Part shown: in pieces, positions 1 through 64,000 of the stretch
Layout of the letters: every line of letters begins with the position of its first letter
How positions within the stretch are numbered: position 1 is the stretch's first letter
Assembly (NCBI GenBank): GCA_013204605.1
Contig: JABMNI010000056.1
Span: forward strand, 1 to 64,000
DNA length: 64,000 bases
Source of the DNA: Ignavibacteria bacterium
GTDB taxonomy: Bacteria; Bacteroidota; Ignavibacteria; Kapaibacteriales; Kapaibacteriaceae
Direction: 5' to 3'
The notes under the pieces: model-generated
Seen by the model: the letters and a program-made list of their open reading frames with translations, nothing else
What the model was told of the DNA's origin: nothing
Databases searched by the model: none
Program-made: the position numbers and the translations under genes

Positions 1-6
1 CAATTG

Positions 7-90
7 CTCCCCGGCAGGAACTCCCCGGCAGGAACTCCCCGGCAGGAACTCCCCGGCAGGAACTCCCCGGCAGGAACTCCCCGGCAGGAA
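7..90. repeat. 14-bp minisatellite, CTCCCCGGCAGGAA x6
   Basis: Six perfect head-to-tail copies of CTCCCCGGCAGGAA. The core TCCCCGGC recurs in tandem arrays near 3.5, 4.2, 11.9, 48.1 and 61.9 kb with different linker bases. There are no unique spacers, so it is not a CRISPR array. Confidence 0.95.
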
Positions 91-182
91 CGTTTGTAAA
101 TTTGTTTTTTCAACGACATCCAATTCTAATGAGCACCATCCCCGCCTGCACCGCTTGCAATTCGCCCTACGCTTATGCTAAG

Positions 183-283
183 GCTAATGTGAAAATGTGA
201 AAATTTGAGAATGACGATCCTAAATGCAAAATCCATTTGCACACTTCCACATTTACACATTTCCACATTTCCACATTTACCAC
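183..283. repeat. AATGTGAAA / CACATTTCC repeat cluster, inverted arrangement
   Basis: The left part reads AATGTGAAAATGTGAAAATTTGAG. The right part reads CACATTTACACATTTCCACATTTCC, the same family on the other strand, so the two halves could pair. Related arrays lie at 23.56-23.71 kb and 31.30-31.33 kb. The right arm overlaps the 5' end of the sigma-factor ORF. Confidence 0.8.
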
Positions 284-794
284 CATATATCGTGAACACA
301 GCCGCATGATCTTTAACCTTGCGTTGCAGTACGTGCAGAACACATCGGATGCCGAGGAAATCACTCAGGATGTTTTTGTAACAGTGCATCAGCGGATGGA
401 TAGTTTTAAAGGCGACTCAACTATTTCAACGTGGGTGTACCGGATTGGCGTTAATAAGTGTTTAGACTTTATAAAGGCGAAAAAACGGGCGAAGCGGTTT
501 GCGTTTGTTACGTCGCTGTACAGGGACGACACCATGGAATTAGCTCACGATCCGCCAGACTTCGATCATCCGGGTGTGTTGCTTGAAAATAGGGAAGATC
601 TGCAGCGTCTGTTTGGATTCATTAATCAATTGCCGGATAATCAGCGGACCGCGCTCATCCTCCATAAAATCGAAGACCAGTCTCAGAGTGACGTCGCGGA
701 GATAATGGGGATTACCGTAAAGGCCGTGGAGAGTCTGGTGCAACGGGCCAAAGCAAACCTGTTAAAGAAAATCCACGAGGTGAACGAGGGATGA
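237..794 (+). CDS. ECF (sigma-70 family) RNA polymerase sigma factor
   Basis: A small sigma factor with region 2 (about residues 24-85, 'DAEEITQDVFVTVHQ', 'STISTWVYRIGVNKCLDFIK') and region 4 (about 130-180, 'LPDNQRTALILHKIEDQSQSDVAEIMGITVKAVESL' type). It probably directs the genes downstream, which encode envelope and copper-linked proteins. The listed start is TTG. The first 16 residues ('FTHFHISTFTT') are translated from the CACATTTCC repeat, so the native N-terminus may have been replaced by repeat DNA. An ATG at 306 would remove the start of region 2.1. The identity is secure; the start is not. Confidence 0.85.
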   Translation: MHTSTFTHFHISTFTTIYREHSRMIFNLALQYVQNTSDAEEITQDVFVTVHQRMDSFKGDSTISTWVYRIGVNKCLDFIKAKKRAKRFAFVTSLYRDDTMELAHDPPDFDHPGVLLENREDLQRLFGFINQLPDNQRTALILHKIEDQSQSDVAEIMGITVKAVESLVQRAKANLLKKIHEVNEG

Positions 795-909
795 AAACAA
801 GAACATCGTCTAAACTATTTGCCAACGCTACACACAATTTCTAAACACAATTGCAACACATATTTGCAACACACACAATAACTACACACACATTTCGATT
901 GCGCACACA

Positions 910-1206
910 ATGAACATTAACGATCTCGACAAAATTCAAAAAGTGGATGCGCCCCCTTACCTTTATGAAAAAATTCTGAACCGTATTGAGGATTCAAAAA
1001 AGAGTGCCAGCCTTTCCACACGTGTAAAAACTTCAAAAGTAATCAGTCCGCTTGGCGTTCGGTGGGCCATTGCAGCGTCCTTTATATTTATTGCTGCACT
1101 GAATGTTGGCGCGTTTGTTAAACTGACGCAAACTCAAAAATCAGATTCGATTTCAATGCTCGCAAAGTCCATGCGAATCACTCAGACTAACTCTCTGTAT
1201 CAATGA
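910..1206 (+). CDS. small single-pass membrane protein, possible anti-sigma partner
   Basis: 98 residues: a polar N-terminal segment (about 1-50), one transmembrane helix ('WAIAASFIFIAALNVGAFV', about residues 57-77) and a short outside tail. I do not recognise a named domain. Its place directly after an ECF sigma gene, and a cytoplasmic-tail-plus-one-helix layout, fit an anti-sigma factor, but no zinc-finger motif (HxxxCxxC) is visible. It overlaps the next gene by ATGA, which indicates translational coupling. The 115-bp gap before it is rich in ACACA runs. Confidence 0.6.
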   Translation: MNINDLDKIQKVDAPPYLYEKILNRIEDSKKSASLSTRVKTSKVISPLGVRWAIAASFIFIAALNVGAFVKLTQTQKSDSISMLAKSMRITQTNSLYQ

Positions 1207-1730
1207 AAAAAACTACACTTCTCGTCGCGCTCTGCGTATTCATGGGTCTCATAAACGTCGGGTTGCTCTGGTGGATGCTATCAGGTCCGCCGCATCTAAA
1301 ACACGAAGGACCTCGCAACATTATTATTGAACGCCTAGATTTCGATGCTGGTCAGGGGGCTAGGTACGACGTGTTAATTGCAGACCACCGTAAAAGCATT
1401 CGTGCAATTGAGAAAAAAATATTCAATGAAAAGAATGCATTGTTTTCGTTACTTGATTTAAATGGAAACATCGAACATGATAAATCCAACGAAACGGATG
1501 AGTCGAAAAAATCTCGTACAACGGCGCAGATGTCTGCCGATTCCATTGCTGGAATCATCGGTCAATTACAACGAGAAATTGAGCTTGTTAACTTCCATCA
1601 CTTTTCTGAATTACGATCCATTTGCCGTCCAAATCAAATTGCGAATTACAACGCTTTGTGTTCTGAATTAGCCGAACTGTTTGCGCCGCCGCACATGGGC
1701 GGGGGACGCAAGGATGGTCCACCACGGTGA
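1203..1730 (+). CDS. CpxP/ZraP-like periplasmic protein
   Basis: 175 residues: an N-terminal membrane anchor or signal ('LLVALCVFMGLINVGLLWWML'), then a charged alpha-helical region ('ADHRKSIRAIEKKIFNEKNALFSLL' and a second helix near 'QREIELVNFHHFSELRSIC'), then a Gly/Pro/His tail 'PPHMGGGRKDGPPR'. Paired amphipathic helices with a metal-friendly tail are typical of the Spy/CpxP/ZraP periplasmic metal or stress sensors. Family assignment is by layout, not by a diagnostic motif. It is coupled by overlap to both neighbours and sits between a sigma factor and copper-protein genes, so a metal-stress role is plausible. Confidence 0.6.
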   Translation: MKKTTLLVALCVFMGLINVGLLWWMLSGPPHLKHEGPRNIIIERLDFDAGQGARYDVLIADHRKSIRAIEKKIFNEKNALFSLLDLNGNIEHDKSNETDESKKSRTTAQMSADSIAGIIGQLQREIELVNFHHFSELRSICRPNQIANYNALCSELAELFAPPHMGGGRKDGPPR

Positions 1731-1735
1731 GCGCC

Positions 1736-2452
1736 ATGAGGAACTTGTTCGCAATTGTGTTTGCGGTTTGCATGGCTCACGCAAAAGCAACCGCAAACGA
1801 TTCAGAAATTGTTTTGAACATTCGGTGCGTTTATGGCGAGCATCAAATTGACCTTTCCCGTGGACCGTTCCAGGCGAACGATGAACTACAAACACAGATT
1901 GATGTGCTTCGTTTTTATCTGTCGGACATTCAGTTGTTGCAGAACGATTCGATTGTATATCGAGAACCAAATAGTTTTCATTTGGTCGATGCGTCCTTGA
2001 CGGGGAGCATGAGAATACTGGTGGACAAATTCAATATGAATGGTGGGAAATCTGGGAAAGCCCCTTTCAATAAAATCCGATTCAGTGTGGGAATAGACAG
2101 CGCGACCAATGTTGGCGGGGCAATGGCGGGGGACCTCGACCCTACTCGCGGCATGTATTGGACGTGGCAGAGCGGATATATCAATGTGAAGTTGGAGGGT
2201 AAAAGCAAAAAGAGTTCGGCAGCAGCGCACGACTTTCAATTGCATTTAGGGGGCTATGCAGAACCGAATAATAGTTTACAGATTGTTATGATTAGGACGA
2301 AGGAAGTAAACAACGTTACTATTGAATTGGATGTGAAAAAGTTTATCGACGCAGTAAATATGGGTGAAAATCATCATGTAATGTCGCCTAGTCTATTTGC
2401 CGTGTTGTTGTCGAAATTCTTTGCCGATGCGTTTTCAGTAAAATCACAATGA
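1736..2452 (+). CDS. mbnP: MbnP-family copper-binding periplasmic protein
   Basis: Signal peptide 'MRNLFAIVFAVCMAHAKATA', then an MbnP-type beta-sandwich. Diagnostic stretches are 'DVLRFYLSDIQLLQND' and 'GDLDPTRGMYWTWQSGYINVKLEG'. In the MbnP family a Trp is oxidised to kynurenine by the partner dihaem enzyme MbnH and forms part of a copper site; the Trp-rich 'GMYWTWQSGY' is the conserved region here, though which Trp is modified cannot be told from sequence. The ORF track starts at GTG 1727; I prefer ATG 1736 because it gives a clean signal peptide. mbnH follows with an ATGA overlap. Confidence 0.85.
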   Translation: MRNLFAIVFAVCMAHAKATANDSEIVLNIRCVYGEHQIDLSRGPFQANDELQTQIDVLRFYLSDIQLLQNDSIVYREPNSFHLVDASLTGSMRILVDKFNMNGGKSGKAPFNKIRFSVGIDSATNVGGAMAGDLDPTRGMYWTWQSGYINVKLEGKSKKSSAAAHDFQLHLGGYAEPNNSLQIVMIRTKEVNNVTIELDVKKFIDAVNMGENHHVMSPSLFAVLLSKFFADAFSVKSQ

Positions 2453-3480
2453 ACCGATTGAGAAAAATCGCCACGATATTCGCATTGAGTTTACTTGCCA
2501 TGTTTACGGTTGCATTCCACAATGATCGCTTGTTATTCATTGTTCCAGACGGATGGCCAGCGCCGGTATACGACTTCTCGAAGAATGAACTGACTCAAGA
2601 GAAAGTAGAGCTGGGAAGGAAAATATTCTACGATCCTATTCTGTCGGGCAACAACACCGTTTCATGTGAAAACTGCCACTCTCCGTACACCGCGTTTACA
2701 CATGTAGACCATGCGTTGAGTCACGGCATTGAAGATCGAATTGGCACGCGCAATTCACCCGCACTGATGAACCTTGCATGGCAAAGTAGTTTTATGCGCG
2801 ACGGTGCCATTAACCACCTGGACATGCAGGCGTTGGCGCCCATAAGCAGTCACACGGAAATGGACAGCGACATTTCTGACGTGGTAAAAAAGTTATCGGC
2901 GCATGATGAGTATCCAAAACTTTTCGCCGCCGTCTATGGCAGGGGAGAAATCACGGGCGAGAAAATTCTGAAGTCGCTGTCGGCCTTCATGCTCACCCTC
3001 ATTTCCGGTAGCTCCCGTTACGACAGTGTGGGCAGGGGGCTTACCAGTTACACCACGCAGGAAAACAACGGCTATCAAATATTCAAACGCAGTTGTTCCA
3101 CCTGCCACGTTGAGCCGCTCTTTACAAACGACCAGTTCATGAACAACGGTCTACCGGCAGACTCAGCACTGGCCGATCTTGGCAGGTACAACGTAACAAA
3201 GAACCCCGCAGATTTTCTGAAGTTCAAGGTGCCAACGTTACGGAATATCGAATTTTCATTTCCCTATATGCACGACGGAAGATTCAGGAACTTGTCGCAG
3301 GTGCTCAATCACTACACCACAGGCATTGTGCAAAGCATTTCTCTCGCAGAACAGCTCCAGTACCCCATTCGCCTCACCTCTAACGAGAAGGTGGACCTAA
3401 CAGCCTTCCTCTTGACACTAACGGACAAATCGTTTTTGTTTAATCCGCGGTTTGTAGCGCCGCGGCGCCCTACGCGGTAG
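2449..3480 (+). CDS. mbnH: MbnH-like dihaem cytochrome c peroxidase family enzyme
   Basis: 343 residues with a signal/anchor segment (about 5-23) and two CxxCH haem c sites ('CENCH', 73-77; 'CSTCH', 216-220), as in the MauG/CcpA/MbnH superfamily. 'KVPTLRNIEFSFPYMHDGRFRNLSQVLNHY' is the usual C-terminal signature of these dihaem proteins. Overlap with mbnP supports the job of oxidising a Trp in MbnP rather than acting as a general peroxidase. The stop codon is followed at once by a CCCCGG minisatellite. Confidence 0.88.
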   Translation: MNRLRKIATIFALSLLAMFTVAFHNDRLLFIVPDGWPAPVYDFSKNELTQEKVELGRKIFYDPILSGNNTVSCENCHSPYTAFTHVDHALSHGIEDRIGTRNSPALMNLAWQSSFMRDGAINHLDMQALAPISSHTEMDSDISDVVKKLSAHDEYPKLFAAVYGRGEITGEKILKSLSAFMLTLISGSSRYDSVGRGLTSYTTQENNGYQIFKRSCSTCHVEPLFTNDQFMNNGLPADSALADLGRYNVTKNPADFLKFKVPTLRNIEFSFPYMHDGRFRNLSQVLNHYTTGIVQSISLAEQLQYPIRLTSNEKVDLTAFLLTLTDKSFLFNPRFVAPRRPTR

Positions 3481-3481
3481 G

Positions 3482-3542
3482 CTTCCCCGGCAACGACAGC
3501 CGCTTCCCCGGCAGGAACTCCCCGGCAGGAACTCCCCGGCAG
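3482..3542. repeat. degenerate CTTCCCCGGCA / CTCCCCGGCAGGAA minisatellite
   Basis: Starts one base after the mbnH stop codon. It holds about five TCCCCGGC cores, the last ones being perfect copies of the unit at 7-90. With the array at 4208-4272 it brackets the RAYT gene. Confidence 0.85.
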
Positions 3543-3655
3543 AAAGTGTCACACTTTTACAAGTACAAGACACGATAGGGATAACCAACTTTTTAGTCGT
3601 CTGTTTAAGCCCTAAGCTTAAGAGTCGATACCATAATTAATCCATAGGAGACGTT

Positions 3656-4204
3656 ATGCCTAGACGCAAAATTCAATTCTATTCAGGAGGTTTATACCAC
3701 GTATTAAATAGAGGGGCCTTCAAACATCGTGTATTTGAAAAAGACAAGTATTGTCGGGAATTTCTAAGGCTGCTCAAAACATACAGTGAAAGGTTTCAGA
3801 TATCAATTGTTGCCTATTGCATTATGCCGAATCACTTCCATCTCGTAGTTAGACAGGAGGGCCCCCATTCCGTATCAATATTTATGCGGTGTGTGTCGCA
3901 CAGATTTGCCATGTACTACAATCTAATGCAGAAGAAAACGGGAGTTGTTTTCGAAGACAGATTCAAGTGCATCAGCGTTTCTGACGACTCCTATATGTAC
4001 ACGCTGATAAGCTACGTCCACCTCAATCCAGTAAAGGCTCGCCTTTGCAAACATCCCAAAGATTGGTTGTACTCTAATTTCAATGCTTTCGTGGGAAAGA
4101 AGGCGGATACGATTACCAATTCAATTGCGGTGCATGACTTGTTCGGCGACCTGGAATCTTATAAAAGCGTTATGACTGACAATCTTCGAAAGCTGAAATT
4201 CTGA
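3656..4204 (+). CDS. REP-associated tyrosine transposase (RAYT, Y1_Tnp domain)
   Basis: 182 residues with the HUH single-strand nuclease fold of the IS200/IS605-related RAYT family: 'YHVLNRGA' (about 15-22), the metal-binding 'PNHFHLVV' (HUH, about 58-65) and 'SYVHLNPVKARL' (about 120-132). RAYTs are domesticated, single-copy transposases that process repetitive extragenic palindromes flanking them. A clear Shine-Dalgarno AGGAG lies at 3647-3651, unusual among its neighbours. The gene sits between CCCCGG-core minisatellites at 3482-3542 and 4208-4272, which are candidate substrates. The ORF looks intact. Confidence 0.92.
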   Translation: MPRRKIQFYSGGLYHVLNRGAFKHRVFEKDKYCREFLRLLKTYSERFQISIVAYCIMPNHFHLVVRQEGPHSVSIFMRCVSHRFAMYYNLMQKKTGVVFEDRFKCISVSDDSYMYTLISYVHLNPVKARLCKHPKDWLYSNFNAFVGKKADTITNSIAVHDLFGDLESYKSVMTDNLRKLKF

Positions 4205-4207
4205 CGA

Positions 4208-4309
4208 ATTCCTCCCCGGCAGCGGCCTCCTCCCCGGCAGGAACTCCCCGGCAGCGGCCTCCTCCCCGGCAGCGGCAATTCGTAATTCATAATTCGTAAT
4301 TCGTAATTC
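4208..4309. repeat. TCCCCGGCAGCGGC minisatellite plus AATTCGTAATTC repeats
   Basis: At least four TCCCCGGCAG cores with CGGCC or GAAC linkers (4208-4272), then four copies of AATTCGTAATTC-like sequence up to the stop codon of the SulP gene. It is the right flank of the RAYT gene. Confidence 0.85.
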
Positions 4310-5839
4310 TCAGACCCGGTCTACCGCTACGATGTACGTCGGATCTTCCATCACATTCACGTCGATGATTTCCTCTGCATTCTTGAGGAGCAATTTGCAG
4401 TCTGGGCTCAGGTGCTTGAGGTGGATCTTTTTGCCGACCTTTAAATAACGCTCGGTGATTTTGTTGAGGGCTTCTATGGCCGACATGTCTACAACTCTGC
4501 TCTCGGCGAAGTCGATGATTACTTCGTGAGGGTCGTGGAGGACGTCGAATTTATCGTTGAAGGCGGAGACGGATCCGAAGAACAGTGGACCATATATCTC
4601 GTAGTGTTTTATGCCGGCAGCGTCGATGTGCTTTCGTGCGCGAATGCGTTTTGCGTTGTCCCACGCAAAAACCAATGCAGAAATTATCACGCCAATTATC
4701 ACAGCAAGTGCAAGATTATGGAGGAACACGGTAACGAGTGTAACCAGCACCATTACAAAAATATCCGACCTAGGCATCTTTGTAAACGTGCGCAGGCTGG
4801 CCCACTCAAACGTTCCAATTGATACCATGATCATGAGACCAGTCAAAGCCGCCATGGGAACTTGCTCGATCAAACTTGAGCCGAACATTACGAACACGAG
4901 CAACATTACCGATGCTACTACACCGGATACTCGAGCGCGAGCGCCATTTGAAACGTTGATCAAACTCTGTCCGATCATGGCGCAGCCGCCCATACCAGAA
5001 AAGAAACCCGACAGAATGTTAGCGGCACCTTGCGCAACGGCCTCTTTGTTACTGCGACCTCGAGTCTCGGTAATCTCATCAACAATGTTCAGCGTCAGCA
5101 AACTTTCAATCAATCCCACACCCGCAACAATTGCGGCGAACGGAAAAATAATTTGTAGCGTTTCAAAAGTGAATGGGAGAAATGGAATGTGGAAAGGGGG
5201 AAAGCCCCCTTGAATAGAAGCGATATCGCCGACAGTTTTTGTGTCGATTCCGAATGCAGCTACAATTCCAAACACAACCAAAATTGCGGTGAGCGATGCG
5301 GGGACGGCCTTGGTGATTCTGGGGAGGCCCCAGATAATTAGCATGGTGAGAAAAACAAGTCCAAGTAAAATGTACAGCGCGGGTCCGCCCAACCAGTTTC
5401 CAGCGACGTCTTTGAATTGGTCTAACTGCGACATAAAAATTATCACAGCCAAGCCATTAACGAAACCGAAAATCACGGGGTGCGGGACTAGGCGAATAAG
5501 TTTGCCGAGCCGCAGGAAACCTGCTGTCATTTGCATTAGGCCGGCTAGTACCACCGTTGCAAAAACGTATTCAACGCCGTGTGTTTTTGCGAGTACAACT
5601 ACAACTACGGCGACGGCACCGGTTGCGCCAGAGATCATGCCGGGACGTCCACCGAACAACGATGTGACAAGGCCCATCACGAACGCTGCGTAGAGTCCGG
5701 TGAGCGGCGAAAGACCGGCTATCAAGGCAAACGCAACAGCTTCGGGCACTAATGCTAACGCAACCGTAAGACCCGAAAGAACCTCGATTTTGTAGTCAAC
5801 CTTACGCGACAAATCAAAGAAATTCAAATATTTTTCCAT
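4310..5839 (-). CDS. SulP-family anion permease with STAS domain
   Basis: 509 residues: about 10-12 membrane helices (about 20-390) beginning with the SulP signature 'DYKIEVLSGLTVALALVPEAVAFALIAG', then a cytoplasmic STAS domain (about 410-505, 'VDMSAIEALNKITERYLKVGKKIHLKHL'). SulP proteins carry sulfate, bicarbonate or other anions; the substrate cannot be told from sequence. It stands alone on the minus strand, divergent from the beta-propeller gene, and is a distant paralogue of the SulP gene at 39022. Start ATG 5839 agrees with family N-termini. Confidence 0.9.
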   Translation of the reverse strand: MEKYLNFFDLSRKVDYKIEVLSGLTVALALVPEAVAFALIAGLSPLTGLYAAFVMGLVTSLFGGRPGMISGATGAVAVVVVVLAKTHGVEYVFATVVLAGLMQMTAGFLRLGKLIRLVPHPVIFGFVNGLAVIIFMSQLDQFKDVAGNWLGGPALYILLGLVFLTMLIIWGLPRITKAVPASLTAILVVFGIVAAFGIDTKTVGDIASIQGGFPPFHIPFLPFTFETLQIIFPFAAIVAGVGLIESLLTLNIVDEITETRGRSNKEAVAQGAANILSGFFSGMGGCAMIGQSLINVSNGARARVSGVVASVMLLVFVMFGSSLIEQVPMAALTGLMIMVSIGTFEWASLRTFTKMPRSDIFVMVLVTLVTVFLHNLALAVIIGVIISALVFAWDNAKRIRARKHIDAAGIKHYEIYGPLFFGSVSAFNDKFDVLHDPHEVIIDFAESRVVDMSAIEALNKITERYLKVGKKIHLKHLSPDCKLLLKNAEEIIDVNVMEDPTYIVAVDRV

Positions 5840-6003
5840 TGCCGCAAGTTACGGGTACAAGAGTGAACAGGATGAAAGCGTAAGTATGTTATTTTGTTAC
5901 GTTATATAATTTGTTCAAAAACAAAAACAAGCAGCATGGCACAGCAAATTGGAACAAAAGCAAATCCGTCGAAATTTGAAACTCCTCCGCGCTGGAGTAT
6001 TTT

Positions 6004-8148
6004 ATGAAATACTACGGCATAGTTTCAGCAGGGTATTATGCTTTCTATCGCGCCCTCACTCATTCGAGAGTGTATTTAGCAGCGTTCACTTTACTTTCCG
6101 CTTTTCTTTGCACTTCAATCGTAACAGTTTCTGTTCAAGCGCAAACGAAGGACCGCCGAGCAGTGTTAGATGTTCAGGGCAAAGTAGCGGAGCTAACGGT
6201 TTCTCCCGACGAAAATATTTGGCTTGTGACGTCGTACGGCAACACCTACGTTACCGTTGACGCTAAAACCGAACTGACTGATTGGCACATCGATACTCCG
6301 CTGAAAAATTTGTCCGAAAGTATTGATGTCAAGTCTGCCGACCTATCAAGAATTACGTTCTTCAATGAAAATGTTGCCATAATGACGGGCTACATTGTTT
6401 ATGTAAAAGGTGAATCGCCTATACATGGCATATTGCGCACCGAGGATGGTGGACACACGTGGCAGTTTGTTGAATATGATTTTAACGGGACGGTGTATAG
6501 TGCCTATGCTAAATCCACAGGAGAAGCGTGGCTGACTACCAGCGCTGTTAATCAATTGTATTACACAAAAGATTACGGTAATACATGGACTGCAAAGAGG
6601 ACTATTTTGAAATCATCGTCTGACTTTGAGGTATCATCTCGCGTCTTTGCTATTTGCATGCGGGATTCCCAGCACGGAATTGCTGGGTCGGAAATAGGCA
6701 AGGCTTTCGTAACCGATGACAACTGGGAGACGGCAACGTTGTTTCTTACTCCTCGAGATATGTCATTGATACCTCGAACACAACTCTCCTCCGAACTCCG
6801 GAGAATGCCGCGTAAAATTACCATCGTCTCTACTAATGGAGTGCAACGAATGGCATATTGGAAAAACTACGTCGTTATTGTACAGGATAAACATGCCTTT
6901 TACGCTGAGAAGAACACAACTCAATGGAAAGCCTTTCCATCAGATTTGATTGAGTTTGGAGTAGATGCACGCACCGGTACACTGTTCGGCGTTACAAAGG
7001 AAAACAAAATTGTTTCTCACTCTACACCTTCCGACTTTAAAATTATTGCCCAACTTCCCGCTGATGAAATTCTTGTCGATGTACAAGCAGTGAATGGCTC
7101 GCTGTACGTGCTGGGACGTGACAATCACGTTTTCAAGATTAATGGAAAGGGGCTTACCAGATTTGAATTGTACACTTCTGATCATAGTATTCCTACGCCG
7201 GAGATTGTTAAATCGGCAGGTAAGTTTGCGTGGGGTCTGAGCAAAAACGAATTGTATGTTTCAGAAAATGGAGTTGATGACTGGGTACGTGAGCAGACGT
7301 TGGACTTCAACGCTGATAACTTTAGAATAGTTGACGAGCAGAAAATAATCTTGTGGGACGGTATTTCCAAGAGCTACGAATATTCGCGAGGGAGTAACAA
7401 CGTTGCTGAGTATCATCAAAAGAATCCACTAAAGAACTTTTTAAGTTCGCCGCTTCAATCAATTTCAATTGCGATTTCAGGATCGGGCGAGTACCAAGGG
7501 TACAGTATGTTGCTAGTCTACAACAGTAGTTCGAATTCGGATTTGAAGTCAGGCGAGTTAGTAGAATACAACTACCATCCTGAATATACAAATCCATTTC
7601 AAAAAACAATTGACAAAACTCAAATTCAAAATGTTCTAACGGAAGTCAGCGCATCGCCCGAAGCTCCACCAAGGTATGCAGACTTTCAAATTAGTGGCCC
7701 CGAAATACAAAAGTATTTGCATATGGTAAAAACTGAACGAGGTAACAGTACCAGAGCTGAGTTAGCGGATGAGGGGGCTCGGATGAAGAAATATTACCCA
7801 ACGGTACCAACGTTGTTGGACACATTGAATCCGCATATTATTAAGTCTGCCATTGAGCAGTCCCTAAAGCCCCTTGACAAAACAATTGAATTTACACAAA
7901 CGGTGAAGTTTATAAATCAGAATGCCGATACCGTGACGGTGGTACGTAGCATGGGAACCAGGATGGCGCTTTACTATATCCCATGGACGATTGAATACAT
8001 GGATCAAAAAATCGTTTCGTATAACGTGAATCTTTCTCAAAGCATTGTATCGTTGCTTCCAGAGCGTTACGTGATAAGTCAATTTTTTAAAGGCGAACAG
8101 CTGTTGCTCATGTTGGCAGACTATCTGTTTTCTGAGCAGAACAGGTAA
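6004..8148 (+). CDS. secreted beta-propeller (Ycf48/BNR-like) protein, family A copy 1
   Basis: 714 residues: long signal peptide ('VYLAAFTLLSAFLCTSIVTVSVQAQ', about 22-47), then BNR-like propeller blades with 'RTEDGGHTWQFVEYD' and 'YTKDYGNTWTAKRT' (Asp-box-like), then a C-terminal alpha-rich region (about 560-714). It shares layout and length with the 713-residue protein at 26621. Ycf48-like propellers often act as assembly factors or surface binding modules; no catalytic residues are apparent. Two ARGGGGCT motifs on opposite strands lie near its 3' end. It appears monocistronic. Confidence 0.7.
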   Translation: MKYYGIVSAGYYAFYRALTHSRVYLAAFTLLSAFLCTSIVTVSVQAQTKDRRAVLDVQGKVAELTVSPDENIWLVTSYGNTYVTVDAKTELTDWHIDTPLKNLSESIDVKSADLSRITFFNENVAIMTGYIVYVKGESPIHGILRTEDGGHTWQFVEYDFNGTVYSAYAKSTGEAWLTTSAVNQLYYTKDYGNTWTAKRTILKSSSDFEVSSRVFAICMRDSQHGIAGSEIGKAFVTDDNWETATLFLTPRDMSLIPRTQLSSELRRMPRKITIVSTNGVQRMAYWKNYVVIVQDKHAFYAEKNTTQWKAFPSDLIEFGVDARTGTLFGVTKENKIVSHSTPSDFKIIAQLPADEILVDVQAVNGSLYVLGRDNHVFKINGKGLTRFELYTSDHSIPTPEIVKSAGKFAWGLSKNELYVSENGVDDWVREQTLDFNADNFRIVDEQKIILWDGISKSYEYSRGSNNVAEYHQKNPLKNFLSSPLQSISIAISGSGEYQGYSMLLVYNSSSNSDLKSGELVEYNYHPEYTNPFQKTIDKTQIQNVLTEVSASPEAPPRYADFQISGPEIQKYLHMVKTERGNSTRAELADEGARMKKYYPTVPTLLDTLNPHIIKSAIEQSLKPLDKTIEFTQTVKFINQNADTVTVVRSMGTRMALYYIPWTIEYMDQKIVSYNVNLSQSIVSLLPERYVISQFFKGEQLLLMLADYLFSEQNR

Positions 8149-8249
8149 CAAGACTCATGTAGTGAAATGAACGACTGTTTCAGTTGGTAGGTGACTATAT
8201 GACTCGTCCTGACGAACGCTGACACCACAGTGGTCGAGGCATAAATAAG

Positions 8250-8284
8250 ATTTAAGTGTCTATTATCTTAAATGTGTATATTTG
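8250..8284 (+). promoter_or_regulatory. candidate operator (ATTTAAG-N10-CTTAAAT) and -7 element for nirK
   Basis: A perfect 7-bp inverted repeat, ATTTAAG (8250-8256) and CTTAAAT (8267-8273), is followed by TATATTTG (8277-8284), matching the Bacteroidetes -7 consensus TAnnTTTG. The palindrome covers the expected -33 region of the nirK promoter, a usual place for a nitric-oxide or redox regulator (NsrR or Crp/FNR type). The regulator is not identified. Confidence 0.5.
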
Positions 8285-8353
8285 TAGTAAGAATCTCAGT
8301 CGGCAGTGCACAACCCTGGCCGATTTCTAACTCACATTTACACGGTCATCGAC

Positions 8354-9820
8354 ATGAAAAAGAGATATAGAACAGTAAAATTTACCTTGGTATTGACTGC
8401 TCTGATAAGCGTAGTCTTCACGTCCTGCTCGCCACCTTTTCAATCCGAAAGAGATCCCGCAGATGCATCGCTGATAAAAGTATCTGGCGAAATGAAGGCA
8501 GTGTTAACTTCTCCACCGTACGTGCCTGTATCGGTCGGTAAACGCGGCGCGATGAAGTTGAGCGTTGACATGGAAATAGTGGAAAGAGAGGGGACCATGA
8601 CAAATGGTGTTACGTACATATATTGGACGTTTGGTGGCACTGTTCCCGGCAGTTTTATCAGAACTTGAGTTGGCGATGAAGTTCACTTCACATTAAAAAA
8701 TCATCCCGACAATAAGCTGCCTCACAATATAGACTTGCACGCGGTAACTGGTCCTGGTGGCGGTGCAGCGTCTTCGTTTGTTGCGCCCGGCCACGAGGTT
8801 ACGTTTTCGTTTCAAACTTTGAATCCCGGACTCTACGTATATCACTGCGCAACCGCTCCTGTTGGAATGCACATCGCGAACGGTATGTACGGTCTAATTC
8901 TTGTCGAGCCGGCTGGGGGCTTACCCAAGGTTGACAAAGAGTACTACATAATGCAAGGTGATTTATACACTGCTGGCGCAAACGGTCAGCCAGGCCTACA
9001 GCCATTCGACATGCAAAAAGCCGTGGATGAAAAAGCAGACTATGTTGTGTTTAACGGTTCGGTTGGATCGCTCACCGGTGACAAAGCAATCACGGCCAAG
9101 GTTGGCGAAACTGTACGACTGTATGTTGGAAATGGTGGACCAAATCTTGTTTCGTCGTTTCACGTGATTGGTGAAATATTCGACAAAGTTCACATTGAAG
9201 GCGGCGAACTGATAAACAAAAATGTGCAAGTCACCTTGATACCCGCAGGTGGCGCGGCGATAGTCGAGTTCAAGGTTGATGTTCCCGGAACGTTTATTAT
9301 TGTTGATCACTCCATTTTCAGAGCATTCAATAAGGGGGCTTTGGGGATGTTAAAAGTTGAAGGTGCCGAGAACAAAACAATTTACTCTGGTAAACAAGTT
9401 GAGGGCATTTATCACCCGGAAGGTGGTTCAATTCAAGCCATGCCTAGTGCCGGCAATGCTCTTGCACCCATTAAAGCAGCCAGCATTGCTGAAAGAATTG
9501 CTGCAGGTAAACAGATTTATTCGCAGACGTGTTTTGCTTGTCACCAAGGTGCGGGACAAGGGATTGCAAGTGCATTTCCGCCCCTTGCCAAATCAGACTA
9601 CTTGAATGAAGATGTAAACCGTGCAATTGGAATTGTGCTTAACGGTAAGACTGGCGAGATTACGGTTAACGGGAAAAAGTTCAACAGTGTTATGACGGCG
9701 CAAACATTAACCGACGAAGAGATTGCAAATGTACTGACCTACGTATACGATAGTTGGGGTAACAAAAAGCAAGAGGTTACGCCAGCCATGGTTTCAAAGG
9801 TGAGGGGTGGACGCAAATAA
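8354..9820 (+). pseudogene. nirK: copper nitrite reductase-cytochrome c fusion, interrupted by in-frame TGA
   Basis: Reduces nitrite to NO in the periplasm. The reading frame is continuous from ATG 8354 (lipoprotein signal, 'VFTSC') to TAA 9820 except for TGA at 8666-8668, where AniA/NirK homologues have Arg ('FIR-T-R-VGDEV'); CGA to TGA explains it. Downstream are all copper ligands: 'PHNIDLHA', '[16 protein letters not shown]' and 'VDHSIFRAF'. A C-terminal class I cytochrome c carries 'CFACH'. The downstream ORF alone (TTG 8735) would lack the secretion signal and the first type-1 His, so it cannot be an independent gene. Either a recent pseudogene, a sequencing error, or a read-through gene. 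Confidence 0.85.
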
Positions 9821-10587
9821 TGTTCGTAGTTGTTGTCTTGCTGGGATTGATGTTTGGATGTATTACTGCAAGCAGTCAAATCGTATCGCAAATGAAATCG
9901 ATAAAAGGGGGGACATTTGTCCCCCTTTATGGTTCCGACTCCTCCGTGGTAAAAATTAAAACATTCGAGCTTGACGTGTATCCCGTTACGAATTCGCAGT
10001 ATCTGGAGTTTGTGAAGAAGAATTCAAAGTGGAGAAAATCAAAGGTCCTTCGATTGTTCGCCAACGAAAAGTATCTAGCAGCTTGGGACTCAGATATTTC
10101 GATTGGTAGTGCGTTGAGTATGCAAGCTCCTGTAACCATGGTCTCGTGGTACGCCGCAAAAGAGTACTGTGCCTGTCAAGGCAAGCGCCTTCCCGAAATG
10201 GATGAGTGGGAATACGTTGCTATGGCAAGCGAAAAAAAACGCAATGCTCAACACGATAGCTCATTCAATAAGCGCATAGTTGAAGGCTATGAAGTACCAA
10301 CAACCTATTTGAAGAATGTTGGAAGTACCTTCAAAAATTACTGGGGAATCTATGATATGCATGGTTTGATTTGGGAGTGGACCAGCGATTTCAACTCTGT
10401 ATTGATCAGCGGAGAATCCCGGCAAGATGTCGATACAGAACGCAATTTGTTCTGCGGAAGCGCATCCATAAACGCAACTAATCTTATGGACTACGCAGCG
10501 TTCATGCGATATGCATTTCGAGGAAGTATCAAGGCGAACTACTGCATTCGAAACCTCGGTTTCCGATGCGCAAGGAGTGTGAAATAA
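9820..10587 (+). CDS. SUMF1/FGE-sulfatase-domain protein of the nirK locus
   Basis: 255 residues: signal peptide, then an FGE-sulfatase fold: 'KGGTFVPLYG', 'FELDVYPVTNSQYLEFV', 'PVTMVSWYAAKEYCACQGKRLPEMDEWEYVA', 'GIYDMHGLIWEWTSDF' and the terminal 'NLGFRCARS'. The two active-site Cys of true formylglycine-generating enzymes are not obviously present near the C-terminus, so it is more likely a structural or maturation member of the family. It starts with a TAATG overlap with nirK. FGE-like genes next to nirK are common in Bacteroidota and are thought to serve NirK. Confidence 0.85.
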   Translation: MFVVVVLLGLMFGCITASSQIVSQMKSIKGGTFVPLYGSDSSVVKIKTFELDVYPVTNSQYLEFVKKNSKWRKSKVLRLFANEKYLAAWDSDISIGSALSMQAPVTMVSWYAAKEYCACQGKRLPEMDEWEYVAMASEKKRNAQHDSSFNKRIVEGYEVPTTYLKNVGSTFKNYWGIYDMHGLIWEWTSDFNSVLISGESRQDVDTERNLFCGSASINATNLMDYAAFMRYAFRGSIKANYCIRNLGFRCARSVK

Positions 10588-11348
10588 TGAGTAGGTCAAA
10601 GATCGTTCAGTCAAAAATCAATCAGTCAACAATAAGCTTGTTTGCTTTGATAGTAGTGGTGGCATCGCTTGTCTCATGCATGCAAGAGTCACCCCCTGAA
10701 ACCCCTCCCCAAAACGTACAACATTACGCCTGCCCGATGGAGTGCGAAGGAAGCAAAACGTATTTAGTCCCGGGGAGCTGTCCGATTTGTAAAATGGATC
10801 TCGAACTCGTGGAACGTGATTTCAATTCGAAAATCTGAGAGGATTCAATTTCCGACGAAACAATTTCTGATGCTTCTATTTTCAATCTAACGTCAAAGTG
10901 GAATACGCAGGCGGGTAAGACTATCGAACTCCGTGAGTTAAAAGGCGAAGTATTAGTTGTGGTGATGATCTACACCTCTCGTAAGGCCGCGTGCCCACGA
11001 TTAGTTGCCGACATGAAACGCATCTACGCCAAGGTGAATAACCCACACGTGAAGTACGTCATGGTCAGCATCGATCCCGAAACCGACACGCCAGCTAAAC
11101 TCAAAAGCTTTGCCATCAAAAACGAGTTAGCGGGCGACCAATGGATATTGCTTCAAGGAACAGTCGAAAACGTTCGCGAATTCTCCAACGTACTCTCCGT
11201 CAAATACAAACAAATCGCACCGCTCGATTTTTCGCACTCAAACATCATTTCTGTCTTCAACAAAAAAGGCGAGTTAGTACATCAACAAGAAGGACTCGGC
11301 GTAGACAACAAAATCCTAGTTGATAAGGTTCACAAACTCACGAGTTAA
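10587..11348 (+). pseudogene. heavy-metal-binding domain-SCO copper chaperone fusion, interrupted by in-frame TGA
   Basis: The frame runs from ATG 10587 (TAATG overlap with the FGE gene) to TAA 11348, broken by TGA at 10836-10838. The first part is a lipoprotein with a heavy-metal-binding domain ('YACPMECEGSKTYLVPGSCPICKMDLELVE'). The second part is a SCO/SenC thioredoxin-like domain that normally delivers copper to cuproenzymes. The expected SCO motif YTSCKxACPRL reads 'YTSRKAACPRL': the first metal Cys is Arg (CGT for TGT). The His in 'DFSHSN' remains. Two independent lesions argue for decay of the nitrite-reductase locus. Confidence 0.8.
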
Positions 11349-11441
11349 TCCAACGCACCAATGTTAATCCAACGCACCAATGTTAATTCAACGCAACAAT
11401 GTTAATTCAACGCATGAATGTTAATTCAACGCATGAATAGT
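11347..11441. repeat. 19-bp tandem repeat AATCCAACGCACCAATGTT x5
   Basis: Five copies with progressive divergence (CCAACGCACC to TCAACGCATG). The first unit begins inside the stop codon of the SCO gene, so the array arose by tandem duplication at the gene end. It fills the whole gap to the haemoglobin gene. Confidence 0.95.
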
Positions 11442-11452
11442 AAATACTTAAC

Positions 11453-11842
11453 ATGAACAACAAACAAGATATTCTGGTAAGGGGCGATGTGGTCCGCTTA
11501 ATAGACGCGTTCTACAACGAAGTTCGAAAGGACCCCGTGATAGGCCACATATTCAACGAAGTGGTAAGCGTGGATTGGGATGCCCACATGCCCACAATGT
11601 ATTCGTTTTGGTCAACGTTGCTGCTTAATGAGCAGACCTACTCTGGAAATCCAATGCTCAAGCACGTAGCATTGAGCAAAAAAACTCCGATGACCAACGT
11701 AGAATTTACTCAGTGGTTAAAGCTATTCAACACTACGGTTGATGAATTGTTCGAAGGGGCGACAGCCACAATGGCAAAGCAACGTGCAGCCACAATAGCA
11801 GAGTTGATGATGGTAAAAATTCAGGACGCCGTGGCGGTGTAG
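11453..11842 (+). CDS. group III truncated haemoglobin
   Basis: 129 residues with the 2/2 globin fold of group III: 'VVRLIDAFYNEVRKDPVIGHIFNEVVSVDWDAHMPTMYSFWSTLL' and 'MLKHVALSKKTPMTNVEFTQWLKLFNTTVDELFEG'. Group III proteins end in 'FxxWLxLFxxTVDExFxG', which is clear here. The proximal His is probably in 'KHVALS'. Such globins bind O2 or NO. Placed just after nirK genes it may detoxify NO made by nitrite reduction. The reading frame is intact, unlike nirK and the SCO gene. Confidence 0.9.
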   Translation: MNNKQDILVRGDVVRLIDAFYNEVRKDPVIGHIFNEVVSVDWDAHMPTMYSFWSTLLLNEQTYSGNPMLKHVALSKKTPMTNVEFTQWLKLFNTTVDELFEGATATMAKQRAATIAELMMVKIQDAVAV

Positions 11843-11910
11843 TTCTCCGGCACGTTCTCTCCGGCACGTTCTCCCCGGCACGTTCTCCCCGGCACGTTCT
11901 CCCCGGCACT
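11843..11910. repeat. 14-bp minisatellite CGTTCTCCCCGGCA
   Basis: Five units starting at the base after the haemoglobin stop codon (TAG). The core TCCCCGGC is shared with the arrays at 7-90, 3.5 and 4.2 kb, but the linker is CACGT rather than AGGAA. Confidence 0.95.
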
Positions 11911-12051
11911 TTTTCTGTCACTTGCCCAAACCGACGTAACGCTGATTGCCGTTATCGTCTTAATTTCGCAGATGACCGAAGCGACTTGCAAATACTTGGT
12001 GTGTTGTGTGGGTGTGTGATAAACTTAGTGTGGACGTGGTAAATAGCGTAA

Positions 12052-12963
12052 ATGACAGAATTTGATTTTGACGAAGTGCCCGATATGTCGGGCGCTGTGG
12101 CAGTGGTTACTGGAGCTAAAGTAGGACTCGGCTTTGAAACCACCATAGGACTGACCAAAAAAAACATCACTGTAATAATGGCTTGCCGAGATTTGCAAAA
12201 AGCACAATCGGCAAAGAGCTTGATTTTGGCTCGAGTACCAAATGCCAAACTTGATATCATTAAACTTGATTTGAGCAGCTTTGCATCGGTGCGAGAATTT
12301 GTGTCGACCGTGCTGAGTACATACGACCGACTAGATCTGCTAATCAACAACGCCGGAATAATGATTCCCGAATTCGATTTGACAGAGGATAATTTGGAGA
12401 GTCAGATGGGCGTGAATTACTTCGGACATTTCCTTCTGACGAATCTGCTGATGCCGTTAATAAAGAAGCAGCCTCATTCGAGAATAGTATCGGTGAGTAG
12501 TATCGCGCACGAAAAGGGCGCAATAGATTTTGATAATCTCAACTCTGAAATCAGCTACAAAAAATTCGATGCCTACCGTCAAAGCAAATTGGCGTGTCTG
12601 ATGTTCGCGTATGAACTGCAACGCCACATCGATTTTGTAGGGGGCTCTGTGGTTTCTGTAGCTGCGCATCCAGGGGTAACAAATACAAATCTAGCGCGCC
12701 ACATTCCACGTTTCTTGTACTACGCGCTCCTTCCGCTAACCGCGCCGTTCCGCCACTCCGTTCAACGTGCAGTGCAACCAATATTAATGGCTGCACTGGC
12801 ACCGAATGTGAATGGCGGAGAATACTTTGGTCCAAAAGGACTTCGTGGCATGAAAGGCTTGCCGGGCAAGATTACTTCAAAACCACACTCGTACAATAAA
12901 GAAGTTGCCGAAAAATTGTGGGAAGAATCCGAGTTGATTACCGGCGAGATATTTATGGTTTGA
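12052..12963 (+). CDS. short-chain dehydrogenase/reductase (retinol dehydrogenase-like)
   Basis: 303 residues, classical SDR Rossmann fold: nucleotide loop 'TGAKVGLG' (about 21-28), 'LINNAGIM' (about 98-105), catalytic Ser in 'VSVSSIAH' and catalytic 'YRQSK' (about 179-183). 'MACRDLQKAQSAK' after beta-2 suggests NADP preference, as in the retinol dehydrogenase/protochlorophyllide-reductase-like group. The substrate is unknown. It converges on the aldehyde dehydrogenase gene; only 36 bp separate their ends. Confidence 0.88.
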   Translation: MTEFDFDEVPDMSGAVAVVTGAKVGLGFETTIGLTKKNITVIMACRDLQKAQSAKSLILARVPNAKLDIIKLDLSSFASVREFVSTVLSTYDRLDLLINNAGIMIPEFDLTEDNLESQMGVNYFGHFLLTNLLMPLIKKQPHSRIVSVSSIAHEKGAIDFDNLNSEISYKKFDAYRQSKLACLMFAYELQRHIDFVGGSVVSVAAHPGVTNTNLARHIPRFLYYALLPLTAPFRHSVQRAVQPILMAALAPNVNGGEYFGPKGLRGMKGLPGKITSKPHSYNKEVAEKLWEESELITGEIFMV

Positions 12964-12999
12964 AGAACTGAAAGTTCATGGTGAAAAACGGTTCTACTA

Positions 13000-14355
13000 T
13001 CACTTAACAAAAACGGTTTTTCTGTTTACGAATTCCATCATTCCATCTCTGCAAAGTTCGCGTCCGTAGCCAGATTGTTTTGTCCCACCAAACGGTAATC
13101 GTGGATCTGACTTTACAAGCTCGTTAACAAAGTACGCGCCATCTGAAACTCGATCTGCGTACGTCAGCGCCTTTTCGACATCTGTTGTACACACGGTTAC
13201 GCCGAGTCCAAAGGGTGATAATTCAGAAAGTTCAAATGCGTGATCAACATCGCGTGCGCGAATCATGGCGGCCAACGGACCAAATGTTTCCTGATTAAAT
13301 GCTGCCATGTCAGCCGTTACTTCGCCCAACACTGTTGGGTCGTGATAACATTTGTTTTGCAATCCTCCAAGCAAACACAAAGCCCCTTGCCGAATAGATT
13401 CTTGCACCTGAGCTTGTAATTCGTCGGCCAGATCTAACCGGGCTAGCGGTCCGACTTGTGTGTCTTCTTCTAGAGGATCGCCAGTTTTCAAATTGCTGAC
13501 AGCATCTACAAACTTGGCAACAAATTTGTCGTACACGTTGCCAACAAGAATGAATCGCTTAGCAGCAATGCAACTCTGACCACAGTTCAACATTCGGGCA
13601 GTAACAGCAGTTTGCACTGCATGTTCGATATCGGCATCTTCAAAAACTATGAACGCATTGCTTCCGCCCAACTCCAACACCGATTTCTTAATATGCTGTC
13701 CGGCAATTGCAGCCACCGCCGACCCAGCCCGTCCACTGCCTGTTAGCGTAACTGCCTTAACAGTGCTGTGCGCAATTACACCTTCAATTTTATCGTGATC
13801 AACAATCAAATTCTGAAATACACCCTCTGGAAAGCCCGCTTCAAGAAAAATATTCTCGATTGAATTTGCACAGTTCAATACGTTTGTCGCGTGCTTTAGA
13901 ATGGCTGTATTGCCTGCTAACAACGTAGGCACCGCAAATCGGAACACCTGATAAAACGGGAAATTCCACGGCATAATTGCAAGCACGCAACCAATAGGAT
14001 CGTGCCGGACAAAACTTTGTTGAGCATCGGTGGCAATAACTTCATCGGCGAGAAAATGTGCGGCATGCTCGGCGTAATAATCACACACCCATGCACACTT
14101 ATAAATTTCAGCTCGCGATTCTGTAAGGGGCTTCCCCATTTCCAACGAGATGGTACGTGCGTACAGATCAACATTATTACGGAGGGCATTGGCCACGTTT
14201 TGTATAAGACCAACACGGTGTGCAATTGACTGTTTGCTCCACGCGGTATAGGCTGTTTCTGATGAGGATAGAGTGTTTGCAACCTTGGCAACAGTATGCT
14301 CGTGGTGGCTGCCAATTACCTCGGCGTTGTGCGGATTGATTGAATAGAATATCAC
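13000..14355 (-). CDS. gabD: NAD(P)-dependent succinate-semialdehyde dehydrogenase family
   Basis: Oxidises an aldehyde, most likely succinate semialdehyde, to the acid. Visible motifs: 'MPWNFPFYQVFR' (cofactor region), 'LTGSGRAGSAVA', catalytic Glu in 'VLELGGSNAFIVFEDAD' and catalytic Cys in 'LNCGQSCIAAKRF'. The ORF track begins at 14463, but those extra residues are not family-like. GTG at 14355 gives the normal 451-residue protein, starts at the family motif 'SINPHNAEVIG', and has AAAGGA about 8 nt upstream. The substrate is inferred from similarity to the short GabD/Sad type; a different aldehyde is possible. Confidence 0.85.
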   Translation of the reverse strand: MIFYSINPHNAEVIGSHHEHTVAKVANTLSSSETAYTAWSKQSIAHRVGLIQNVANALRNNVDLYARTISLEMGKPLTESRAEIYKCAWVCDYYAEHAAHFLADEVIATDAQQSFVRHDPIGCVLAIMPWNFPFYQVFRFAVPTLLAGNTAILKHATNVLNCANSIENIFLEAGFPEGVFQNLIVDHDKIEGVIAHSTVKAVTLTGSGRAGSAVAAIAGQHIKKSVLELGGSNAFIVFEDADIEHAVQTAVTARMLNCGQSCIAAKRFILVGNVYDKFVAKFVDAVSNLKTGDPLEEDTQVGPLARLDLADELQAQVQESIRQGALCLLGGLQNKCYHDPTVLGEVTADMAAFNQETFGPLAAMIRARDVDHAFELSELSPFGLGVTVCTTDVEKALTYADRVSDGAYFVNELVKSDPRLPFGGTKQSGYGRELCRDGMMEFVNRKTVFVK

Positions 14356-14520
14356 AAGTATCCTTTTAAATATGTAACTGCGGAAAACAAGGCCGACAAT
14401 GATAGTCACCATCGACAATTTAGGATATATAGTAGGAACTTGACGAATGTTGGAAAGTTGCACTTGGAATTCACGTTGAGGTATTGATCTTTTTCCTACA
14501 CTAAGAAAAGTAAATGGGTG

Positions 14521-14528
14521 TAATTTTG
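14521..14528 (+). promoter_or_regulatory. candidate -7 promoter element TAATTTTG
   Basis: Matches TAnnTTTG and lies about 50 bp before the DinB-like gene in the divergent gap with the aldehyde dehydrogenase. No clear -33 TTTG at the ideal distance. Confidence 0.4.
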
Positions 14529-14578
14529 ATCTCGATTCGATTGAACTTTACAACACAATATATAAGGGGCATGTAGGT

Positions 14579-15100
14579 ATGAGTGACAACTACTTGCAAA
14601 GCGTAATTCAGCAGTTTGGATATTATAAATCACTGGCCGAAAAAACTTTTGCGCAGGTGACGGACGAGCAATTGTTGTGGCAGTTCAATGCAGAGTCAAA
14701 CAGCATTGCGATAATAGTGCAACACATGTATGGCAACATGCTATCACGTTGGACAGATTTTCTAACCACTGACGGAGAGAAGGAAAACAGAAATCGTGAT
14801 ACCGAATTCGAGAAAGTGATAGCTACTCGGGTTGAAATGACGGAGCGATGGAACGCGGGATGGGATTGTACGTTTGCAGCCATAAAGCCCCTTACCGAAA
14901 CCGACTTGGAGCGTGTAATATTAATCAGAGCCGAACCGCACACCGTTGTTGAGGCCATTAACAGACAGCTAGCGCATTACGCCTATCATGTGGGACAAAT
15001 TGTTTCGATTGGAAAAATGGTACGTAGTGATTCTTGGCAATCACTTTCTATTCCACGTAGTGATTCGCAGAAATTCAACGACGAGAAATTCGTACGATGA
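14579..15100 (+). CDS. DinB-superfamily protein (DUF1572-like)
   Basis: 173 residues predicted as a four-helix bundle. Three His/metal positions of the DinB/YfiT family can be seen: 'AIIVQHMYGN' (about 47-56) and 'QLAHYAYHVGQIVSIGK' (about 126-142). 'FTDEQLLW'-like 'VTDEQLLWQF' near the N-terminus is typical of DUF1572. Members of the superfamily include bacillithiol/mycothiol transferases and metal hydrolases; the function here is unknown. A gene-free stretch follows. Confidence 0.8.
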   Translation: MSDNYLQSVIQQFGYYKSLAEKTFAQVTDEQLLWQFNAESNSIAIIVQHMYGNMLSRWTDFLTTDGEKENRNRDTEFEKVIATRVEMTERWNAGWDCTFAAIKPLTETDLERVILIRAEPHTVVEAINRQLAHYAYHVGQIVSIGKMVRSDSWQSLSIPRSDSQKFNDEKFVR

Positions 15101-15432
15101 TGGTTGGCGATTTGTGATACTGGAAAAACTGCTTTATGGGAAATGGGTGGCGCGAAAGATAGCGGGGAGAGGCTGTCAGCTTTTGTTATGGGAATGCAAA
15201 AGAAATGAGACCGTAGGAGACGACCTTGCGAGCGGTTGAACCCCTTACTTGGTTACCAAACCTTCATTATTGGCTGCTCTAATTTTGACGGAACTCTAAG
15301 TACGCATAAAATAAGGCACTTAGCAGGTGCAAATAACCCCAGTTTCGTGAACGAACTTTAATTTTAGTTCTCTCCTTTATTCCCGAACTTTGTACTTCAA
15401 CCGTGTCACCTGTGTACCAAGACTATTTTATT
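15101..15432. other. gene-free interval
   Basis: About 330 bp with no supported gene. An ORF at 14988-15239 is a shadow frame. The end of the interval ('CCCGAACTTTGTAC') holds a GAACTTTG that only weakly resembles a -7 element for the following gene. Confidence 0.6.
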
Positions 15433-17139
15433 ATGAGCACAACGTGGCTGCGTTCTTTGACAATTGGACTTACAATCAGCATTATTTGTATTTCCTGTAC
15501 GAAGCATAGCAATGTTGCTATGCAGCAACTGGACACGTTCGTGTATAACGAACCGGACGGAATAGCCAGTTTAGACCCGGCAGTAGCCGTGTACCGAAGC
15601 TCCATTTGGGGATGCACGCATCTTTTTAATGGACTAGTCGAACTCGACTCCACGCAGCAGATAGCCCCCTGTATCGCTAAAAATTGGAGTGTAAATCAAA
15701 GTGGTCTGGAATGGACATTTACTTTACGAAGTGATGTGCAGTTCCAAAAAGACCCTTGCTTTGGTTCGAAAAAAACACGAACTGTGACTGCGGCGGATGT
15801 TAAATACTCTATCGAGCGTATTTGCGACGCCCGCACAAAATCAACCGGACTGTGGGCATTCAGAACGAAAATTCTGGGTGCAAACGAATTTCATCAGACT
15901 ACAAAACAGGGAGTGAACGGACACATCAGTGGAATTGCCGTAGTGAATGACACCGTAGTTCGAATAACACTAACAGAACCCTTTGCCCCCTTCCTTGCAA
16001 TTCTTACCATGCCGTACGCTTCGATCGTTCCTAAGGAAGCGATCGAGTTGTATCAGACCGATTTCGGACGCCATCCCGTAGGCACGGGCCCGTTCAAATT
16101 TGGTAGGTGGACCCAGGATGTGGAGTTGATGTTGGAAAAAAATGACGTCTACTTTAAAAGAGACGCTTCGCATAAACCGCTACCATATCTCAACAAGATT
16201 CAGGTAACATTTCTGCGAGATCCGAAAAACGAATTCCTTGAGTTTAACCGCGGACAAATCGATATGATTAGTTCCGTGGACGGATCTTTTACCCCAACCA
16301 TCTTTCAGGCAAACGGCCAATTAAAGGCGCCGTATGATAAGTTCCGGCTTTTTAAATCGCCGGCACAATCAGTAGAATATTATGGCATTTTGCTGGACAC
16401 GGCATATCCGGCAGCAAAACGCGTTCCGTTAGCAAGTTCAAAGTACCTACGTCAGGCACTCAATTACGCCATCGATCGGCATCGAATTGTAACCTACCTG
16501 CTTTTTGGCAAAGCCACTCCGGCAATTTATGGAGTGCTTCCACCAAGTATGCCCGGCTTTTCTAAAGCAACTAAGGGCTATGATTACAATCCCGCAGAAG
16601 CACGAAGATTACTTCGGTTAGCGGGCTTTCCAGACGGAAAAGGATGTCCACCACTCCTATTACAATTAGGCAACAGCCAACGCACTGCATCGGTAGCCGA
16701 AGCAGTGCAAGAACAATGGCGCGAGATTGGAATTAACGTGGAGCTACGACAGGTAGACTTTCCACAGCACCTTTCAATGGTGCGTTCGGGCGAACTCGCA
16801 ATGTGGAGAACAAGTTGGATAGGTGACTATCCCGACCCCGAAAATTTCTTATCGCTGTTTATCTCTTCGAACATGGCACCTAACGGTCCCAATTCAACGC
16901 GAATGAATCGCAAAGATTTAGACTCATTGTATCGCGCGGCATTATCGCCAACCTTGCAAACGACCGAGCGTTACGCTCTTTACAACCAGATGGAGAAAAT
17001 TGTACTCGATGAATCCCCTTGGATTTTTATGTACTACGACGGACTCCTCAGGTTAACTCAACCAAACGTCAGCGGATTTTCGCTTGACGGATCAGATCGG
17101 CTGGTTTTAGAACGTACGTTCAAAACCAACGCCAGATAA
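15433..17139 (+). CDS. peptide/oligopeptide ABC transporter substrate-binding lipoprotein (SBP_bac_5)
   Basis: 568 residues from ATG 15433. Lipoprotein signal 'MSTTWLRSLTIGLTISIICISC' with Cys at about 22. It has the DppA/OppA fold: 'EPDGIASLDPAVAVYRSSIWGCTHLFNGLVELD', 'VTAADVKYSIERICDA', 'HPVGTGPFKFGRWTQD' and 'SKYLRQALNYAIDRHRIVTYLLFG'. It would bind peptides or similar solutes outside the inner membrane. No permease or ATPase gene is adjacent. The track start at GTG 15403 adds ten residues before the signal and is less likely. Confidence 0.9.
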   Translation: MSTTWLRSLTIGLTISIICISCTKHSNVAMQQLDTFVYNEPDGIASLDPAVAVYRSSIWGCTHLFNGLVELDSTQQIAPCIAKNWSVNQSGLEWTFTLRSDVQFQKDPCFGSKKTRTVTAADVKYSIERICDARTKSTGLWAFRTKILGANEFHQTTKQGVNGHISGIAVVNDTVVRITLTEPFAPFLAILTMPYASIVPKEAIELYQTDFGRHPVGTGPFKFGRWTQDVELMLEKNDVYFKRDASHKPLPYLNKIQVTFLRDPKNEFLEFNRGQIDMISSVDGSFTPTIFQANGQLKAPYDKFRLFKSPAQSVEYYGILLDTAYPAAKRVPLASSKYLRQALNYAIDRHRIVTYLLFGKATPAIYGVLPPSMPGFSKATKGYDYNPAEARRLLRLAGFPDGKGCPPLLLQLGNSQRTASVAEAVQEQWREIGINVELRQVDFPQHLSMVRSGELAMWRTSWIGDYPDPENFLSLFISSNMAPNGPNSTRMNRKDLDSLYRAALSPTLQTTERYALYNQMEKIVLDESPWIFMYYDGLLRLTQPNVSGFSLDGSDRLVLERTFKTNAR

Positions 17140-17172
17140 TTTTTTCATGAATTTTGCTAACGGAGTATGTGT

Positions 17173-18078
17173 ATGATAAAGACTACCTCCGGATTTACAT
17201 TTCTTTGTGTACTGATTGCAGCATTGTTCTCTTTTACTACGTTCGTACCAGATTCGGTAAGTGCGTATTCAAAAAAAGTAGTAATTGCTAAGGCATCGGT
17301 AAACAATAAATCAAGTAGAAAGAAACGTAGACGTAAATCCAAATGCACTGTGGCATCTCGTGCCGTAGGCAAAAAACAAGCAATCGAATTAGTGAAAACG
17401 CAAAGTGAACGTCTTTGCAAACTGTCGGGACTAGAATATGAAACAACGGCCGACGCGGTAACAGGCGCCAAGCTTCATGTAGAGGCTGATGGGGAAACCC
17501 TGACAGACAACGAAGGCATGCAGAATATCGAAGAAGGCGAAGAGCTAGCCGAACTCGAACTGGAAGATGATGTTCCCGTGAACGTCGACAACTTCAGAAC
17601 TCTTTGGCTAAGCTATGTAGATGACGAAGGCGACAACCTTACGTGGGCAGGAATTGAAAAAGCGCAGATCCTCGACGTCATAATGGACTGGCTTGGTACC
17701 CGCTACCACTACGGTGGTACTGTCCGCACGGGCATCGACTGCTCAGCCTTCACCAGAATGATTTATAACACCGTTGCAACTGCCGAGCTTCCTCGAACTG
17801 CAGCTTCGCAATACACCGTTGGCGCCCCAATATCAAAAAACGCAGACTTACAGTTCGGAGACCTAGTGTTCTTTAACACGCGTCGCCGTACCTACGTTTC
17901 GCACGTTGGCATTTATCTGGGCGATAATTTATTCGCGCACTCATCATCGCGATACGGCGTTACCATTTCATCGCTCGAATCAACCTACTACGCAAAGCGT
18001 CTCATTGGCGCCCGCAGGTTGGACGATCAAGATGTTCTAAGACTCGCTTCAAACCAAGATTCAGCAAGTACGAATTAA
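17173..18078 (+). CDS. NlpC/P60 family cell-wall endopeptidase
   Basis: About 301 residues: signal peptide (to about residue 35), a basic Lys/Arg-rich stretch ('SSRKKRRRKSKC'), an acidic linker ('NIEEGEELAELELEDD') and a C-terminal NlpC/P60 cysteine peptidase (about 175-290). Catalytic Cys in 'GIDCSAFTRMIYN', His in 'YVSHVGIYLGDN', third residue in 'FAHSSSRYG'. Such enzymes cut gamma-D-Glu-diaminopimelate bonds in peptidoglycan. ATG 17173 is preferred to 17167 because it gives better spacing from ACGGAG at 17160-17165. Confidence 0.9.
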   Translation: MIKTTSGFTFLCVLIAALFSFTTFVPDSVSAYSKKVVIAKASVNNKSSRKKRRRKSKCTVASRAVGKKQAIELVKTQSERLCKLSGLEYETTADAVTGAKLHVEADGETLTDNEGMQNIEEGEELAELELEDDVPVNVDNFRTLWLSYVDDEGDNLTWAGIEKAQILDVIMDWLGTRYHYGGTVRTGIDCSAFTRMIYNTVATAELPRTAASQYTVGAPISKNADLQFGDLVFFNTRRRTYVSHVGIYLGDNLFAHSSSRYGVTISSLESTYYAKRLIGARRLDDQDVLRLASNQDSASTN

Positions 18079-18116
18079 TCTCAAGTACAACCTAATTTCA
18101 AGTACGAGTTGATTTG
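18066..18116. repeat. 17-bp degenerate tandem repeat x3 over a stop codon
   Basis: AAGTACGAATTAATCTC, AAGTACAACCTAATTTC and AAGTACGAGTTGATTTG. The first unit contains the last codons and stop of the NlpC/P60 gene. Confidence 0.8.
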
Positions 18117-18141
18117 TTACTGAAGTTAAAAACAAAAAAAT

Positions 18142-18179
18142 AGGCGATCCGGTTTTAACATCGGGTCGCCTTTTTTTTT
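18142..18179. terminator. bidirectional rho-independent terminator
   Basis: Stem AGGCGATCCG / CGGGTCGCCT (18142-18151 and 18162-18171) with a 10-nt loop, then a run of T. The A-rich run on the left (AAAAACAAAAAAAT) gives the T-tract for the opposite strand, so it can end both the NlpC/P60 gene and rnr. Confidence 0.9.
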
Positions 18180-18223
18180 ACCTGCATTTTTCATTCTGCA
18201 TTTTTAATTCTTAATTTCATGTA

Positions 18224-20656
18224 TTAGGCAGGGGGCTTTCTGTTTGGTTTCCCCTTATTCGTAGAACGCTTCTTTCCGCCACCGTGCTTTTTACCACTCG
18301 CACTTGGAGCAGAATTTGAACCGCCGCTAGGCGTTGATTTGCCACTACCGCCGCGCGGTTCTGACTTGCCACCGCCACTGCGTGGTTCAGACTTTCCACC
18401 ACCGCTGCGTGGTTCAGACTTTCCACCACCGCTGCGTGGTTCTGACTTGCCACCGCTGTGTGATATTTTCTTAGGTCTGTCATCGGTTCTTTCTTCGCCA
18501 GTTTTCTTCGGCTCGGTTTCATCCAATGGAATGTCGGCCAAATGCAAATCAACCATTCGCTTCTTGATATCGGCTCGAACAATTTTCACCTTCACCATGG
18601 TGCCAAACTGAAATGTGCGTCCGCGTTTGCGTCCTACCAAACGGAATTTGCGTTCGTCGAAGAAGTAGTAGTCATCCTTGATATCCTTAATGTGCAGCAG
18701 ACCCTCGCAGTACAAACCTTCCAACAGCACAAAAACCCCAAAGCCCGTTATCCCAGTAATCCTGCCGTTAAATTCTTCGGCAAGGTGTTCTGAGGCGAGA
18801 ATGGTTTGCGCGAGTTTGTTTGAAGCGCGTTCGGCTTCGACACTTTTTCGTTCAGTAATTGAACACTGACTTGATACCTCTTCGGCTTGTTGGTACAAAT
18901 CATTCCAGCGTTTCGGATCTGGTTTTCCCAGCGCATATTCTTTGATTGCTCGGTGTACAATTAGGTCGGGGTAGCGCCGGATAGGGGACGTAAAGTGCGC
19001 ATACTCCTCGAAGCCCAGACCAAAGTGTCCCACGTTAAACTCAGAGTAAATCGCCTTTGCCATCGACCTCAGAAGCAGACTATTGATAACGGGCTTTTCG
19101 GCGCGGTTGTGGGCTTGGGCAATGATGGCGTTAATCTCGCGCGGACCCAACTTTCCACTCGGTACGTCAAAACCAAGTGCGCGAATAACGGAAACAGCAT
19201 CAGTTAATTTTTCTACGTTGGGAGTTTCGTGTACGCGGTACACGAGTGCCGGAGCCTTTTTTGTACCCCAGATTTTTTTCAAACTATTCACATGCTCGGC
19301 TACTGTTTTGTTTGCGGCCAACATACACTCTTCAACCAACGAAGTGCTTTCGGTTCTGGATTTCACTGAAGCGCTGATTGGTTGTTTGAATTCGTCCAAC
19401 TGAAATTTTATCTCCTGCGTTTCAAAATCAATTCCGCCTTGTTTCATTCGGTTGCGATAAAGAACTTGCGACAGTTTATGAAGTCGTAAAACTTCTACGG
19501 CAAACTCACCCTGTCCCGTTTCGATTATTTGAAGTGCTTCATCGTACGTAAACCGGCGCACACTTTTTATCAGTGATTCGTGAATTCGGTAGTTGCGTAC
19601 AACGCCTTGCGGATCGAATTCCATGAACACCGAAAATGCGAAACGATGCTTGTTGGGAACAAGAGAACAAATATTGTTCGACAAATGTTCGGGCAACATA
19701 GGCACTACGCGGTCGGCCAAATACGTACTGTTACCCCGCGCCATGGCTTCATTATCGATGGCTGAACCCTCGGTTACATAGGCCGATACATCGGCAATGT
19801 GCACGCCCAATTCAAGATTTCCATTTGCTAAATCATTTATCGAAAGTGCATCGTCAAAATCGCGTGCATCATCAGGATCGATGGTGATAATCGTTTCGGC
19901 AGTCAAGTCAACGCGGCCACGAGGTGCGCGTGCTGACGGCTCTGAAAAAGCAGCCGCTTCACGTTCTACTGCATCAGTAAAACCAATTGGTAAATCGAAT
20001 TCTTTAACAATTGCCTCGAACTCAACAGCAGCGTTGCCCGACTTGCCAACAATTTCAGACACTTCAACTTCGGGCGAAGAATTGGGATGCTTCCATTGCA
20101 AAAATTTTGCAATCACTTTATCGGAATGCTTGGCTCCTTTTAAATTTTTCTCAGCAACTATGAAGTCGATATAATATTTTGCTTCATCTGGAACCAGATA
20201 ATAAAAATTACCCTCCAACTCGATAGTTCCACTAATTAACTGGCTAGACCGCTCGACAATGTCAACCACTTCGCCCTTGATTTTTTGTCCGGTGCGAACT
20301 GCGTGCGGCTTCACGCGCACTATATCGCCATCGAGCGCGGTGTACAAATTCTGCCGGTCAATGTGAATTATCGGAAACGCTTCGTCGGTAGTCTGCACCG
20401 TTGCACGGTTATGATAGAACGTAATCACCCCTTCAAAACCATGCGAATCTTGCGGTCGAATTCTAAACCTTCGACGGCTCATTTTTTCAACCAGATTTTC
20501 ATCAACCAATTTTTGCAGCATGTGACGAAGCATTTCATCGTCTTCGCCGTCGGCACGTACCCGAAGTTGTTTCGAAATTTCTATTAATTGAAGGGGCTCA
20601 GTGGCTCCCGTAAGAAGTGCGATTATTTCATCGCGATAGTCGGATTGGATTGCCAT
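18224..20656 (-). CDS. rnr: ribonuclease R
   Basis: 3'-5' exoribonuclease of structured RNA. 810 residues from ATG 20656 ('MAIQSDYRDEIIALL'); the track start at 20755 adds an unlikely 33 residues. Order: N-terminal winged-helix/OB cold-shock domains (about 1-220), RNB catalytic domain with 'TIDPDDARDFDDALSI' and 'HFTSPIRRYPDLIVHRAI' (about 240-620), S1 domain ('GRITGITGFGVFVLLEGLYCEGLLHI', about 630-715) and a basic tail of about 75 residues with four copies of 'GGKSEPRSG'. The tail is low complexity and lies exactly at the gene end, where other loci have minisatellites. Confidence 0.95.
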   Translation of the reverse strand: MAIQSDYRDEIIALLTGATEPLQLIEISKQLRVRADGEDDEMLRHMLQKLVDENLVEKMSRRRFRIRPQDSHGFEGVITFYHNRATVQTTDEAFPIIHIDRQNLYTALDGDIVRVKPHAVRTGQKIKGEVVDIVERSSQLISGTIELEGNFYYLVPDEAKYYIDFIVAEKNLKGAKHSDKVIAKFLQWKHPNSSPEVEVSEIVGKSGNAAVEFEAIVKEFDLPIGFTDAVEREAAAFSEPSARAPRGRVDLTAETIITIDPDDARDFDDALSINDLANGNLELGVHIADVSAYVTEGSAIDNEAMARGNSTYLADRVVPMLPEHLSNNICSLVPNKHRFAFSVFMEFDPQGVVRNYRIHESLIKSVRRFTYDEALQIIETGQGEFAVEVLRLHKLSQVLYRNRMKQGGIDFETQEIKFQLDEFKQPISASVKSRTESTSLVEECMLAANKTVAEHVNSLKKIWGTKKAPALVYRVHETPNVEKLTDAVSVIRALGFDVPSGKLGPREINAIIAQAHNRAEKPVINSLLLRSMAKAIYSEFNVGHFGLGFEEYAHFTSPIRRYPDLIVHRAIKEYALGKPDPKRWNDLYQQAEEVSSQCSITERKSVEAERASNKLAQTILASEHLAEEFNGRITGITGFGVFVLLEGLYCEGLLHIKDIKDDYYFFDERKFRLVGRKRGRTFQFGTMVKVKIVRADIKKRMVDLHLADIPLDETEPKKTGEERTDDRPKKISHSGGKSEPRSGGGKSEPRSGGGKSEPRSGGGKSEPRGGSGKSTPSGGSNSAPSASGKKHGGGKKRSTNKGKPNRKPPA

Positions 20657-20772
20657 GTACAAAGCTAAGGTCAAACCCCGACATGGTAGGACGGAGCGGA
20701 ACACAAAGCCCCATACAAAAATCTTTCTAAACAGAATTGAAAAAAAGATAGGCATAAAAACAAATGAATTTG

Positions 20773-20780
20773 TAGGTTTG
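20773..20780 (+). promoter_or_regulatory. -7 element TAGGTTTG five bases before pntAA start
   Basis: Perfect TAnnTTTG with only five bases to ATG 20786. Transcription would begin at or beside the start codon, so the pnt transcript may be leaderless. Confidence 0.55.
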
Positions 20781-20785
20781 ACACC

Positions 20786-21886
20786 ATGACGATAGGAATA
20801 CTTCTTGAGATGGCACAGGGAGAGCGCAGAGTAGCGCTTGTGCCGGCGTCATGCGCATCCCTAATTAAGGCTGGTCACAGCATTATTATTCAATCTGGTG
20901 CGGGAGCCGAGGCCGGTTTCCCCGACGACGCATACGTACAGGTAGGTGCCCAGGTGGCTGCCCGTGCCGAAGTGCTGGCGCAGGCCGCATGTATTGCGCA
21001 CGTTGCCGTACCCACCACTGCCGAAATTGGCGAGTACCCCAAGGGAACATCGGTGATTACGCTGGTGTATCCGAAACGTAATCCGGATACGTTGGCGGCG
21101 TTGGCGCAGGCCGGTGTGAGCGTGTTTGCTATGGATGCAATGCCACGCACTACGCGGGCGCAAAACATGGACGTGCTGAGTTCGCAGAATAATCTGGCCG
21201 GTTATAAGGCAGTGGTGGTGGGTGCGAATGCCGTTGGACGCATTTTTCCGCTTATGATGACGGCGGCTGGAACGGTTACTCCCGTGAAAATGCTGATCTA
21301 TGGTGCCGGTGTAGCGGGTTTGCAGGCCATTGCTACGGCAAAACGACTGGGAGCGCGCGTTGAGGTGACCGATATCCGTCCCGAGACAAAGGAGCAAGTT
21401 GAATCTTTAGGCGCAAAATTTATCTGGGTAGAGGGTCTGGAGAATGTCCGCATTGAAGGGGGCTATGTAGCCGGTGTAACCGATGAAATTCTACAAAAAC
21501 AAAAAGAAGCTGTCGAAAAATCGTTGTTCGCTGCCGACGTAGTAATTACTACCGCGTTGGTTGCCGGCGGGAAAGCGCCAACATTAATTACGGCTGAACA
21601 GGTTAGTAAAATGAAATTCGGATCTGTGATTGTAGATATGGCTACAGATGCGGGTGGAAATTGCGAATCATCACAGCACGACACACAAGTAACCGTTGGC
21701 GGCGTGACAATCATTGGTGGCGGAAATCTTGCGGCCACAGTTCCAACGCACGCAAGTGAGTTGTACGGAAAAAACGTGGTGAACTTTTTGGCACATATAG
21801 CAAAGCCCGACGGAATTTCGTTCGACACTGAAGATGAAATTATCAAAGCAACCTTGGTTGTTCACAATGGCGAGGTGAAAGTTTAA
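20786..21886 (+). CDS. pntAA: NAD(P) transhydrogenase subunit alpha, soluble part (PntAA)
   Basis: The NAD(H)-binding domain I of proton-translocating transhydrogenase. Visible: 'EMAQGERRVALVPASC' (alanine dehydrogenase/PNT N-terminal domain), 'MDAMPRTTRAQNMDVLSSQNNLAGYKAV', Rossmann 'LIYGAGVAGLQAIATAKRLGARVEVTDIRPE' (about 172-203) and 'GSVIVDMATDAGGNCE'. Together with the next two genes it couples hydride transfer between NADH and NADP+ to proton flow across the inner membrane. The three genes are spaced 1 bp and -4 bp and form one operon. Confidence 0.95.
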   Translation: MTIGILLEMAQGERRVALVPASCASLIKAGHSIIIQSGAGAEAGFPDDAYVQVGAQVAARAEVLAQAACIAHVAVPTTAEIGEYPKGTSVITLVYPKRNPDTLAALAQAGVSVFAMDAMPRTTRAQNMDVLSSQNNLAGYKAVVVGANAVGRIFPLMMTAAGTVTPVKMLIYGAGVAGLQAIATAKRLGARVEVTDIRPETKEQVESLGAKFIWVEGLENVRIEGGYVAGVTDEILQKQKEAVEKSLFAADVVITTALVAGGKAPTLITAEQVSKMKFGSVIVDMATDAGGNCESSQHDTQVTVGGVTIIGGGNLAATVPTHASELYGKNVVNFLAHIAKPDGISFDTEDEIIKATLVVHNGEVKV

Positions 21887-21887
21887 T

Positions 21888-22172
21888 ATGGATGCATCAA
21901 CACTTCAACTAATCTACCTTATAGTGCTTATGGCATTTTTAGGCGTAGAACTTATTGGTCACGTCCCGTCGGTACTGCACACGCCCCTCATGAGCGGTGC
22001 TAACGCCATTCACGGCGTAGTGATAATTGGATCGATCATCGTAATGGGCCACGCTACAGATACTGCCTCCATAATTCTTGGATTTGCAGCCGTGGTGCTT
22101 GGTACTCTTAATGTGGTAGGGGGCTTTGTGGTCACCAACCGAATGTTAGAAATGTTTAGGAAGAAGCAATGA
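21888..22172 (+). CDS. pntAB: NAD(P) transhydrogenase subunit alpha, membrane part (PntAB)
   Basis: 94 residues, three to four hydrophobic helices: 'IYLIVLMAFLGVELIGHVPSVLHTPLMSGANAIHGVVIIGSI' is the standard start of the small PntAB domain II fragment. Separate PntAA and PntAB is the usual layout in many bacteria. One base after pntAA and overlapping pntB by ATGA. Confidence 0.95.
   Translation: MDASTLQLIYLIVLMAFLGVELIGHVPSVLHTPLMSGANAIHGVVIIGSIIVMGHATDTASIILGFAAVVLGTLNVVGGFVVTNRMLEMFRKKQ
22118..22131 (+). repeat. representative full copy of the dispersed motif ARGGGGCTTTGTGG
   Basis: AGGGGGCTTTGTGG inside pntAB (codons Gly-Gly-Phe-Val). About 57 copies of the core ARGGGGCT are spread over both strands of the window; other near-full copies are at 43484 (+), 13381 (-), 24549 (-) and 25225 (-). 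See findings. Confidence 0.7.
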
Positions 22173-23560
22173 TAGAAACGTTACTACCAATACTTTATCT
22201 CGTTGCTTCGGTTACGTTTATTATCGGACTCAAAATGTTGGGTTCGCCAAAGTCTGCACGTAAAGGAAACTTAATTGCAGGCTTCGGTATGTGTTTGGCT
22301 ATTGCCGGAACAATATTGTTCCACACAGATTCCGCCGGTACACACTTGCACAATATTCCGCTGATTCTTGGCGGTATTGCAGTGGGAACCATTATTGGCT
22401 GGATGATGGCCGTGAAGGTAAAAATGACGGCGATGCCCCAAATGGTTTCGTTCTTTAATGGAATGGGTGGCGCTTGCGCTGCACTGATTTCGTTGATGGA
22501 GTATAAAGAAACGGGAAGTGTATCTGCCGGACACGGTGCCGCTACTATGGCCGGATTGATAATAGGTTCGATCTCTTTTAGTGGGTCGATCATTGCCTAT
22601 GTTAAGCTCGAAGAACGCATGGGCGATATTCGATTTACCGGACAACAACTCGTTAACAACGGTTTACTACTTGCTGTTTTAATTGTTGGTGCGTGTCTTG
22701 CATTAAGCGCATTAACTGGATTCCCACTAGCGTTACTTTTAACAGCTGGTGCATTATTATTCGGCGTCTTGTTTGTACTTCCAATTGGTGGTGCGGACAT
22801 GCCGGTAGTAATTTCTCTACTCAACTCATTCACCGGCGTTGCCGCTGCGTGTGGTGGTTTCTTGTACAACAATATGCCAATGTTGATTGGTGGAATTCTT
22901 GTTGGTAGTGCCGGAACGTTGTTAACGGTTGTTATGTGTAAGAGCATGAACCGTTCCATTTGGAACGTGCTGCTTGGCAATTTCTCTGCGCAAGGTGCTG
23001 CATCAGGAGCAACCGAAGGCGCCACCGGTACCGTACGCGAAGTAAGTGCTACCGATGCTGCTGTACTTATGGCGTATGCTAAAACCGTTGTAATTGTACC
23101 CGGCTATGGTTTGGCCGTGGCCCAAGCACAACACGCCTGCCATCAGTTAGAAAACGAACTCGAAGAAAAAGGCGTAACGGTAAAGTACGCGGTTCACCCC
23201 GTTGCCGGCAGAATGCCGGGTCACATGAACGTGCTACTTGCCGAAGCCGATGTATCGTATGATAAACTTGTCGAGATGGAAGAAATCAATCCTGAGTTTC
23301 CAACTACCGATGTTGTGTTAGTTGTGGGTGCAAACGATGTGGTGAACCCCGCAGCAAAAACCGATACGGCCTCTCCTATTTACGGAATGCCAATTCTCGA
23401 CGTCGAACTTGCAAAGCAAGTTATTGTCATGAAACGTTCCATGAAAGCCGGCTACGCCGGAATCGAAAATGAACTCTTCTACCGTCCGAACACGTCCATG
23501 CTGTTTGGCGATGCGAAGACGAGTATGTCGGCGTTGGTAGCGGAGATCAAGTTGATCTAA
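22169..23560 (+). CDS. pntB: NAD(P) transhydrogenase subunit beta
   Basis: 463 residues: eight to nine membrane helices (about 1-265), with 'MPQMVSFFNGMGGACAALISLME' and 'GGADMPVVISLLNSFTGVAAACGGFLY', then the NADP(H)-binding domain III (about 285-463) with 'VVIVPGYGLAVAQAQHACHQLENELEEKGVTVKYAVHPVAGRMPGHMNVLLAEADV' and 'VGANDVVNPAAKTD'. All family hallmarks are present. A repeat array starts directly after the stop codon. Confidence 0.96.
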   Translation: MIETLLPILYLVASVTFIIGLKMLGSPKSARKGNLIAGFGMCLAIAGTILFHTDSAGTHLHNIPLILGGIAVGTIIGWMMAVKVKMTAMPQMVSFFNGMGGACAALISLMEYKETGSVSAGHGAATMAGLIIGSISFSGSIIAYVKLEERMGDIRFTGQQLVNNGLLLAVLIVGACLALSALTGFPLALLLTAGALLFGVLFVLPIGGADMPVVISLLNSFTGVAAACGGFLYNNMPMLIGGILVGSAGTLLTVVMCKSMNRSIWNVLLGNFSAQGAASGATEGATGTVREVSATDAAVLMAYAKTVVIVPGYGLAVAQAQHACHQLENELEEKGVTVKYAVHPVAGRMPGHMNVLLAEADVSYDKLVEMEEINPEFPTTDVVLVVGANDVVNPAAKTDTASPIYGMPILDVELAKQVIVMKRSMKAGYAGIENELFYRPNTSMLFGDAKTSMSALVAEIKLI

Positions 23561-23561
23561 T

Positions 23562-23712
23562 GTGAAAATGTGGAAATGTGAGAATGGCAATGTGAGTCAA
23601 ATGTGAAAATGTGAAAATGTGAGAATGCCAATCTCAATGTGAAAATGTGGAAATGTGAGAATGGCAATGGCAATGCCAATGAGAAAATGTGGAAATGTGA
23701 GAATGGCAATGT
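23562..23712. repeat. AATGTGAAAATGTGGAAATGTGAGAATGGC repeat array
   Basis: Irregular tandem copies of AATGTGRAAATGTG with GAGAATGGCAATG spacers. Same family as 183-283 (both orientations) and 31303-31335. Starts two bases after the pntB stop. Confidence 0.9.
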
Positions 23713-23739
23713 CCAAAAGAGTATAGTCCAAAAAGTGTA

Positions 23740-24081
23740 ATGAGATTCACGCTAACACTTAGACCCCTCAACATTGGTGACGAGCAGGAGTTTTTGAGTG
23801 CGCACCGTGCTACTTCGCCGGATTTCCCGAACTTTTTGCACTACTATGAAGAGGGGATGGAGTTTGGCAAGTACATTGAGCGGTTGGCCGAAGTTGAAGA
23901 GGGGATCAATCTGCCTTCGCACAAGATTGTGCCGTCGTCGTTTTTGTTTGCGTTTGATGGTGAGCGGATTGTGGGGCGAACGTCAATCAGACACAGGCTG
24001 AATGAATTTTTAATGGTGGAGGGCGGCCATATAGGATATGCGGTTGTGCCTGAATTTCGACGACGAGTTATTACCGGGTAG
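23740..24081 (+). pseudogene. GNAT N-acetyltransferase, C-terminally truncated
   Basis: 113 residues. The N-terminal two-thirds of a GNAT protein is clear: 'LRPLNIGDEQEFLSAHRA', 'SSFLFAFDGERIVGRTSIRHRLNEFLMVEGGHIGYAVVPEFRRR'. In intact relatives 'VVPEFRRRG' continues into the acetyl-CoA-binding motif (RxxGxA) and two more strands. Here it ends 'RRRVITG' at a duplicated 14-mer (GTTATTACCGGGTA), right beside the end of the ligase gene. It cannot bind acetyl-CoA normally and is most likely a remnant. Confidence 0.75.
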
Positions 24082-24093
24082 TTATTACCGGGT
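24066..24093. repeat. 14-bp duplication GTTATTACCGGGTA x2
   Basis: Two perfect adjacent copies at the truncated end of the GNAT gene; the first contains its stop codon (TAG). Confidence 0.85.
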
Positions 24094-24097
24094 ACAT

Positions 24098-25033
24098 TTA
24101 GATGAGTATTGAGGTGTCTGAAACCTTATCCAGTGCGTTCAACGTTAGTGTTTCAAGACCCTCATCTGCCAAGACGGAGGTGGTGTTTTCGATGTGCAGA
24201 ACCTCTACTTTTCCAACTTCTACGCCCGACTTCTTGCGCGGAGCAGCGGATACATTGTGCAGCCGAAGGTTTGCAAAAACTGTGGGGAGCACCACGCGCA
24301 CGGGTCCAAACTTTTCGGTTGTGTGTGCATCTGCATGTTGAAGAATAATGCTCCGATCATATTCGCTAAATGCTTCAGCTGGTAACGAGACAATCGGAAC
24401 CAGCGTCTCATTTTTTTTGATACCGAAGTGAAAATGAAATCCGTCGGCGTCGCGTTTTACTGAAAGTAGAACAGCCGTCACGTCGAATGGAGCGCCGTTA
24501 ACAAATGTCGGCGCTTCGATGCTCAACAAGTAGTTATCAGAAACACAAAGCCCCTTAACAATACTCGATCTGAATCCGCCAACCAGCATTCGGTTAAACA
24601 GGATTCGCTCGGGCGTGTGGAGTTGCATCCAGGTGGTGGAAATGAGTTCGCGTTGGGCAGATGGCGCGCTGATGGAAAGTTGGTCGAGAATTGTTAGCAC
24701 GTAATGTAGGGAGGGGGCTTTGCAGCGCGCATCGGTGAGCGGCACACAGAGCGCAGAGCTTTCGGAGATCGAGGCGGTGTGAAGTTTGCATTGGTCGAAT
24801 AGCCATAGTGGAATGTTTGCAACTGCGCATGTAAGATCGGCTAGTGTGGTGTAGGAAATGATGCGCTTGGTGTGCCTGCCCGTTGCAAGGTTGCAAAGGA
24901 ATTGTTTGTGGGTTGCATCGGGTAGGCTTTGTATTACGCTGTTTAGCTCCGACACTACGCTATGTAACTGCGACACTTTGTTCGATGGTAGCGTTAGTAT
25001 GCTTGGCGTGAATATTGGTGTTAGTCGTTGCAA
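24098..25033 (-). CDS. ATP-dependent DNA ligase-like protein lacking the adenylation domain
   Basis: 311 residues. The N-terminal part (about 1-160) is the ligase DNA-binding domain ('HYVLTILDQLSISAPSAQRELISTTWMQLHTPERILFNRMLVGGFRSSIVKGL'). The C-terminal part (about 180-285) is the ligase OB domain ('FHFGIKKNETLVPIVSLPAEAFSEYD', 'EKFGPVRVVLPTVF', 'KKSGVEVG'). The central nucleotidyltransferase domain of about 200 residues with the KxDG lysine is missing and the two ends are joined in frame. The protein cannot adenylate, so it is either a relic or a non-catalytic DNA-binding partner. The start is TTG. It is encoded 27 bp after the ligase-associated exonuclease. Confidence 0.8.
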   Translation of the reverse strand: MQRLTPIFTPSILTLPSNKVSQLHSVVSELNSVIQSLPDATHKQFLCNLATGRHTKRIISYTTLADLTCAVANIPLWLFDQCKLHTASISESSALCVPLTDARCKAPSLHYVLTILDQLSISAPSAQRELISTTWMQLHTPERILFNRMLVGGFRSSIVKGLCVSDNYLLSIEAPTFVNGAPFDVTAVLLSVKRDADGFHFHFGIKKNETLVPIVSLPAEAFSEYDRSIILQHADAHTTEKFGPVRVVLPTVFANLRLHNVSAAPRKKSGVEVGKVEVLHIENTTSVLADEGLETLTLNALDKVSDTSILI

Positions 25034-25060
25034 AGTAGAGAGGGAATTAAGCAGTGAAAA

Positions 25061-26047
25061 TTATTCAGTGAGAATTTCTGAAATGTCGAAGGCTTCGGTG
25101 TTTTGCTGACGCAAGAATTTTACAAAGGCTGAAGTATCGCCGTGCATGGCAATCACGCGCGAGCAATTCACATCCTTTACGGTTTGAATGAGTGTGGGCC
25201 AGTCTGCGTGATCACTTACCACAAAGCCCCTTGCACCATTTGAATCAAATCGTTTTTGCGAGACGTTCCAGCCGGAGGCGGTTGCGAGTGAGAGGCGCGT
25301 GTTGGGTCCGTGCAGAGTGTTGACGTTTCCATTGGGTCCGTGCTGCGTGTTGGCGCTCCCACCTGCAGACGTGAGCACCAGGCCATCGGCGGTTGCAACC
25401 GGCAGACGCGAATACTGCGGTACCGGGATTCCGGTGTTTACGATTACTTGGTTGGTGGCGTGAATGGAATCATCAACATACACTGTTCCGATGGACTGAT
25501 CTAGCGCGCACAGAAGGCGTTGCGCCTTTCCAAGTGGATACACGTGAATGACGCTGGTCCTGCCAGACAAAATATTTTGCTGCCACCACGCGTGAACGTC
25601 GCGCATTACGAGTTGCATATCGGGCCACTGATAAATTGGCAGACCAAATGTACACTCAGTTACAAAGGTGTCGCAGACGATTGGTTGGAAGGGGGCTGCA
25701 ATAGGATCGGAATCTCGTTTGTAATCGCCGGTGCACACCCATACTTCGCCTTGGTGTTCAACGCGAACTTGGGCCGAACCAATCACGTGACCAGCGGGAT
25801 GAAGTGAAATCCATGCATCGCCAAGTTTTATTTGTTGGTCGTATTCTAATTCGGTGACGTTAATGTTGTTGCCCAGGCGGTGACGCAGTATTGGGGCTGT
25901 GTGCTTGTGCGTGATATAGTGCTGCATACCACGACGCGCATGATCGGAATGTCCATGCGTAATAACGGCAGTATGAGTAGATCGCACCGGATCGATGCAA
26001 AAATCGCCAGGCACACAGTGCAGTCCATTACGTCGAGTAAACATCAT
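25061..26047 (-). CDS. ligase-associated DNA exonuclease (metallo-beta-lactamase fold)
   Basis: 328 residues of the MBL/beta-CASP group: 'VITHGHSDHARRG' (HxHxDH), 'HPAGHVIGSAQVRV', 'CTGDYKRDSDP', 'CDTFVTECTFGLP' and 'VSDHADWPTLI'. These match the exonuclease that bacterial ligase-associated clusters encode with an ATP-dependent ligase and a DEXH helicase. The helicase is not in the window and the ligase next door has no catalytic domain. A linker around residues 225-260 has a 'HGPN' repeat and may be low complexity. Confidence 0.88.
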   Translation of the reverse strand: MMFTRRNGLHCVPGDFCIDPVRSTHTAVITHGHSDHARRGMQHYITHKHTAPILRHRLGNNINVTELEYDQQIKLGDAWISLHPAGHVIGSAQVRVEHQGEVWVCTGDYKRDSDPIAAPFQPIVCDTFVTECTFGLPIYQWPDMQLVMRDVHAWWQQNILSGRTSVIHVYPLGKAQRLLCALDQSIGTVYVDDSIHATNQVIVNTGIPVPQYSRLPVATADGLVLTSAGGSANTQHGPNGNVNTLHGPNTRLSLATASGWNVSQKRFDSNGARGFVVSDHADWPTLIQTVKDVNCSRVIAMHGDTSAFVKFLRQQNTEAFDISEILTE

Positions 26048-26087
26048 AGAAGCGGCAACCTACGAGTTTCGTGCCATTTCGATTACG

Positions 26088-26095
26088 TATTTTTG
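26088..26095 (+). promoter_or_regulatory. -7 element TATTTTTG four bases before a start codon
   Basis: Perfect TAnnTTTG directly before ATG 26100 with a TTTC about 18 bp upstream, implying a leaderless or near-leaderless transcript for the TPR-propeller-MscS genes. Confidence 0.5.
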
Positions 26096-26099
26096 TCTG

Positions 26100-26624
26100 A
26101 TGCCAACAATTGCAATGTTAATAATCGCACTCTTTACAACATGTTACACTTATGCTCAGGATTCGCAAGAATTCGCGGGCAAAGCACATAACGAAGTAGA
26201 GCGTGGTGATTTTACAAAGGCGATAGAGTTATACACAAGGGCTATCGAACTCGAAAACGACTTTTACTTATTCTACTTTAATCGGGCATCGTGCTACTTG
26301 AAAGTGAACGAACCCCTTTTAGCGTTGGCGGATTTGAATACAAGCATAGCGCTGGATTCAAACAGAATACCTACTCGTTTCCAGCGTGGAATAGTTTTGG
26401 CGCAACTCAAAAACTATGAAGCGGCCATCGCAGATATGTCGGTTGTGATTACCAGCGACTCAACAAATAGTGAAGCGTTACTAGTTGGTAAGGCGTACTT
26501 AGTGCGTGGCCGACTCCACCTCGACTTCGATTCGAACACTTCAGCAGCGTGCGCTGATTTGCACCAAGCCTTTGATGCGGGAGAAAAATCAGCATCGCAA
26601 TATTTCCCTGAAGAATGCAAATGA
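26100..26624 (+). CDS. secreted TPR-repeat protein
   Basis: 174 residues from ATG 26100 (the track start 25995 runs into the divergent gene). Signal peptide 'MPTIAMLIIALFTTCYTYAQ', then about three TPR units: 'AHNEVERGDFTKAIELYTRAIELENDFYLFYFNRASCYLKVNEPLLALADLNTSIALDSN' and 'RFQRGIVLAQLKNYEAAIADM'. A periplasmic protein-protein interaction module. Overlaps the next gene by ATGA, so it is probably made together with the propeller protein. Confidence 0.8.
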   Translation: MPTIAMLIIALFTTCYTYAQDSQEFAGKAHNEVERGDFTKAIELYTRAIELENDFYLFYFNRASCYLKVNEPLLALADLNTSIALDSNRIPTRFQRGIVLAQLKNYEAAIADMSVVITSDSTNSEALLVGKAYLVRGRLHLDFDSNTSAACADLHQAFDAGEKSASQYFPEECK

Positions 26625-28756
26625 AATTATTAGTCGAACAATATGTTTTCGCGTTTGTTGCTGTGTTTGTTGCTGTGTTTGTTACCGCGTTTCTTTTCGC
26701 TCTCAATATCGCGTCAGCTACCGACACTCGCTCGTTAGTACTCGAAGCTTCCGATGTGGTATCGGTGGTTCCCGGCGCCGGCAATTCGGTGCGTATGATT
26801 ACAAGGGGCTTTAAGGGATTTACTATTGATGCAAAAGGAAACTGGGTTGAGTTTCCGATGAAGATACAAACAGAAGAGACGCGAGTTTTTGTTCGACGCA
26901 TTTTGCACGTTGCGCCAATTGGCGAAAATGTATTGATGGCAGTGGGTCAGGTGATTCATGAGCTGACCAGCGGAGATGCATCTACTTCGATTCTCCGATC
27001 GACCGATGGCGGTGTGAATTGGAAGTCAGTACCACTCGGAAAAGATACATTGGCGTATGCGGATGGATTTAGATTATCGGAAGGCCAACACGTGTTTTTT
27101 CTTGACGGTGTTGGTAGGTATTGGTTTTCGAATGATTTGGGATTGACATGGGGATTCAAATTGTTTCCCAAACAAATTCAGCCCGGTGCCGTTTTGGAGC
27201 TTGACATGGTGAGTCCGCAAATGGGAGTTTGCTTGGACAGATTTCGAGGAGTACATTTCACCGTTGACGCATGGCAGAGTATTATAAAACCCCAGCGAGT
27301 AGAAGACTTAAACTACCCGGTTCAGCCCCTTTTACATAATCAAATTTCGTGGAACAGAGAATTTTTCATGTGGGATAATTCGTTGTACATGACGGACGGT
27401 AGAGATGTGTTTGTGTCGGGAATCGATAAGGTGAATTGGCGAAGATGGGATACAGTATTTCGCGTGGCAATGTGTTCGGATAGATCGGCAATTGTGTATT
27501 TGGATATAGAAGGACGAGTGTGGAGCAAGTTACCCGGAGGTGCAGATCCAGTGCTACTGGCATCGAATGTGTCGTTGTGTAATCTTCTTGATTTTAATCT
27601 CCAATTTGTTAGTGCGTATTCGGCCGATACAGGGCCTCAATTGATACGTAATGGGTCGAGCAATGCGCACCGTCCGTACACTACAGCAAAACCTATTAGT
27701 CCAACCGATCAAATTATAACGTTCAAGTCATCGCAGTGGATGGCAAAGAAAATTAGCACAGATGCAGCAATGGTTGATGTTTATTCCCGCCCACTTCCGA
27801 ATGGGGAATGGATAAGAGATACGGTGTTGCAAATTGGATCGAAAGAAATTTCCAAGCTTGGAAATGATTCGTTGTTGATTGGTGGGGTAGAAAATCAATT
27901 GGTCTACAACGTTAAAACCAGATCGGTGACTCCATACAAAGTGGTAAAGCCCCTTTCAGCATATTTAAAATCTCCAACGGCGAGCATTCGTGTATTGGTT
28001 GCGCGAGATGGTGACGATTCAACGCATGTGAAGTGGTGCGACTATAGGCTGCAAGGAAATTTATTTCGATGTGCGGAAATTGTAGACAGTAGCAAATTTG
28101 GAGTGAAGAGCGAATCGTTCTTCCATGACATCTCGAAAGCACAAATTGATCAGTTTTTGCAAGGTGCAAACGAAGAAAGAAACCGTCCACCTACGGTTAA
28201 AGACATCTCATACTCAGAGAGTGATGTAATAGAAATTAAGACAATGTTGGATACGGTGTTTATGTATGATGCGTATTTGGATACGTTGGATTTATATAGG
28301 ACACCACCCAATGCAGATGTTCATGCCAGATTGTTGAGATCGGATTTTTCGAATATTGTAGAGCGGATTTCGAGGGTATCGGACCAAGAGTTACTGATGG
28401 CCTTGCAATCTTGGCGCAGGTGGCCGACTGATGACGTATCGAAGTATCACATAGAATTTCAAAACCAATCCGGAAATTTGCTGGTAATGAAATTGGAACG
28501 AAACGATGAGGCGCATCCGCCACTCCTGATGCCATGGATACTATCATACGGCAGTAGTAGTTGGCTTTGGTACTCACGAAAAACGGCCGCCTTATATAGT
28601 GAGCTTCTTGCTAAAAAATTGGTTCCTGAATTATTTACCGAAATGAGCCGCACGGCGTGGTATTTTGCGGCTATTGCATCGTACTACGACGCAACGGAAC
28701 GCGGACGTTATCACCGATGGCTATCAAGGAAGGTAGTACCTGAATATGCGGATTAG
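26621..28756 (+). CDS. secreted beta-propeller protein, family A copy 2
   Basis: 711 residues from ATG 26621. Signal peptide to about residue 35, then BNR-like blades 'ILRSTDGGVNWKSVPLG' and 'FSNDLGLTWGFKLFP', then a C-terminal region (about 540-711) with 'YHIEFQNQSGNLLVMKLERN' and 'PPLLMPWILSYGSSSWLWYSRKTAALYSELLAKKLVPELF'. The same order and length are seen in the protein at 6004, whose C-terminus has 'YYIPWTIEYMDQKIVSYNVNLSQSIVSLLPERYV'; they are diverged paralogues. Function unknown. It lies in a run with a TPR protein and an MscS channel. Confidence 0.7.
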   Translation: MKLLVEQYVFAFVAVFVAVFVTAFLFALNIASATDTRSLVLEASDVVSVVPGAGNSVRMITRGFKGFTIDAKGNWVEFPMKIQTEETRVFVRRILHVAPIGENVLMAVGQVIHELTSGDASTSILRSTDGGVNWKSVPLGKDTLAYADGFRLSEGQHVFFLDGVGRYWFSNDLGLTWGFKLFPKQIQPGAVLELDMVSPQMGVCLDRFRGVHFTVDAWQSIIKPQRVEDLNYPVQPLLHNQISWNREFFMWDNSLYMTDGRDVFVSGIDKVNWRRWDTVFRVAMCSDRSAIVYLDIEGRVWSKLPGGADPVLLASNVSLCNLLDFNLQFVSAYSADTGPQLIRNGSSNAHRPYTTAKPISPTDQIITFKSSQWMAKKISTDAAMVDVYSRPLPNGEWIRDTVLQIGSKEISKLGNDSLLIGGVENQLVYNVKTRSVTPYKVVKPLSAYLKSPTASIRVLVARDGDDSTHVKWCDYRLQGNLFRCAEIVDSSKFGVKSESFFHDISKAQIDQFLQGANEERNRPPTVKDISYSESDVIEIKTMLDTVFMYDAYLDTLDLYRTPPNADVHARLLRSDFSNIVERISRVSDQELLMALQSWRRWPTDDVSKYHIEFQNQSGNLLVMKLERNDEAHPPLLMPWILSYGSSSWLWYSRKTAALYSELLAKKLVPELFTEMSRTAWYFAAIASYYDATERGRYHRWLSRKVVPEYAD

Positions 28757-30437
28757 GGCAATTCTGTCCATTTATCGCAGTGTATGCATTGCGATATTTA
28801 GTTTGGTTGTTATGGTTGGTGCCACGTACGCTCAGCCAAGAAAGCCTGTTGTTCAGCCTGATGTGACCGTACTAGCGGCGTTGCCTGCCGTTGTAGTTGC
28901 GGATTCTATGCGCTCGGACGCGTTGAGACTTATAGAGCCTACGGCAACTGTGAAAGTTTTCGGTCGCGATATTGTTACGCTTCGCGGCAACATTGCCGGC
29001 GTGGCGCCGAAGCAACGCGCCTCGGTTGCAGCGGATAGGATTGTTCATGCGCTCGAGAATATGCCTACCGGTGTGGTGAGTACGAAAATTGTTTCAGACG
29101 GCGAAAGCGTTTTTATCGACAACACTCTTGTAGTGTTTCTTGCAAACAGTGACGTAGATGTTTCTTCTGGAGAGTCGCTCCATTTTCTTACGCAACGCAC
29201 TTCCGAGCAACTCCAATTGTTAGTGGTCGAGTATCAAGAACAACGGAGTTTACCTGACATACTTTTGGCAATTGGGCTTACAATTCTAGCAACCGTAGCG
29301 TTTATAATTCTACTAAGAGTATTGTTCATGGCCCGGGGTGTGGTTGTGAAGCGAGTTATGCACTCGGTGAATCAGCGTGTAAAGGTTGCGCACATGCGCG
29401 ACCTTATGTCGACGTCGAAAATGCTCCCCATGGTGCTTGCCAGATTAGTGTCGATATCTGCCTACGCAGCTAGCGCTGTGATGTCATACATATACGCAAC
29501 GTTTGTGCTAAACAGATTTCCTATTACCCGGCCTTGGGGCGAGGGAATGAGTGATGCAATTATAGATGTAATTGGAGTAATAGTATCGTCGATAATTGCA
29601 GCTGTTCCAAATCTCGCCTTCGTGGTTGTGATAATTATTGTGGCAAGATTCACACAAAGATTTGTAGCAAAGGTGTTCGACAAAATAGAAGACGGCACGA
29701 TACAGATTTCAATGATTAGTGTCGAAACAATTACACCTACACGCAGAATTACCGCCGTTCTAATTTGGCTTTTTGCTATCGCCGTTATTTACCCCTTTCT
29801 TCCTGGTGCGCAAAGCGATGCGTTTAAAGGCGTGAGTGTTTTGTTTGGCTTAATGATTTCGTTGGGTGCAAGTGGAATTGTTGGGCAGGGAATGTCGGGT
29901 TTAATCTTACTGTACCTGCGTACTGTTCGTACCGGCGAACTCATTACCGTAGGCGAGATAACGGGTACCGTTTTGAAGATTGGTTTCTTCAATACTCGAA
30001 TTCAAACTTCATTTCGCGAAGAAGTTACGTTAGCAAATTCGGTGCTGATGAATTCAACTATCATTAATCACAGCCGTTTTCAAGAAGGTCAAGTTGCACA
30101 CACAACGGCAGTGACCATAGGATATGACACACCGTGGCGTCAGGTACATGAAATGTTACATCAGGCAGCTGTAGATTGTGAGCTAGTATCCACTGAGCCC
30201 CCTCCCAGCATTGCTCAAACATCACTGCGGGATTTTTATGTTGAGTATAAAATGACGGTATTGCTTATCGATCCGCTGCAACGGTTGGAGGCGATAACGC
30301 AACTCCACGGAAAAATTCAAGACGTGTTTAATCGCAATGGTGTACAAATCATGAGTCCGAATTACATTGCCGACCCCGCTTCAAACAAAATAGTTCCACC
30401 ACCAGCATGGAATCCGGGATTAAAAAGTTCGGAGTAA
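28746..30437 (+). CDS. MscS-family mechanosensitive channel with periplasmic N-terminal domain
   Basis: 563 residues: signal peptide, a periplasmic region (about 30-170) with a BON-like stretch 'TVKVFGRDIVTLRGNIAGV', several membrane helices (about 178-380), then the MscS pore and beta domain: 'MISLGASGIVGQGMSGLILLYLRTVRTGELITVGEITGTVLKIGFFNTRIQTSFREEVTLANSVLMNSTIINHSR'. The glycine-rich pore helix and the beta-domain order are standard. Releases solutes on hypo-osmotic shock. Overlaps the preceding gene by 11 bp and the following one by 31 bp. Confidence 0.9.
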   Translation: MRIRAILSIYRSVCIAIFSLVVMVGATYAQPRKPVVQPDVTVLAALPAVVVADSMRSDALRLIEPTATVKVFGRDIVTLRGNIAGVAPKQRASVAADRIVHALENMPTGVVSTKIVSDGESVFIDNTLVVFLANSDVDVSSGESLHFLTQRTSEQLQLLVVEYQEQRSLPDILLAIGLTILATVAFIILLRVLFMARGVVVKRVMHSVNQRVKVAHMRDLMSTSKMLPMVLARLVSISAYAASAVMSYIYATFVLNRFPITRPWGEGMSDAIIDVIGVIVSSIIAAVPNLAFVVVIIIVARFTQRFVAKVFDKIEDGTIQISMISVETITPTRRITAVLIWLFAIAVIYPFLPGAQSDAFKGVSVLFGLMISLGASGIVGQGMSGLILLYLRTVRTGELITVGEITGTVLKIGFFNTRIQTSFREEVTLANSVLMNSTIINHSRFQEGQVAHTTAVTIGYDTPWRQVHEMLHQAAVDCELVSTEPPPSIAQTSLRDFYVEYKMTVLLIDPLQRLEAITQLHGKIQDVFNRNGVQIMSPNYIADPASNKIVPPPAWNPGLKSSE

Positions 30438-31297
30438 TATTTTTCCTTTTGTTTGCGCTTGAGTGCTCGGCGCAAAAAATGCATCCGCCAATTATTAACG
30501 TGCGTCATGCTACAGCAGAGTTTATTTGCGACGATTACAATCCGTGGTTTGTAGTGAAGGGTGTTCGAGTTTCCGGCAAATACGATACGTTAAAAGCCGT
30601 TGTGCAAACTTCTACAATTCGCAGCGTGGGCCAAGACTACAACCGGTTCAAAGCTGTTGTTGATTCGATAGTTGATATCGGCGAGGTGCCCGACTCATTA
30701 ATCATGGCCATCACTGGTAGCTCCACGCACGAGCTCGCAATATTTATGCACCTCGATGGAAAGGGGCTTCCCCTGCCCGCCGATAGTGTGCGCGGCGCCG
30801 CCCGCTTGACAGTGAGTGCCGCATTTTGGAATGGCACTGATTGGGTTGGTACCACCAGTGAGGTTTTTCAAGCGCACGTTATGAACGTCCCCATTGCCAA
30901 ACCCCGCGTGCGAATGCCCGCTGATAAAAACGTGAAAATTGTGAACGCCGCCGATCCCACATTCAGTGTTAAGGGGCTAGTTGTTTCGGTGCCCGAAGCT
31001 GCAATTGTGGATGGTGTGCGAGACACGCGAGATTGCCAATTGGATGCCGTTGAAGTTGTGGTATCATCAGTAAAACTTAAGGACGGATTAAATCAAAGAT
31101 TCTCCGTTAACGCCGTATACTCACTCACCGAGCAAGGCGTCCCGGAATTGTTGTGCCGAATAATTGCACCCATCCTCCCATTTCAACAAGGAACCTTAAG
31201 CGGCACTGTCACGTTCTCTATAAAGTCGAGATTGCTCTACCGCGGCGTACCAGGTCCGCACCGCACGGTTCCGCTAACGATAAACATCAATGGCTAG
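30407..31297 (+). CDS. secreted protein of unknown function
   Basis: 296 residues, signal peptide 'KFGVIFFLLFALECSAQ', then a beta-rich sequence with no family I recognise. Two halves look alike: 'NPWFVVKGVRVSG' / 'DPTFSVKGLVVSV' and 'LKAVVQTSTI' / 'LDAVEVVVSSV', which suggests two repeated Ig-like or jelly-roll domains. Start overlaps the MscS gene by 31 bp, so it is in the same operon. It carries two ARGGGGCT motifs. Confidence 0.6.
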   Translation: MESGIKKFGVIFFLLFALECSAQKMHPPIINVRHATAEFICDDYNPWFVVKGVRVSGKYDTLKAVVQTSTIRSVGQDYNRFKAVVDSIVDIGEVPDSLIMAITGSSTHELAIFMHLDGKGLPLPADSVRGAARLTVSAAFWNGTDWVGTTSEVFQAHVMNVPIAKPRVRMPADKNVKIVNAADPTFSVKGLVVSVPEAAIVDGVRDTRDCQLDAVEVVVSSVKLKDGLNQRFSVNAVYSLTEQGVPELLCRIIAPILPFQQGTLSGTVTFSIKSRLLYRGVPGPHRTVPLTINING

Positions 31298-31302
31298 TGA
31301 AG

Positions 31303-31390
31303 CCCAATGTGGAAATGTGGAAATTTGAGAATGCCAATGCCAAACAACAATTAATAATTGTTAATTGCAAATTGCTAATTGAATTAATTC
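31303..31390. repeat. AATGTGGAAATGTGGAAATTTGAG plus AATTGTTAATTG repeats
   Basis: Short copy of the 23.6-kb repeat family followed by near-palindromic AATTAATAATTGTTAATTGCAAATTGCTAATTG. Both repeat types recur elsewhere in the window (49.35-49.44 kb for the second). Confidence 0.7.
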
Positions 31391-31393
31391 CGT

Positions 31394-31401
31394 TAGTTTT
31401 G
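31394..31401 (+). promoter_or_regulatory. candidate -7 element TAGTTTTG
   Basis: Perfect TAnnTTTG, 26 bp before ATG 31428 of a small lipoprotein gene and possibly the promoter of the Ehr-like operon behind it. Confidence 0.4.
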
Positions 31402-31427
31402 TATTGATAGACTTTCGCTTTAGAACA

Positions 31428-31742
31428 ATGCCCTCGCTAATTACCATACTTCTCGTAATACTTACAACAGCCGGATGCATTTCAGCTGCGGTAGGAACGG
31501 GTACACAGAAGAGTGGTAAGACAACGTTTACAACACAGAACGTTAAGCACCGCCCTTCTGTGGCCGAAGCTGAACAAACAGAAATTGAGTTAGAGCGTTT
31601 AAAGTGCTTGTCAACTCGTGTTATTGCAGAGTTCATTTTAACTGAAAATGTAAAAGTAGTTTGTACCGCTGAGTACAACTCGGAAGTAAGCGCAGCACTG
31701 CACGACGTGTATTTTGCTAGGCTTCATACCCTCCTCATATAG
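31428..31742 (+). CDS. small lipoprotein of unknown function
   Basis: 104 residues from ATG 31428. 'MPSLITILLVILTTAGCISAA' is a lipoprotein signal with Cys at about 17. The mature part is charged with one Cys and no recognised domain. It lies 88 bp before the complex-I-like operon; whether it belongs to it is unclear. Confidence 0.55.
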   Translation: MPSLITILLVILTTAGCISAAVGTGTQKSGKTTFTTQNVKHRPSVAEAEQTEIELERLKCLSTRVIAEFILTENVKVVCTAEYNSEVSAALHDVYFARLHTLLI

Positions 31743-31830
31743 ACTGAAGTAATAGCCCAGTCTGCAGCCACGCTGCTTGCTTGACAAACTCAAGCCTCCC
31801 AAAATATTAACATTTCAAATCTGGATCTTT

Positions 31831-33735
31831 ATGTCAATGAAGTTCGGCTTCATAGTAGCCGTTGCATTCTCCATTGTTCTAGCCGTTATTACCTCCGTTT
31901 GGGTAATGCCCGCATTTAGTGGGGTTACTACGCTGACGGTTACGATTGGAAATCTGGTGTTGCATGCCGATGCTATTTCCGCTGGCATGACGCTACTCAT
32001 CAACACAGGCGTAATCCTCGGCGCACTGTATGGCGTGCTCTACCTAGCCCCTTACAAAAACAAATCCGGTACCGAAGTTTTCATTCATGCGGCGTCGTTT
32101 TTTGCGCTGCACATTTCCATGCTTTTTGTGGTGTATATGCGCGACGTGGTAAGCCTGCTGATTTGGTGGGAGGTGATGTCGGTATCGTCGTTCTTCCTGG
32201 TACTGTTCGACGGTCACCGCGCCAAGGTCCGCGAAGCCGCCATTTCGTACATCGTTCAAATGCACGTGGGTGCAGCCTGTATTTTGGCAGGGGGCTCTGT
32301 GTTGTTTGCAACTACGGGCAGTTGGGAGTTTTCGGCAATTCAAACGCTGGCGGTTGGGAGTGAAGCGTGGTGGTGGGTGTTCGGACTCATGATTACGGGT
32401 TTTTCTATGAAGGCGGGTCTTGTGCCGTTGCATTCGTGGTTGCCCAATGCGCACCCCGCAGCCCCCTCGCATGTGTCGGGCGTGATGTCGGGCGTGATGA
32501 TCAAGCTCGGGATTTACGGAATTGTTCGAATGCTATGGCTGAGCAATTCGCCCTCGGAATCGCTTGGTATGGTGCTGCTTGTGGCTGGTGCCGTTACTGC
32601 CGTGTATGGAATTTTAAAAGCAACCGTGCAGACAGATTTGAAGCGTTTGTTGGCGTATTCGAGCATCGAAAACATGGGACTTTTAGTGATGAGTATTGGT
32701 ATGGCCGAAGTTGCAACAGCGCTCAACTCGCCGGTAGTGGCAGCGTTTGCATGGTGCGCCGTAGTGCTACATGCGGTGGTGCACATGCTGGCAAAGACAA
32801 TGTTGTTTCAGGGTGCAGGAAATATTTATGCAGCAACGCACTCCAGAAATTTGAACGACCTTGGTGGACTGGTGCACCGAATGCCGAAGACCGTTCTACT
32901 TATCACAGTTTCGGGAATTGTGATATGCGGTCTGCCGCCCTTTGGAGCCTTCGCATCGGAATTCCTGATGTACAGCGCCGGTATTCGCGGAATGTGGATT
33001 GAAAATGTTTCGAGTAGCATTGTCTATTTAGCTGCTGTTGTTGCTATGTGCGTGGCAGGGGGCTTGGCAATAATTGCTTTCACAAAGGCAATTGGTATTG
33101 GACTACTTGGCACTGCACGCACTCCGCAGGCACTACATGCAGAAGAGCGGTCCAAGCTTATGCTGATGCCGCAATACCTAGCACTAATTTTTGTTGTAGC
33201 CATCGCGGTGTATCCGCAAGGAATTGTTGATGCTACGTACGGAGTGCTTTCGAATCTTTCCGGTGGACTTGATCTAACAGGCGCAAGAGCATCGTTAGTA
33301 AATATTGGACAGGTGAACATTGTGCTGTTGTTGGGAACGACGATAGTGTTTGGCTTGCGCCGCATTGCGCGCAGCAACACCATCATCGAACGAGGTCCAA
33401 CATGGGGCTGCGGCTTCACCGCCGGCGATTCGCGCGTGCAGTACACGGCTACTACCTATGGTGACAGCATCAATGAAATTGCCGGCGGGAAAATTGGAAT
33501 TGTGCACGATTATCATGCGCTGAATTCCGAAGATGTTTTTCCGCGCACTAGGTGGTATACCTCGCACGAAGTTGATATCGTAGAACTCTCCGTTGTCAAA
33601 AAAATCACACATGCCATTAGCCGAGGAATTCAGCGAATAGCAATTGTACAAACCGGCAGCATCCGCGCCTACATCTCTTATGCGTTTGTTTTCATTCTTG
33701 GAATTGCGCTGCTAACTGTGATGGGGGCTTTATGA
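31831..33735 (+). CDS. hyfB: HyfB-like proton-translocating antiporter-type subunit (NuoL/M/N family)
   Basis: 634 residues from ATG 31831 (the track start is a TTG 18 codons earlier). About 14-16 membrane helices. Channel residues of the antiporter-like subunits are in place: Glu in 'SLLIWWEVMSVSSFFLVLF', Lys in 'TGFSMKAGLVPLHSWLPNAHPAAPSHVSGVMSGVMIKLGIYG' and Lys in 'QTDLKRLLAYSSIENMGLL'. In HyfB/complex I these conduct protons. First gene of a tight run of six complex-related genes; overlaps the next by ATGA. Confidence 0.9.
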   Translation: MSMKFGFIVAVAFSIVLAVITSVWVMPAFSGVTTLTVTIGNLVLHADAISAGMTLLINTGVILGALYGVLYLAPYKNKSGTEVFIHAASFFALHISMLFVVYMRDVVSLLIWWEVMSVSSFFLVLFDGHRAKVREAAISYIVQMHVGAACILAGGSVLFATTGSWEFSAIQTLAVGSEAWWWVFGLMITGFSMKAGLVPLHSWLPNAHPAAPSHVSGVMSGVMIKLGIYGIVRMLWLSNSPSESLGMVLLVAGAVTAVYGILKATVQTDLKRLLAYSSIENMGLLVMSIGMAEVATALNSPVVAAFAWCAVVLHAVVHMLAKTMLFQGAGNIYAATHSRNLNDLGGLVHRMPKTVLLITVSGIVICGLPPFGAFASEFLMYSAGIRGMWIENVSSSIVYLAAVVAMCVAGGLAIIAFTKAIGIGLLGTARTPQALHAEERSKLMLMPQYLALIFVVAIAVYPQGIVDATYGVLSNLSGGLDLTGARASLVNIGQVNIVLLLGTTIVFGLRRIARSNTIIERGPTWGCGFTAGDSRVQYTATTYGDSINEIAGGKIGIVHDYHALNSEDVFPRTRWYTSHEVDIVELSVVKKITHAISRGIQRIAIVQTGSIRAYISYAFVFILGIALLTVMGAL

Positions 33736-34643
33736 TAACTGTAATTGTGGTATGTGTGTTCGGATTGGTTTTTCTTGGAATAATCAATCGCGCAAAAAGT
33801 GTATTTGGTGGTCGTATTGGTCCTCGTGCTGTTCAGAGTATTTGGGATGTGGTACGGCTGTTCAAAAAGGGAAGTGTGATTAGCACCACCACCAGTTCCA
33901 TATTCCAGTTAGCCCCCTCCATTTCGTTTGTGTGTGTGATTGTCGCTACGCTGCTTATACCGTTTGGACCCTATCCTGCGGTGATGCATTTCGATTACGA
34001 CGTGGTGCTGTTTGCCTACGTGCTTGCGCTGTCGAGATTCGTGATGATTATTGCTGCGCTTGATACGGGTAGTCCGTTTCAGGGCATGGGTGCAAATCGC
34101 GAGGGTCTGTACGGCATGCTGGTCGAGCCGGCATTCTTTGTGCTTTTTGGATCGCTATCGTTGTTTACCGGTCACACCTCATTCACCGACATGTTCCGTG
34201 AGTTGCATCTAGGTGGGGGAGTATCATACATGATGGCCGGACTTGCAGCCTACATTGTAATACAAACGGCAATGATCGAGAGCAGTCGGTTACCGGTTGA
34301 CGATCCAAAAACTCACCTCGAGTTGACGATGATTCATGAGGTGATGATTCTTGATCACAGCGGATTCGATCTTGGATTAATCACGGTAACTAGCGGATTA
34401 AAATTTGCCATGTACGGCGTGATGCTCACCAACTTCTTTTTGCCTCATAACGTGTGGCTTCCCATTGCGCTTGCAATTGGAATTGTTGTGCAGTTCGCAT
34501 TTGCAATTACTGCCGGTGGCTTGGAATCATTCCGCGCCCGATTTAAAATGACCCGAAATCCGCAGTTCATTATTACGCTCACCTCGATTGCCATGCTGGT
34601 GTATTTCAGCGTGTTAATTCTTATGCACAAGATTGGAATGTGA
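33732..34643 (+). CDS. hyfC: HyfC-like membrane subunit (NuoH family)
   Basis: 303 residues, about eight helices. NuoH/HyfC signatures: 'GRIGPRAVQSIWDVVRLFKKGSVIS', 'GSPFQGMGANREGLYGMLVEPAFFVLF' and 'ESSRLPVDDPKTHLELTMIHEVMILDHSGFDLGLI' (acidic residues at the quinone-cavity/E-channel side). This subunit joins the soluble arm to the proton pumps. Coupled to its neighbours by ATGA upstream and one base downstream. Confidence 0.92.
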   Translation: MITVIVVCVFGLVFLGIINRAKSVFGGRIGPRAVQSIWDVVRLFKKGSVISTTTSSIFQLAPSISFVCVIVATLLIPFGPYPAVMHFDYDVVLFAYVLALSRFVMIIAALDTGSPFQGMGANREGLYGMLVEPAFFVLFGSLSLFTGHTSFTDMFRELHLGGGVSYMMAGLAAYIVIQTAMIESSRLPVDDPKTHLELTMIHEVMILDHSGFDLGLITVTSGLKFAMYGVMLTNFFLPHNVWLPIALAIGIVVQFAFAITAGGLESFRARFKMTRNPQFIITLTSIAMLVYFSVLILMHKIGM

Positions 34644-34644
34644 T

Positions 34645-35274
34645 ATGATTAGTGTAATGATTCTGCTCTTCGTTATCACACTGGTGTACATAGCCGTGTC
34701 TGACAGACTAGTCTCCATGGTACGGCTGCTTTCCTTGCAAGGTGTGTTATTGTTTGTTGTTGCAATTCTAGAATTGCACAAGGTAGATGCCCTAAACTTC
34801 GGCTTCATTATCGCCGAAACGTTGTTGGTGAAAGGCGTTGTACTACCGTACTTGCTTTTTCGAACCATAAAGAAAAACAAACTAGAGCGAGAAACAAATC
34901 TCACTGTGTCACCCATACTGTCACTCATCATTGTATCTGGTTTTGTGTTTGGCAGTTTTCTAATGGGGTTCACCTTGCACGATCATCACATCAAGGTTGG
35001 GTATTTCACGGCTTCGGTGTCGGCGCTACTCACCGGACTCTTCATTGTGGTGGCGCGTCAAAAAATTGTGACTCATGTAATGGGCTATCTGGTTCTCGAG
35101 AATGGAATATTTCTACTCTCGCTTGCCGTTGGAAATGAAATGCCCCTTGCCGTAAATACTGCAATCTTACTCGATCTTCTCTCCAGCGTGTTGCTGTTAG
35201 CGTTCCTCGTTGACGCTGTAGGCAAGACGTTCAAAACAACTGATGTGCACGAACTAAACGAATTGACAGATTAA
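34645..35274 (+). CDS. hyfE: HyfE-like membrane subunit (NuoK-related)
   Basis: 209 residues from ATG 34645; the track's TTG 34633 overlaps the previous gene. Six to seven helices with 'FGFIIAETLLVKGVVLPYLLFRTIKK' and 'VMGYLVLENGIFLLSLAVGNEMP', the HyfE hallmarks with a buried Glu in 'LVLENG' as in NuoK. It is found only in hydrogenase-4-type and related complexes, not in respiratory complex I, which helps place this operon. Confidence 0.88.
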   Translation: MISVMILLFVITLVYIAVSDRLVSMVRLLSLQGVLLFVVAILELHKVDALNFGFIIAETLLVKGVVLPYLLFRTIKKNKLERETNLTVSPILSLIIVSGFVFGSFLMGFTLHDHHIKVGYFTASVSALLTGLFIVVARQKIVTHVMGYLVLENGIFLLSLAVGNEMPLAVNTAILLDLLSSVLLLAFLVDAVGKTFKTTDVHELNELTD

Positions 35275-35276
35275 GA

Positions 35277-36713
35277 ATGATGAACTTGAATATTCCTATA
35301 CTAGTATTGCTGGGATCCGCTGCGCTAGCCGTAAGCATGTATTTCACCCGGTCCGTGCTTATACAGCGGGTTCTGGCAGTACTACATATTTCCACTTTGG
35401 CATTTTTTACTGTACACGAATTTGGTAGTCTTAACCAAATCGAATCTGTGTACCTAAAAGCCGATGCTATGGCCGTCCTTTTTCTGGCGGTACTCACCAT
35501 TATTGGAGCCTGTGCCTACTTTTACAGCTTCATTTATACCAAGCAAAGGGGCGATGCGCCACAACGCGCTGCTTCGCACCATGCAGCCCTAATTCTGTTC
35601 CTCACCATGTTGGCGGGAGTGTACGTTTCGCGTCATATTGGTATGGTGTGGGCATTTCTTGAAGCCTCTACGTTAACGGCCGCATTACTTATCTATCACA
35701 ACCGAACTAAGCATAGCATCGAAGCAACATGGAAGTATGTGTTTGTGTGCTCGATTGGAATTGCAATTGCCTTTGCAGGAATCTTGGTTTTGAGTATTGC
35801 CGGCGAATCCAAAGAAGTGCACGACCTGAGCTTTGAAATTCTGACGAAAAATGCGCACCTAATGGATCCGAAGTGGTTGAAAATATCCTTCTTGTTTATG
35901 CTAACTGGCTTTAGTGTTAAGATGGGTGTGGTGCCGTTGTTTAACGTAGATATCGACGCCAAGGATGGCGGTCCCAGCCATGTAGCGGCTTTGTTATCAT
36001 CAGTATTGATGATAGCGGGCTTTGTGGCTATCTACAGAGTGTATTCTGTTTTCTCTACTACGAGTATCCGACACTGGATGGACACCGTGCTCATGATTTG
36101 CGGTATACTTTCTATAGTGTTTGCCACAGGTTACATTTTGAAAACGAAGAATTTAAAGCGCCTTCTGGCATACTCTAGCCTTGAACACGCCGGCATAGTG
36201 TTGATAGCCATCGCCACGGGTGCGTGGTATGCGGCAGTGTTGCACGTTATTCTGCATGCGTTTGCAAAGTCGGCAATGTTCTTTCAGTACGCCCACTTCT
36301 TCCGTCTTTTCAAAAACAAAAACCTCGATACAAAATCGAACTACATTCAAACCCATCCATGGGGTGCCGGTGTGTTTGTGTTGGGCGTAATCGCATTGTG
36401 TGCGTTGCCACCTATGGGAACATTTATGAGTGAGTTGTACACGTTTCAGTATTTGTTGGCCGGACCATTTTGGTGGACAGCACCTGTAATATTTATTCTG
36501 ATGGCCGTTTTGGTTTGGGCTATTGGCAGTCACTTTTTTGGCATACTGTACAACAAAAACGAAGCCGAGGCACATCCCACATCGCATCTTTCTAACCGCG
36601 TAATGAATTGGGAGACTCTACCGCAATACATTCTTTTACTCGCGGTGCTGTGGCTTGGCTTCCTTGCCCCGCATTCCGTTATTGATTTTATCAACAATGC
36701 AGCTCATCTGTAA
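35277..36713 (+). CDS. hyfF: HyfF-like antiporter-type subunit
   Basis: 478 residues, about 13-14 helices. Glu in 'GMVWAFLEASTLTAALLIY', Lys in 'TGFSVKMGVVPLFNVDIDAKDGGPSHVAALLSSVLM' and Lys in 'TKNLKRLLAYSSLEHAGIVLIAI' are the conserved channel residues. It is the second antiporter-type subunit of the operon, so the complex should have two pumping modules. Two bases after hyfE. Confidence 0.9.
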   Translation: MMNLNIPILVLLGSAALAVSMYFTRSVLIQRVLAVLHISTLAFFTVHEFGSLNQIESVYLKADAMAVLFLAVLTIIGACAYFYSFIYTKQRGDAPQRAASHHAALILFLTMLAGVYVSRHIGMVWAFLEASTLTAALLIYHNRTKHSIEATWKYVFVCSIGIAIAFAGILVLSIAGESKEVHDLSFEILTKNAHLMDPKWLKISFLFMLTGFSVKMGVVPLFNVDIDAKDGGPSHVAALLSSVLMIAGFVAIYRVYSVFSTTSIRHWMDTVLMICGILSIVFATGYILKTKNLKRLLAYSSLEHAGIVLIAIATGAWYAAVLHVILHAFAKSAMFFQYAHFFRLFKNKNLDTKSNYIQTHPWGAGVFVLGVIALCALPPMGTFMSELYTFQYLLAGPFWWTAPVIFILMAVLVWAIGSHFFGILYNKNEAEAHPTSHLSNRVMNWETLPQYILLLAVLWLGFLAPHSVIDFINNAAHL

Positions 36714-36741
36714 CACAAATAGTGAAGCTAACTTTTAACAC

Positions 36742-38244
36742 ATGAACACCCTAGTAACAAAAAATGGTGAGTCGTTCTTGGTATCTGAAATTCCTTTTGT
36801 ACCATATCAAGAATTCACCGGCACCGTACTTGCACTTTTGCACGACTACAATAATCATGTGGTGCACTATATATCGTTGAAGTCCACCTCAGGAATTCTG
36901 CCAATTGTTATTTGCATTGCAAATGATGCAACGGCTGAAATTCATGTGGTTGGTTTTGAATACGATACCACAACCTTGCGTTCCATCGAGTCGATCACTC
37001 TGCATAACGCCGCTTTGCACATTTTTGAACGCGATCTCTGGGAACGTCATGGAATAGCATATCAAAATCATCCATGGCTAAAGCCAGTTAGGTTCCCGAA
37101 AAACAGTTCGCATGGACAGACGATAGATGATTACGCCTTCTTCCGTATAGAGGGTGGCGAGATTCACGAGGTTGGAGTTGGTCCAATACATGCCGGCGTA
37201 ATCGAACCGGGCCATTTCAGATTTCAATGCGTTGGTGAAGAGGTTGTTCACTTAGAAATCAAACTCGGATACCAACATCGTGGTGTAGAAGGTGAGTTTG
37301 TCAAGGCACGGAACGACGTTCAGCGTTCGGTTATTGCCGAATCCATTGCCGGCGACACTAGCATAGGCAATGCATGGGCGCATGCTATGTGTATGGAAGG
37401 GTTACGCGGAATCACGCCTGATCATTCCACGCAGGCCGATCGGACTATAGCGCTTGAACTAGAACGCATAGCAATTCACATGGGCGATCTCAGTGCGTTG
37501 AACACCGATGTTGCCTACCAACTTGGTAGCGCCGTATTTGGAACTCTTCGCACTCCCCTCATCAATTATTTCCAGCATTGGTGTGGAAACCGATTTGGTA
37601 AGGGGCTAATCCGGCCCGGCTATAATCGATTTGAACTTACTACTGCATTGCAAAATAGACTTTCGGAAATGCTTGATGATATTAACAAACAGTACACCGC
37701 CATGGCAGAGAAAATGTTTAACTCACCAAGTGTTGTTAATCGTTTTGAAGGTGTAGGCGCTGTGCCAGAAAACGTTGCGAGAAAAATAGGCGTGGTGGGA
37801 ATGCCGGCGCGTACCGCTGGAATTCTTCGCGATGTTCGAATCTCACATCCTTTTGGGGTGTATGGGAAAGCCCCTTACCCAGCCATACTGCTGCATACCG
37901 GCGATGTGTTGGCGCGCGCGAAATTGAGAAGGTTGGAGATTGATGCATCAATGGACTACATGCAAGGACTGTTGGCCGATCCGAGGTCTGCATACGAGGC
38001 GCGTCCGACGGTTAAAAAAATGCCGCCACGGAGTATGGTTATAAGTATGGTTGAAGCATGGCGGGGAGAGCTTGCTCACATTGTGCTGACAGATGAAGTG
38101 GGCGAGATTGAAATGGTGCGCGTGAAGGACCCATCAATGCATAACTGGTTTGCGTTGGCGCAGGCGCTGCGCAACACGCCAATATCAGATTTTCCAATCA
38201 ACAATAAAAGTTTTGATCTGTCCTACTGTGGACATGATTTGTGA
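36742..38244 (+). CDS. hyfG: HyfG-like large subunit (NuoC-NuoD fusion) without NiFe-binding cysteines
   Basis: 500 residues: a NuoC-like N-terminal domain (about 1-110), then the NiFe-hydrogenase/NuoD-type large subunit (about 125-500; 'GPIHAGVIEPGHFRFQCVGEEVVHLEIKLGYQHRGVE'). In group 4 hydrogenases two CxxC motifs hold nickel-iron. Aligned by eye, the first reads 'IAGDTSIGN' (Ala203, Thr206 for Cys) and the last 'DLSYCGHDL' (Ser494, Gly497). All four ligands are replaced and no C-terminal maturation tail or hyp genes are seen. It cannot be a hydrogenase and matches the Ehr (energy-converting hydrogenase-related) type. Confidence 0.88.
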   Translation: MNTLVTKNGESFLVSEIPFVPYQEFTGTVLALLHDYNNHVVHYISLKSTSGILPIVICIANDATAEIHVVGFEYDTTTLRSIESITLHNAALHIFERDLWERHGIAYQNHPWLKPVRFPKNSSHGQTIDDYAFFRIEGGEIHEVGVGPIHAGVIEPGHFRFQCVGEEVVHLEIKLGYQHRGVEGEFVKARNDVQRSVIAESIAGDTSIGNAWAHAMCMEGLRGITPDHSTQADRTIALELERIAIHMGDLSALNTDVAYQLGSAVFGTLRTPLINYFQHWCGNRFGKGLIRPGYNRFELTTALQNRLSEMLDDINKQYTAMAEKMFNSPSVVNRFEGVGAVPENVARKIGVVGMPARTAGILRDVRISHPFGVYGKAPYPAILLHTGDVLARAKLRRLEIDASMDYMQGLLADPRSAYEARPTVKKMPPRSMVISMVEAWRGELAHIVLTDEVGEIEMVRVKDPSMHNWFALAQALRNTPISDFPINNKSFDLSYCGHDL

Positions 38245-38250
38245 GGCACC

Positions 38251-39021
38251 ATGATTGAGTCAATAAAAATATTACGTCGTCAAGGCAAACAAACAATTCC
38301 TGATGTAACCAACGTTACGCTGCCAGGCGTGTTTAGAGGTATTCCGATTATTCAAGACAAGCCCTGTGCCGATGGGTGTTCCGCGTGCATTGAGCAGTGT
38401 CCGACGGATGCGATTCTGTTGGACGTGAACGGACGCATTTCCATCGACATGGGCAAGTGTGTGTTTTGCGGAGAGTGTGCCGAGGTGTGTCCGTCGGATA
38501 AAATTTCGTTCTCCAAGAACCATTTAAACGCAACCACAACGCGCAAGAATCTTGTAATTGCTCAGGGCATGCCGGCCGAAGTGAAGTTTGATGCCGATGC
38601 TATTCGAAAAGAAATTCAAACGGTGTTTCACAAATCATTGAAGCTGCGCCAAGTATCGGCGGCGGGATGCAATGCCTGCGAGTTGGAGTTGAATGCATGT
38701 GGCAATGCAAACTTCGATATGGGCAGGTTTGGAATAGAGTTTGTTGCATCGCCGCGGCATGCCGATGGAATTGTAATTACCGGCCCAATCTCTACTAACA
38801 TGTCGGCCGCAATGCAGATATGCCACGAGGCCGTTCCGCATCCAAAAATTATTGTCCTCACCGGCGCTTGCGCAATTAGTGGCGGCATCTTCGAAAAATC
38901 TGAAGTACTTCAACGCCAATATGTAGAAGAAGTTGGAGTGGATTTGTACGTGCCCGGTTGCCCTCCGCACCCGCTTACATTTATCAATGGAATTTTACAG
39001 TTAATAAGAAAGCGAAATTAA
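38251..39021 (+). CDS. hyfI: fused 2x[4Fe-4S] ferredoxin-HyfI/NuoB-like small subunit
   Basis: 256 residues. N-terminal ferredoxin domain with two clusters: Cys 39/43/46/50 ('CADGCSACIEQC') and 70/73/76/80 ('CVFCGECAEVC'). C-terminal NuoB/HyfI domain with the N2-type proximal cluster ligands Cys 140 and 143 ('GCNACELELNAC'), 207 ('TGACAIS') and 237 ('PGCPPHPL'). It combines what HyfH and HyfI do in one chain. Electron-carrying residues are complete, so the complex can pass electrons although the large subunit has no NiFe site. Confidence 0.9.
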   Translation: MIESIKILRRQGKQTIPDVTNVTLPGVFRGIPIIQDKPCADGCSACIEQCPTDAILLDVNGRISIDMGKCVFCGECAEVCPSDKISFSKNHLNATTTRKNLVIAQGMPAEVKFDADAIRKEIQTVFHKSLKLRQVSAAGCNACELELNACGNANFDMGRFGIEFVASPRHADGIVITGPISTNMSAAMQICHEAVPHPKIIVLTGACAISGGIFEKSEVLQRQYVEEVGVDLYVPGCPPHPLTFINGILQLIRKRN

Positions 39022-40629
39022 ATGAGTACCGAAAAACTCACCTTTATGAATAGTTGGAAAACCGATGCACTGTCTGGTTTTCTGGTATTCTTAATTGCAC
39101 TCCCACTTTGTTTAGGAATTTCTGCAGCCTCTGGGTTTCCTCCCGTAGCAGGAATTCTTACGGCTATTGTAGGGGGCTTGGTGGTATCGTTCTTCACCGG
39201 TTCCGAACTAACAATTAAGGGTCCGGCAGCCGGCCTGATTGTTATTGCGTTAGGAGCCGTGCAAGAGTTGGGTCACGGAGATGCGATGCTGGGTTACAAA
39301 CTAACCCTTGCCGTTATTGTTGTGGCAGGAATTGTTCAGATCGGATTTGGAATTATTAAGTCGGGCGTGCTCGGCGACTTCTTTCCTACTTCGGCAGTAC
39401 ACGGAATGTTGGCGGCTATTGGAATTATCATCATCACAAAACAAGCTCATGTGTTGCTAGGTGTGAAGCCGGTAAGCAAGGAACTCTTCGGACAAATTGC
39501 CGAGATTCCGCATAGCTTTAGCGTGATGAATCCGGAGATAGCAATCATTGGAATTCTGAGTTTGGTGATACTATTTGGATTGCCCCTTTTCAAAAATAAA
39601 TATGTGAAAATGGTGCCGGGTCCGATGGTTGTGTTGCTCATCGCCGTACCACTTGGAATGTATTTCGATCTTGGACACGAGCACACGTATCTGTTCTTGG
39701 ATCATCATCAGTATGCGTTGGGTCCAAAGTTTTTAGTCACCCTTCCAGCACAACTATCCTCCGCCATAACCTTCCCCGATTTCTCGCAACTGTTTAGTGC
39801 TACCTCAATTAAGTACATCGTGATGTTTGCGCTGGTGGGAAGTATCGAGAGTCTGCTGAGTGCAAAGGCCGTCGATTCACTAGATAAATTCAAGCGCAAG
39901 TCGAATTTGAACAAAGACATGGTGGCGGTTGGAATTGGAAATACTATTAGTGGATTGATAGGGGGCTTACCCATGATCTCGGAGATCGTGCGTAGTTCCG
40001 CTAATGCAAACAACGGTGCTCGCACGCGCTGGGCAAACTTTTTTCACGGTGGATTTTTATTGTTGTTTGTTGCGTTGGTGCCCGATCTCATCCATCAAAT
40101 ACCACTAGCAGCGCTGGCTGCCATGCTTGTCTACACAGGGTTCCGATTAGCATCGCCATTGGAGTTTATTAAAACTTATCGCATTGGAAAAGAGCAACTT
40201 CTAATTTTCCTAATTACGGTGGTAACAACCTTGGCAACCGACCTGTTAATTGGTGTTGGAGCTGGAATAGTTACCAAGATGGTGTTACATTTGTTTAACG
40301 GTGTTCCCGTTAGATGGTTCTTTACGCCGTTCTTGACCATCCAAAAAAATGCTGACGGAGCGTATGAAGTTGACGTGAAACACTCTGCGATTTTTGCAAA
40401 TTTCATCGGACTTAAAAAACGACTCGAGTCGTTGGAATCGTCACACACCGTAATTTTGAACTTCTCCAACACAAAACTTGTCGACCACACCGTTATGCAC
40501 AACATCGAAGTACTGCAAATGGATTTTGCGCGAAAGGGTAGGACGCTCACAGTGATCGGCTTGGAGAATCACGTTGCTTCGTCGGATCATCCAACGTCGG
40601 CACGTAAACTTGCGAGCAAGACAACGTAA
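39022..40629 (+). CDS. SulP-family anion transporter in the Ehr-like operon
   Basis: 535 residues beginning 'SWKTDALSGFLVFLIALPLCLGISAASGFPPVAGILTAIVGGLVVSFFTGSELTIKGPAAGLIVIA', the SulP fold with about 11-12 helices and a reduced STAS-like tail (about 440-515). This subgroup is often annotated as a bicarbonate or sulfate carrier; the substrate is not fixed by sequence. Its ATG follows the hyfI stop with no spacer, which ties it to the redox complex. It is much diverged from the SulP gene at 4310. Confidence 0.9.
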   Translation: MSTEKLTFMNSWKTDALSGFLVFLIALPLCLGISAASGFPPVAGILTAIVGGLVVSFFTGSELTIKGPAAGLIVIALGAVQELGHGDAMLGYKLTLAVIVVAGIVQIGFGIIKSGVLGDFFPTSAVHGMLAAIGIIIITKQAHVLLGVKPVSKELFGQIAEIPHSFSVMNPEIAIIGILSLVILFGLPLFKNKYVKMVPGPMVVLLIAVPLGMYFDLGHEHTYLFLDHHQYALGPKFLVTLPAQLSSAITFPDFSQLFSATSIKYIVMFALVGSIESLLSAKAVDSLDKFKRKSNLNKDMVAVGIGNTISGLIGGLPMISEIVRSSANANNGARTRWANFFHGGFLLLFVALVPDLIHQIPLAALAAMLVYTGFRLASPLEFIKTYRIGKEQLLIFLITVVTTLATDLLIGVGAGIVTKMVLHLFNGVPVRWFFTPFLTIQKNADGAYEVDVKHSAIFANFIGLKKRLESLESSHTVILNFSNTKLVDHTVMHNIEVLQMDFARKGRTLTVIGLENHVASSDHPTSARKLASKTT

Positions 40630-40678
40630 AACTCCCAGGCAACATTTGCCAAAAGAAAACATCAGGAGCGTTAGTAAA

Positions 40679-42013
40679 ATGAAATTCAGTTCAATTCTTC
40701 AAGTGGTAGTTGTTTGTATGGCCTTGGTATGCGTGGGCCAGCAGGTTCGGGCACAGGATGCGCGGATCAATTTGGATTCGAGCGGATCGAAGTATGTGAA
40801 ATTCAATTTCCTGAACCAGGTGTGGCTGCGGTATAACCAGAGCAATCCAGGCACCACGGTTGGCAATGAGACAGCGGATAATACCGTCGATATCGGGCTG
40901 CGCAGAACACGACTGGTAATTCAGTCTCAGATAAATGATCGCACCTATATGTTCTTCCAAATTGGTATGAACAACTTCAACTCCGCCTATGCAATTGGAG
41001 GCAATCGGAAGAACGCAATATTCATTCACGATGCGTTGGCCGAATATCGAGTGTCTGACAATCGCGAGTTAATACTAGGTGGTGGACTCACTATTGCAAA
41101 CGGGCTTTCCAGATTTAGTCAGCCGTCAGTAGGAACTATAATGACTACCGATGTTCCCGTTACGGCCCAAGCAACGGTGGATCAAACCGACGAATTTTCG
41201 CGCAAACTTTCCGTGTTTGCACGAGGTCAAGTAGGACCCATCGATTACCGCGTTTGTTTGTCTGATCCATTTCCAATAACATCAAATGGCACCCAGCCCC
41301 CTTCAATAAATACGTACAGTCAATTCACGCCCATGGGCCACAGTCTGCAGCAACAAGCGTACGTTGCGTGGCAGTTTTTCGATCACGAACCGCACACCAC
41401 ACCATACATGACGGGCACGTATCTCGGGGAACGAAAAGTGTTCAACATTGCGGGCGGCGTGGTGCGTCAACCGCGCGCCATGTGGCGTCTGGGGAACAAT
41501 GCCGACACCGTCTACGAAGACATGACCCTAGCCTGCATCGAATCATTCTACGACGCACCAATATCCACCGACGGCGTCGCCCTCTCCGCCTACGCGGGCT
41601 TTTTCCACTACAACTACGGTCAGAACTATCTCCGCTTCAACGGTCTCATGAACCCCGCCACCGGCACATCCAGTACTGTTGGCATGCAGGGGGCTGGCCC
41701 AACGCACGGAAACGCATATCCAATGTTCGGAACTGGAAATGCAGTGTACACACAGTGTGGTCTGTACGTTCCCAGTGCAATTGGAAGCGCCGGATTGCTG
41801 CCATACGCATCACTATTCTACGCCAACTGGGATCGGGTAACTTTACCCACTGCCGTTGTGAGTGTGGGTTGTTCGGTGCTGTTGGACAAGCACCGCTCCA
41901 AAATTTCATTGGACCTACAAAACCGTCCAACGTACACCACCAACACCGTCGGCACCATCCTTACGGGTGACCGCAAAACGCAGGTAACGGTACAGTACCA
42001 GGTTATGCTTTAG
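40679..42013 (+). CDS. outer-membrane porin (OprO/OprP-like)
   Basis: 444 residues from ATG 40679. Signal peptide 'MKFSSILQVVVVCMALVCVGQQVRAQ', then a beta-barrel sequence of alternating strands ('KYVKFNFLNQVWLRYNQ', 'VDIGLRRTRLVIQSQINDRTYMFFQIGMNN', 'AELRVSDNRELILGGGLTI'-like) typical of phosphate-selective porin O/P relatives. 49 bp after the SulP gene, so an outer-membrane path for the same anion is a fair inference. The track start at 40574 lies inside the SulP gene. Confidence 0.8.
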   Translation: MKFSSILQVVVVCMALVCVGQQVRAQDARINLDSSGSKYVKFNFLNQVWLRYNQSNPGTTVGNETADNTVDIGLRRTRLVIQSQINDRTYMFFQIGMNNFNSAYAIGGNRKNAIFIHDALAEYRVSDNRELILGGGLTIANGLSRFSQPSVGTIMTTDVPVTAQATVDQTDEFSRKLSVFARGQVGPIDYRVCLSDPFPITSNGTQPPSINTYSQFTPMGHSLQQQAYVAWQFFDHEPHTTPYMTGTYLGERKVFNIAGGVVRQPRAMWRLGNNADTVYEDMTLACIESFYDAPISTDGVALSAYAGFFHYNYGQNYLRFNGLMNPATGTSSTVGMQGAGPTHGNAYPMFGTGNAVYTQCGLYVPSAIGSAGLLPYASLFYANWDRVTLPTAVVSVGCSVLLDKHRSKISLDLQNRPTYTTNTVGTILTGDRKTQVTVQYQVML

Positions 42014-42052
42014 CACGATGTGCGACACGTTGTGCGACACGTTGTGCGACAC
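42014..42052. repeat. 12-bp tandem repeat GTTGTGCGACAC
   Basis: Begins right after the porin stop codon (TAG). The exact reverse complement (GTGTCGCACAAC x2) occurs at 49440-49463, so one repeat family serves both loci. Confidence 0.85.
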
Positions 42053-42062
42053 ACGAGTGTTC

Positions 42063-42446
42063 TTACAAATCCAGAATTGTTAGGTCTGTGCGAACGTTGC
42101 CAGTATTGATTGTGGTGGCGGGCTCGAATAACATTATCCAGGCTTCGGTTTTGGCAACGGGGCGGTGCTCGACGCCGCGGGGGACAACGCAATAGTCGCC
42201 CTCGGAAAGTTCGATTGTGGTGTCGCGGAATTCAATAATCATGGAGCCCCTTACCACATAAAACATTTCATCTTCATCGGCATGGTTGTGCCAGACAAAC
42301 TCACCAAGAATTTTGGCAACTCTAACGTGTTGGTTGTTGAGCGTTGCAATTACGTGGGGCCGCCAATGAGCACTAATTTGGTCGAATTGCGCGTGTACAT
42401 TTCCCGTGTTGATGGAGGGGGCGGAGTTGGAATCTGGTTGTAGCAT
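42063..42446 (-). CDS. cupin-domain protein
   Basis: 127 residues, single cupin barrel: 'FVWHNHADEDEMFYVVRGSMIIEF' (motif 1, HxH and Glu) and 'GDYCVVPRGVEHRPVAKTEAWIMLFEP' (motif 2, His). The three His and one Glu that bind a metal are complete. 'SINTGNV' near the N-terminus and 'TINTGNV' near the C-terminus are typical of this small mannose-6-phosphate-isomerase-like family. The substrate is unknown. Confidence 0.88.
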   Translation of the reverse strand: MLQPDSNSAPSINTGNVHAQFDQISAHWRPHVIATLNNQHVRVAKILGEFVWHNHADEDEMFYVVRGSMIIEFRDTTIELSEGDYCVVPRGVEHRPVAKTEAWIMLFEPATTINTGNVRTDLTILDL

Positions 42447-42663
42447 ATTCAGCTAAATAATATTTTCAAAAGTGATTCTAATAATCGGAATATGTAATGT
42501 CTCAGTCAGGTACTGGCGAAGCCCAAATTTGCGTACATGCAATTGGATGCTAGAAGTTTGCGTTGAACCGCAAATTCCGGATTCGAAACTGCCCTAGGTT
42601 TTGAATCTGTTGTCCGTCTCGAAAATATTACCTGCGTAACAACTACTTGACGGTAGTAAAAAT

Positions 42664-42906
42664 TCAGTGTAAGAACTCGGAATTAGCTGATAAAGTTTTG
42701 GAGATATTCTTTACGGCTTGCTGAGCTTCGACGTCCGAAATTTCGTGCTTCTGCAAAGCCCGTTTAATAATTTTTACCTGCTTGTTGTATGCGTTGCAAA
42801 TCTTGCACAACATGGTGTGCATCTTAACGCCAAGTTTTTCGCGCAACGTTAACGGCCGAATGTCGGCAGTGGTTAGTAGTTCTATGGTTTCTTTACAGGT
42901 GTACAT
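42664..42906 (-). CDS. small zinc-finger-like anti-sigma candidate
   Basis: 80 residues: 'MYTCKETIELLT' then 'LREKLGVKMHTMLCKICNAYNKQVKIIKRAL', a C...HxxxCxxC arrangement like the zinc-binding anti-sigma domain, and no membrane helix. It overlaps the ECF sigma gene upstream by 14 bp, the common layout of a sigma/anti-sigma pair. About 215 bp of gene-free DNA follows before the cupin gene; it contains only a weak AAATTTGCG/CGCAAATT inverted repeat. Confidence 0.75.
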   Translation of the reverse strand: MYTCKETIELLTTADIRPLTLREKLGVKMHTMLCKICNAYNKQVKIIKRALQKHEISDVEAQQAVKNISKTLSANSEFLH

Positions 42907-43450
42907 CTAGGCATTTTCTGAGCTTAAGGCGGGCGCGGTGAAGTAACACCCACATGTTCGACGCGGTAATGTTTAATTCCTGACGGATTTCTTCGGAGTC
43001 GGCACTATCAACATACGTCAGCACAAAAACCGACTTCTGAACGGGGGGGAGTTTGTCCAGACATCCTTGAAGGATGTTGTTGAATTCTTGGTTCTCAATA
43101 TCATCCGAAGGTGAATGCGTCCACGGCTTAGGCGCCGCCGTTGGCAGCCAATGCCCAGCAGCGTCGAAGAACGAAATCTCTTCTTGCGATTCTTCGTTGA
43201 TTATCGAAACCGTGTCACGCCGTTTACGAACGAGATCGATTATTCTACTTCTGACAATCAGATACAACCAGTTCCGCTCACTGATATCGCCACGGTACGT
43301 TTCACGATTGCGCCATGCTGTCAAAAAGGCCTCCTGTACCACATCCTCGGCATCTTCCGTATTCCGCAATCGCTGCATAGCATACCGAAAGAGTTCTTTT
43401 CCGTACGTCTCTATCCAACTCTCCGGCTGCAGCGTGTGCGAGGGCTTCAT
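42893..43450 (-). CDS. ECF (sigma-70 family) sigma factor
   Basis: 185 residues: region 2 'WIETYGKELFRYAMQRLRNTEDAEDVVQEAFLTAWRNRETYRGDISERNWLYLIVRSRIIDLVRKRR' and region 4 'LDKLPPVQKSVFVLTYVDSADSEEIRQELNITASNMWVLLHRARLKLRKCL'. This is a complete ECF sigma with the zinc-finger protein as probable partner. It lies back to back with the desaturase gene upstream on the same strand and close to the carotenoid operon, but a regulatory link is not shown. Confidence 0.93.
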   Translation of the reverse strand: MKPSHTLQPESWIETYGKELFRYAMQRLRNTEDAEDVVQEAFLTAWRNRETYRGDISERNWLYLIVRSRIIDLVRKRRDTVSIINEESQEEISFFDAAGHWLPTAAPKPWTHSPSDDIENQEFNNILQGCLDKLPPVQKSVFVLTYVDSADSEEIRQELNITASNMWVLLHRARLKLRKCLDVHL

Positions 43451-43461
43451 ACGTAAAAGTG

Positions 43462-43469
43462 CAAATCTA
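43462..43469 (-). promoter_or_regulatory. -7 element TAGATTTG before the ECF sigma gene
   Basis: Reads TAGATTTG on the minus strand, 11 bp before ATG 43450. A full ARGGGGCTTTGTGG motif on the plus strand (43484) lies in the same short gap. Confidence 0.45.
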
Positions 43470-43497
43470 TTCTGTCTTTTTGAAAGGGGCTTTGTGG

Positions 43498-44466
43498 TTA
43501 TACCGCAGGGGCGCCGTAATGTGTTTGCGATGCGTCGGCCTGCGATGATTCAGCGTCTGATTGCATTGCAGAGGCCTGAGATTTCAGCGCAGACGCTGCC
43601 TGTTGCTCCCTGGCAATACGAGCCAACCGTAAGCTCTTGGTCCGCATTTTTGGAATGAACGCCCCAAGAAAATAGTTGCGTGTTATGTACCACCAAAAGC
43701 TGCGCTCGATTAACACGGGGTTAATTTTATGGGTAACTGCTGCATGCAGTTCCGGTGCCTTACTCCAATGACTCCCAGCCTTATCGTGGTGGACAGTGTG
43801 ATAGCCATTGTTAAATAACATCACGTTTAGAAATCCAACAAAATTCCGAGAGTGATCGATGGCGGATTCTTCATCTGCATGAACGTGCTGCACGTAGTTA
43901 AACACTAGCACGGCAAAAAGTCCAAGCTGCTGCGGAATAATGATGTACAGAATTGCTTTCTGCCAATCCAATATTAAGCCCCCTACAATCCATACAGCCA
44001 AAGCCACATATTGAAAAGTACACAGCCAAAAACCACGTCTGTTTTTCGCCCACAAATTTTTCAGAAAATCGCGAATGGGTTTCTGCTGGTAGTACGAACT
44101 CATGGTGGGGTAGAACAGAATCATGAGCAGATGGTTGTGTTCCGTCAAGCGGTACGTGAGGGTGTAATCGCCTTCCTTGTTGTTCAAGTTGTGGTGATTC
44201 ATGTTGTGCGTTGGCACCCACGCGAACGCCGGAAAGCCGTAAAATATTGTCAGCCAATAATCAACAATATTATTGAGACCCTTCTTCTTGAAGATGGGTA
44301 AGTGATTGTGGTTGTGGGCTATAACCGTTACAGCCACAGACAAGAACAGATAGAAAAACCAAACGAATGGATTCCAATCAAGTACTGTCCACTGAAGTAT
44401 AAAAACCGCAGTAGTAACCACCATATAGGCTATGGTGCGTCGGTCTGCTTTGTGCCTGAGTAACAT
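43498..44466 (-). CDS. membrane fatty-acid desaturase family enzyme
   Basis: 322 residues from ATG 44466 ('MLLRHKADRRTIAYMV'; AAAGGAAATTGAA precedes it). Three histidine boxes of the di-iron desaturase family: 'HNHNH' (about 50), 'HNMNHH' (about 86) and 'NNGYHTVHHD' (about 243), with four or more helices. Located head to head with crtI; it could act on lipids or be a carotenoid-modifying (ketolase/hydroxylase-type) enzyme, but the boxes fit fatty-acid desaturases better. The last 35 residues are Ala/Ser/Gln-rich. Confidence 0.82.
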   Translation of the reverse strand: MLLRHKADRRTIAYMVVTTAVFILQWTVLDWNPFVWFFYLFLSVAVTVIAHNHNHLPIFKKKGLNNIVDYWLTIFYGFPAFAWVPTHNMNHHNLNNKEGDYTLTYRLTEHNHLLMILFYPTMSSYYQQKPIRDFLKNLWAKNRRGFWLCTFQYVALAVWIVGGLILDWQKAILYIIIPQQLGLFAVLVFNYVQHVHADEESAIDHSRNFVGFLNVMLFNNGYHTVHHDKAGSHWSKAPELHAAVTHKINPVLIERSFWWYITRNYFLGAFIPKMRTKSLRLARIAREQQAASALKSQASAMQSDAESSQADASQTHYGAPAV

Positions 44467-44570
44467 TTCAATTTCCTTTATTCCGTATAGGTGCAATTTA
44501 CGGAATTCACGACTAAGGATTGATCTACAGAAGTAAGGCAATGTTAGCTACCAGCTAACTCATTAACTCG

Positions 44571-44578
44571 TAATTTTG
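44571..44578 (+). promoter_or_regulatory. -7 element TAATTTTG four bases before crtI
   Basis: Perfect TAnnTTTG with only four bases to ATG 44583, which implies a leaderless carotenoid mRNA. Confidence 0.55.
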
Positions 44579-44582
44579 CGTT

Positions 44583-46070
44583 ATGAAAAAAGTGATTGTG
44601 ATTGGCGGAGGTTTTGGTGGGTTGGCCGAGGCGATTAGATTACAGGCTAGAGGTTATGCTGTAACTATACTTGAAAAACGTGACCAGGTGGGTGGAAGAG
44701 CCTATCAACTGAAGAAGAACGGATATACGTTCGACATGGGGCCATCATTAATAACGGCTCCTGATATTATTGAGAGTGTGTTCTTGGCAGCTGGAAAGAA
44801 GAGTGCCGATTACATCGAGGTTGAGAAGTTAGATCCGTTCTACCGAATTTACTTTCACGACGGCGCCTATATGGATTATACCGGCGACAGTGAGAAGATG
44901 AAGGCAGAGATGGCAAAGTTCAGCACAGCAGATGCCAACAACTACGATGCCTTTATGAAGGCAGTGAAGCCTATTTACGATGCCGTGATCACCGAGGGGC
45001 TAGGTTCCACAATGTTTGCCGATTGGTCAGGATTTATGAAATTCGTTCCCCGGGCATTGAAGCTGGGCGGACTTACACCAGTGTACAAATTCGCCTCGAA
45101 ATATTTTTCGCACGAATACAATAGGTTCGCGTTCTCCTTTCATCCACTTTTCATAGGTGGCTCACCTTTTCGTGCTCCCAGCATTTATATCATGATTCCG
45201 TATCTGGAGAAAAACGGTGGAGTGTGGTATGCGAAAGGTGGAATGTACAGTTTGGTTAAGGCTTTCTTACAAGTTTTTACCGAGTTGGGTGGTATCGTGC
45301 GCACGAATTCCGATGTAACCAATATTCAGGTTACAAACGGAAGGGCAACCGGCGTCTTTATCGGGTCTGAATTTCATAGTGCCGACGCAGTTGTGTGCAA
45401 TTCCGATGTTCCGTTTACTTATCTCAACTTGATAGATGAAAAGAATCGGAAAAAGTGGACCGATAAACGCGTGAAACGATTGCACATGACCATGAGTTGT
45501 TACCTGCTCTACATTGGTACGAATAAGCAGTTCCCTGAACTCAAACACCATACGCTAATTTTAAGCGAGCGATATAAAGAGCTTGTGAAAGACATTTTTG
45601 ACCGCAAGGTACTGCCAGAAGATTTCTCAATTTATTTACACGTTCCAACCCGATCCGATTCAACCATGGCGCCTCCCGGATGCGAAAGTATGTATCTGTT
45701 GGTACCAGTGCCGCACCTTGGTGCAGACGTAGACTGGAAAAAAATGGGTCCCGTGTTTTTGGAAAAAATTCTCAACTTTTTGGAAAAAGATTTTGGGATG
45801 AAGGGGCTCAGAGATTCTATTGAAGTTCTGGAGCAATTCACCCCATTAGATTTTGAAAGCGAGCTAAGCTCATACATGGGCAGTGCTTTTGCAATAGAGC
45901 CCCGACTTTCTCAAAGTGCCTTGTTCCGACCTCATAACCGTGATCAAGACATTGAACGACTTTATTTTGTTGGTGCCGGAACACACCCCGGAGGAGGCGT
46001 TCCAGGTGTTTTACTATCTGCAGAAGCAACAGAAAAATGTGTGGTTGAAGACCTAGGATCCGCAGTGTGA
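44583..46070 (+). CDS. crtI: phytoene desaturase (CrtI)
   Basis: 495 residues. FAD-binding 'KVIVIGGGFGGLAEAIRLQARGYAVTILEKRDQVGGRAYQ' at the N-terminus, 'YTFDMGPSLITAPDII', 'GGMYSLVKAFLQVFTELGGIVRTNSDV' and the C-terminal 'LYFVGAGTHPGGGVPGVLLSAEATEKCV'. Converts phytoene to lycopene in several steps. First gene of crtI-crtB-crtZ-crtYc-crtYd. Overlaps crtB by four bases (GTGA). Confidence 0.96.
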   Translation: MKKVIVIGGGFGGLAEAIRLQARGYAVTILEKRDQVGGRAYQLKKNGYTFDMGPSLITAPDIIESVFLAAGKKSADYIEVEKLDPFYRIYFHDGAYMDYTGDSEKMKAEMAKFSTADANNYDAFMKAVKPIYDAVITEGLGSTMFADWSGFMKFVPRALKLGGLTPVYKFASKYFSHEYNRFAFSFHPLFIGGSPFRAPSIYIMIPYLEKNGGVWYAKGGMYSLVKAFLQVFTELGGIVRTNSDVTNIQVTNGRATGVFIGSEFHSADAVVCNSDVPFTYLNLIDEKNRKKWTDKRVKRLHMTMSCYLLYIGTNKQFPELKHHTLILSERYKELVKDIFDRKVLPEDFSIYLHVPTRSDSTMAPPGCESMYLLVPVPHLGADVDWKKMGPVFLEKILNFLEKDFGMKGLRDSIEVLEQFTPLDFESELSSYMGSAFAIEPRLSQSALFRPHNRDQDIERLYFVGAGTHPGGGVPGVLLSAEATEKCVVEDLGSAV

Positions 46071-46945
46071 TCGAGTACGTCACATCAAAAGCCGTTATGG
46101 ATTTCGAAGCTGCACGCTCCGTTACCAAGCAATATGCACGTACGTTTTACTTCACGTCTCACGTGTTATCGAAAGATAAACGCCAAGCTGCATATGCACT
46201 GTATGGTTTTTGTAGGTTAGCTGATGAGGTTGTTGATAGTGCAGCAGCGCATGAAGACCACCACGCAGTGCACAATAAGATTGATGAGCTGAGAAATTTG
46301 TTGCACGAGGTTTATAGCCCGAATAAGAGCACGCCTTTCGTAGCGTTACGGCACACGGTAAATCGGTACAATATTCCAATTGAATATTTTCTAGATTTAT
46401 TGCGAGGCGTGGAAATGGACTTGCATGTGAGTCGAATACAGAACTTTGAAGAACTTTATGACTACTGCTATTGTGTTGCATCTGTAGTTGGACTTATGAT
46501 GACGTGCGTGTTTGGGGTAAAAGACAACACTGCCTTCGAATACGCGGAAAATCTGGGAACTGCAATGCAGCTTACGAATATCTTGCGCGATGTTGGAGAA
46601 GACTTTGAACGGGGTAGAATTTATCTTCCCCTGGATGAACTTCGGCAATTCAATTGTGATGAGAACGTTCTTAAACAGCAATTGGTAAATGACGACTTTG
46701 TGCGTTTAATGAAGTTTCAAATTGAGCGCGCCAGAGAGTACTATAAGAAAGCTGAATTGGGAATTCCTTTAGTAAGCAACGATGGGTCTCAGTTTTGTGT
46801 TAGATTGATGAGTACAACATATGGCAGAATACTTGACCGTATCGAAAAAAATGAATACGATGTCTTTTCAAAGCGTGCCTTTGTGCCGATTCAACAAAAA
46901 ATTATTATTGCGGTTTCCGAATATTTCAAAACTCGATTTCAATAA
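46067..46945 (+). CDS. crtB: phytoene synthase (CrtB)
   Basis: 292 residues; joins two geranylgeranyl diphosphates to phytoene. Squalene/phytoene synthase motifs: 'YALYGFCRLADEVVDS' (first Asp-rich motif region), 'YCYCVASVVGLMMTCVFG' and 'NLGTAMQLTNILRDVGEDFERGRIYLP' (second Asp-rich motif). Start is GTG overlapping the crtI stop. The last five codons and stop are duplicated just downstream. Confidence 0.95.
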   Translation: MIEYVTSKAVMDFEAARSVTKQYARTFYFTSHVLSKDKRQAAYALYGFCRLADEVVDSAAAHEDHHAVHNKIDELRNLLHEVYSPNKSTPFVALRHTVNRYNIPIEYFLDLLRGVEMDLHVSRIQNFEELYDYCYCVASVVGLMMTCVFGVKDNTAFEYAENLGTAMQLTNILRDVGEDFERGRIYLPLDELRQFNCDENVLKQQLVNDDFVRLMKFQIERAREYYKKAELGIPLVSNDGSQFCVRLMSTTYGRILDRIEKNEYDVFSKRAFVPIQQKIIIAVSEYFKTRFQ

Positions 46946-46963
46946 GAACTCGATTTCAATAAG
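46930..46963. repeat. 17-bp tandem duplication of the crtB 3' end
   Basis: AACTCGATTTCAATAAG occurs twice head to tail; the first copy carries the final codons and stop of crtB. It looks like a newly formed two-unit member of the post-stop minisatellites. Confidence 0.9.
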
Positions 46964-46968
46964 ATCGA

Positions 46969-46976
46969 TAGATTTG
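46969..46976 (+). promoter_or_regulatory. candidate internal -7 element TAGATTTG before crtZ
   Basis: Perfect TAnnTTTG 12 bp before ATG 46989; may give crtZ-crtYc-crtYd a second promoter. Confidence 0.4.
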
Positions 46977-46988
46977 TAGAATAATAAA

Positions 46989-47453
46989 ATGCGTTTTGCC
47001 CTAATCATATTTGTTTGTGCCTTCCTGATGGAGTTTGTGTCGTACTTGGCTCATCGATACATCTACCACGGTATAGGCTGGCTTTTTCACAAAAGCCACC
47101 ATTCTGCGCGCGAAGGCGCTTTCGAATGGAATGACATTTTTCCGTTATGTTTTTCTGCTATTTCCATTAGCATCATGGCCTGGGGTGTATTAGATGCTTC
47201 GCGGTCGGACGCTATTGCCGTTGCAATAGGGGTTAGCACATATGGCATGATATACTTTTTTATCCATGACCTGTATATTCATCGCAGAGCTAAATGGCTG
47301 CGAATTCGAATTCCTTGGTTTCAAAAGATGAAACGCGCTCACGCAATTCACCACGCATTTGGTGGCGAGCCTTATGGACTGTTGTTCTATTGGAAGCTAG
47401 ACAAGTCCAAAAAAAATCAACCCACACTTGATAACGTCGACGTAGAGGCATGA
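46989..47453 (+). CDS. crtZ: beta-carotene hydroxylase (CrtZ family)
   Basis: 154 residues, three to four helices and four His clusters of the di-iron hydroxylases: 'LAHRYIYHG', 'HKSHHSAREGAFEWND', 'FIHDLYIHRRAKW' and 'RAHAIHHAFGGEPYGLL'. Adds 3-hydroxyl groups to beta-carotene to give zeaxanthin. Length and motif spacing match CrtZ. Overlaps crtYc by ATGA. Confidence 0.93.
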   Translation: MRFALIIFVCAFLMEFVSYLAHRYIYHGIGWLFHKSHHSAREGAFEWNDIFPLCFSAISISIMAWGVLDASRSDAIAVAIGVSTYGMIYFFIHDLYIHRRAKWLRIRIPWFQKMKRAHAIHHAFGGEPYGLLFYWKLDKSKKNQPTLDNVDVEA

Positions 47454-47761
47454 AGTTCGAATACTTCTTGGTGCTCGGAGCAACCCTGTTGTTCCCTCTC
47501 CTTATAAGTTTCCATCCCCGTCTGCGGATTTATCAGGCACCGCTGCGACTTGTGGCATCCATACTTGGCATGTGCGTACCATTTTGGATTTGGGACGCTA
47601 TCGTGACTGCCCGCGGACACTGGTCTTTCAACCCAGAATATGTTGTCGGGTGGAATATGTTCGCACTCCCAATCGAAGAAATTCTTTTCTTCATTGTTAT
47701 TGGATTCAACGCCATATTCACGTGGGAAGCGCTCAATACCTTAGTTGGAAAACGACGTTGA
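47450..47761 (+). CDS. crtYc: lycopene cyclase domain protein, first half (CrtYc type)
   Basis: 103 residues, three helices: 'YFLVLGATLLFPLLISF', 'IWDAIVTARGHWSFNPEYVVGWNMFALPIEEILFFIVI'. The 'ARGHWSFNPEYVVG...PIEEILFF' stretch is the signature of the CrtYc/YcYd heterodimer type. Works with crtYd to turn lycopene into beta-carotene. It ends TGA overlapping the TTG start of crtYd. Confidence 0.9.
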   Translation: MKFEYFLVLGATLLFPLLISFHPRLRIYQAPLRLVASILGMCVPFWIWDAIVTARGHWSFNPEYVVGWNMFALPIEEILFFIVIGFNAIFTWEALNTLVGKRR

Positions 47762-48051
47762 AAGAGTACACGCTTTTCTCGGTGATAGCCATGCTTATTA
47801 CCCTTGGTCTGGATATTTACATTACAAAAACCAAGGTGGTTACTCGTGGGGTTTTTTGGATATTCCTAGCTGTAATGTACTTCTTTAAGTTGCTTATGAA
47901 CGGGTATCTCACATGGCGTCCCATTGTCATCTATAACCCCGACCACTTCATGAACCTCCGCATCGGCACCATCCCCGCAGAAGACTTTATTTACGCCTTT
48001 ACCTTGGTAACCTTGCCTATCATATTGTGGGAAAAACTCCGTAAATCATAA
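47758..48051 (+). CDS. crtYd: lycopene cyclase domain protein, second half (CrtYd type)
   Basis: 97 residues from TTG 47758, which overlaps the crtYc stop (TTGA). The track start at 47572 lies inside crtYc. Three helices; 'GLDIYITKTKVVTRGVFWIFLAVMYFFKLLMNGYLTWRPIVIYN' and 'GTIPAEDFIYAFTLVTLPIILWEKL' match the second repeat of the fused Bacteroidota cyclases ('IPxEDFxY'). Many relatives encode both halves in one chain; here they are two frames, so either a true two-gene form or a frameshifted fusion. Confidence 0.87.
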   Translation: MKEYTLFSVIAMLITLGLDIYITKTKVVTRGVFWIFLAVMYFFKLLMNGYLTWRPIVIYNPDHFMNLRIGTIPAEDFIYAFTLVTLPIILWEKLRKS

Positions 48052-48084
48052 CACAAAAAATCGGTACGTTTGAATTCTACTGAC

Positions 48085-48171
48085 CTGCCGGGCACTTCTG
48101 GCCGGGACAAATTGGCCGGGGAAGTCTGGCCGGGACAAATTGGCCGGGGAAGAACTGGCCGGGGAAGAACT
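48085..48171. repeat. GGCCGGGGAAGAACT / GGCCGGGACAAATT minisatellite
   Basis: About seven units built on GCCGGGRA, the reverse complement of the TCCCCGGC core of the arrays in the first 12 kb. It runs into the ORF-track N-terminus of the next gene ('MAGEELAGEEL'). Confidence 0.9.
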
Positions 48172-48187
48172 GTCCTCTATCAAAGCT

Positions 48188-49351
48188 ATGACTTTACTCA
48201 TGCACAAGACTGCACGCACTGTACCCAAGTTCATAATAATGCTTTTAGCGCTTGGAATTATTGAAGGAGGCGATGCGGTTGCGCAGCAAGGACCCTGGAG
48301 AAGCCCCCTAAAGATAGCGAGGTCGGTGGATGGGGTACAATTTGACACGCCGACTATTTTTCAAGATTCATCGGGAGTGCCAAGTATTTCTCGACGGCCG
48401 GGAACCGACACATTGTATTGTGCGTTTCAGTGGTTTCGGGCGCCGAAGGATGGACCCACGTGGGACAAGGTAGCGGTGCGAATATCGCCGGATTTGGGCG
48501 CAACGTGGTCGGAGCCACAGCCAATTCAAATTGAAAATTTTCCTGCGGGTTGGCAGCGTCCGTTCGATCCAGCAATTGTGGTAGTTGGAAATAGCGTGCG
48601 CATTTATTTTTCATCCAGCAAAACCAAGCCGGCCGGTGGTCTCGACTCAGTGGTGGATACGTATTCTGCGATTGGTGTTGGCGGTATCAATTACACGTTT
48701 GAAAGTGGCGAACGCTTTGGCAACCCCACGCGTCCGGTGATCGATCCCACGGTGTTTCGGTACAAAAACTTGTGGCATTACATTGCGCCAATTGGTGCAC
48801 CTCAAGAGGGAGCATATTATGCAACCAGTGCCGACGGTTTGAACTTTGACCGTCGGAAAAACATTGCGTCCGACAACACGCACAATTGGACTGGCAACAT
48901 GTGCAATGACAATTCGGGTCGGCTGCGGTTTTATGGAAGTGGTCCGTGGCTTTGGTACGCCAATCAAATCACAGATTCCACCTGGTCGGCCTACACCAAC
49001 ACAAACCTGCATGGTGGTGATCCGTCGGTAATTCACATTCCGGAAAAGAATCAGTACGTTATAATTTATGTAGGTGAACCCTACGTTACCGGCTTCGAAG
49101 ACGACCATTCAGAAATTCAAAATTCGTCACATGCATTGTCAATCTACCCTCAGCCCGCTTCTACATTTTGCATTGTGAAAAATCTCCCTCCCGATGAATA
49201 TCAGGTTGTCGCAACAGATTTACTCGGCAACCAATTCCACGTTCCGTTCTCCAACTCGGTCGTCAACACCTCCGCACTAAACCCCGGCTGTTATTATTTG
49301 CATTTTAGGGGGCTAAGTGTTAGCGTGGGTAGTTTTACAATGGTAGAATAG
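48188..49351 (+). CDS. secreted glycoside-hydrolase-like five-blade propeller protein with T9SS tail
   Basis: 387 residues from ATG 48188; the earlier ORF start only translates the repeat. Signal peptide 'FIIMLLALGIIEGGDAVAQ', then propeller-like sequence ('VDGVQFDTPTIFQDSSGVPSISRRPGTDTLYCAFQWF', 'RPVIDPTVFRYKNLWHYIAPIG', 'YYATSADGLNFDRRKN', 'DPSVIHIPEKNQYVIIYVG') as in GH43/GH32-type or BNR proteins, then a sorting domain ('ALSIYPQPASTFCIVKNLP'). The catalytic acids are not certain, so it may be a binding protein. Confidence 0.7.
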   Translation: MTLLMHKTARTVPKFIIMLLALGIIEGGDAVAQQGPWRSPLKIARSVDGVQFDTPTIFQDSSGVPSISRRPGTDTLYCAFQWFRAPKDGPTWDKVAVRISPDLGATWSEPQPIQIENFPAGWQRPFDPAIVVVGNSVRIYFSSSKTKPAGGLDSVVDTYSAIGVGGINYTFESGERFGNPTRPVIDPTVFRYKNLWHYIAPIGAPQEGAYYATSADGLNFDRRKNIASDNTHNWTGNMCNDNSGRLRFYGSGPWLWYANQITDSTWSAYTNTNLHGGDPSVIHIPEKNQYVIIYVGEPYVTGFEDDHSEIQNSSHALSIYPQPASTFCIVKNLPPDEYQVVATDLLGNQFHVPFSNSVVNTSALNPGCYYLHFRGLSVSVGSFTMVE

Positions 49352-49439
49352 AATTACGAATTGCGAATTGCGAGTCCCGAGCGCGACGAGGGACGAACTA
49401 GACAATTATCAATTAGTAATTAGCAATTAACAATTCATT
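49352..49439. repeat. AATTACGAATTGCGAATTG-type near-palindromic repeats
   Basis: Runs such as GAATTACGAATTGCGAATTGCG and CAATTATCAATTAGTAATTAGCAATTAACAATTC, separated by a GCGCGACGAGGGACGA block. Related to sequence at 4273-4309 and 31345-31390. Confidence 0.65.
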
Positions 49440-49463
49440 GTCGCACAACGTGTCGCACAACGT
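49440..49463. repeat. 12-bp repeat GTGTCGCACAAC (inverse of 42.0-kb array)
   Basis: Two tandem copies of GTCGCACAACGT, exactly the reverse complement of the unit after the porin gene. Confidence 0.85.
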
Positions 49464-49467
49464 GTTT

Positions 49468-49532
49468 CGCCTTCAGCTTTCGCCTTTAGCTTTCGCCTTT
49501 AGCTTTCGCCTTTAGCTTTCGCCTTTAGCTTT
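49468..49532. repeat. 13-bp minisatellite CGCCTTTAGCTTT x5
   Basis: Five head-to-tail copies, the first with one change (CGCCTTCAGCTTT). It follows on directly from the 12-bp repeat and ends 17 bp before the rhodanese-thioredoxin stop codon. Confidence 0.95.
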
Positions 49533-49549
49533 CGCCCTTGGGTTTAGCC

Positions 49550-50329
49550 CTACAGTGTTTTCAGCTTCTTCTGCAGCTGATTCTTGCTCATATACCCCAA
49601 CCCTTGCCATACCAACTTGCCATTCTTGTACGCATGAAACGTTGGTAGTGCCTCGATGTTCTTAGCCGTGGCGATGCTGGGATTTTCATCAACGTCTATG
49701 CGGATAATCTCAAGCGTTGATGACATTTCAGTTGAGAGTTGTTTGAGGAAGGGTTCCATGCGTTTGCATGGACCGCACCAAACTGCATTAAAATCTACAA
49801 GAACAAGTTTTGGAGTTTCGAGTAGTTTGTTAAACTGGACAATGTTCATTCCAGATTCGTTGTCAATAACCGAACCACCATTCATCCCCGAATCACCGTT
49901 TTCAACTTCAACGCCCGTTACAACAGGAAACCCGGACGCTTGCCATTTCATTATTCCGCCATTTAGCTCTATAACATTATATCCGTCAGTGCGCATAATT
50001 TTTGCAGCCGCCGCGCTACGTGAGCCACTACGGCAGTATATATACACGGGTTTGTCCTTTGCAATTTTGTTTGCGTTGGATTTAAAGTCGGCACCGTTAT
50101 AATCTATGTTGACGGCACTTTTAATATGTCCACCAACAAACTCTTCTGGTGTGCGAACATCCAACAGTACCGCTTCTTTGTGTTTAATGAATTCATTATT
50201 GAATTCCACAGCGTTAAGTACAGTTTCCTGTCCGCCGGCTGCACCAGACTCCTTGGCGCAAGAAGTTGCGATGCTAAGTGTTCCAACAAACAGAAAAAAT
50301 AATGTCAGCCAATTTCGGTTTTGTTTCAC
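49550..50329 (-). CDS. rhodanese-thioredoxin fusion lipoprotein
   Basis: 259 residues from GTG 50329, which gives a clean lipoprotein signal ('NWLTLFFLFVGTLSIATSC'). The track start (TTG 50368) adds 13 residues before it. Rhodanese domain (about 40-135) with active Cys in 'YIYCRSGSRSA' and 'GHIKSAVNI', an Asn/Gly linker, then a thioredoxin domain (about 155-259) with 'NAVWCGPCKRMEPF' (WCGPC) and cis-Pro 'ALPTF'. Probably handles sulfane sulfur or disulfides outside the inner membrane. Confidence 0.88.
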   Translation of the reverse strand: MKQNRNWLTLFFLFVGTLSIATSCAKESGAAGGQETVLNAVEFNNEFIKHKEAVLLDVRTPEEFVGGHIKSAVNIDYNGADFKSNANKIAKDKPVYIYCRSGSRSAAAAKIMRTDGYNVIELNGGIMKWQASGFPVVTGVEVENGDSGMNGGSVIDNESGMNIVQFNKLLETPKLVLVDFNAVWCGPCKRMEPFLKQLSTEMSSTLEIIRIDVDENPSIATAKNIEALPTFHAYKNGKLVWQGLGYMSKNQLQKKLKTL

Positions 50330-50649
50330 GTGATATCTATTAAAATGTGAGATGCAAACGGCAATCAAATGTGTTTCCCTGCATTACCAGCCATACAAAT
50401 ATCGGTATGAAAAATTTGGAGCCCTCGCGTGGTGGCTGCAAAGCCCCTTTCACCATAAATTAGTCTAATGTTCAAAGTTCATTTAGCGAGGTGTTTATGC
50501 GTGCCGTTATGTACGAGGCATTGAAGTGTACCTGGCTGTGCCTGCCATTGCGCCGCGACGTGTGGAATTTGTTTTTGATCCGAACCGCGCTATGCGTGAC
50601 AGTGATGGGTAACGTGCTGAACTTGCCTGTGATACGTACAGCGCATTTG
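50330..50649. other. divergent intergenic region
   Basis: About 320 bp between the rhodanese-thioredoxin gene and the propeller gene. It holds a minus-strand ARGGGGCT motif (near 50450) and an imperfect duplication, AATTTGTTTTTGATCCGAACCGCGC versus AACTTGCCTGTGATACGTACAGCGC. The longer ORF start at 50491 would translate it; I see no gene of its own. Confidence 0.5.
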
Positions 50650-52656
50650 ATGCGTACGGTTCTGTTCCTGCTTGGGATGTTGGCGATGAGTTGCGCCATG
50701 AGTGCGCAGGTTCGAATTACGTTGCCGAATGGGGGCGAGGTGCTGCAGGCCGGGGGAGCGGCGTTTGTTGATTGGACAGGGTATGCGGCGCTTGATACTG
50801 CTCAGCTGGATTACAGCACGAATGGTGGCGTATCGTGGAATTTGATTGTGAAGGGGCTGGTTGGTACGGGCACATATCGGTGGACGCCGATCCCGAACGT
50901 GAGTAGTACCTCGTGCCGCGTGCGGGTGCAACTGAGGGGTCCGGCGGGGACGCAAAAAGTTCTGTATTTAAAAAATCCTGCCGATCCAACTCCGGGCAAC
51001 GGGAACTGTGCCACGTTTACACCCGACGGACGTTACGCCATTGTTGGCGATGACAAGGGTACAATTTCTATATACGATGCAACCTCCGGTGCTTTACTTG
51101 CGCAGCGTTATTTGAATTTGTACGGAGTGATGCGTGTGAGTTGTAACCGTGCCGGCACGTGGGTAGCTGCGCTTACCGATGCTGATAGTGTGTACGTGTT
51201 GAATATTCCCGATCTCTCCACCAAGTTCCAATGGTACGCGAACATCCCGCGTCAGGCAGTTCCGCGCGAAGACCGCGGACTGGATGTAAATCCGCGCGAT
51301 GAACGAATTGCGGTAGGGGGCTTTCGCAGAACCGCTATTTTTTCGGCCGACGGAGTTGAACTGAATTCTGTGCCAGTAATTACCAACGGATCGAACACGT
51401 GGGTGGAGTGGTTGCCCGATGATCAACTCATTGTTGCCAGCGGAGCTACCGATAGAATGGTTATTGTGAATCCGTTTACGATGGTTGTTGAGCGTTCCTG
51501 GACGGGCACGGGACGTACGTTCAAAGCATGGGGTTCGGCAGATGGACGGAGCATTTATTCGACTGGAAAAAATCTTCCGCACATAACACGGTGGGACAGA
51601 TTTAACACGGCACTATCTGATAATCTTTACTCGGGAACGATAGGTGCATTAGGAATCGCGATGTATGCCGATGGTTCAATTCTGCGCGCGTTCTACGGAC
51701 CTCCTTCAACCTACGAGCACAATAACGGCACCACGCTTTCACCTATCGACACATTGATATCGAACATCGGTGGTGGCGATGAAATTGATATTCATCCTGA
51801 TCAGCAGCGTGTGCTTGCAACATATTCATCTGGTGGAGTTATTATTTTTCCAAAGGGGGCTGCAACACTCAGTGAAGATATTTCTGATGCAAACTTTACG
51901 ATACAGGGAACTGTTGTTCCACAAGATAGCGTGGTGCTGATTGCCATCGATACAATTGTGACCACCACAAGGCGCGATATGAAAATTCCAATTCGGTTGT
52001 TGAAATCAGATACCGCTGCAAAAAATCTGCAGGGCTACGAAGTAAAATTCAGTTTCAATTCTACCATGATGGTAATAACAGATCCACTTCCCGGAACACT
52101 GCTGAATGAAAGAATGACCATTACGGTGAGCGTACCATCGAGCCCCTTGCGTGAAAATATCCTTGCTGAGATATCGGCGCATACGGCGTTGGGAACTGAT
52201 TCGGCAACGGACATCCGTATTGATACGGTGATTGCCGTGGGTGCTACGCCGGTTATTGAAGTGCAGCATGGCAGGCTGGTGCTAACCGACATTTGTAGAG
52301 CTGGCGGCGCACGGATGGTGAATGGTGCGGGGCGAGCAAACGTTATTGTACAACCTTCGGTAGTGGGCGATGTGGCGCAGATGGAAATTGCGGTGGTTGA
52401 AAACGGATATTATTTACTACGAGTGGTTGATGTGCGATCGAACATTGTTGCTACAAAAACATTCTATGTAGCGGATGCGAGTGAAATATCATTTGATAAT
52501 AATGTTCAGCAAATTGAGAGAGGTTCTTTGCGAAATTCAAATACTGTGTATTTCGCTCACCAGTTTGATTGCGCTGAATTCGGATCGGGTTTGTACTACG
52601 TTCAGTTATTGTGTCCATCGCAAAACGTCACAACTACTATGCAGGTAGTTCGATGA
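50650..52656 (+). CDS. secreted WD40-like beta-propeller surface protein
   Basis: 668 residues from ATG 50650 (signal 'MRTVLFLLGMLAMSCAMSAQ'; starts at 50491 or later upstream ATGs would add a poorly formed 53-residue leader). An Ig-like domain first ('ITLPNGGEVLQAGGAAFVDWTG...TGTYRWTPIP'), then a WD40-type propeller ('CATFTPDGRYAIVGDDKGTISIYDATSGALLAQRY', 'VYVLNIPDLS'), then an Ig-like region and a C-terminal module. Ends at an ATGA overlap with the OmpA gene, so both are made together, probably as an outer-membrane assembly. Confidence 0.75.
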   Translation: MRTVLFLLGMLAMSCAMSAQVRITLPNGGEVLQAGGAAFVDWTGYAALDTAQLDYSTNGGVSWNLIVKGLVGTGTYRWTPIPNVSSTSCRVRVQLRGPAGTQKVLYLKNPADPTPGNGNCATFTPDGRYAIVGDDKGTISIYDATSGALLAQRYLNLYGVMRVSCNRAGTWVAALTDADSVYVLNIPDLSTKFQWYANIPRQAVPREDRGLDVNPRDERIAVGGFRRTAIFSADGVELNSVPVITNGSNTWVEWLPDDQLIVASGATDRMVIVNPFTMVVERSWTGTGRTFKAWGSADGRSIYSTGKNLPHITRWDRFNTALSDNLYSGTIGALGIAMYADGSILRAFYGPPSTYEHNNGTTLSPIDTLISNIGGGDEIDIHPDQQRVLATYSSGGVIIFPKGAATLSEDISDANFTIQGTVVPQDSVVLIAIDTIVTTTRRDMKIPIRLLKSDTAAKNLQGYEVKFSFNSTMMVITDPLPGTLLNERMTITVSVPSSPLRENILAEISAHTALGTDSATDIRIDTVIAVGATPVIEVQHGRLVLTDICRAGGARMVNGAGRANVIVQPSVVGDVAQMEIAVVENGYYLLRVVDVRSNIVATKTFYVADASEISFDNNVQQIERGSLRNSNTVYFAHQFDCAEFGSGLYYVQLLCPSQNVTTTMQVVR

Positions 52657-54881
52657 AGCCGTACATGAAGAAGCCGTACATGAAGATGCAGTGCATAAAG
52701 ATGCAGTGCATAAAGATGCAGTTCATGAATAGGGAGCATATGTTGAAGCAGTATCTGATGAAACAGTACGTCACGAGGCGATACGATGTAAAATCTAATG
52801 CGTCGAATTCATTGTACTTTTTACAACGTCGAGTTGTTGTGTGCATCACCGTGTTACTGTTGGGTTTCACATCGGTATTTGCACAGTTTGATATGGGTGG
52901 AATGGAGCTCGACAGCATGCGCACACGGTTTGGTGCGGGCGTTCATTTGCTTGGTACATTTAATCGAGCATCGTTTGGTGGACTACCTCAGGCCCCAACG
53001 TGTTGTAGTGAATTCACCTCAGTGTTGGGTGTAACTGCGTCGGCATCGGTGTTATTCGAAACTCCACTTTCACGAAACATGCTATTCACCTCTCGCATTT
53101 CTTATTTGCCTGGGAGTGCCCCCTTCAAAGAAGTTGAAATGGTGGATGTAATTGATGGACAGCAGTTAACGAACGGCTCGATGGAACACACGCTGAATTC
53201 CACCTGGAATATGATGGCGCTGCAGGGCGGCATTTCGTACCGCAGTTCGAAGTGGTTGTTTTTAGATGCTGCGGTGAGGTTGGGAGCGCGCTTTGGAAGT
53301 ACGTATTCGATGTCGGAAAAATTGTCGGCCGAAACTCCGGGTACATTTTTAAACGACGACGGTAGTAATTCTTTTTCGCGAACGCGGAATGTATCGAGCG
53401 GGTCAGTACAAGATTTGCAGGTACTAGATATTGCTGTGGTTGCCGGAGTGCACACAGAATTTCCGATGAACTTTGAAAAGTCGATTCTGTTTTGTCCGGA
53501 GATCGATTATGCGTTCAGCGCAACTCCTATGATAAGCGGCGTATCTTGGAGCGCAGATAACATTCGCTTTGGTGCCAGCATAAAGTGGCAAGTGCCCGTG
53601 CGTGAAATACGAGTACCCGATACAATGTTAACGCCGCCGCCTATGCTGCAGCCTACCCCGCAACTGGTTGCAGTGCCGGTGCAGCCCATGCTGATGCTGA
53701 TTCCTACCATCCGTTTCACGGCTGTAGACAATGGAGTGGAGAGTCCAGTGGAAAGAATACGATTCGAAGAATTTCAATCGGAACAAATCACGAGCCTCTT
53801 GCCGTACGTGTTTTTTGAAAAGGGGAGAGCGGATATACCCGAACGTTATTCCACCGTGGATGCAACTTCCACCACGCAGTTCAACGAAAAAAACTTATTT
53901 GGTCTAGGCACGCTTGACGTTTACCACCAAATATTAAACATCCTCGGTCAGCGCATGCAAACATTTTCAGATGCCAGCATCGTGCTTACCGGTTGCATAA
54001 TGCCCGATGCCGAAACAGAAATTGAAGGCGGTACGCTTGCAGCAAATCGTGCCGACGCCGTCAAAGAATATTTGACAGACGTATGGCACATCAACGCATC
54101 GAGAATATCAATTGTTGAAAGGGGCTTGCCAGAATCGAAATCCAATCCGGCTTCGACCGACGGACAGGAAGAGAATCGCCGAGTTGAAATTGCAACGAGT
54201 AATTCAAAAATGCTCGACCTAGTTCAGGTGGCCGATACCATACGAACAACTACAGTTCCATTTTTACGAACCAAGACTCACGTTGCGGCCGATACTTCAA
54301 TTGCACATTGGTACTTCTCGATAGCTATGAATGGCAATTCTGTTTACACCAACTCCGGACTTGGTGACCCGCCAGGTGTAATTGATTGGAACATCGAACA
54401 AAATCTCAGACGCATTCCACGCGCTGGTGATACACTTGTAGCATCGCTTTCGTTGACGGATGCAATTGGAACTTTACGAACAGATCATCGACAAATATTT
54501 GTGAATCACCTGACCATTGCAAAGAAGCGTGAGAATAGAGTAGGCGACAAACGCATTGATGAGTACGGACTCGTTCTGTTTGCTTTTGGAAAATCGGATA
54601 TGGGCGAGGCTAACGAAAGGATATTTAGGCTTATTAAGTCGCGGTGCACGGCGGCTTCGAAGGCCATAGTGACGGGTCATACGGATAGAACTGGCTCCGA
54701 AGAAGGCAATCTAAAACTCTCACAAAAACGTGCCGACGCCATTGGGCAGACCCTGAAACCGTACACTGTAAGCGCCACTGGGTATGGCGAGCAGGACATG
54801 CCGTATAGTAACGATCTGCCCGAAGGACGGTACTACAACCGAACCGTGCGGGTAAGAGTTGAGACCCCCATAACCCCATAA
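52653..54881 (+). CDS. outer-membrane protein with two OmpA domains
   Basis: 742 residues from ATG 52653 (ATGA overlap). The first 55 residues are a Met/Lys/Gln/Tyr-rich tract from 15-bp repeats ('KMQCIKMQCIKMQF', 'MKQYVTRRY') before the real signal peptide 'RRVVVCITVLLLGFTSVFAQ', so translation may start at any of several in-frame ATGs. Then a beta-barrel region (about 85-330), an OmpA-like domain ('FFEKGRADIPERY...LAANRADAVKEYL...RRVEI', about 390-525) and a second, C-terminal one ('LFAFGKSDM...VTGHTDRTGSEEGNLKLSQKRADAIGQ...NRTVRVRVE'). Binds peptidoglycan and anchors the outer membrane. Confidence 0.87.
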   Translation: MKPYMKKPYMKMQCIKMQCIKMQFMNREHMLKQYLMKQYVTRRYDVKSNASNSLYFLQRRVVVCITVLLLGFTSVFAQFDMGGMELDSMRTRFGAGVHLLGTFNRASFGGLPQAPTCCSEFTSVLGVTASASVLFETPLSRNMLFTSRISYLPGSAPFKEVEMVDVIDGQQLTNGSMEHTLNSTWNMMALQGGISYRSSKWLFLDAAVRLGARFGSTYSMSEKLSAETPGTFLNDDGSNSFSRTRNVSSGSVQDLQVLDIAVVAGVHTEFPMNFEKSILFCPEIDYAFSATPMISGVSWSADNIRFGASIKWQVPVREIRVPDTMLTPPPMLQPTPQLVAVPVQPMLMLIPTIRFTAVDNGVESPVERIRFEEFQSEQITSLLPYVFFEKGRADIPERYSTVDATSTTQFNEKNLFGLGTLDVYHQILNILGQRMQTFSDASIVLTGCIMPDAETEIEGGTLAANRADAVKEYLTDVWHINASRISIVERGLPESKSNPASTDGQEENRRVEIATSNSKMLDLVQVADTIRTTTVPFLRTKTHVAADTSIAHWYFSIAMNGNSVYTNSGLGDPPGVIDWNIEQNLRRIPRAGDTLVASLSLTDAIGTLRTDHRQIFVNHLTIAKKRENRVGDKRIDEYGLVLFAFGKSDMGEANERIFRLIKSRCTAASKAIVTGHTDRTGSEEGNLKLSQKRADAIGQTLKPYTVSATGYGEQDMPYSNDLPEGRYYNRTVRVRVETPITP

Positions 54882-54911
54882 AAGAATATTCGCATAAATT
54901 CGGGGTTTTTT
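54872..54911 (+). terminator. possible terminator after the OmpA gene
   Basis: AACCCC (54872-54877) pairs with GGGGTT (54902-54907), followed by a T-run. The loop is long (24 nt) and the left arm overlaps the stop codon, so it is a weak candidate. Confidence 0.35.
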
Positions 54912-54998
54912 TCCAGATACTTTGGCGCTATTCGTTATAACAATAAACCGAGCAAGTCGAGTGATTTGCTCTACACAACTTGATTCATGGAGAGACTG

Positions 54999-55388
54999 AT
55001 GGAAAGCAAAGCAAATGCATTAAGCTGGTTTGAAATTCCGGCTACTGACATCGAGCGTGCTGGAAAATTCTACGCTGAGATATTTGGCGTGGAGTTATCG
55101 CCAATGCAAGAAATGATGGGTATGAAAATGGTAATGTTCCCAACCGATATGGAAAGCGGAAAAGTTGGCGGTGGTCTAGCGCAGAGTGATATGCATACGC
55201 CGTCTGCTACAGGAACTGTTGTGTACCTAAATGCAAACCCAAGTGTGAACGGCGTGTTAAGCAAGGTGGAAGCTGCGGGAGGAAAGGTTGCAATGCCAAC
55301 CATGCAGATCAGTCCGGAGATTGGCTACATGGCGTTCTTCATCGACACCGAGGGCAACAAAATTGGCCTGCACGCCAACGGAGAATAA
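54999..55388 (+). CDS. VOC-family (glyoxalase/bleomycin-resistance-like) protein
   Basis: 129 residues from ATG 54999, preceded by GGAGA at a good distance; ATG 54987 is the alternative. Two beta-alpha-beta-beta-beta units: 'LSWFEIPATDIERAGKFYAEIFGVELSPM' and 'VNGVLSKVEAAGGKVAMPTMQISPEIGYMAFFIDTEGNKIGLHA'. Similar to small single-domain VOC proteins of unknown substrate. The metal ligands of glyoxalase I are not all evident. Confidence 0.88.
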   Translation: MESKANALSWFEIPATDIERAGKFYAEIFGVELSPMQEMMGMKMVMFPTDMESGKVGGGLAQSDMHTPSATGTVVYLNANPSVNGVLSKVEAAGGKVAMPTMQISPEIGYMAFFIDTEGNKIGLHANGE

Positions 55389-55669
55389 TGATGAACGAGT
55401 ATCCATAGCAAAGGATTATCTTTTGTTAGGCGCGACTTGTTAGCCGCGACCTCCGTGAAAAACCCAGCAGAGCGTGAGGTTATACTATCGCGTCTGGCAA
55501 GTATTGCTTGAAACCGATAGTGAATCCTAATGCGGCAATAGTAAAACGTAAGAACATGGGTCTGCCCATTAGCGTCCTAAATCGTGACGTATCTGATTTG
55601 CATCTTTCGGATTTGTCGGCTATATCCTGGTTAGTAGTAAGTGGGCGCACTTTAGCCTGGCTGCAAATT

Positions 55670-55699
55670 ATTGGCAGCAAATGGCTGTTTGCTGCCAAT
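55670..55699. repeat. hairpin ATTGGCAGCAAA ... TTTGCTGCCAAT
   Basis: Perfect 12-bp stem with a 6-nt loop. A second copy with the same stem core lies at 55998-56022. Confidence 0.85.
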
Positions 55700-55744
55700 C
55701 CTTTGTTTATCGGATAATCGTCGCAAATGTGCCCCACTTAACAC

Positions 55745-55810
55745 CCGCACAGTCACGTTAGGCCCTCCGCACAGTCACGTTAAGCCCTCCGCACAGTCAC
55801 ACTTAGCCCC
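55745..55810. repeat. 22-bp tandem repeat CCGCACAGTCACGTTAGGCCCT x3
   Basis: Three units, the last one degenerate (CCGCACAGTCACACTTAGCCCC). Confidence 0.9.
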
Positions 55811-55997
55811 TAATGTCACACTGGGTGATAGTGTGTCGCCTGTTGCCGGACTCCTACAAAGTTTACAATTGTATTGTGAATAGCTGGCTCGTGTGTTGGA
55901 TAGTGCCCTGAATGGCAGATAGAAGCCTGCACCGACATTGGATGCCAGCAGCTTGGATAGTTGACCATTATTGAACATCAATTCGAAAGCAAATTAC

Positions 55998-56022
55998 TGG
56001 CAGCAAATGATCGTTTGCTGCC
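55998..56022. repeat. hairpin TGGCAGCAAA ... TTTGCTGCCA (second copy)
   Basis: Ten-bp stem with a 5-nt loop, extendable past one mismatch to TTA/TAA. It lies 22 bp before the AbiEi-like gene and may act on its expression. Confidence 0.8.
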
Positions 56023-56043
56023 AATAATTTGATTACATAGCAT

Positions 56044-56796
56044 ATGCGAAAAAAGAGTACAAACAACAAAGAGAAAGCAGAACAGCTAGCGCAAGCGTTT
56101 AAAGAAAAAACTATCATTACTACCGGTGATATAGTGGAATATTGTCAGAGCACCGAACCGAACGTATTGAAGTCTACGATTAATTGGCGAGTATACGAAT
56201 GGGTTCAGAATGGTGTTCTAACACGAGTTAGCAGGGGACACTTCAAACTGGGAGAAGTACTCAACTATGTCCCAGATTTGAGCAAGAAGGCACTTCAAGT
56301 GTGGTCGCATCTGATTTCCGGACTACCATTTGTTCGATACTGCGTTTGGGATGCCGCGTCGATAATTGAATTTGCAGACCGAATTCAAAAAATCAACATG
56401 ATCTTTGTTGACGTGGAAAGGGGCTCAGAAGAGTCTACCTACCATCTTCTGAAACAGCGGTTTCAAAATGTATGGTTGAAACCAAAAAAGAGTCTGCTTG
56501 AAAGTCATATTGTTGAGACAAACAAACCCATCGTGGTGCGCGTACTTGTTTCTGAAGCACCAATATTGTTGGCCGAAGGAATTCCAACTGCTCCACTCGA
56601 AAAAATTCTAGTTGATGTAGTGTCCGATCCGGAATTTTACTTTCTGAATGGCTATGAAATTGAGCATATCTTTGGTAAAGCACTGACCACATACACTGTT
56701 GATGAAAACAAAATGAAACGATACGCATCACGAAAACGAAAGCAAGAAAAACTTGCTGAAGTGTTGCGACGTATTCCATCGATTTCTGATTTGTGA
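56044..56796 (+). CDS. AbiEi-like transcriptional regulator/antitoxin (orphan)
   Basis: 250 residues: N-terminal winged-helix ('FKEKTIITTGDIVEYCQSTEPNVLKSTINWRVYEWVQNGVLTRVSRGHFKLG', about 19-70), then the AbiEi-type C-terminal domain ('LPFVRYCVWDAASIIEFADRIQKINMIFVDVERGSEESTYHLLKQRF', 'VETNKPIVVRVLVSEAPILLAEGIPTAPLEKILVDVVSDPEFYFLNGYEIEHIFGKAL'). AbiEi proteins repress their operon and neutralise the nucleotidyltransferase toxin AbiEii. No AbiEii gene follows; a minisatellite starts 24 bp after the stop. It may be a remnant antitoxin or the related DUF6577 type. Confidence 0.7.
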   Translation: MRKKSTNNKEKAEQLAQAFKEKTIITTGDIVEYCQSTEPNVLKSTINWRVYEWVQNGVLTRVSRGHFKLGEVLNYVPDLSKKALQVWSHLISGLPFVRYCVWDAASIIEFADRIQKINMIFVDVERGSEESTYHLLKQRFQNVWLKPKKSLLESHIVETNKPIVVRVLVSEAPILLAEGIPTAPLEKILVDVVSDPEFYFLNGYEIEHIFGKALTTYTVDENKMKRYASRKRKQEKLAEVLRRIPSISDL

Positions 56797-56820
56797 TTTT
56801 TTCTAGTTGCGATTAGGGCA

Positions 56821-56964
56821 GGCCTAACGCACTGGGCAGGCCTAACGCACTGGGCAGGCCTAACGCACTGGGCAGGCCTAGCGCACTAGACAGGCCTAGC
56901 GCACTGGGCAGGCCTAGCGCACAGGGTAGGCCTAGCGCACAGGGTAGGCCTAGGGCACTAGACA
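56821..56964. repeat. 18-bp minisatellite GGCCTAACGCACTGGGCA x8
   Basis: Eight units; the first three are identical (GGCCTAACGCACTGGGCA) and the rest diverge (TAGCGCAC, CAGGGTA, CTAGACA). The palindrome AGGCCT spans each junction. The frame on the minus strand would read 'LPSALG' repeats but is not a gene. Confidence 0.95.
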
Positions 56965-57032
56965 GCACAATTGCAGCAATTGTGTTTGAATTCACGAAGG
57001 TTTAGTCGAGCGAACCACAGACTGGTATAAAA

Positions 57033-57068
57033 AAAGAGCCGATGAGCTAAGTGCTCATCGGCTCTTTT
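57033..57068. terminator. strong bidirectional terminator
   Basis: AAAGAGCCGATGAGC pairs with GCTCATCGGCTCTTT around a 5-nt loop. The A-run on its left (ATAAAAAAAG) provides the U-tract for the minus-strand ice-binding gene, and TTTT on its right provides one for the plus strand. Confidence 0.92.
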
Positions 57069-57111
57069 GCTTGCAGAGAAATCTATTCTGCTTGCAGAGA
57101 AATCTATTCGA
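57068..57111. repeat. 21-bp tandem repeat TGCTTGCAGAGAAATCTATTC x2
   Basis: Two perfect copies between the terminator and the stop codon of the ice-binding gene, again at the 3' end of a gene. Confidence 0.9.
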
Positions 57112-59796
57112 TTATCTTCCGAAGACAACCTTTGTGATCACGGCGTTGCCGTTGGCAATTGTTTCAAGGAAATATACGCCGGCATTCAAACCTGAACCGT
57201 CGTATGAAGTTTTGCTTGAACCCGACTGAACAGTGGGTGCAAGAATTTCCGCAATCTTAACGCCTAACACATCATACAGATTCATGCTGACCACTGCTTG
57301 GTGTGGTAGCGTGTATGAGATGTTCAAATTTCCGGAAGTTGGATTTGGATACACGGCAAGCGTTGAAGCAAAATATTCTTCATCAACTCCACTGGTTAAA
57401 CATACAACTGTTAACGTGTCGCTAATTGCAATGCATCCGTTTGCGACAGTGCTGTTCACGTAGTATTCACCACTACCGTTGCAAACAATTCGATTGCCAG
57501 AACCAACAGAGTTTGCATTACCAACCTTGTACCATGTATTTGCACCGGTGTACGGCGAGAACAAGGTGTCTTGAGTTTGAGTAATGGCAAGTCCATGAGG
57601 AACGGGTTTGACGGTAACGTTAATAGGATTTGTAACAATTTTACATCCGTCGGAAGTTGTTATGGTGACCGTGTACGCACCGGCGGTACCGGCTTTTATT
57701 GTTTTGGTCGTATCGCCGTTCGACCACAAATAGGTGGCACCGTCGGCGGCTATAAGATCAACGGGATAGCCTTGGCAAATGTCTGTGCTTCCATTTGTTG
57801 AGATAGTTGCCGATGCCGGAGCGTGAACTAAAACTATTTGATTTTTAGACTTCGTCACACAGCCCCCTTCACCAGTAACAGTAACCTTGAAATCGCCTGT
57901 TTTGTTTACAATAATTCCTTGCGTGATTGCGCCGGTGTTCCACAGATACGATTTACCTGGACTGGCTAAAAGTGTAACTGTGCCGGGACCGCAAAATGTT
58001 GTTGGGCCGTTGGCTGTGATGGTGTCTATGGGGAATGGATATACAGTAACGTTGACAAAACCAGACGTTCCAGGGCAACCTTTTGAACTAAGAACGGTGA
58101 CTGTGTACTTGCCGCTGGTATCTACGGTTATGGTCTCGGTGGTCTTACCATTTGACCAAAGGTAGGAGCCGCCAGAGGGTTTAGCAGTGAGTTGTACAGA
58201 ACTACCTTGGCAGAATGCGGTATCGCCTACAACGGTAATTGCAGCATTCGGAATACTATCTATATTAGCGTAAACGGTGGGAGACACGCCCGTACAACCT
58301 GAGTTGTTGTCGACAGTCACGGAAAACGAACCAATGCTGCGAACTACAATACTTTGAGTGGTAGCGCCTGTTGACCATTGATAGGCGGTACCAGTGTTTG
58401 CTTTTAGAACAACGGAGTCGCCTTTGCAGAAACTTCTTCTTTCACTACCTTCAATCCATGAGCCCGTAGAAACATTGTTGATGGTAAACGCTTGAGTATT
58501 TACAACCCCAGTTCTTACAAGTGCTCGGCCATCAATAACAGTGCCTGTCCTAATTTTAAGCGATCCATTGTTTACAACAATCGTTCCGCTCATTTTTGTG
58601 TTTGAATTCAAATCGGTAGCTCCATCAATTAGCCAGTACACATTTTTTGCCTGCGTTCCATTTGATAAAACAACCGAGGCGGCAGCTGCAGTAGTAAATG
58701 TTCCCTTAACCTTGATCACAAAAATTGCATCGGCATTACCACGCGCATTTAGCGTTACCGTCCCGGCAAACGTTGTGGTTGAATTCATGAGATATGTATG
58801 AGGTGTTAACACCAAAGCATTTCCAAACTCAGCCGGAGCCATGAGTTCAATATCGGTTGGCAGCGCATTTAGATAATTATAAACAGTTGTAATGTCCGTA
58901 GCTGCAGTTGCGGTAGAAGCGTCAGGAATAAGATGCATTGTGCACGATACGTTTGCTTGATCGAAGCCTGTCGTTGCCCCTACGTTGGTGCCAATAGTTC
59001 CAGCCACGTTAGACCCCCCCCCTAGGTTGGTAACCGCTCCATTTGAAGAGAAAAGACCATATGCACCGGTAGCACCTAGTTCGGGTGGTACAGGACCGTT
59101 AAGAGTTTTGCTTCCACATCCAATTGGGGTGTACGCAAACAGTTTGTTGACGGTAATAGCACCGGTTGTAGTAAGTGCCCGACCCTCCAAGGTGCAGCCA
59201 GTACTGAAGTCAATTGCCCCGTCTTTCGAAACAAATGTTCCGCGCATCACCGAGCCCGCTGCCACATTAATCTTTCCTTCGGCAAGCCAAAAAACATTGC
59301 AAGCCTGAGCGCCGTTAACGAGGTCCACACTTGCCGCAGCTGCGGTAGAAAACGCTCCTGTGAATTTGAAAATGAACACCGCTGAAGAATTCCCTTTTGC
59401 ATCGAGAATTAGGTTGCCATCTAGTATGGTTGCCGAATTCACCTTGTGCACACCGGCTAGAAGTGTGTTGCCGCCTCCAATTGGTGACGCTAAAGCATTG
59501 GTTTGAACGGCCTCACTAAGCTTTGTGTACAACGCTGTAAGATCGGCTTTTGCGTTCGCTGTAGCAGCATCACCACCGTGCATTGTACCGTCAACGTTTC
59601 CGAACCCTGAGCTGTATATGCTGTTCGATCCAACCTTGCCGGTAATCTTCGATGTACCGGTGTTTGTGATTGGTCCGAAGGCTGTGTACAGAACAAAATC
59701 TGCCGTCGATTTTAGGTCGGGGGCTTGGCAGTGCGCCCTATTTGGCATTATTAACGTTAAGGCCAAGCAGGCTGTAATTAGTAAAATGTGTTTCAT
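57112..59796 (-). CDS. secreted double DUF3494 ice-binding-like protein with T9SS sorting domain
   Basis: 894 residues: signal peptide (about 1-23); two DUF3494 ice-binding beta-helix domains (about 28-225: 'DFVLYTAFGPITNTGTSKITGKVGSN'; about 238-440: 'GAYGLFSSNGAVTNLGGGSNVAGTIGTN'), both with 'AVFIFKFTGAFSTAAAASVDLVNGAQACNVFW'-type cores; four Ig-like repeats ('YLWSNGKTTETITVDTSGKYTVTV', about 455-790); and a type A sorting domain ('LAVYPNPTSGNLNISY', 'SGLNAGVYFLETIANGNAVITKVVF'). DUF3494 proteins bind ice or act as adhesins. It would reach the surface through T9SS. Confidence 0.92.
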   Translation of the reverse strand: MKHILLITACLALTLIMPNRAHCQAPDLKSTADFVLYTAFGPITNTGTSKITGKVGSNSIYSSGFGNVDGTMHGGDAATANAKADLTALYTKLSEAVQTNALASPIGGGNTLLAGVHKVNSATILDGNLILDAKGNSSAVFIFKFTGAFSTAAAASVDLVNGAQACNVFWLAEGKINVAAGSVMRGTFVSKDGAIDFSTGCTLEGRALTTTGAITVNKLFAYTPIGCGSKTLNGPVPPELGATGAYGLFSSNGAVTNLGGGSNVAGTIGTNVGATTGFDQANVSCTMHLIPDASTATAATDITTVYNYLNALPTDIELMAPAEFGNALVLTPHTYLMNSTTTFAGTVTLNARGNADAIFVIKVKGTFTTAAAASVVLSNGTQAKNVYWLIDGATDLNSNTKMSGTIVVNNGSLKIRTGTVIDGRALVRTGVVNTQAFTINNVSTGSWIEGSERRSFCKGDSVVLKANTGTAYQWSTGATTQSIVVRSIGSFSVTVDNNSGCTGVSPTVYANIDSIPNAAITVVGDTAFCQGSSVQLTAKPSGGSYLWSNGKTTETITVDTSGKYTVTVLSSKGCPGTSGFVNVTVYPFPIDTITANGPTTFCGPGTVTLLASPGKSYLWNTGAITQGIIVNKTGDFKVTVTGEGGCVTKSKNQIVLVHAPASATISTNGSTDICQGYPVDLIAADGATYLWSNGDTTKTIKAGTAGAYTVTITTSDGCKIVTNPINVTVKPVPHGLAITQTQDTLFSPYTGANTWYKVGNANSVGSGNRIVCNGSGEYYVNSTVANGCIAISDTLTVVCLTSGVDEEYFASTLAVYPNPTSGNLNISYTLPHQAVVSMNLYDVLGVKIAEILAPTVQSGSSKTSYDGSGLNAGVYFLETIANGNAVITKVVFGR

Positions 59797-60006
59797 AATA
59801 TCGAACTTTCAGTCATCAAAGAATTATATAGTAAATTATCGTGCTAGGGGCCGTTGAGGTCGAAATTTTACGACCAACAATGCCAGCTGCTAAAACTGTT
59901 CACCACATATAATGGTTACACAATGGTCACAGAATGTTGGGCAGTACGGTAAAAATACAACTTGCCCAGTTTTTGAAGATGGCGAGCTTGAATTACTTAA
60001 CCTCGG

Positions 60007-60567
60007 TCACCGCACCACGCTTACTGGTACGGTGGCTACGCTTGCGTGTAAATAAAGGACCAGCGAATAGATTCCAGATGGGATTTGAGAAACGCTGAAG
60101 GAAATCGTGGAAGTTTCTGGTTCCACAATTCCGGTTGCGATTTGACGACCATCTGGTGATACCACGACGTACCGTCCAGGTTTCTTTTGAGGAATGATGG
60201 TTACGGTCACAGCGTCCGAAGCCGGCATGGGCCATGCGGTTACGACTGCGTTGGCAGACCTCACGCTTTCTTCGTTAACAGAATTGATGTTCGGAGCGGT
60301 CAGCGGCAAAAATCCAAAGGTGCCACGATCGGAGCGTCCGGCGAATGCCTGACCGATGATAAAGCGAGCCACGGCTGGTTTGGCCGAGGGCGGCGTGGTG
60401 ACGGTGTGACCCGGTACCAGACCCATACGGTCAACCTGAGCAACCGTCTGCCCCGAACCATCCACAGCAAACAACATTACCAGAATAGAGAATAATCCTA
60501 CGGTTAGCTGATTTCTTACAATTAGATTTTGCAAGTTTTTCAGAACTGCACTCAGCAAGTTTTTCAT
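60007..60567 (-). CDS. secreted protein with T9SS-type C-terminal domain
   Basis: 186 residues: signal peptide ('LTVGLFSILVMLFAVDGSGQ'), a middle region with no known domain ('VARFIIGQAFAGRSDRGTFGFLPLTA'), then a short sorting-like domain (about 105-186: 'VVTAWPMPASDAVTVTIIPQKKPGRYVVVSPDGRQIATG', 'ISFSVSQIPSGIYSLVLYLHASVATVPVSVVR'). Two bases after the tail-collar gene, so part of the same operon. It might carry the other two proteins to the surface. Confidence 0.75.
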   Translation of the reverse strand: MKNLLSAVLKNLQNLIVRNQLTVGLFSILVMLFAVDGSGQTVAQVDRMGLVPGHTVTTPPSAKPAVARFIIGQAFAGRSDRGTFGFLPLTAPNINSVNEESVRSANAVVTAWPMPASDAVTVTIIPQKKPGRYVVVSPDGRQIATGIVEPETSTISFSVSQIPSGIYSLVLYLHASVATVPVSVVR

Positions 60568-60569
60568 AT

Positions 60570-61304
60570 CTACCTCACTCGAATGATGTACATCATTGTT
60601 ACTGAGGGCAGGGCTGCCGCAACGGCATCGTCATCGCCATTATTTGTCGACATTTCAGGCAGCGGTCTCACCAAATCAGTATTGCGAACCCCAGAGCCCC
60701 TTACAAAAACTCCTCGCAAATCTGGGATATTAAAATCGGGCTGGCCATCGCCATTGGCATCCTCGTTGCCCCAAATAGTCCCAATTACGGCGTATAGCGG
60801 GGCATTCGCGGCAATGCTCAGGGCACGTCCGTCGCACGCCAACCAATTTTGTGGTATCGACGCGGCAGACCCAGCGAACAGCTGAACAGCACCAATGGGC
60901 GACATTCCGGGGGCCGATCTGGCACGCAATGCAAGCGGCACGCTACCAACACGCATTCTTGGTTTAAGGGGCTCGATGGAAATTTGCGCCACGGTGATCT
61001 CGGCATAAAGTGGAGAATCGGCGGCGTTAGGCGGAAAATCGATGGCCTGTAATTCAGCTGTAAAGGCTCCATGAATTTGCGTGAGCTTCAATGAAATTGG
61101 TTCACCTAATATTTGGCCTTCAGTAAAAACGTCGAACCATTTTAGTGTTCCATTGTAATCGCCATCGGGCAGCGGCACACCGTTCAACGATGTAAGAACA
61201 CCCTGCAGTGATACCACATCGGTAGCTGGTTGTTGAGCGTTACTCGATAAAGCGAAAATCGAAAAAAGCATTAATGCGCAGAGAACAGCGGATGGATTTT
61301 TCAT
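60570..61304 (-). CDS. signal-peptide-bearing phage tail-collar domain protein
   Basis: 244 residues from ATG 61304 ('MKNPSAVLCALMLFSIFALSSNAQ'). N-terminal half beta-rich ('VVSLQGVLTSLNGVPLPDGDYNGTLKWFD'), then a tail-collar module (about 150-244): 'IGAVQLFAGSAASIPQNWLACDGRALSIAANAPLYAVIGTIWG' and 'DFNIPDLRGVFVRGSG'. Collar domains are found in phage tail fibres and in bacterial surface proteins. Its TAATG overlap with the Hcp-like gene shows the two are translated together. Confidence 0.85.
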   Translation of the reverse strand: MKNPSAVLCALMLFSIFALSSNAQQPATDVVSLQGVLTSLNGVPLPDGDYNGTLKWFDVFTEGQILGEPISLKLTQIHGAFTAELQAIDFPPNAADSPLYAEITVAQISIEPLKPRMRVGSVPLALRARSAPGMSPIGAVQLFAGSAASIPQNWLACDGRALSIAANAPLYAVIGTIWGNEDANGDGQPDFNIPDLRGVFVRGSGVRNTDLVRPLPEMSTNNGDDDAVAAALPSVTMMYIIRVR

Positions 61305-61840
61305 TACTGCCTCCAATCGTCGATGGCTGTTACTCCACCGGCAACATAGGTCCACTCAATTTTCTGATACGTAAATGATATCGTCTGCCGCGGACCGCGT
61401 GCATTCGTACCTTCCTCAATCTTCCAGCTTGCGGCTACACCTACTACCCTGGCCCCCGTGAGCTTGGTTGTTGCCACAAGAACACCCTGCTGCCACAACT
61501 CAATGCTGACCTCTGTTAATATTTCGCCAGTTGTCATTGCTTTGTATAACTGAGGCGTTGCTGCTCCCCACTCTTTGATAATGGTAAGGGGCTTGTGTTG
61601 ACGTTTACCCGTGGGCAAACCCGACGCGGCATCCCTAGGGGAAACAATTTCATGATCTACCGACGGAATTTTAATCGCGCCCTTCTTTTGAAGATCGGCG
61701 TCGGCATTTTCGCCGTTAAACTTACCCTGCGTAGCTCCGGTAATGTACATGCGTACTTCGGTAACGGCACCCGTCTGTGCAATTGCAGATGTGGCGGTAA
61801 AGCACGCAATTACGCCAAGCCCAATAATCCATTTATACAT
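61304..61840 (-). CDS. signal-peptide-bearing Hcp-like protein (T6SS tube fold)
   Basis: 178 residues from ATG 61840. Signal peptide 'MYKWIIGLGVIACFTATSAIAQ', then an Hcp-type beta-barrel: 'VRMYITGATQGKFNGENADADLQKKGAIKIPSVDHEIVSPRDAASGLPTGKRQHKPLTIIKEWGAATPQLYKAMTTGEILTEVSIELW' with the Hcp hallmarks 'KRxHKPLxIxKxxDxATPxLxxA'. Cytoplasmic Hcp forms the T6SS tube; here a Sec signal sends it out of the cytoplasm and no T6SS gene is near. A role as an extracellular ring or tube with the collar protein is a guess. Confidence 0.85.
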   Translation of the reverse strand: MYKWIIGLGVIACFTATSAIAQTGAVTEVRMYITGATQGKFNGENADADLQKKGAIKIPSVDHEIVSPRDAASGLPTGKRQHKPLTIIKEWGAATPQLYKAMTTGEILTEVSIELWQQGVLVATTKLTGARVVGVAASWKIEEGTNARGPRQTISFTYQKIEWTYVAGGVTAIDDWRQ

Positions 61841-61897
61841 GACCAGCTCCATTTGTGTAAAACACAAAACTACAGATCAATGCGAAAACGCAAGATC

Positions 61898-61939
61898 TTG
61901 CCGGGGAACTTTGGCCGGGGAAGAATGGCCGGGGAAGAA
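61898..61939. repeat. GGCCGGGGAAGAAT minisatellite
   Basis: Three units (CTTGCCGGGGAACTT, TGGCCGGGGAAGAA, TGGCCGGGGAAGAA) ending at the stop codon of the SASA esterase gene. Reverse-complement core TCCCCGGC as at 7-90. Confidence 0.9.
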
Positions 61940-64000
61940 TCACCTCACAACAACCAGATTCCCATGCAGCGCCAACGCACCACTATCGATGCGCACGGTG
62001 TGCTGGCCGACAGGGATTCCAAGCGTACTAAACGAAACTTGATTGCCGGTGATGGTGAACGTAGTAATAGTTCGCTGAATTCCTAACGCATCAACAAGAG
62101 TTATTGCGGAGAGGTCTTGGAGGATTTGAGATTCTGCCGATGTGGGATGATGATGAATTGCATCAAGCTCAGGCAAAAAGACAGAGACCTCGTTCGAAGC
62201 CGGGTTGGGGACGATACGCATTGAAGTGCGCAGAGCCCTGGGCGTTTCGTTGTCTTCGACCTGCGTAATAGGTTTTGCCGTAATAGGAAAGTTGGCGAAT
62301 GTGAGAGCCCCAATGCCCCTTGCATTAACAATCCACGGACCCTCGTACACTACCGTTGTGTTGTTGTAATACACGGCGGGTATGTACGAAATGTTGGAGG
62401 CGTTCGAGGCCGCCGCAAGATGCAGGAAAATAGTGTCGGCCGAAGTTGAAATGGAATTGATCTTGGCTCCACCGTCAAGATAGATGTGGTCGCGAACAGA
62501 CTGCGCAATATTATTCGCCATCACGTCTGCTTGAATTTGTAAACCACCGGTTTTCGGTTTGAAAACCACAGCAATTTTGGTGCGATCGGTGCCGGTAAAG
62601 TATGCACGTAAAATGGCGGGGGCCGACACTCCAATGTCATCTGTCGAGTTGTAAAAATCACGTTCGACTAATCGGAATAAATTGTTGCCGAGTGCGGTGT
62701 AACCAACGGGGGTGTAGTGGCAGCCGTCGTGTCCGGGCAGCGCCACGGCCGACGTTACTTCAAGTTTTGGTAGCGAGTCCTGCATAGCCCGTTGCACATC
62801 TCGAAGCAAATCATGCGATGCGAAATTCGCGCACCCCGGACGGATTTGCACCATGTACACTCTTTGCAAACTCGGATAATCGCTCAACCAATCAGTGTGA
62901 AGTTTTCTAAAATTTTGAGCATAGTTTGTTACCTGGTTACTCTCGCCCTGATACCAAAAAAGTGCCTTTGCCTTGTCAGTAAATTTCGACTTTCGGACGC
63001 GGTATAGCATCGATCCATAAATCGAAGTCAACAGTTCCGGTTGATTATCAATGCGACTATTTTGCTCAATTGATGTTCCACCCACACCACCATTAATGAT
63101 ACAAACCGGCACCGCGTGGTTCTGCATTATCAGCTCTGCAAGACGCATTCCAAACGCACCAATATTCGAGCCGCCGCCCGATGCATTTGCATTCGAAAAA
63201 AGTGTGTCGCCCTTATTCGCACTCGCCGTTCCGCCATACGTACGCACAAATTCCAGCGCATTACTAACACCACCAAAAACCGTATTGCTCTGTCCCGCAA
63301 TTAAATACACATCGCCACACACAATACTATCGCGCACCGCGAGCATCGTACCAACCCCGTTTTTTACAGTCAGAACTTCAATGCGATATTCTCGCAACTC
63401 ACTTTGTATTCTAGTATTTAATTGAAAAGGGGCTGACCCATTTGTGTAACTCAGTTTTTGCGAAGTGCGTTCAATTAACAACTGATCACGGTACAACAGT
63501 AACGCGGCCGAATCTGCATTTGGTGCAACCACATAGCCCCTTACAGAAATATCGGCGCCATTATTTGCATCGCGCGGATAGAATTGCCTGGGCTGCGGGA
63601 TGGACGTAAAAGTAGTGTCGACAGGGGGCGCAACGTAACGCGTAATTCCGTATCGCTGCAACAAATACTCTTCGGTTTTGCGAGTGTCGGCGGCGGAAAG
63701 CGCCCGTGGGTAGAGTACCACTTCTGCAATGTCGCCGGTCATGAAATTCCCACCTGCATAGGCGGCGAGGTAGATGGTGGAATCGAGGTTGGTGCCAACA
63801 AAGGCAGAATCGCCCTGTTGACCGTTGATGGAAATCGACGCGTTCTGACTACCCTGGTTGTAGCGGACAGTTACCAGTGTAGGAGCAGTTGTTAGTGCAA
63901 CAGGGGCGGTTGCCAGGGTGCCGAAATCGCCGTGTAAGAGTCTGGTGGGATTGGCGTATGTGGCGTGCGTGGTGCCACTCACCACATTTATCGATCCGCT
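61940..64000 (-). CDS. SASA-domain carbohydrate esterase with T9SS tail (5' end outside window)
   Basis: At least 681 residues, frame open to the window edge, so the start lies beyond 64000. LamG/concanavalin-like part (about 1-100, 'VTVRYNQGSQNASISINGQQ', 'GDIAEVVLYPRALSAADTRKTEEYLLQRYGI'), an Ig-like linker, then a SASA (sialate O-acetylesterase-like) SGNH domain (about 225-430): Ser in 'GDVYLIAGQSNT', 'WYQGESN', and Asp/His in 'GHDGCHYTPVGY'. C-terminal sorting domain ('MRIVPNPASNEVSVFL', 'IPVGQHTVRIDSG'). Probably removes acetyl groups from polysaccharides at the cell surface. Confidence 0.9.
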   Translation of the reverse strand, partial: SGSINVVSGTTHATYANPTRLLHGDFGTLATAPVALTTAPTLVTVRYNQGSQNASISINGQQGDSAFVGTNLDSTIYLAAYAGGNFMTGDIAEVVLYPRALSAADTRKTEEYLLQRYGITRYVAPPVDTTFTSIPQPRQFYPRDANNGADISVRGYVVAPNADSAALLLYRDQLLIERTSQKLSYTNGSAPFQLNTRIQSELREYRIEVLTVKNGVGTMLAVRDSIVCGDVYLIAGQSNTVFGGVSNALEFVRTYGGTASANKGDTLFSNANASGGGSNIGAFGMRLAELIMQNHAVPVCIINGGVGGTSIEQNSRIDNQPELLTSIYGSMLYRVRKSKFTDKAKALFWYQGESNQVTNYAQNFRKLHTDWLSDYPSLQRVYMVQIRPGCANFASHDLLRDVQRAMQDSLPKLEVTSAVALPGHDGCHYTPVGYTALGNNLFRLVERDFYNSTDDIGVSAPAILRAYFTGTDRTKIAVVFKPKTGGLQIQADVMANNIAQSVRDHIYLDGGAKINSISTSADTIFLHLAAASNASNISYIPAVYYNNTTVVYEGPWIVNARGIGALTFANFPITAKPITQVEDNETPRALRTSMRIVPNPASNEVSVFLPELDAIHHHPTSAESQILQDLSAITLVDALGIQRTITTFTITGNQVSFSTLGIPVGQHTVRIDSGALALHGNLVVVR

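Follow-up and report, generated by a model that had tools for sequence, protein, structure and literature searches.

The locus described here encodes an Hcp that appears to be exported. Hcp is usually treated as a marker of the type VI secretion system (T6SS), and automatic annotation calls it so. In the window, by which we mean the whole stretch of 64,000 nucleotides that was analyzed, three closely packed minus-strand genes at positions 60007–61840 are arranged in the order Hcp, collar, and third gene (Table 1). The start codon of the collar gene shares one base with the stop codon of the Hcp gene (TAATG), and the third gene begins 2 bp past the collar stop. All three proteins of this triad carry an N-terminal signal peptide according to a rule based on hydrophobicity and the cleavage motif, which was used instead of SignalP. 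When this rule was checked on the loci of the genome scan presented below, none of the 17 loci with a T6SS gene was called exported, and none of the 26 exported loci had a T6SS gene. The host genome (2.69 Mb) encodes one Hcp and one collar protein, both in the triad. No phage structural genes were found among the immediate triad neighbors, and a promoter and terminator scan revealed no signal exceeding chance.

Table 1. Coordinates of the triad, of other features in the window, and of related loci
Feature	Position	Strand	Basis or remarks
Hcp-fold Sec-exported protein	61304..61840	-	178 aa; first triad gene; PF05638, TIGR03344, AF2, Foldseek
Hcp extended loop, residues 63–84 (HEIVSPRDAASGLPTGKRQHKP)	61589..61654	-	DSSP of AF2 model; conserved columns
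MAT-like/collar chimera, Sec-exported	60570..61304	-	244 aa; second gene; PF07484, MAT_N profile match
MAT-like β-rich N-terminal domain, about residues 24–134	60903..61235	-	NF053851 matches in orthologs; hhalign
Phage tail collar domain (tip), residues 138–201	60702..60893	-	PF07484; T4 gp12 sequence match
Small exported protein, T9SS-like C-terminal tail	60007..60567	-	186 aa; third gene; weak Por_Secre_tail
Exported protein with ice-binding-like stretches	57112..59796	-	directly downstream of triad
Exported SASA protein	61940..64000, runs on in L049 to 4412	-	directly upstream of triad
18-bp tandem repeat	56816..56959
CCCCGGC repeat clusters	61900..61936; 48115..48166; 3483..3512
REP-associated-transposase-like ORF	3656..4204		adjoins the cluster near 3483–3512
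Loop-motif proteins	L093 5439–6020, 7272–7814, 7844–8365	-
Loop-motif proteins	L090 2733–3260; L091 162–698; L092 78–518; L035 6486–7007
MAT-like collar genes without Hcp	L212 4965–7430; L214 5225–7908
Sec-exported Hcp-like loci	L101, L105, L107, L113, L121, L123, L143, L145, L148, L156–L162, L165, L167, L169, L170, L175		no T6SS gene in fetched locus

The surroundings of the triad contain several features of their own. The gene directly downstream encodes an exported protein of 894 aa that has a good T9SS tail and two stretches resembling ice-binding proteins (PF11999). Directly upstream is the gene for an exported protein that resembles sialate-O-acetylesterases (SASA) and matches laminin-G weakly. 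An 18-bp unit is repeated eight times in tandem and reads as LGLPSA repeats in one reading frame. A CCCCGGC repeat forms three clusters, located between genes or at gene ends, one of which lies ∼60 bp upstream of the Hcp gene; eight copies of TTCCCCGGC were observed in the window, compared to 0.5 expected. These clusters may be REP-type elements because a REP-associated-transposase-like ORF adjoins one of them.

The product of the first gene resembles an authentic Hcp both in sequence and in predicted fold. It matches PF05638 (T6SS_HCP) with an E-value of 1.6e-22 (80.6 bits; cut-off 23.5) and the curated TssD family TIGR03344 with 95 bits (cut-off 58.9). For the AlphaFold (AF2) single-chain model (mean pLDDT 89.8, pTM 0.79), the top Foldseek matches in the PDB are Hcps, among them those of V. 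cholerae, E. coli, and P. aeruginosa (target TM-scores ∼0.7 to 0.9). Between predicted strands 60–62 and 85–90 sits an extended loop, HEIVSPRDAASGLPTGKRQHKP, which holds four of the eight columns that are invariant across seven Hcp orthologs. In B. pseudomallei Hcp1, mutation of the extended loop abolishes ring stacking (PMC4650826), and the loop of the triad protein may, by analogy, be equated with this ring-stacking element. The triad Hcp therefore shares with T6SS Hcp/TssD proteins the fold, the curated family score, and the extended-loop motif, but it differs from them in having a Sec signal peptide (MYKWIIGLGVIACFTATSAIA, with Q following the cleavage site), in lacking a T6SS sheath gene in its genome, and in being encoded together with a collar protein. 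The Sec signal is present in the window copy and in every ortholog with a visible 5′ end, unlike in a cytoplasmic T6SS Hcp, which has none.

A loop motif of this kind (SPRDxASGxxTGKRQHKP) was also observed in small exported proteins of the same order that do not have the full Hcp barrel. One locus (L093) is a tandem array of five paralogs, three of which show the motif clearly. These proteins suggest that the Hcp extended loop is a reusable module.

Hcp matches are present in 18 of the 123 genomes of the order, which belongs to the Bacteroidota; the bacteria that carry the triad are uncultured. A full-length exported Hcp is encoded in seven, and in all seven it is accompanied by the collar and third genes. 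The resulting distribution of the triad (7/123: the host genome itself, G402, G105, G382, G462, G427, and G232) is patchy and covers two families, with gene order and strand kept. Five of the triads are complete and two are cut by contig ends: in G427 the 5′ end of the Hcp gene, including its signal peptide, lies beyond the contig end, and this genome was counted by gene order, whereas in G232 the Hcp gene is on one contig end and the other two genes are on another, such that adjacency is inferred. Identities to the window copies are low, amounting to about 25 to 43% for Hcp, 33 to 36% for the collar protein, and 19 to 32% for the third protein. A search with the collar alignment gave full-length matches exceeding 290 bits for six triads, the collar gene of G232 being cut by its contig end. 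Because the arrangement recurs in seven genomes, it is more than chance, and because the flanking genes differ between these genomes, the cassette looks self-contained. We also considered replacement of the protein in the Hcp slot, given two Hcp sequence types among the triads, and rejected it; in a poorly resolved tree, a single clade was not rejected by the AU test (p 0.35).

One explanation for an Hcp gene in this setting is that the triad is left over, or has strayed, from a T6SS or an extracellular contractile injection system (eCIS). In favor of such an origin, the Hcp scores above the curated TssD cut-off, and G105 contains one weak sheath-like match, which falls under the cut-off. However, the Hcp carries a signal peptide, its open frames are maintained across divergent species, and the sheath gene VipB is absent from the whole host genome and from all ten relatives that encode exported Hcps or proteins with the Hcp loop (0/11 genomes). 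The same model detected VipB in each of seven other genomes of the order in which signal-less Hcps lie beside T6SS genes (7/7), which served as positive controls. A phage or eCIS sheath was rejected, as no PF04984 match over the cut-off was found in the seven triad genomes. We therefore judge a contractile-system remnant to be extremely improbable. Judged from sequence, co-encoded export, conservation of the triad, and absence of the sheath are all well supported.

The third protein has a signal peptide with a long n-region, ending in ...GSGQ. The match of the window copy to Por_Secre_tail is marginal (18.8 bits; cut-off 27), but in G462, G427, and G105 the tail exceeds the cut-off of the Pfam sorting domain, and G382 also passes when the NCBIfam cut-off is applied. 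All seven triad genomes encode SprA, a T9SS protein. In common with T9SS type A cargo (PF18962, TIGR04183), the third protein has a signal peptide, a candidate sorting tail at the C-terminus, and a T9SS in its genome, but it is small, its short body has no assigned function, and the window copy is under the curated cut-off.

These findings confirm the observation made in an earlier note on this DNA, more strongly than the note had put it, and bear out its interpretation in part. The note had proposed that an Hcp-fold protein and a collar protein are co-exported, perhaps with a link to T9SS, and with no contractile machinery nearby. The fold is confirmed by the AF2 model and its PDB matches, the signal peptides recur in divergent orthologs, the sorting tail exceeds the cut-off in orthologs from genomes with SprA, and neither VipB nor an above-cut-off phage sheath occurs in the triad genomes. 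The neighborhood search for pairs of Sec-signal Hcp and collar genes that the note had recommended recovered them in the seven genomes of the order. Triads embedded in a normal T6SS were looked for in relatives and none was found, and the signal peptides, the other point on which the proposal had been considered vulnerable, held up.

We examined the two halves of the collar protein separately. The C-terminal portion matches PF07484 (2.8e-17) and has a sequence match to T4 gp12 (6.9e-7), whereas a Pfam search with the ∼110 N-terminal residues returned no match. Collar orthologs match NF053851, the NCBIfam model for the N-terminal domain of Bdellovibrio MAT (mosaic adhesive trimer) proteins, with E-values as low as 6e-10, with scores under its 60-bit cut-off. 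By using hhalign, six triad N-terminal domains were aligned with four Bdellovibrionales MAT_N domains, all of which exceed the NF053851 cut-off, with a probability of 96.9% (E 2e-10, 100 columns), compared to <1% for three unrelated controls. Note that the N-terminal sequence from the window by itself does not match MAT_N significantly, and MAT homology rests on the triad alignment. In the AF2 model, blocks of the N-terminal domain mostly have pLDDT values of 67 to 87, decreasing to 53 at the end, and a fold search of the PDB with the whole collar model, which is of moderate quality, gave no significant match. The best 80 IMG/VR matches to the collar protein cover chiefly the collar and the residues next to it, and none of these 80 spans the signal peptide and N-terminal half. 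On these alignments, the collar protein is a chimera, wherein a MAT-related N-terminal half of bacterial surface-fiber type is joined to a tip that is the only phage-like part. Within the collar protein, the view in the earlier note that phage-tail parts have been reused thus stands for the tip and gives way, for the N-terminal half, to a bacterial surface-fiber domain. A prophage origin was also considered and rejected, given that an IMG/VR search with the Hcp query found no confirmed viral relative, that the viral collar matches do not include the N-terminal half, and that the genome has a single collar gene.

The MATs of Bdellovibrio bacteriovorus are exported trimeric surface fibers with exchangeable phage-like tips, and they have a conserved β-rich domain of ∼130 aa after the signal peptide (PMC10769870). 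With this superfamily (PMC10769870, NF053851), the collar protein shares a signal peptide, a β-rich N-terminal domain whose homology is seen at the profile level, a phage-tail-like tip, and the exported surface-fiber type. However, MATs are typically about 1,000 aa in length and long-stalked, whereas the collar protein is 238 to 325 aa in the complete triads (244 in the window), has no visible stalk, ends in a collar tip, and scores under the NF053851 cut-off. Its gene also lies alongside those of an exported Hcp and of a protein with a T9SS tail. The collar domain is likewise held in common with the T4 gp12 short tail fiber and other phage collar proteins (PF07484), to which the triad protein, the product of the sole collar gene of its genome, adds the signal peptide and the bacterial MAT-like N-terminal domain.

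MAT-like collar genes also occur without Hcp. At L212 and L214 they are followed by genes for proteins with choice-of-anchor domains, and in G109, which has no Hcp, a choice-of-anchor protein is encoded two genes after the MAT-like collar gene. A surface-anchored partner may, as these loci suggest, be a wider habit of MAT-like collar genes.

The reading that we tentatively prefer, while regarding it as somewhat short of probable, is that the triad constitutes a self-contained surface-adhesin cassette made up of a MAT-like protein with a collar tip, a ring of exported Hcp as its platform, and a T9SS-tailed anchor. The signal peptides predict that Sec would carry all three proteins over the inner membrane. 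The collar protein is a very short MAT relative, in which a phage collar or receptor-binding tip follows the MAT-type N-terminal domain, and it might form a trimer whose tip makes contact with a glycan or a different surface ligand. Hcp would most likely form a hexameric ring or short stack as the base for this fiber, and a 6-fold ring would be compatible with a 3-fold fiber. The third protein, whose orthologs have a T9SS type A-like tail, could anchor or deliver the complex at the surface. Because no sheath is encoded, we would expect neither contraction nor injection. We infer the ring platform, the trimeric collar-tipped fiber, the joining of the proteins into one complex, the anchor role, the crossing of the outer membrane, and the adhesive function. 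This proposal is limited by the size of the collar protein, which is far shorter than known MATs, by the marginal third-protein tail in the window, and by the patchy distribution of the triad.

To survey exported Hcps beyond the order, we scanned GTDB genomes with four triad Hcps, because the alignment of all seven was too divergent for this purpose. The scan yielded 163 relatives, of which 80 were kept; this sample is not random, and because the scan patterns lie within the conserved loop, loop conservation among the hits is biased. Among the 80 are 26 loci outside the order that encode exported Hcps, and they derive from Verrucomicrobiota, Planctomycetota, Myxococcota (Nannocystis), Parvularculaceae, Armatimonadota, Nitrospira, Bdellovibrionales, Actinomycetota, and Bacteroidota. 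No T6SS gene and no collar gene is present within the fetched locus of any of the 26. On the Hcp tree, which is poorly resolved, about 12 changes are needed to account for the exported proteins. Automatic annotation would label the Hcp-like proteins at the exported loci in Table 1 as T6SS components, but the survey suggests that Hcp export without a detected T6SS sheath is common across phyla.

Exported Hcps without collar genes indicate that Hcp can act without a collar protein, and this counts against the cassette. They are compatible with another arrangement, in which three surface proteins share one operon and form no joint complex: Hcp would be exported as a binding protein that acts alone, the collar protein would be an adhesin in its own right, and the third protein would be ordinary T9SS cargo; the MAT-like collar proteins that lack Hcp in the same order (L212–L214) fit as well. 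Nevertheless, across the seven divergent genomes the three genes strictly co-occur in a fixed order, and in the window they overlap or are tightly spaced, which makes it quite unlikely in our estimation that the three act independently.

The same solitary Hcps bear differently on the main rival, which holds that the exported Hcp acts in the periplasm as a chaperone or carrier. Its ring lumen would keep either the collar protein or the small T9SS cargo unfolded, or shield it, until export, and the ring would belong to no surface structure. T6SS Hcp rings carry effectors in the lumen (PMC13323088), which offers a precedent, and the triad Hcp gene adjoins genes for two exported proteins, only one of which, the third, has a sorting tail. 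However, the mostly solitary exported Hcps of other phyla have no such partner, and the ring-stacking loop, the best-conserved part of the Hcp, is no less consistent with contacts between rings or with external partners. We consider a chaperone role unlikely.

Returning to the adhesin cassette, its parts are known, and the combination of an exported Hcp with a MAT-like adhesin has a fair chance of representing a new class of structure. We found no paper in the open-access literature that describes an Hcp exported by Sec alongside a collar protein. The fuller claim, that a Sec-exported Hcp ring or stack outside the inner membrane and independent of T6SS forms the base for a MAT-like trimeric fiber fixed by T9SS cargo, and thus an extracellular structure of a new class, is one that we would put forward as a doubtful possibility. 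The T6SS marker Hcp is exported here in genomes without a detected T6SS sheath. The surface partner of the MAT N-terminal domain has been named as an open question (PMC10769870), and if the Hcp ring binds a MAT-type N-terminal domain, it would be a candidate for that partner, and tail-tube and tail-fiber parts would have been reused extracellularly without contraction. If the new-class reading is true, the exported orphan Hcps of other phyla would be bases or tubes for other appendages.
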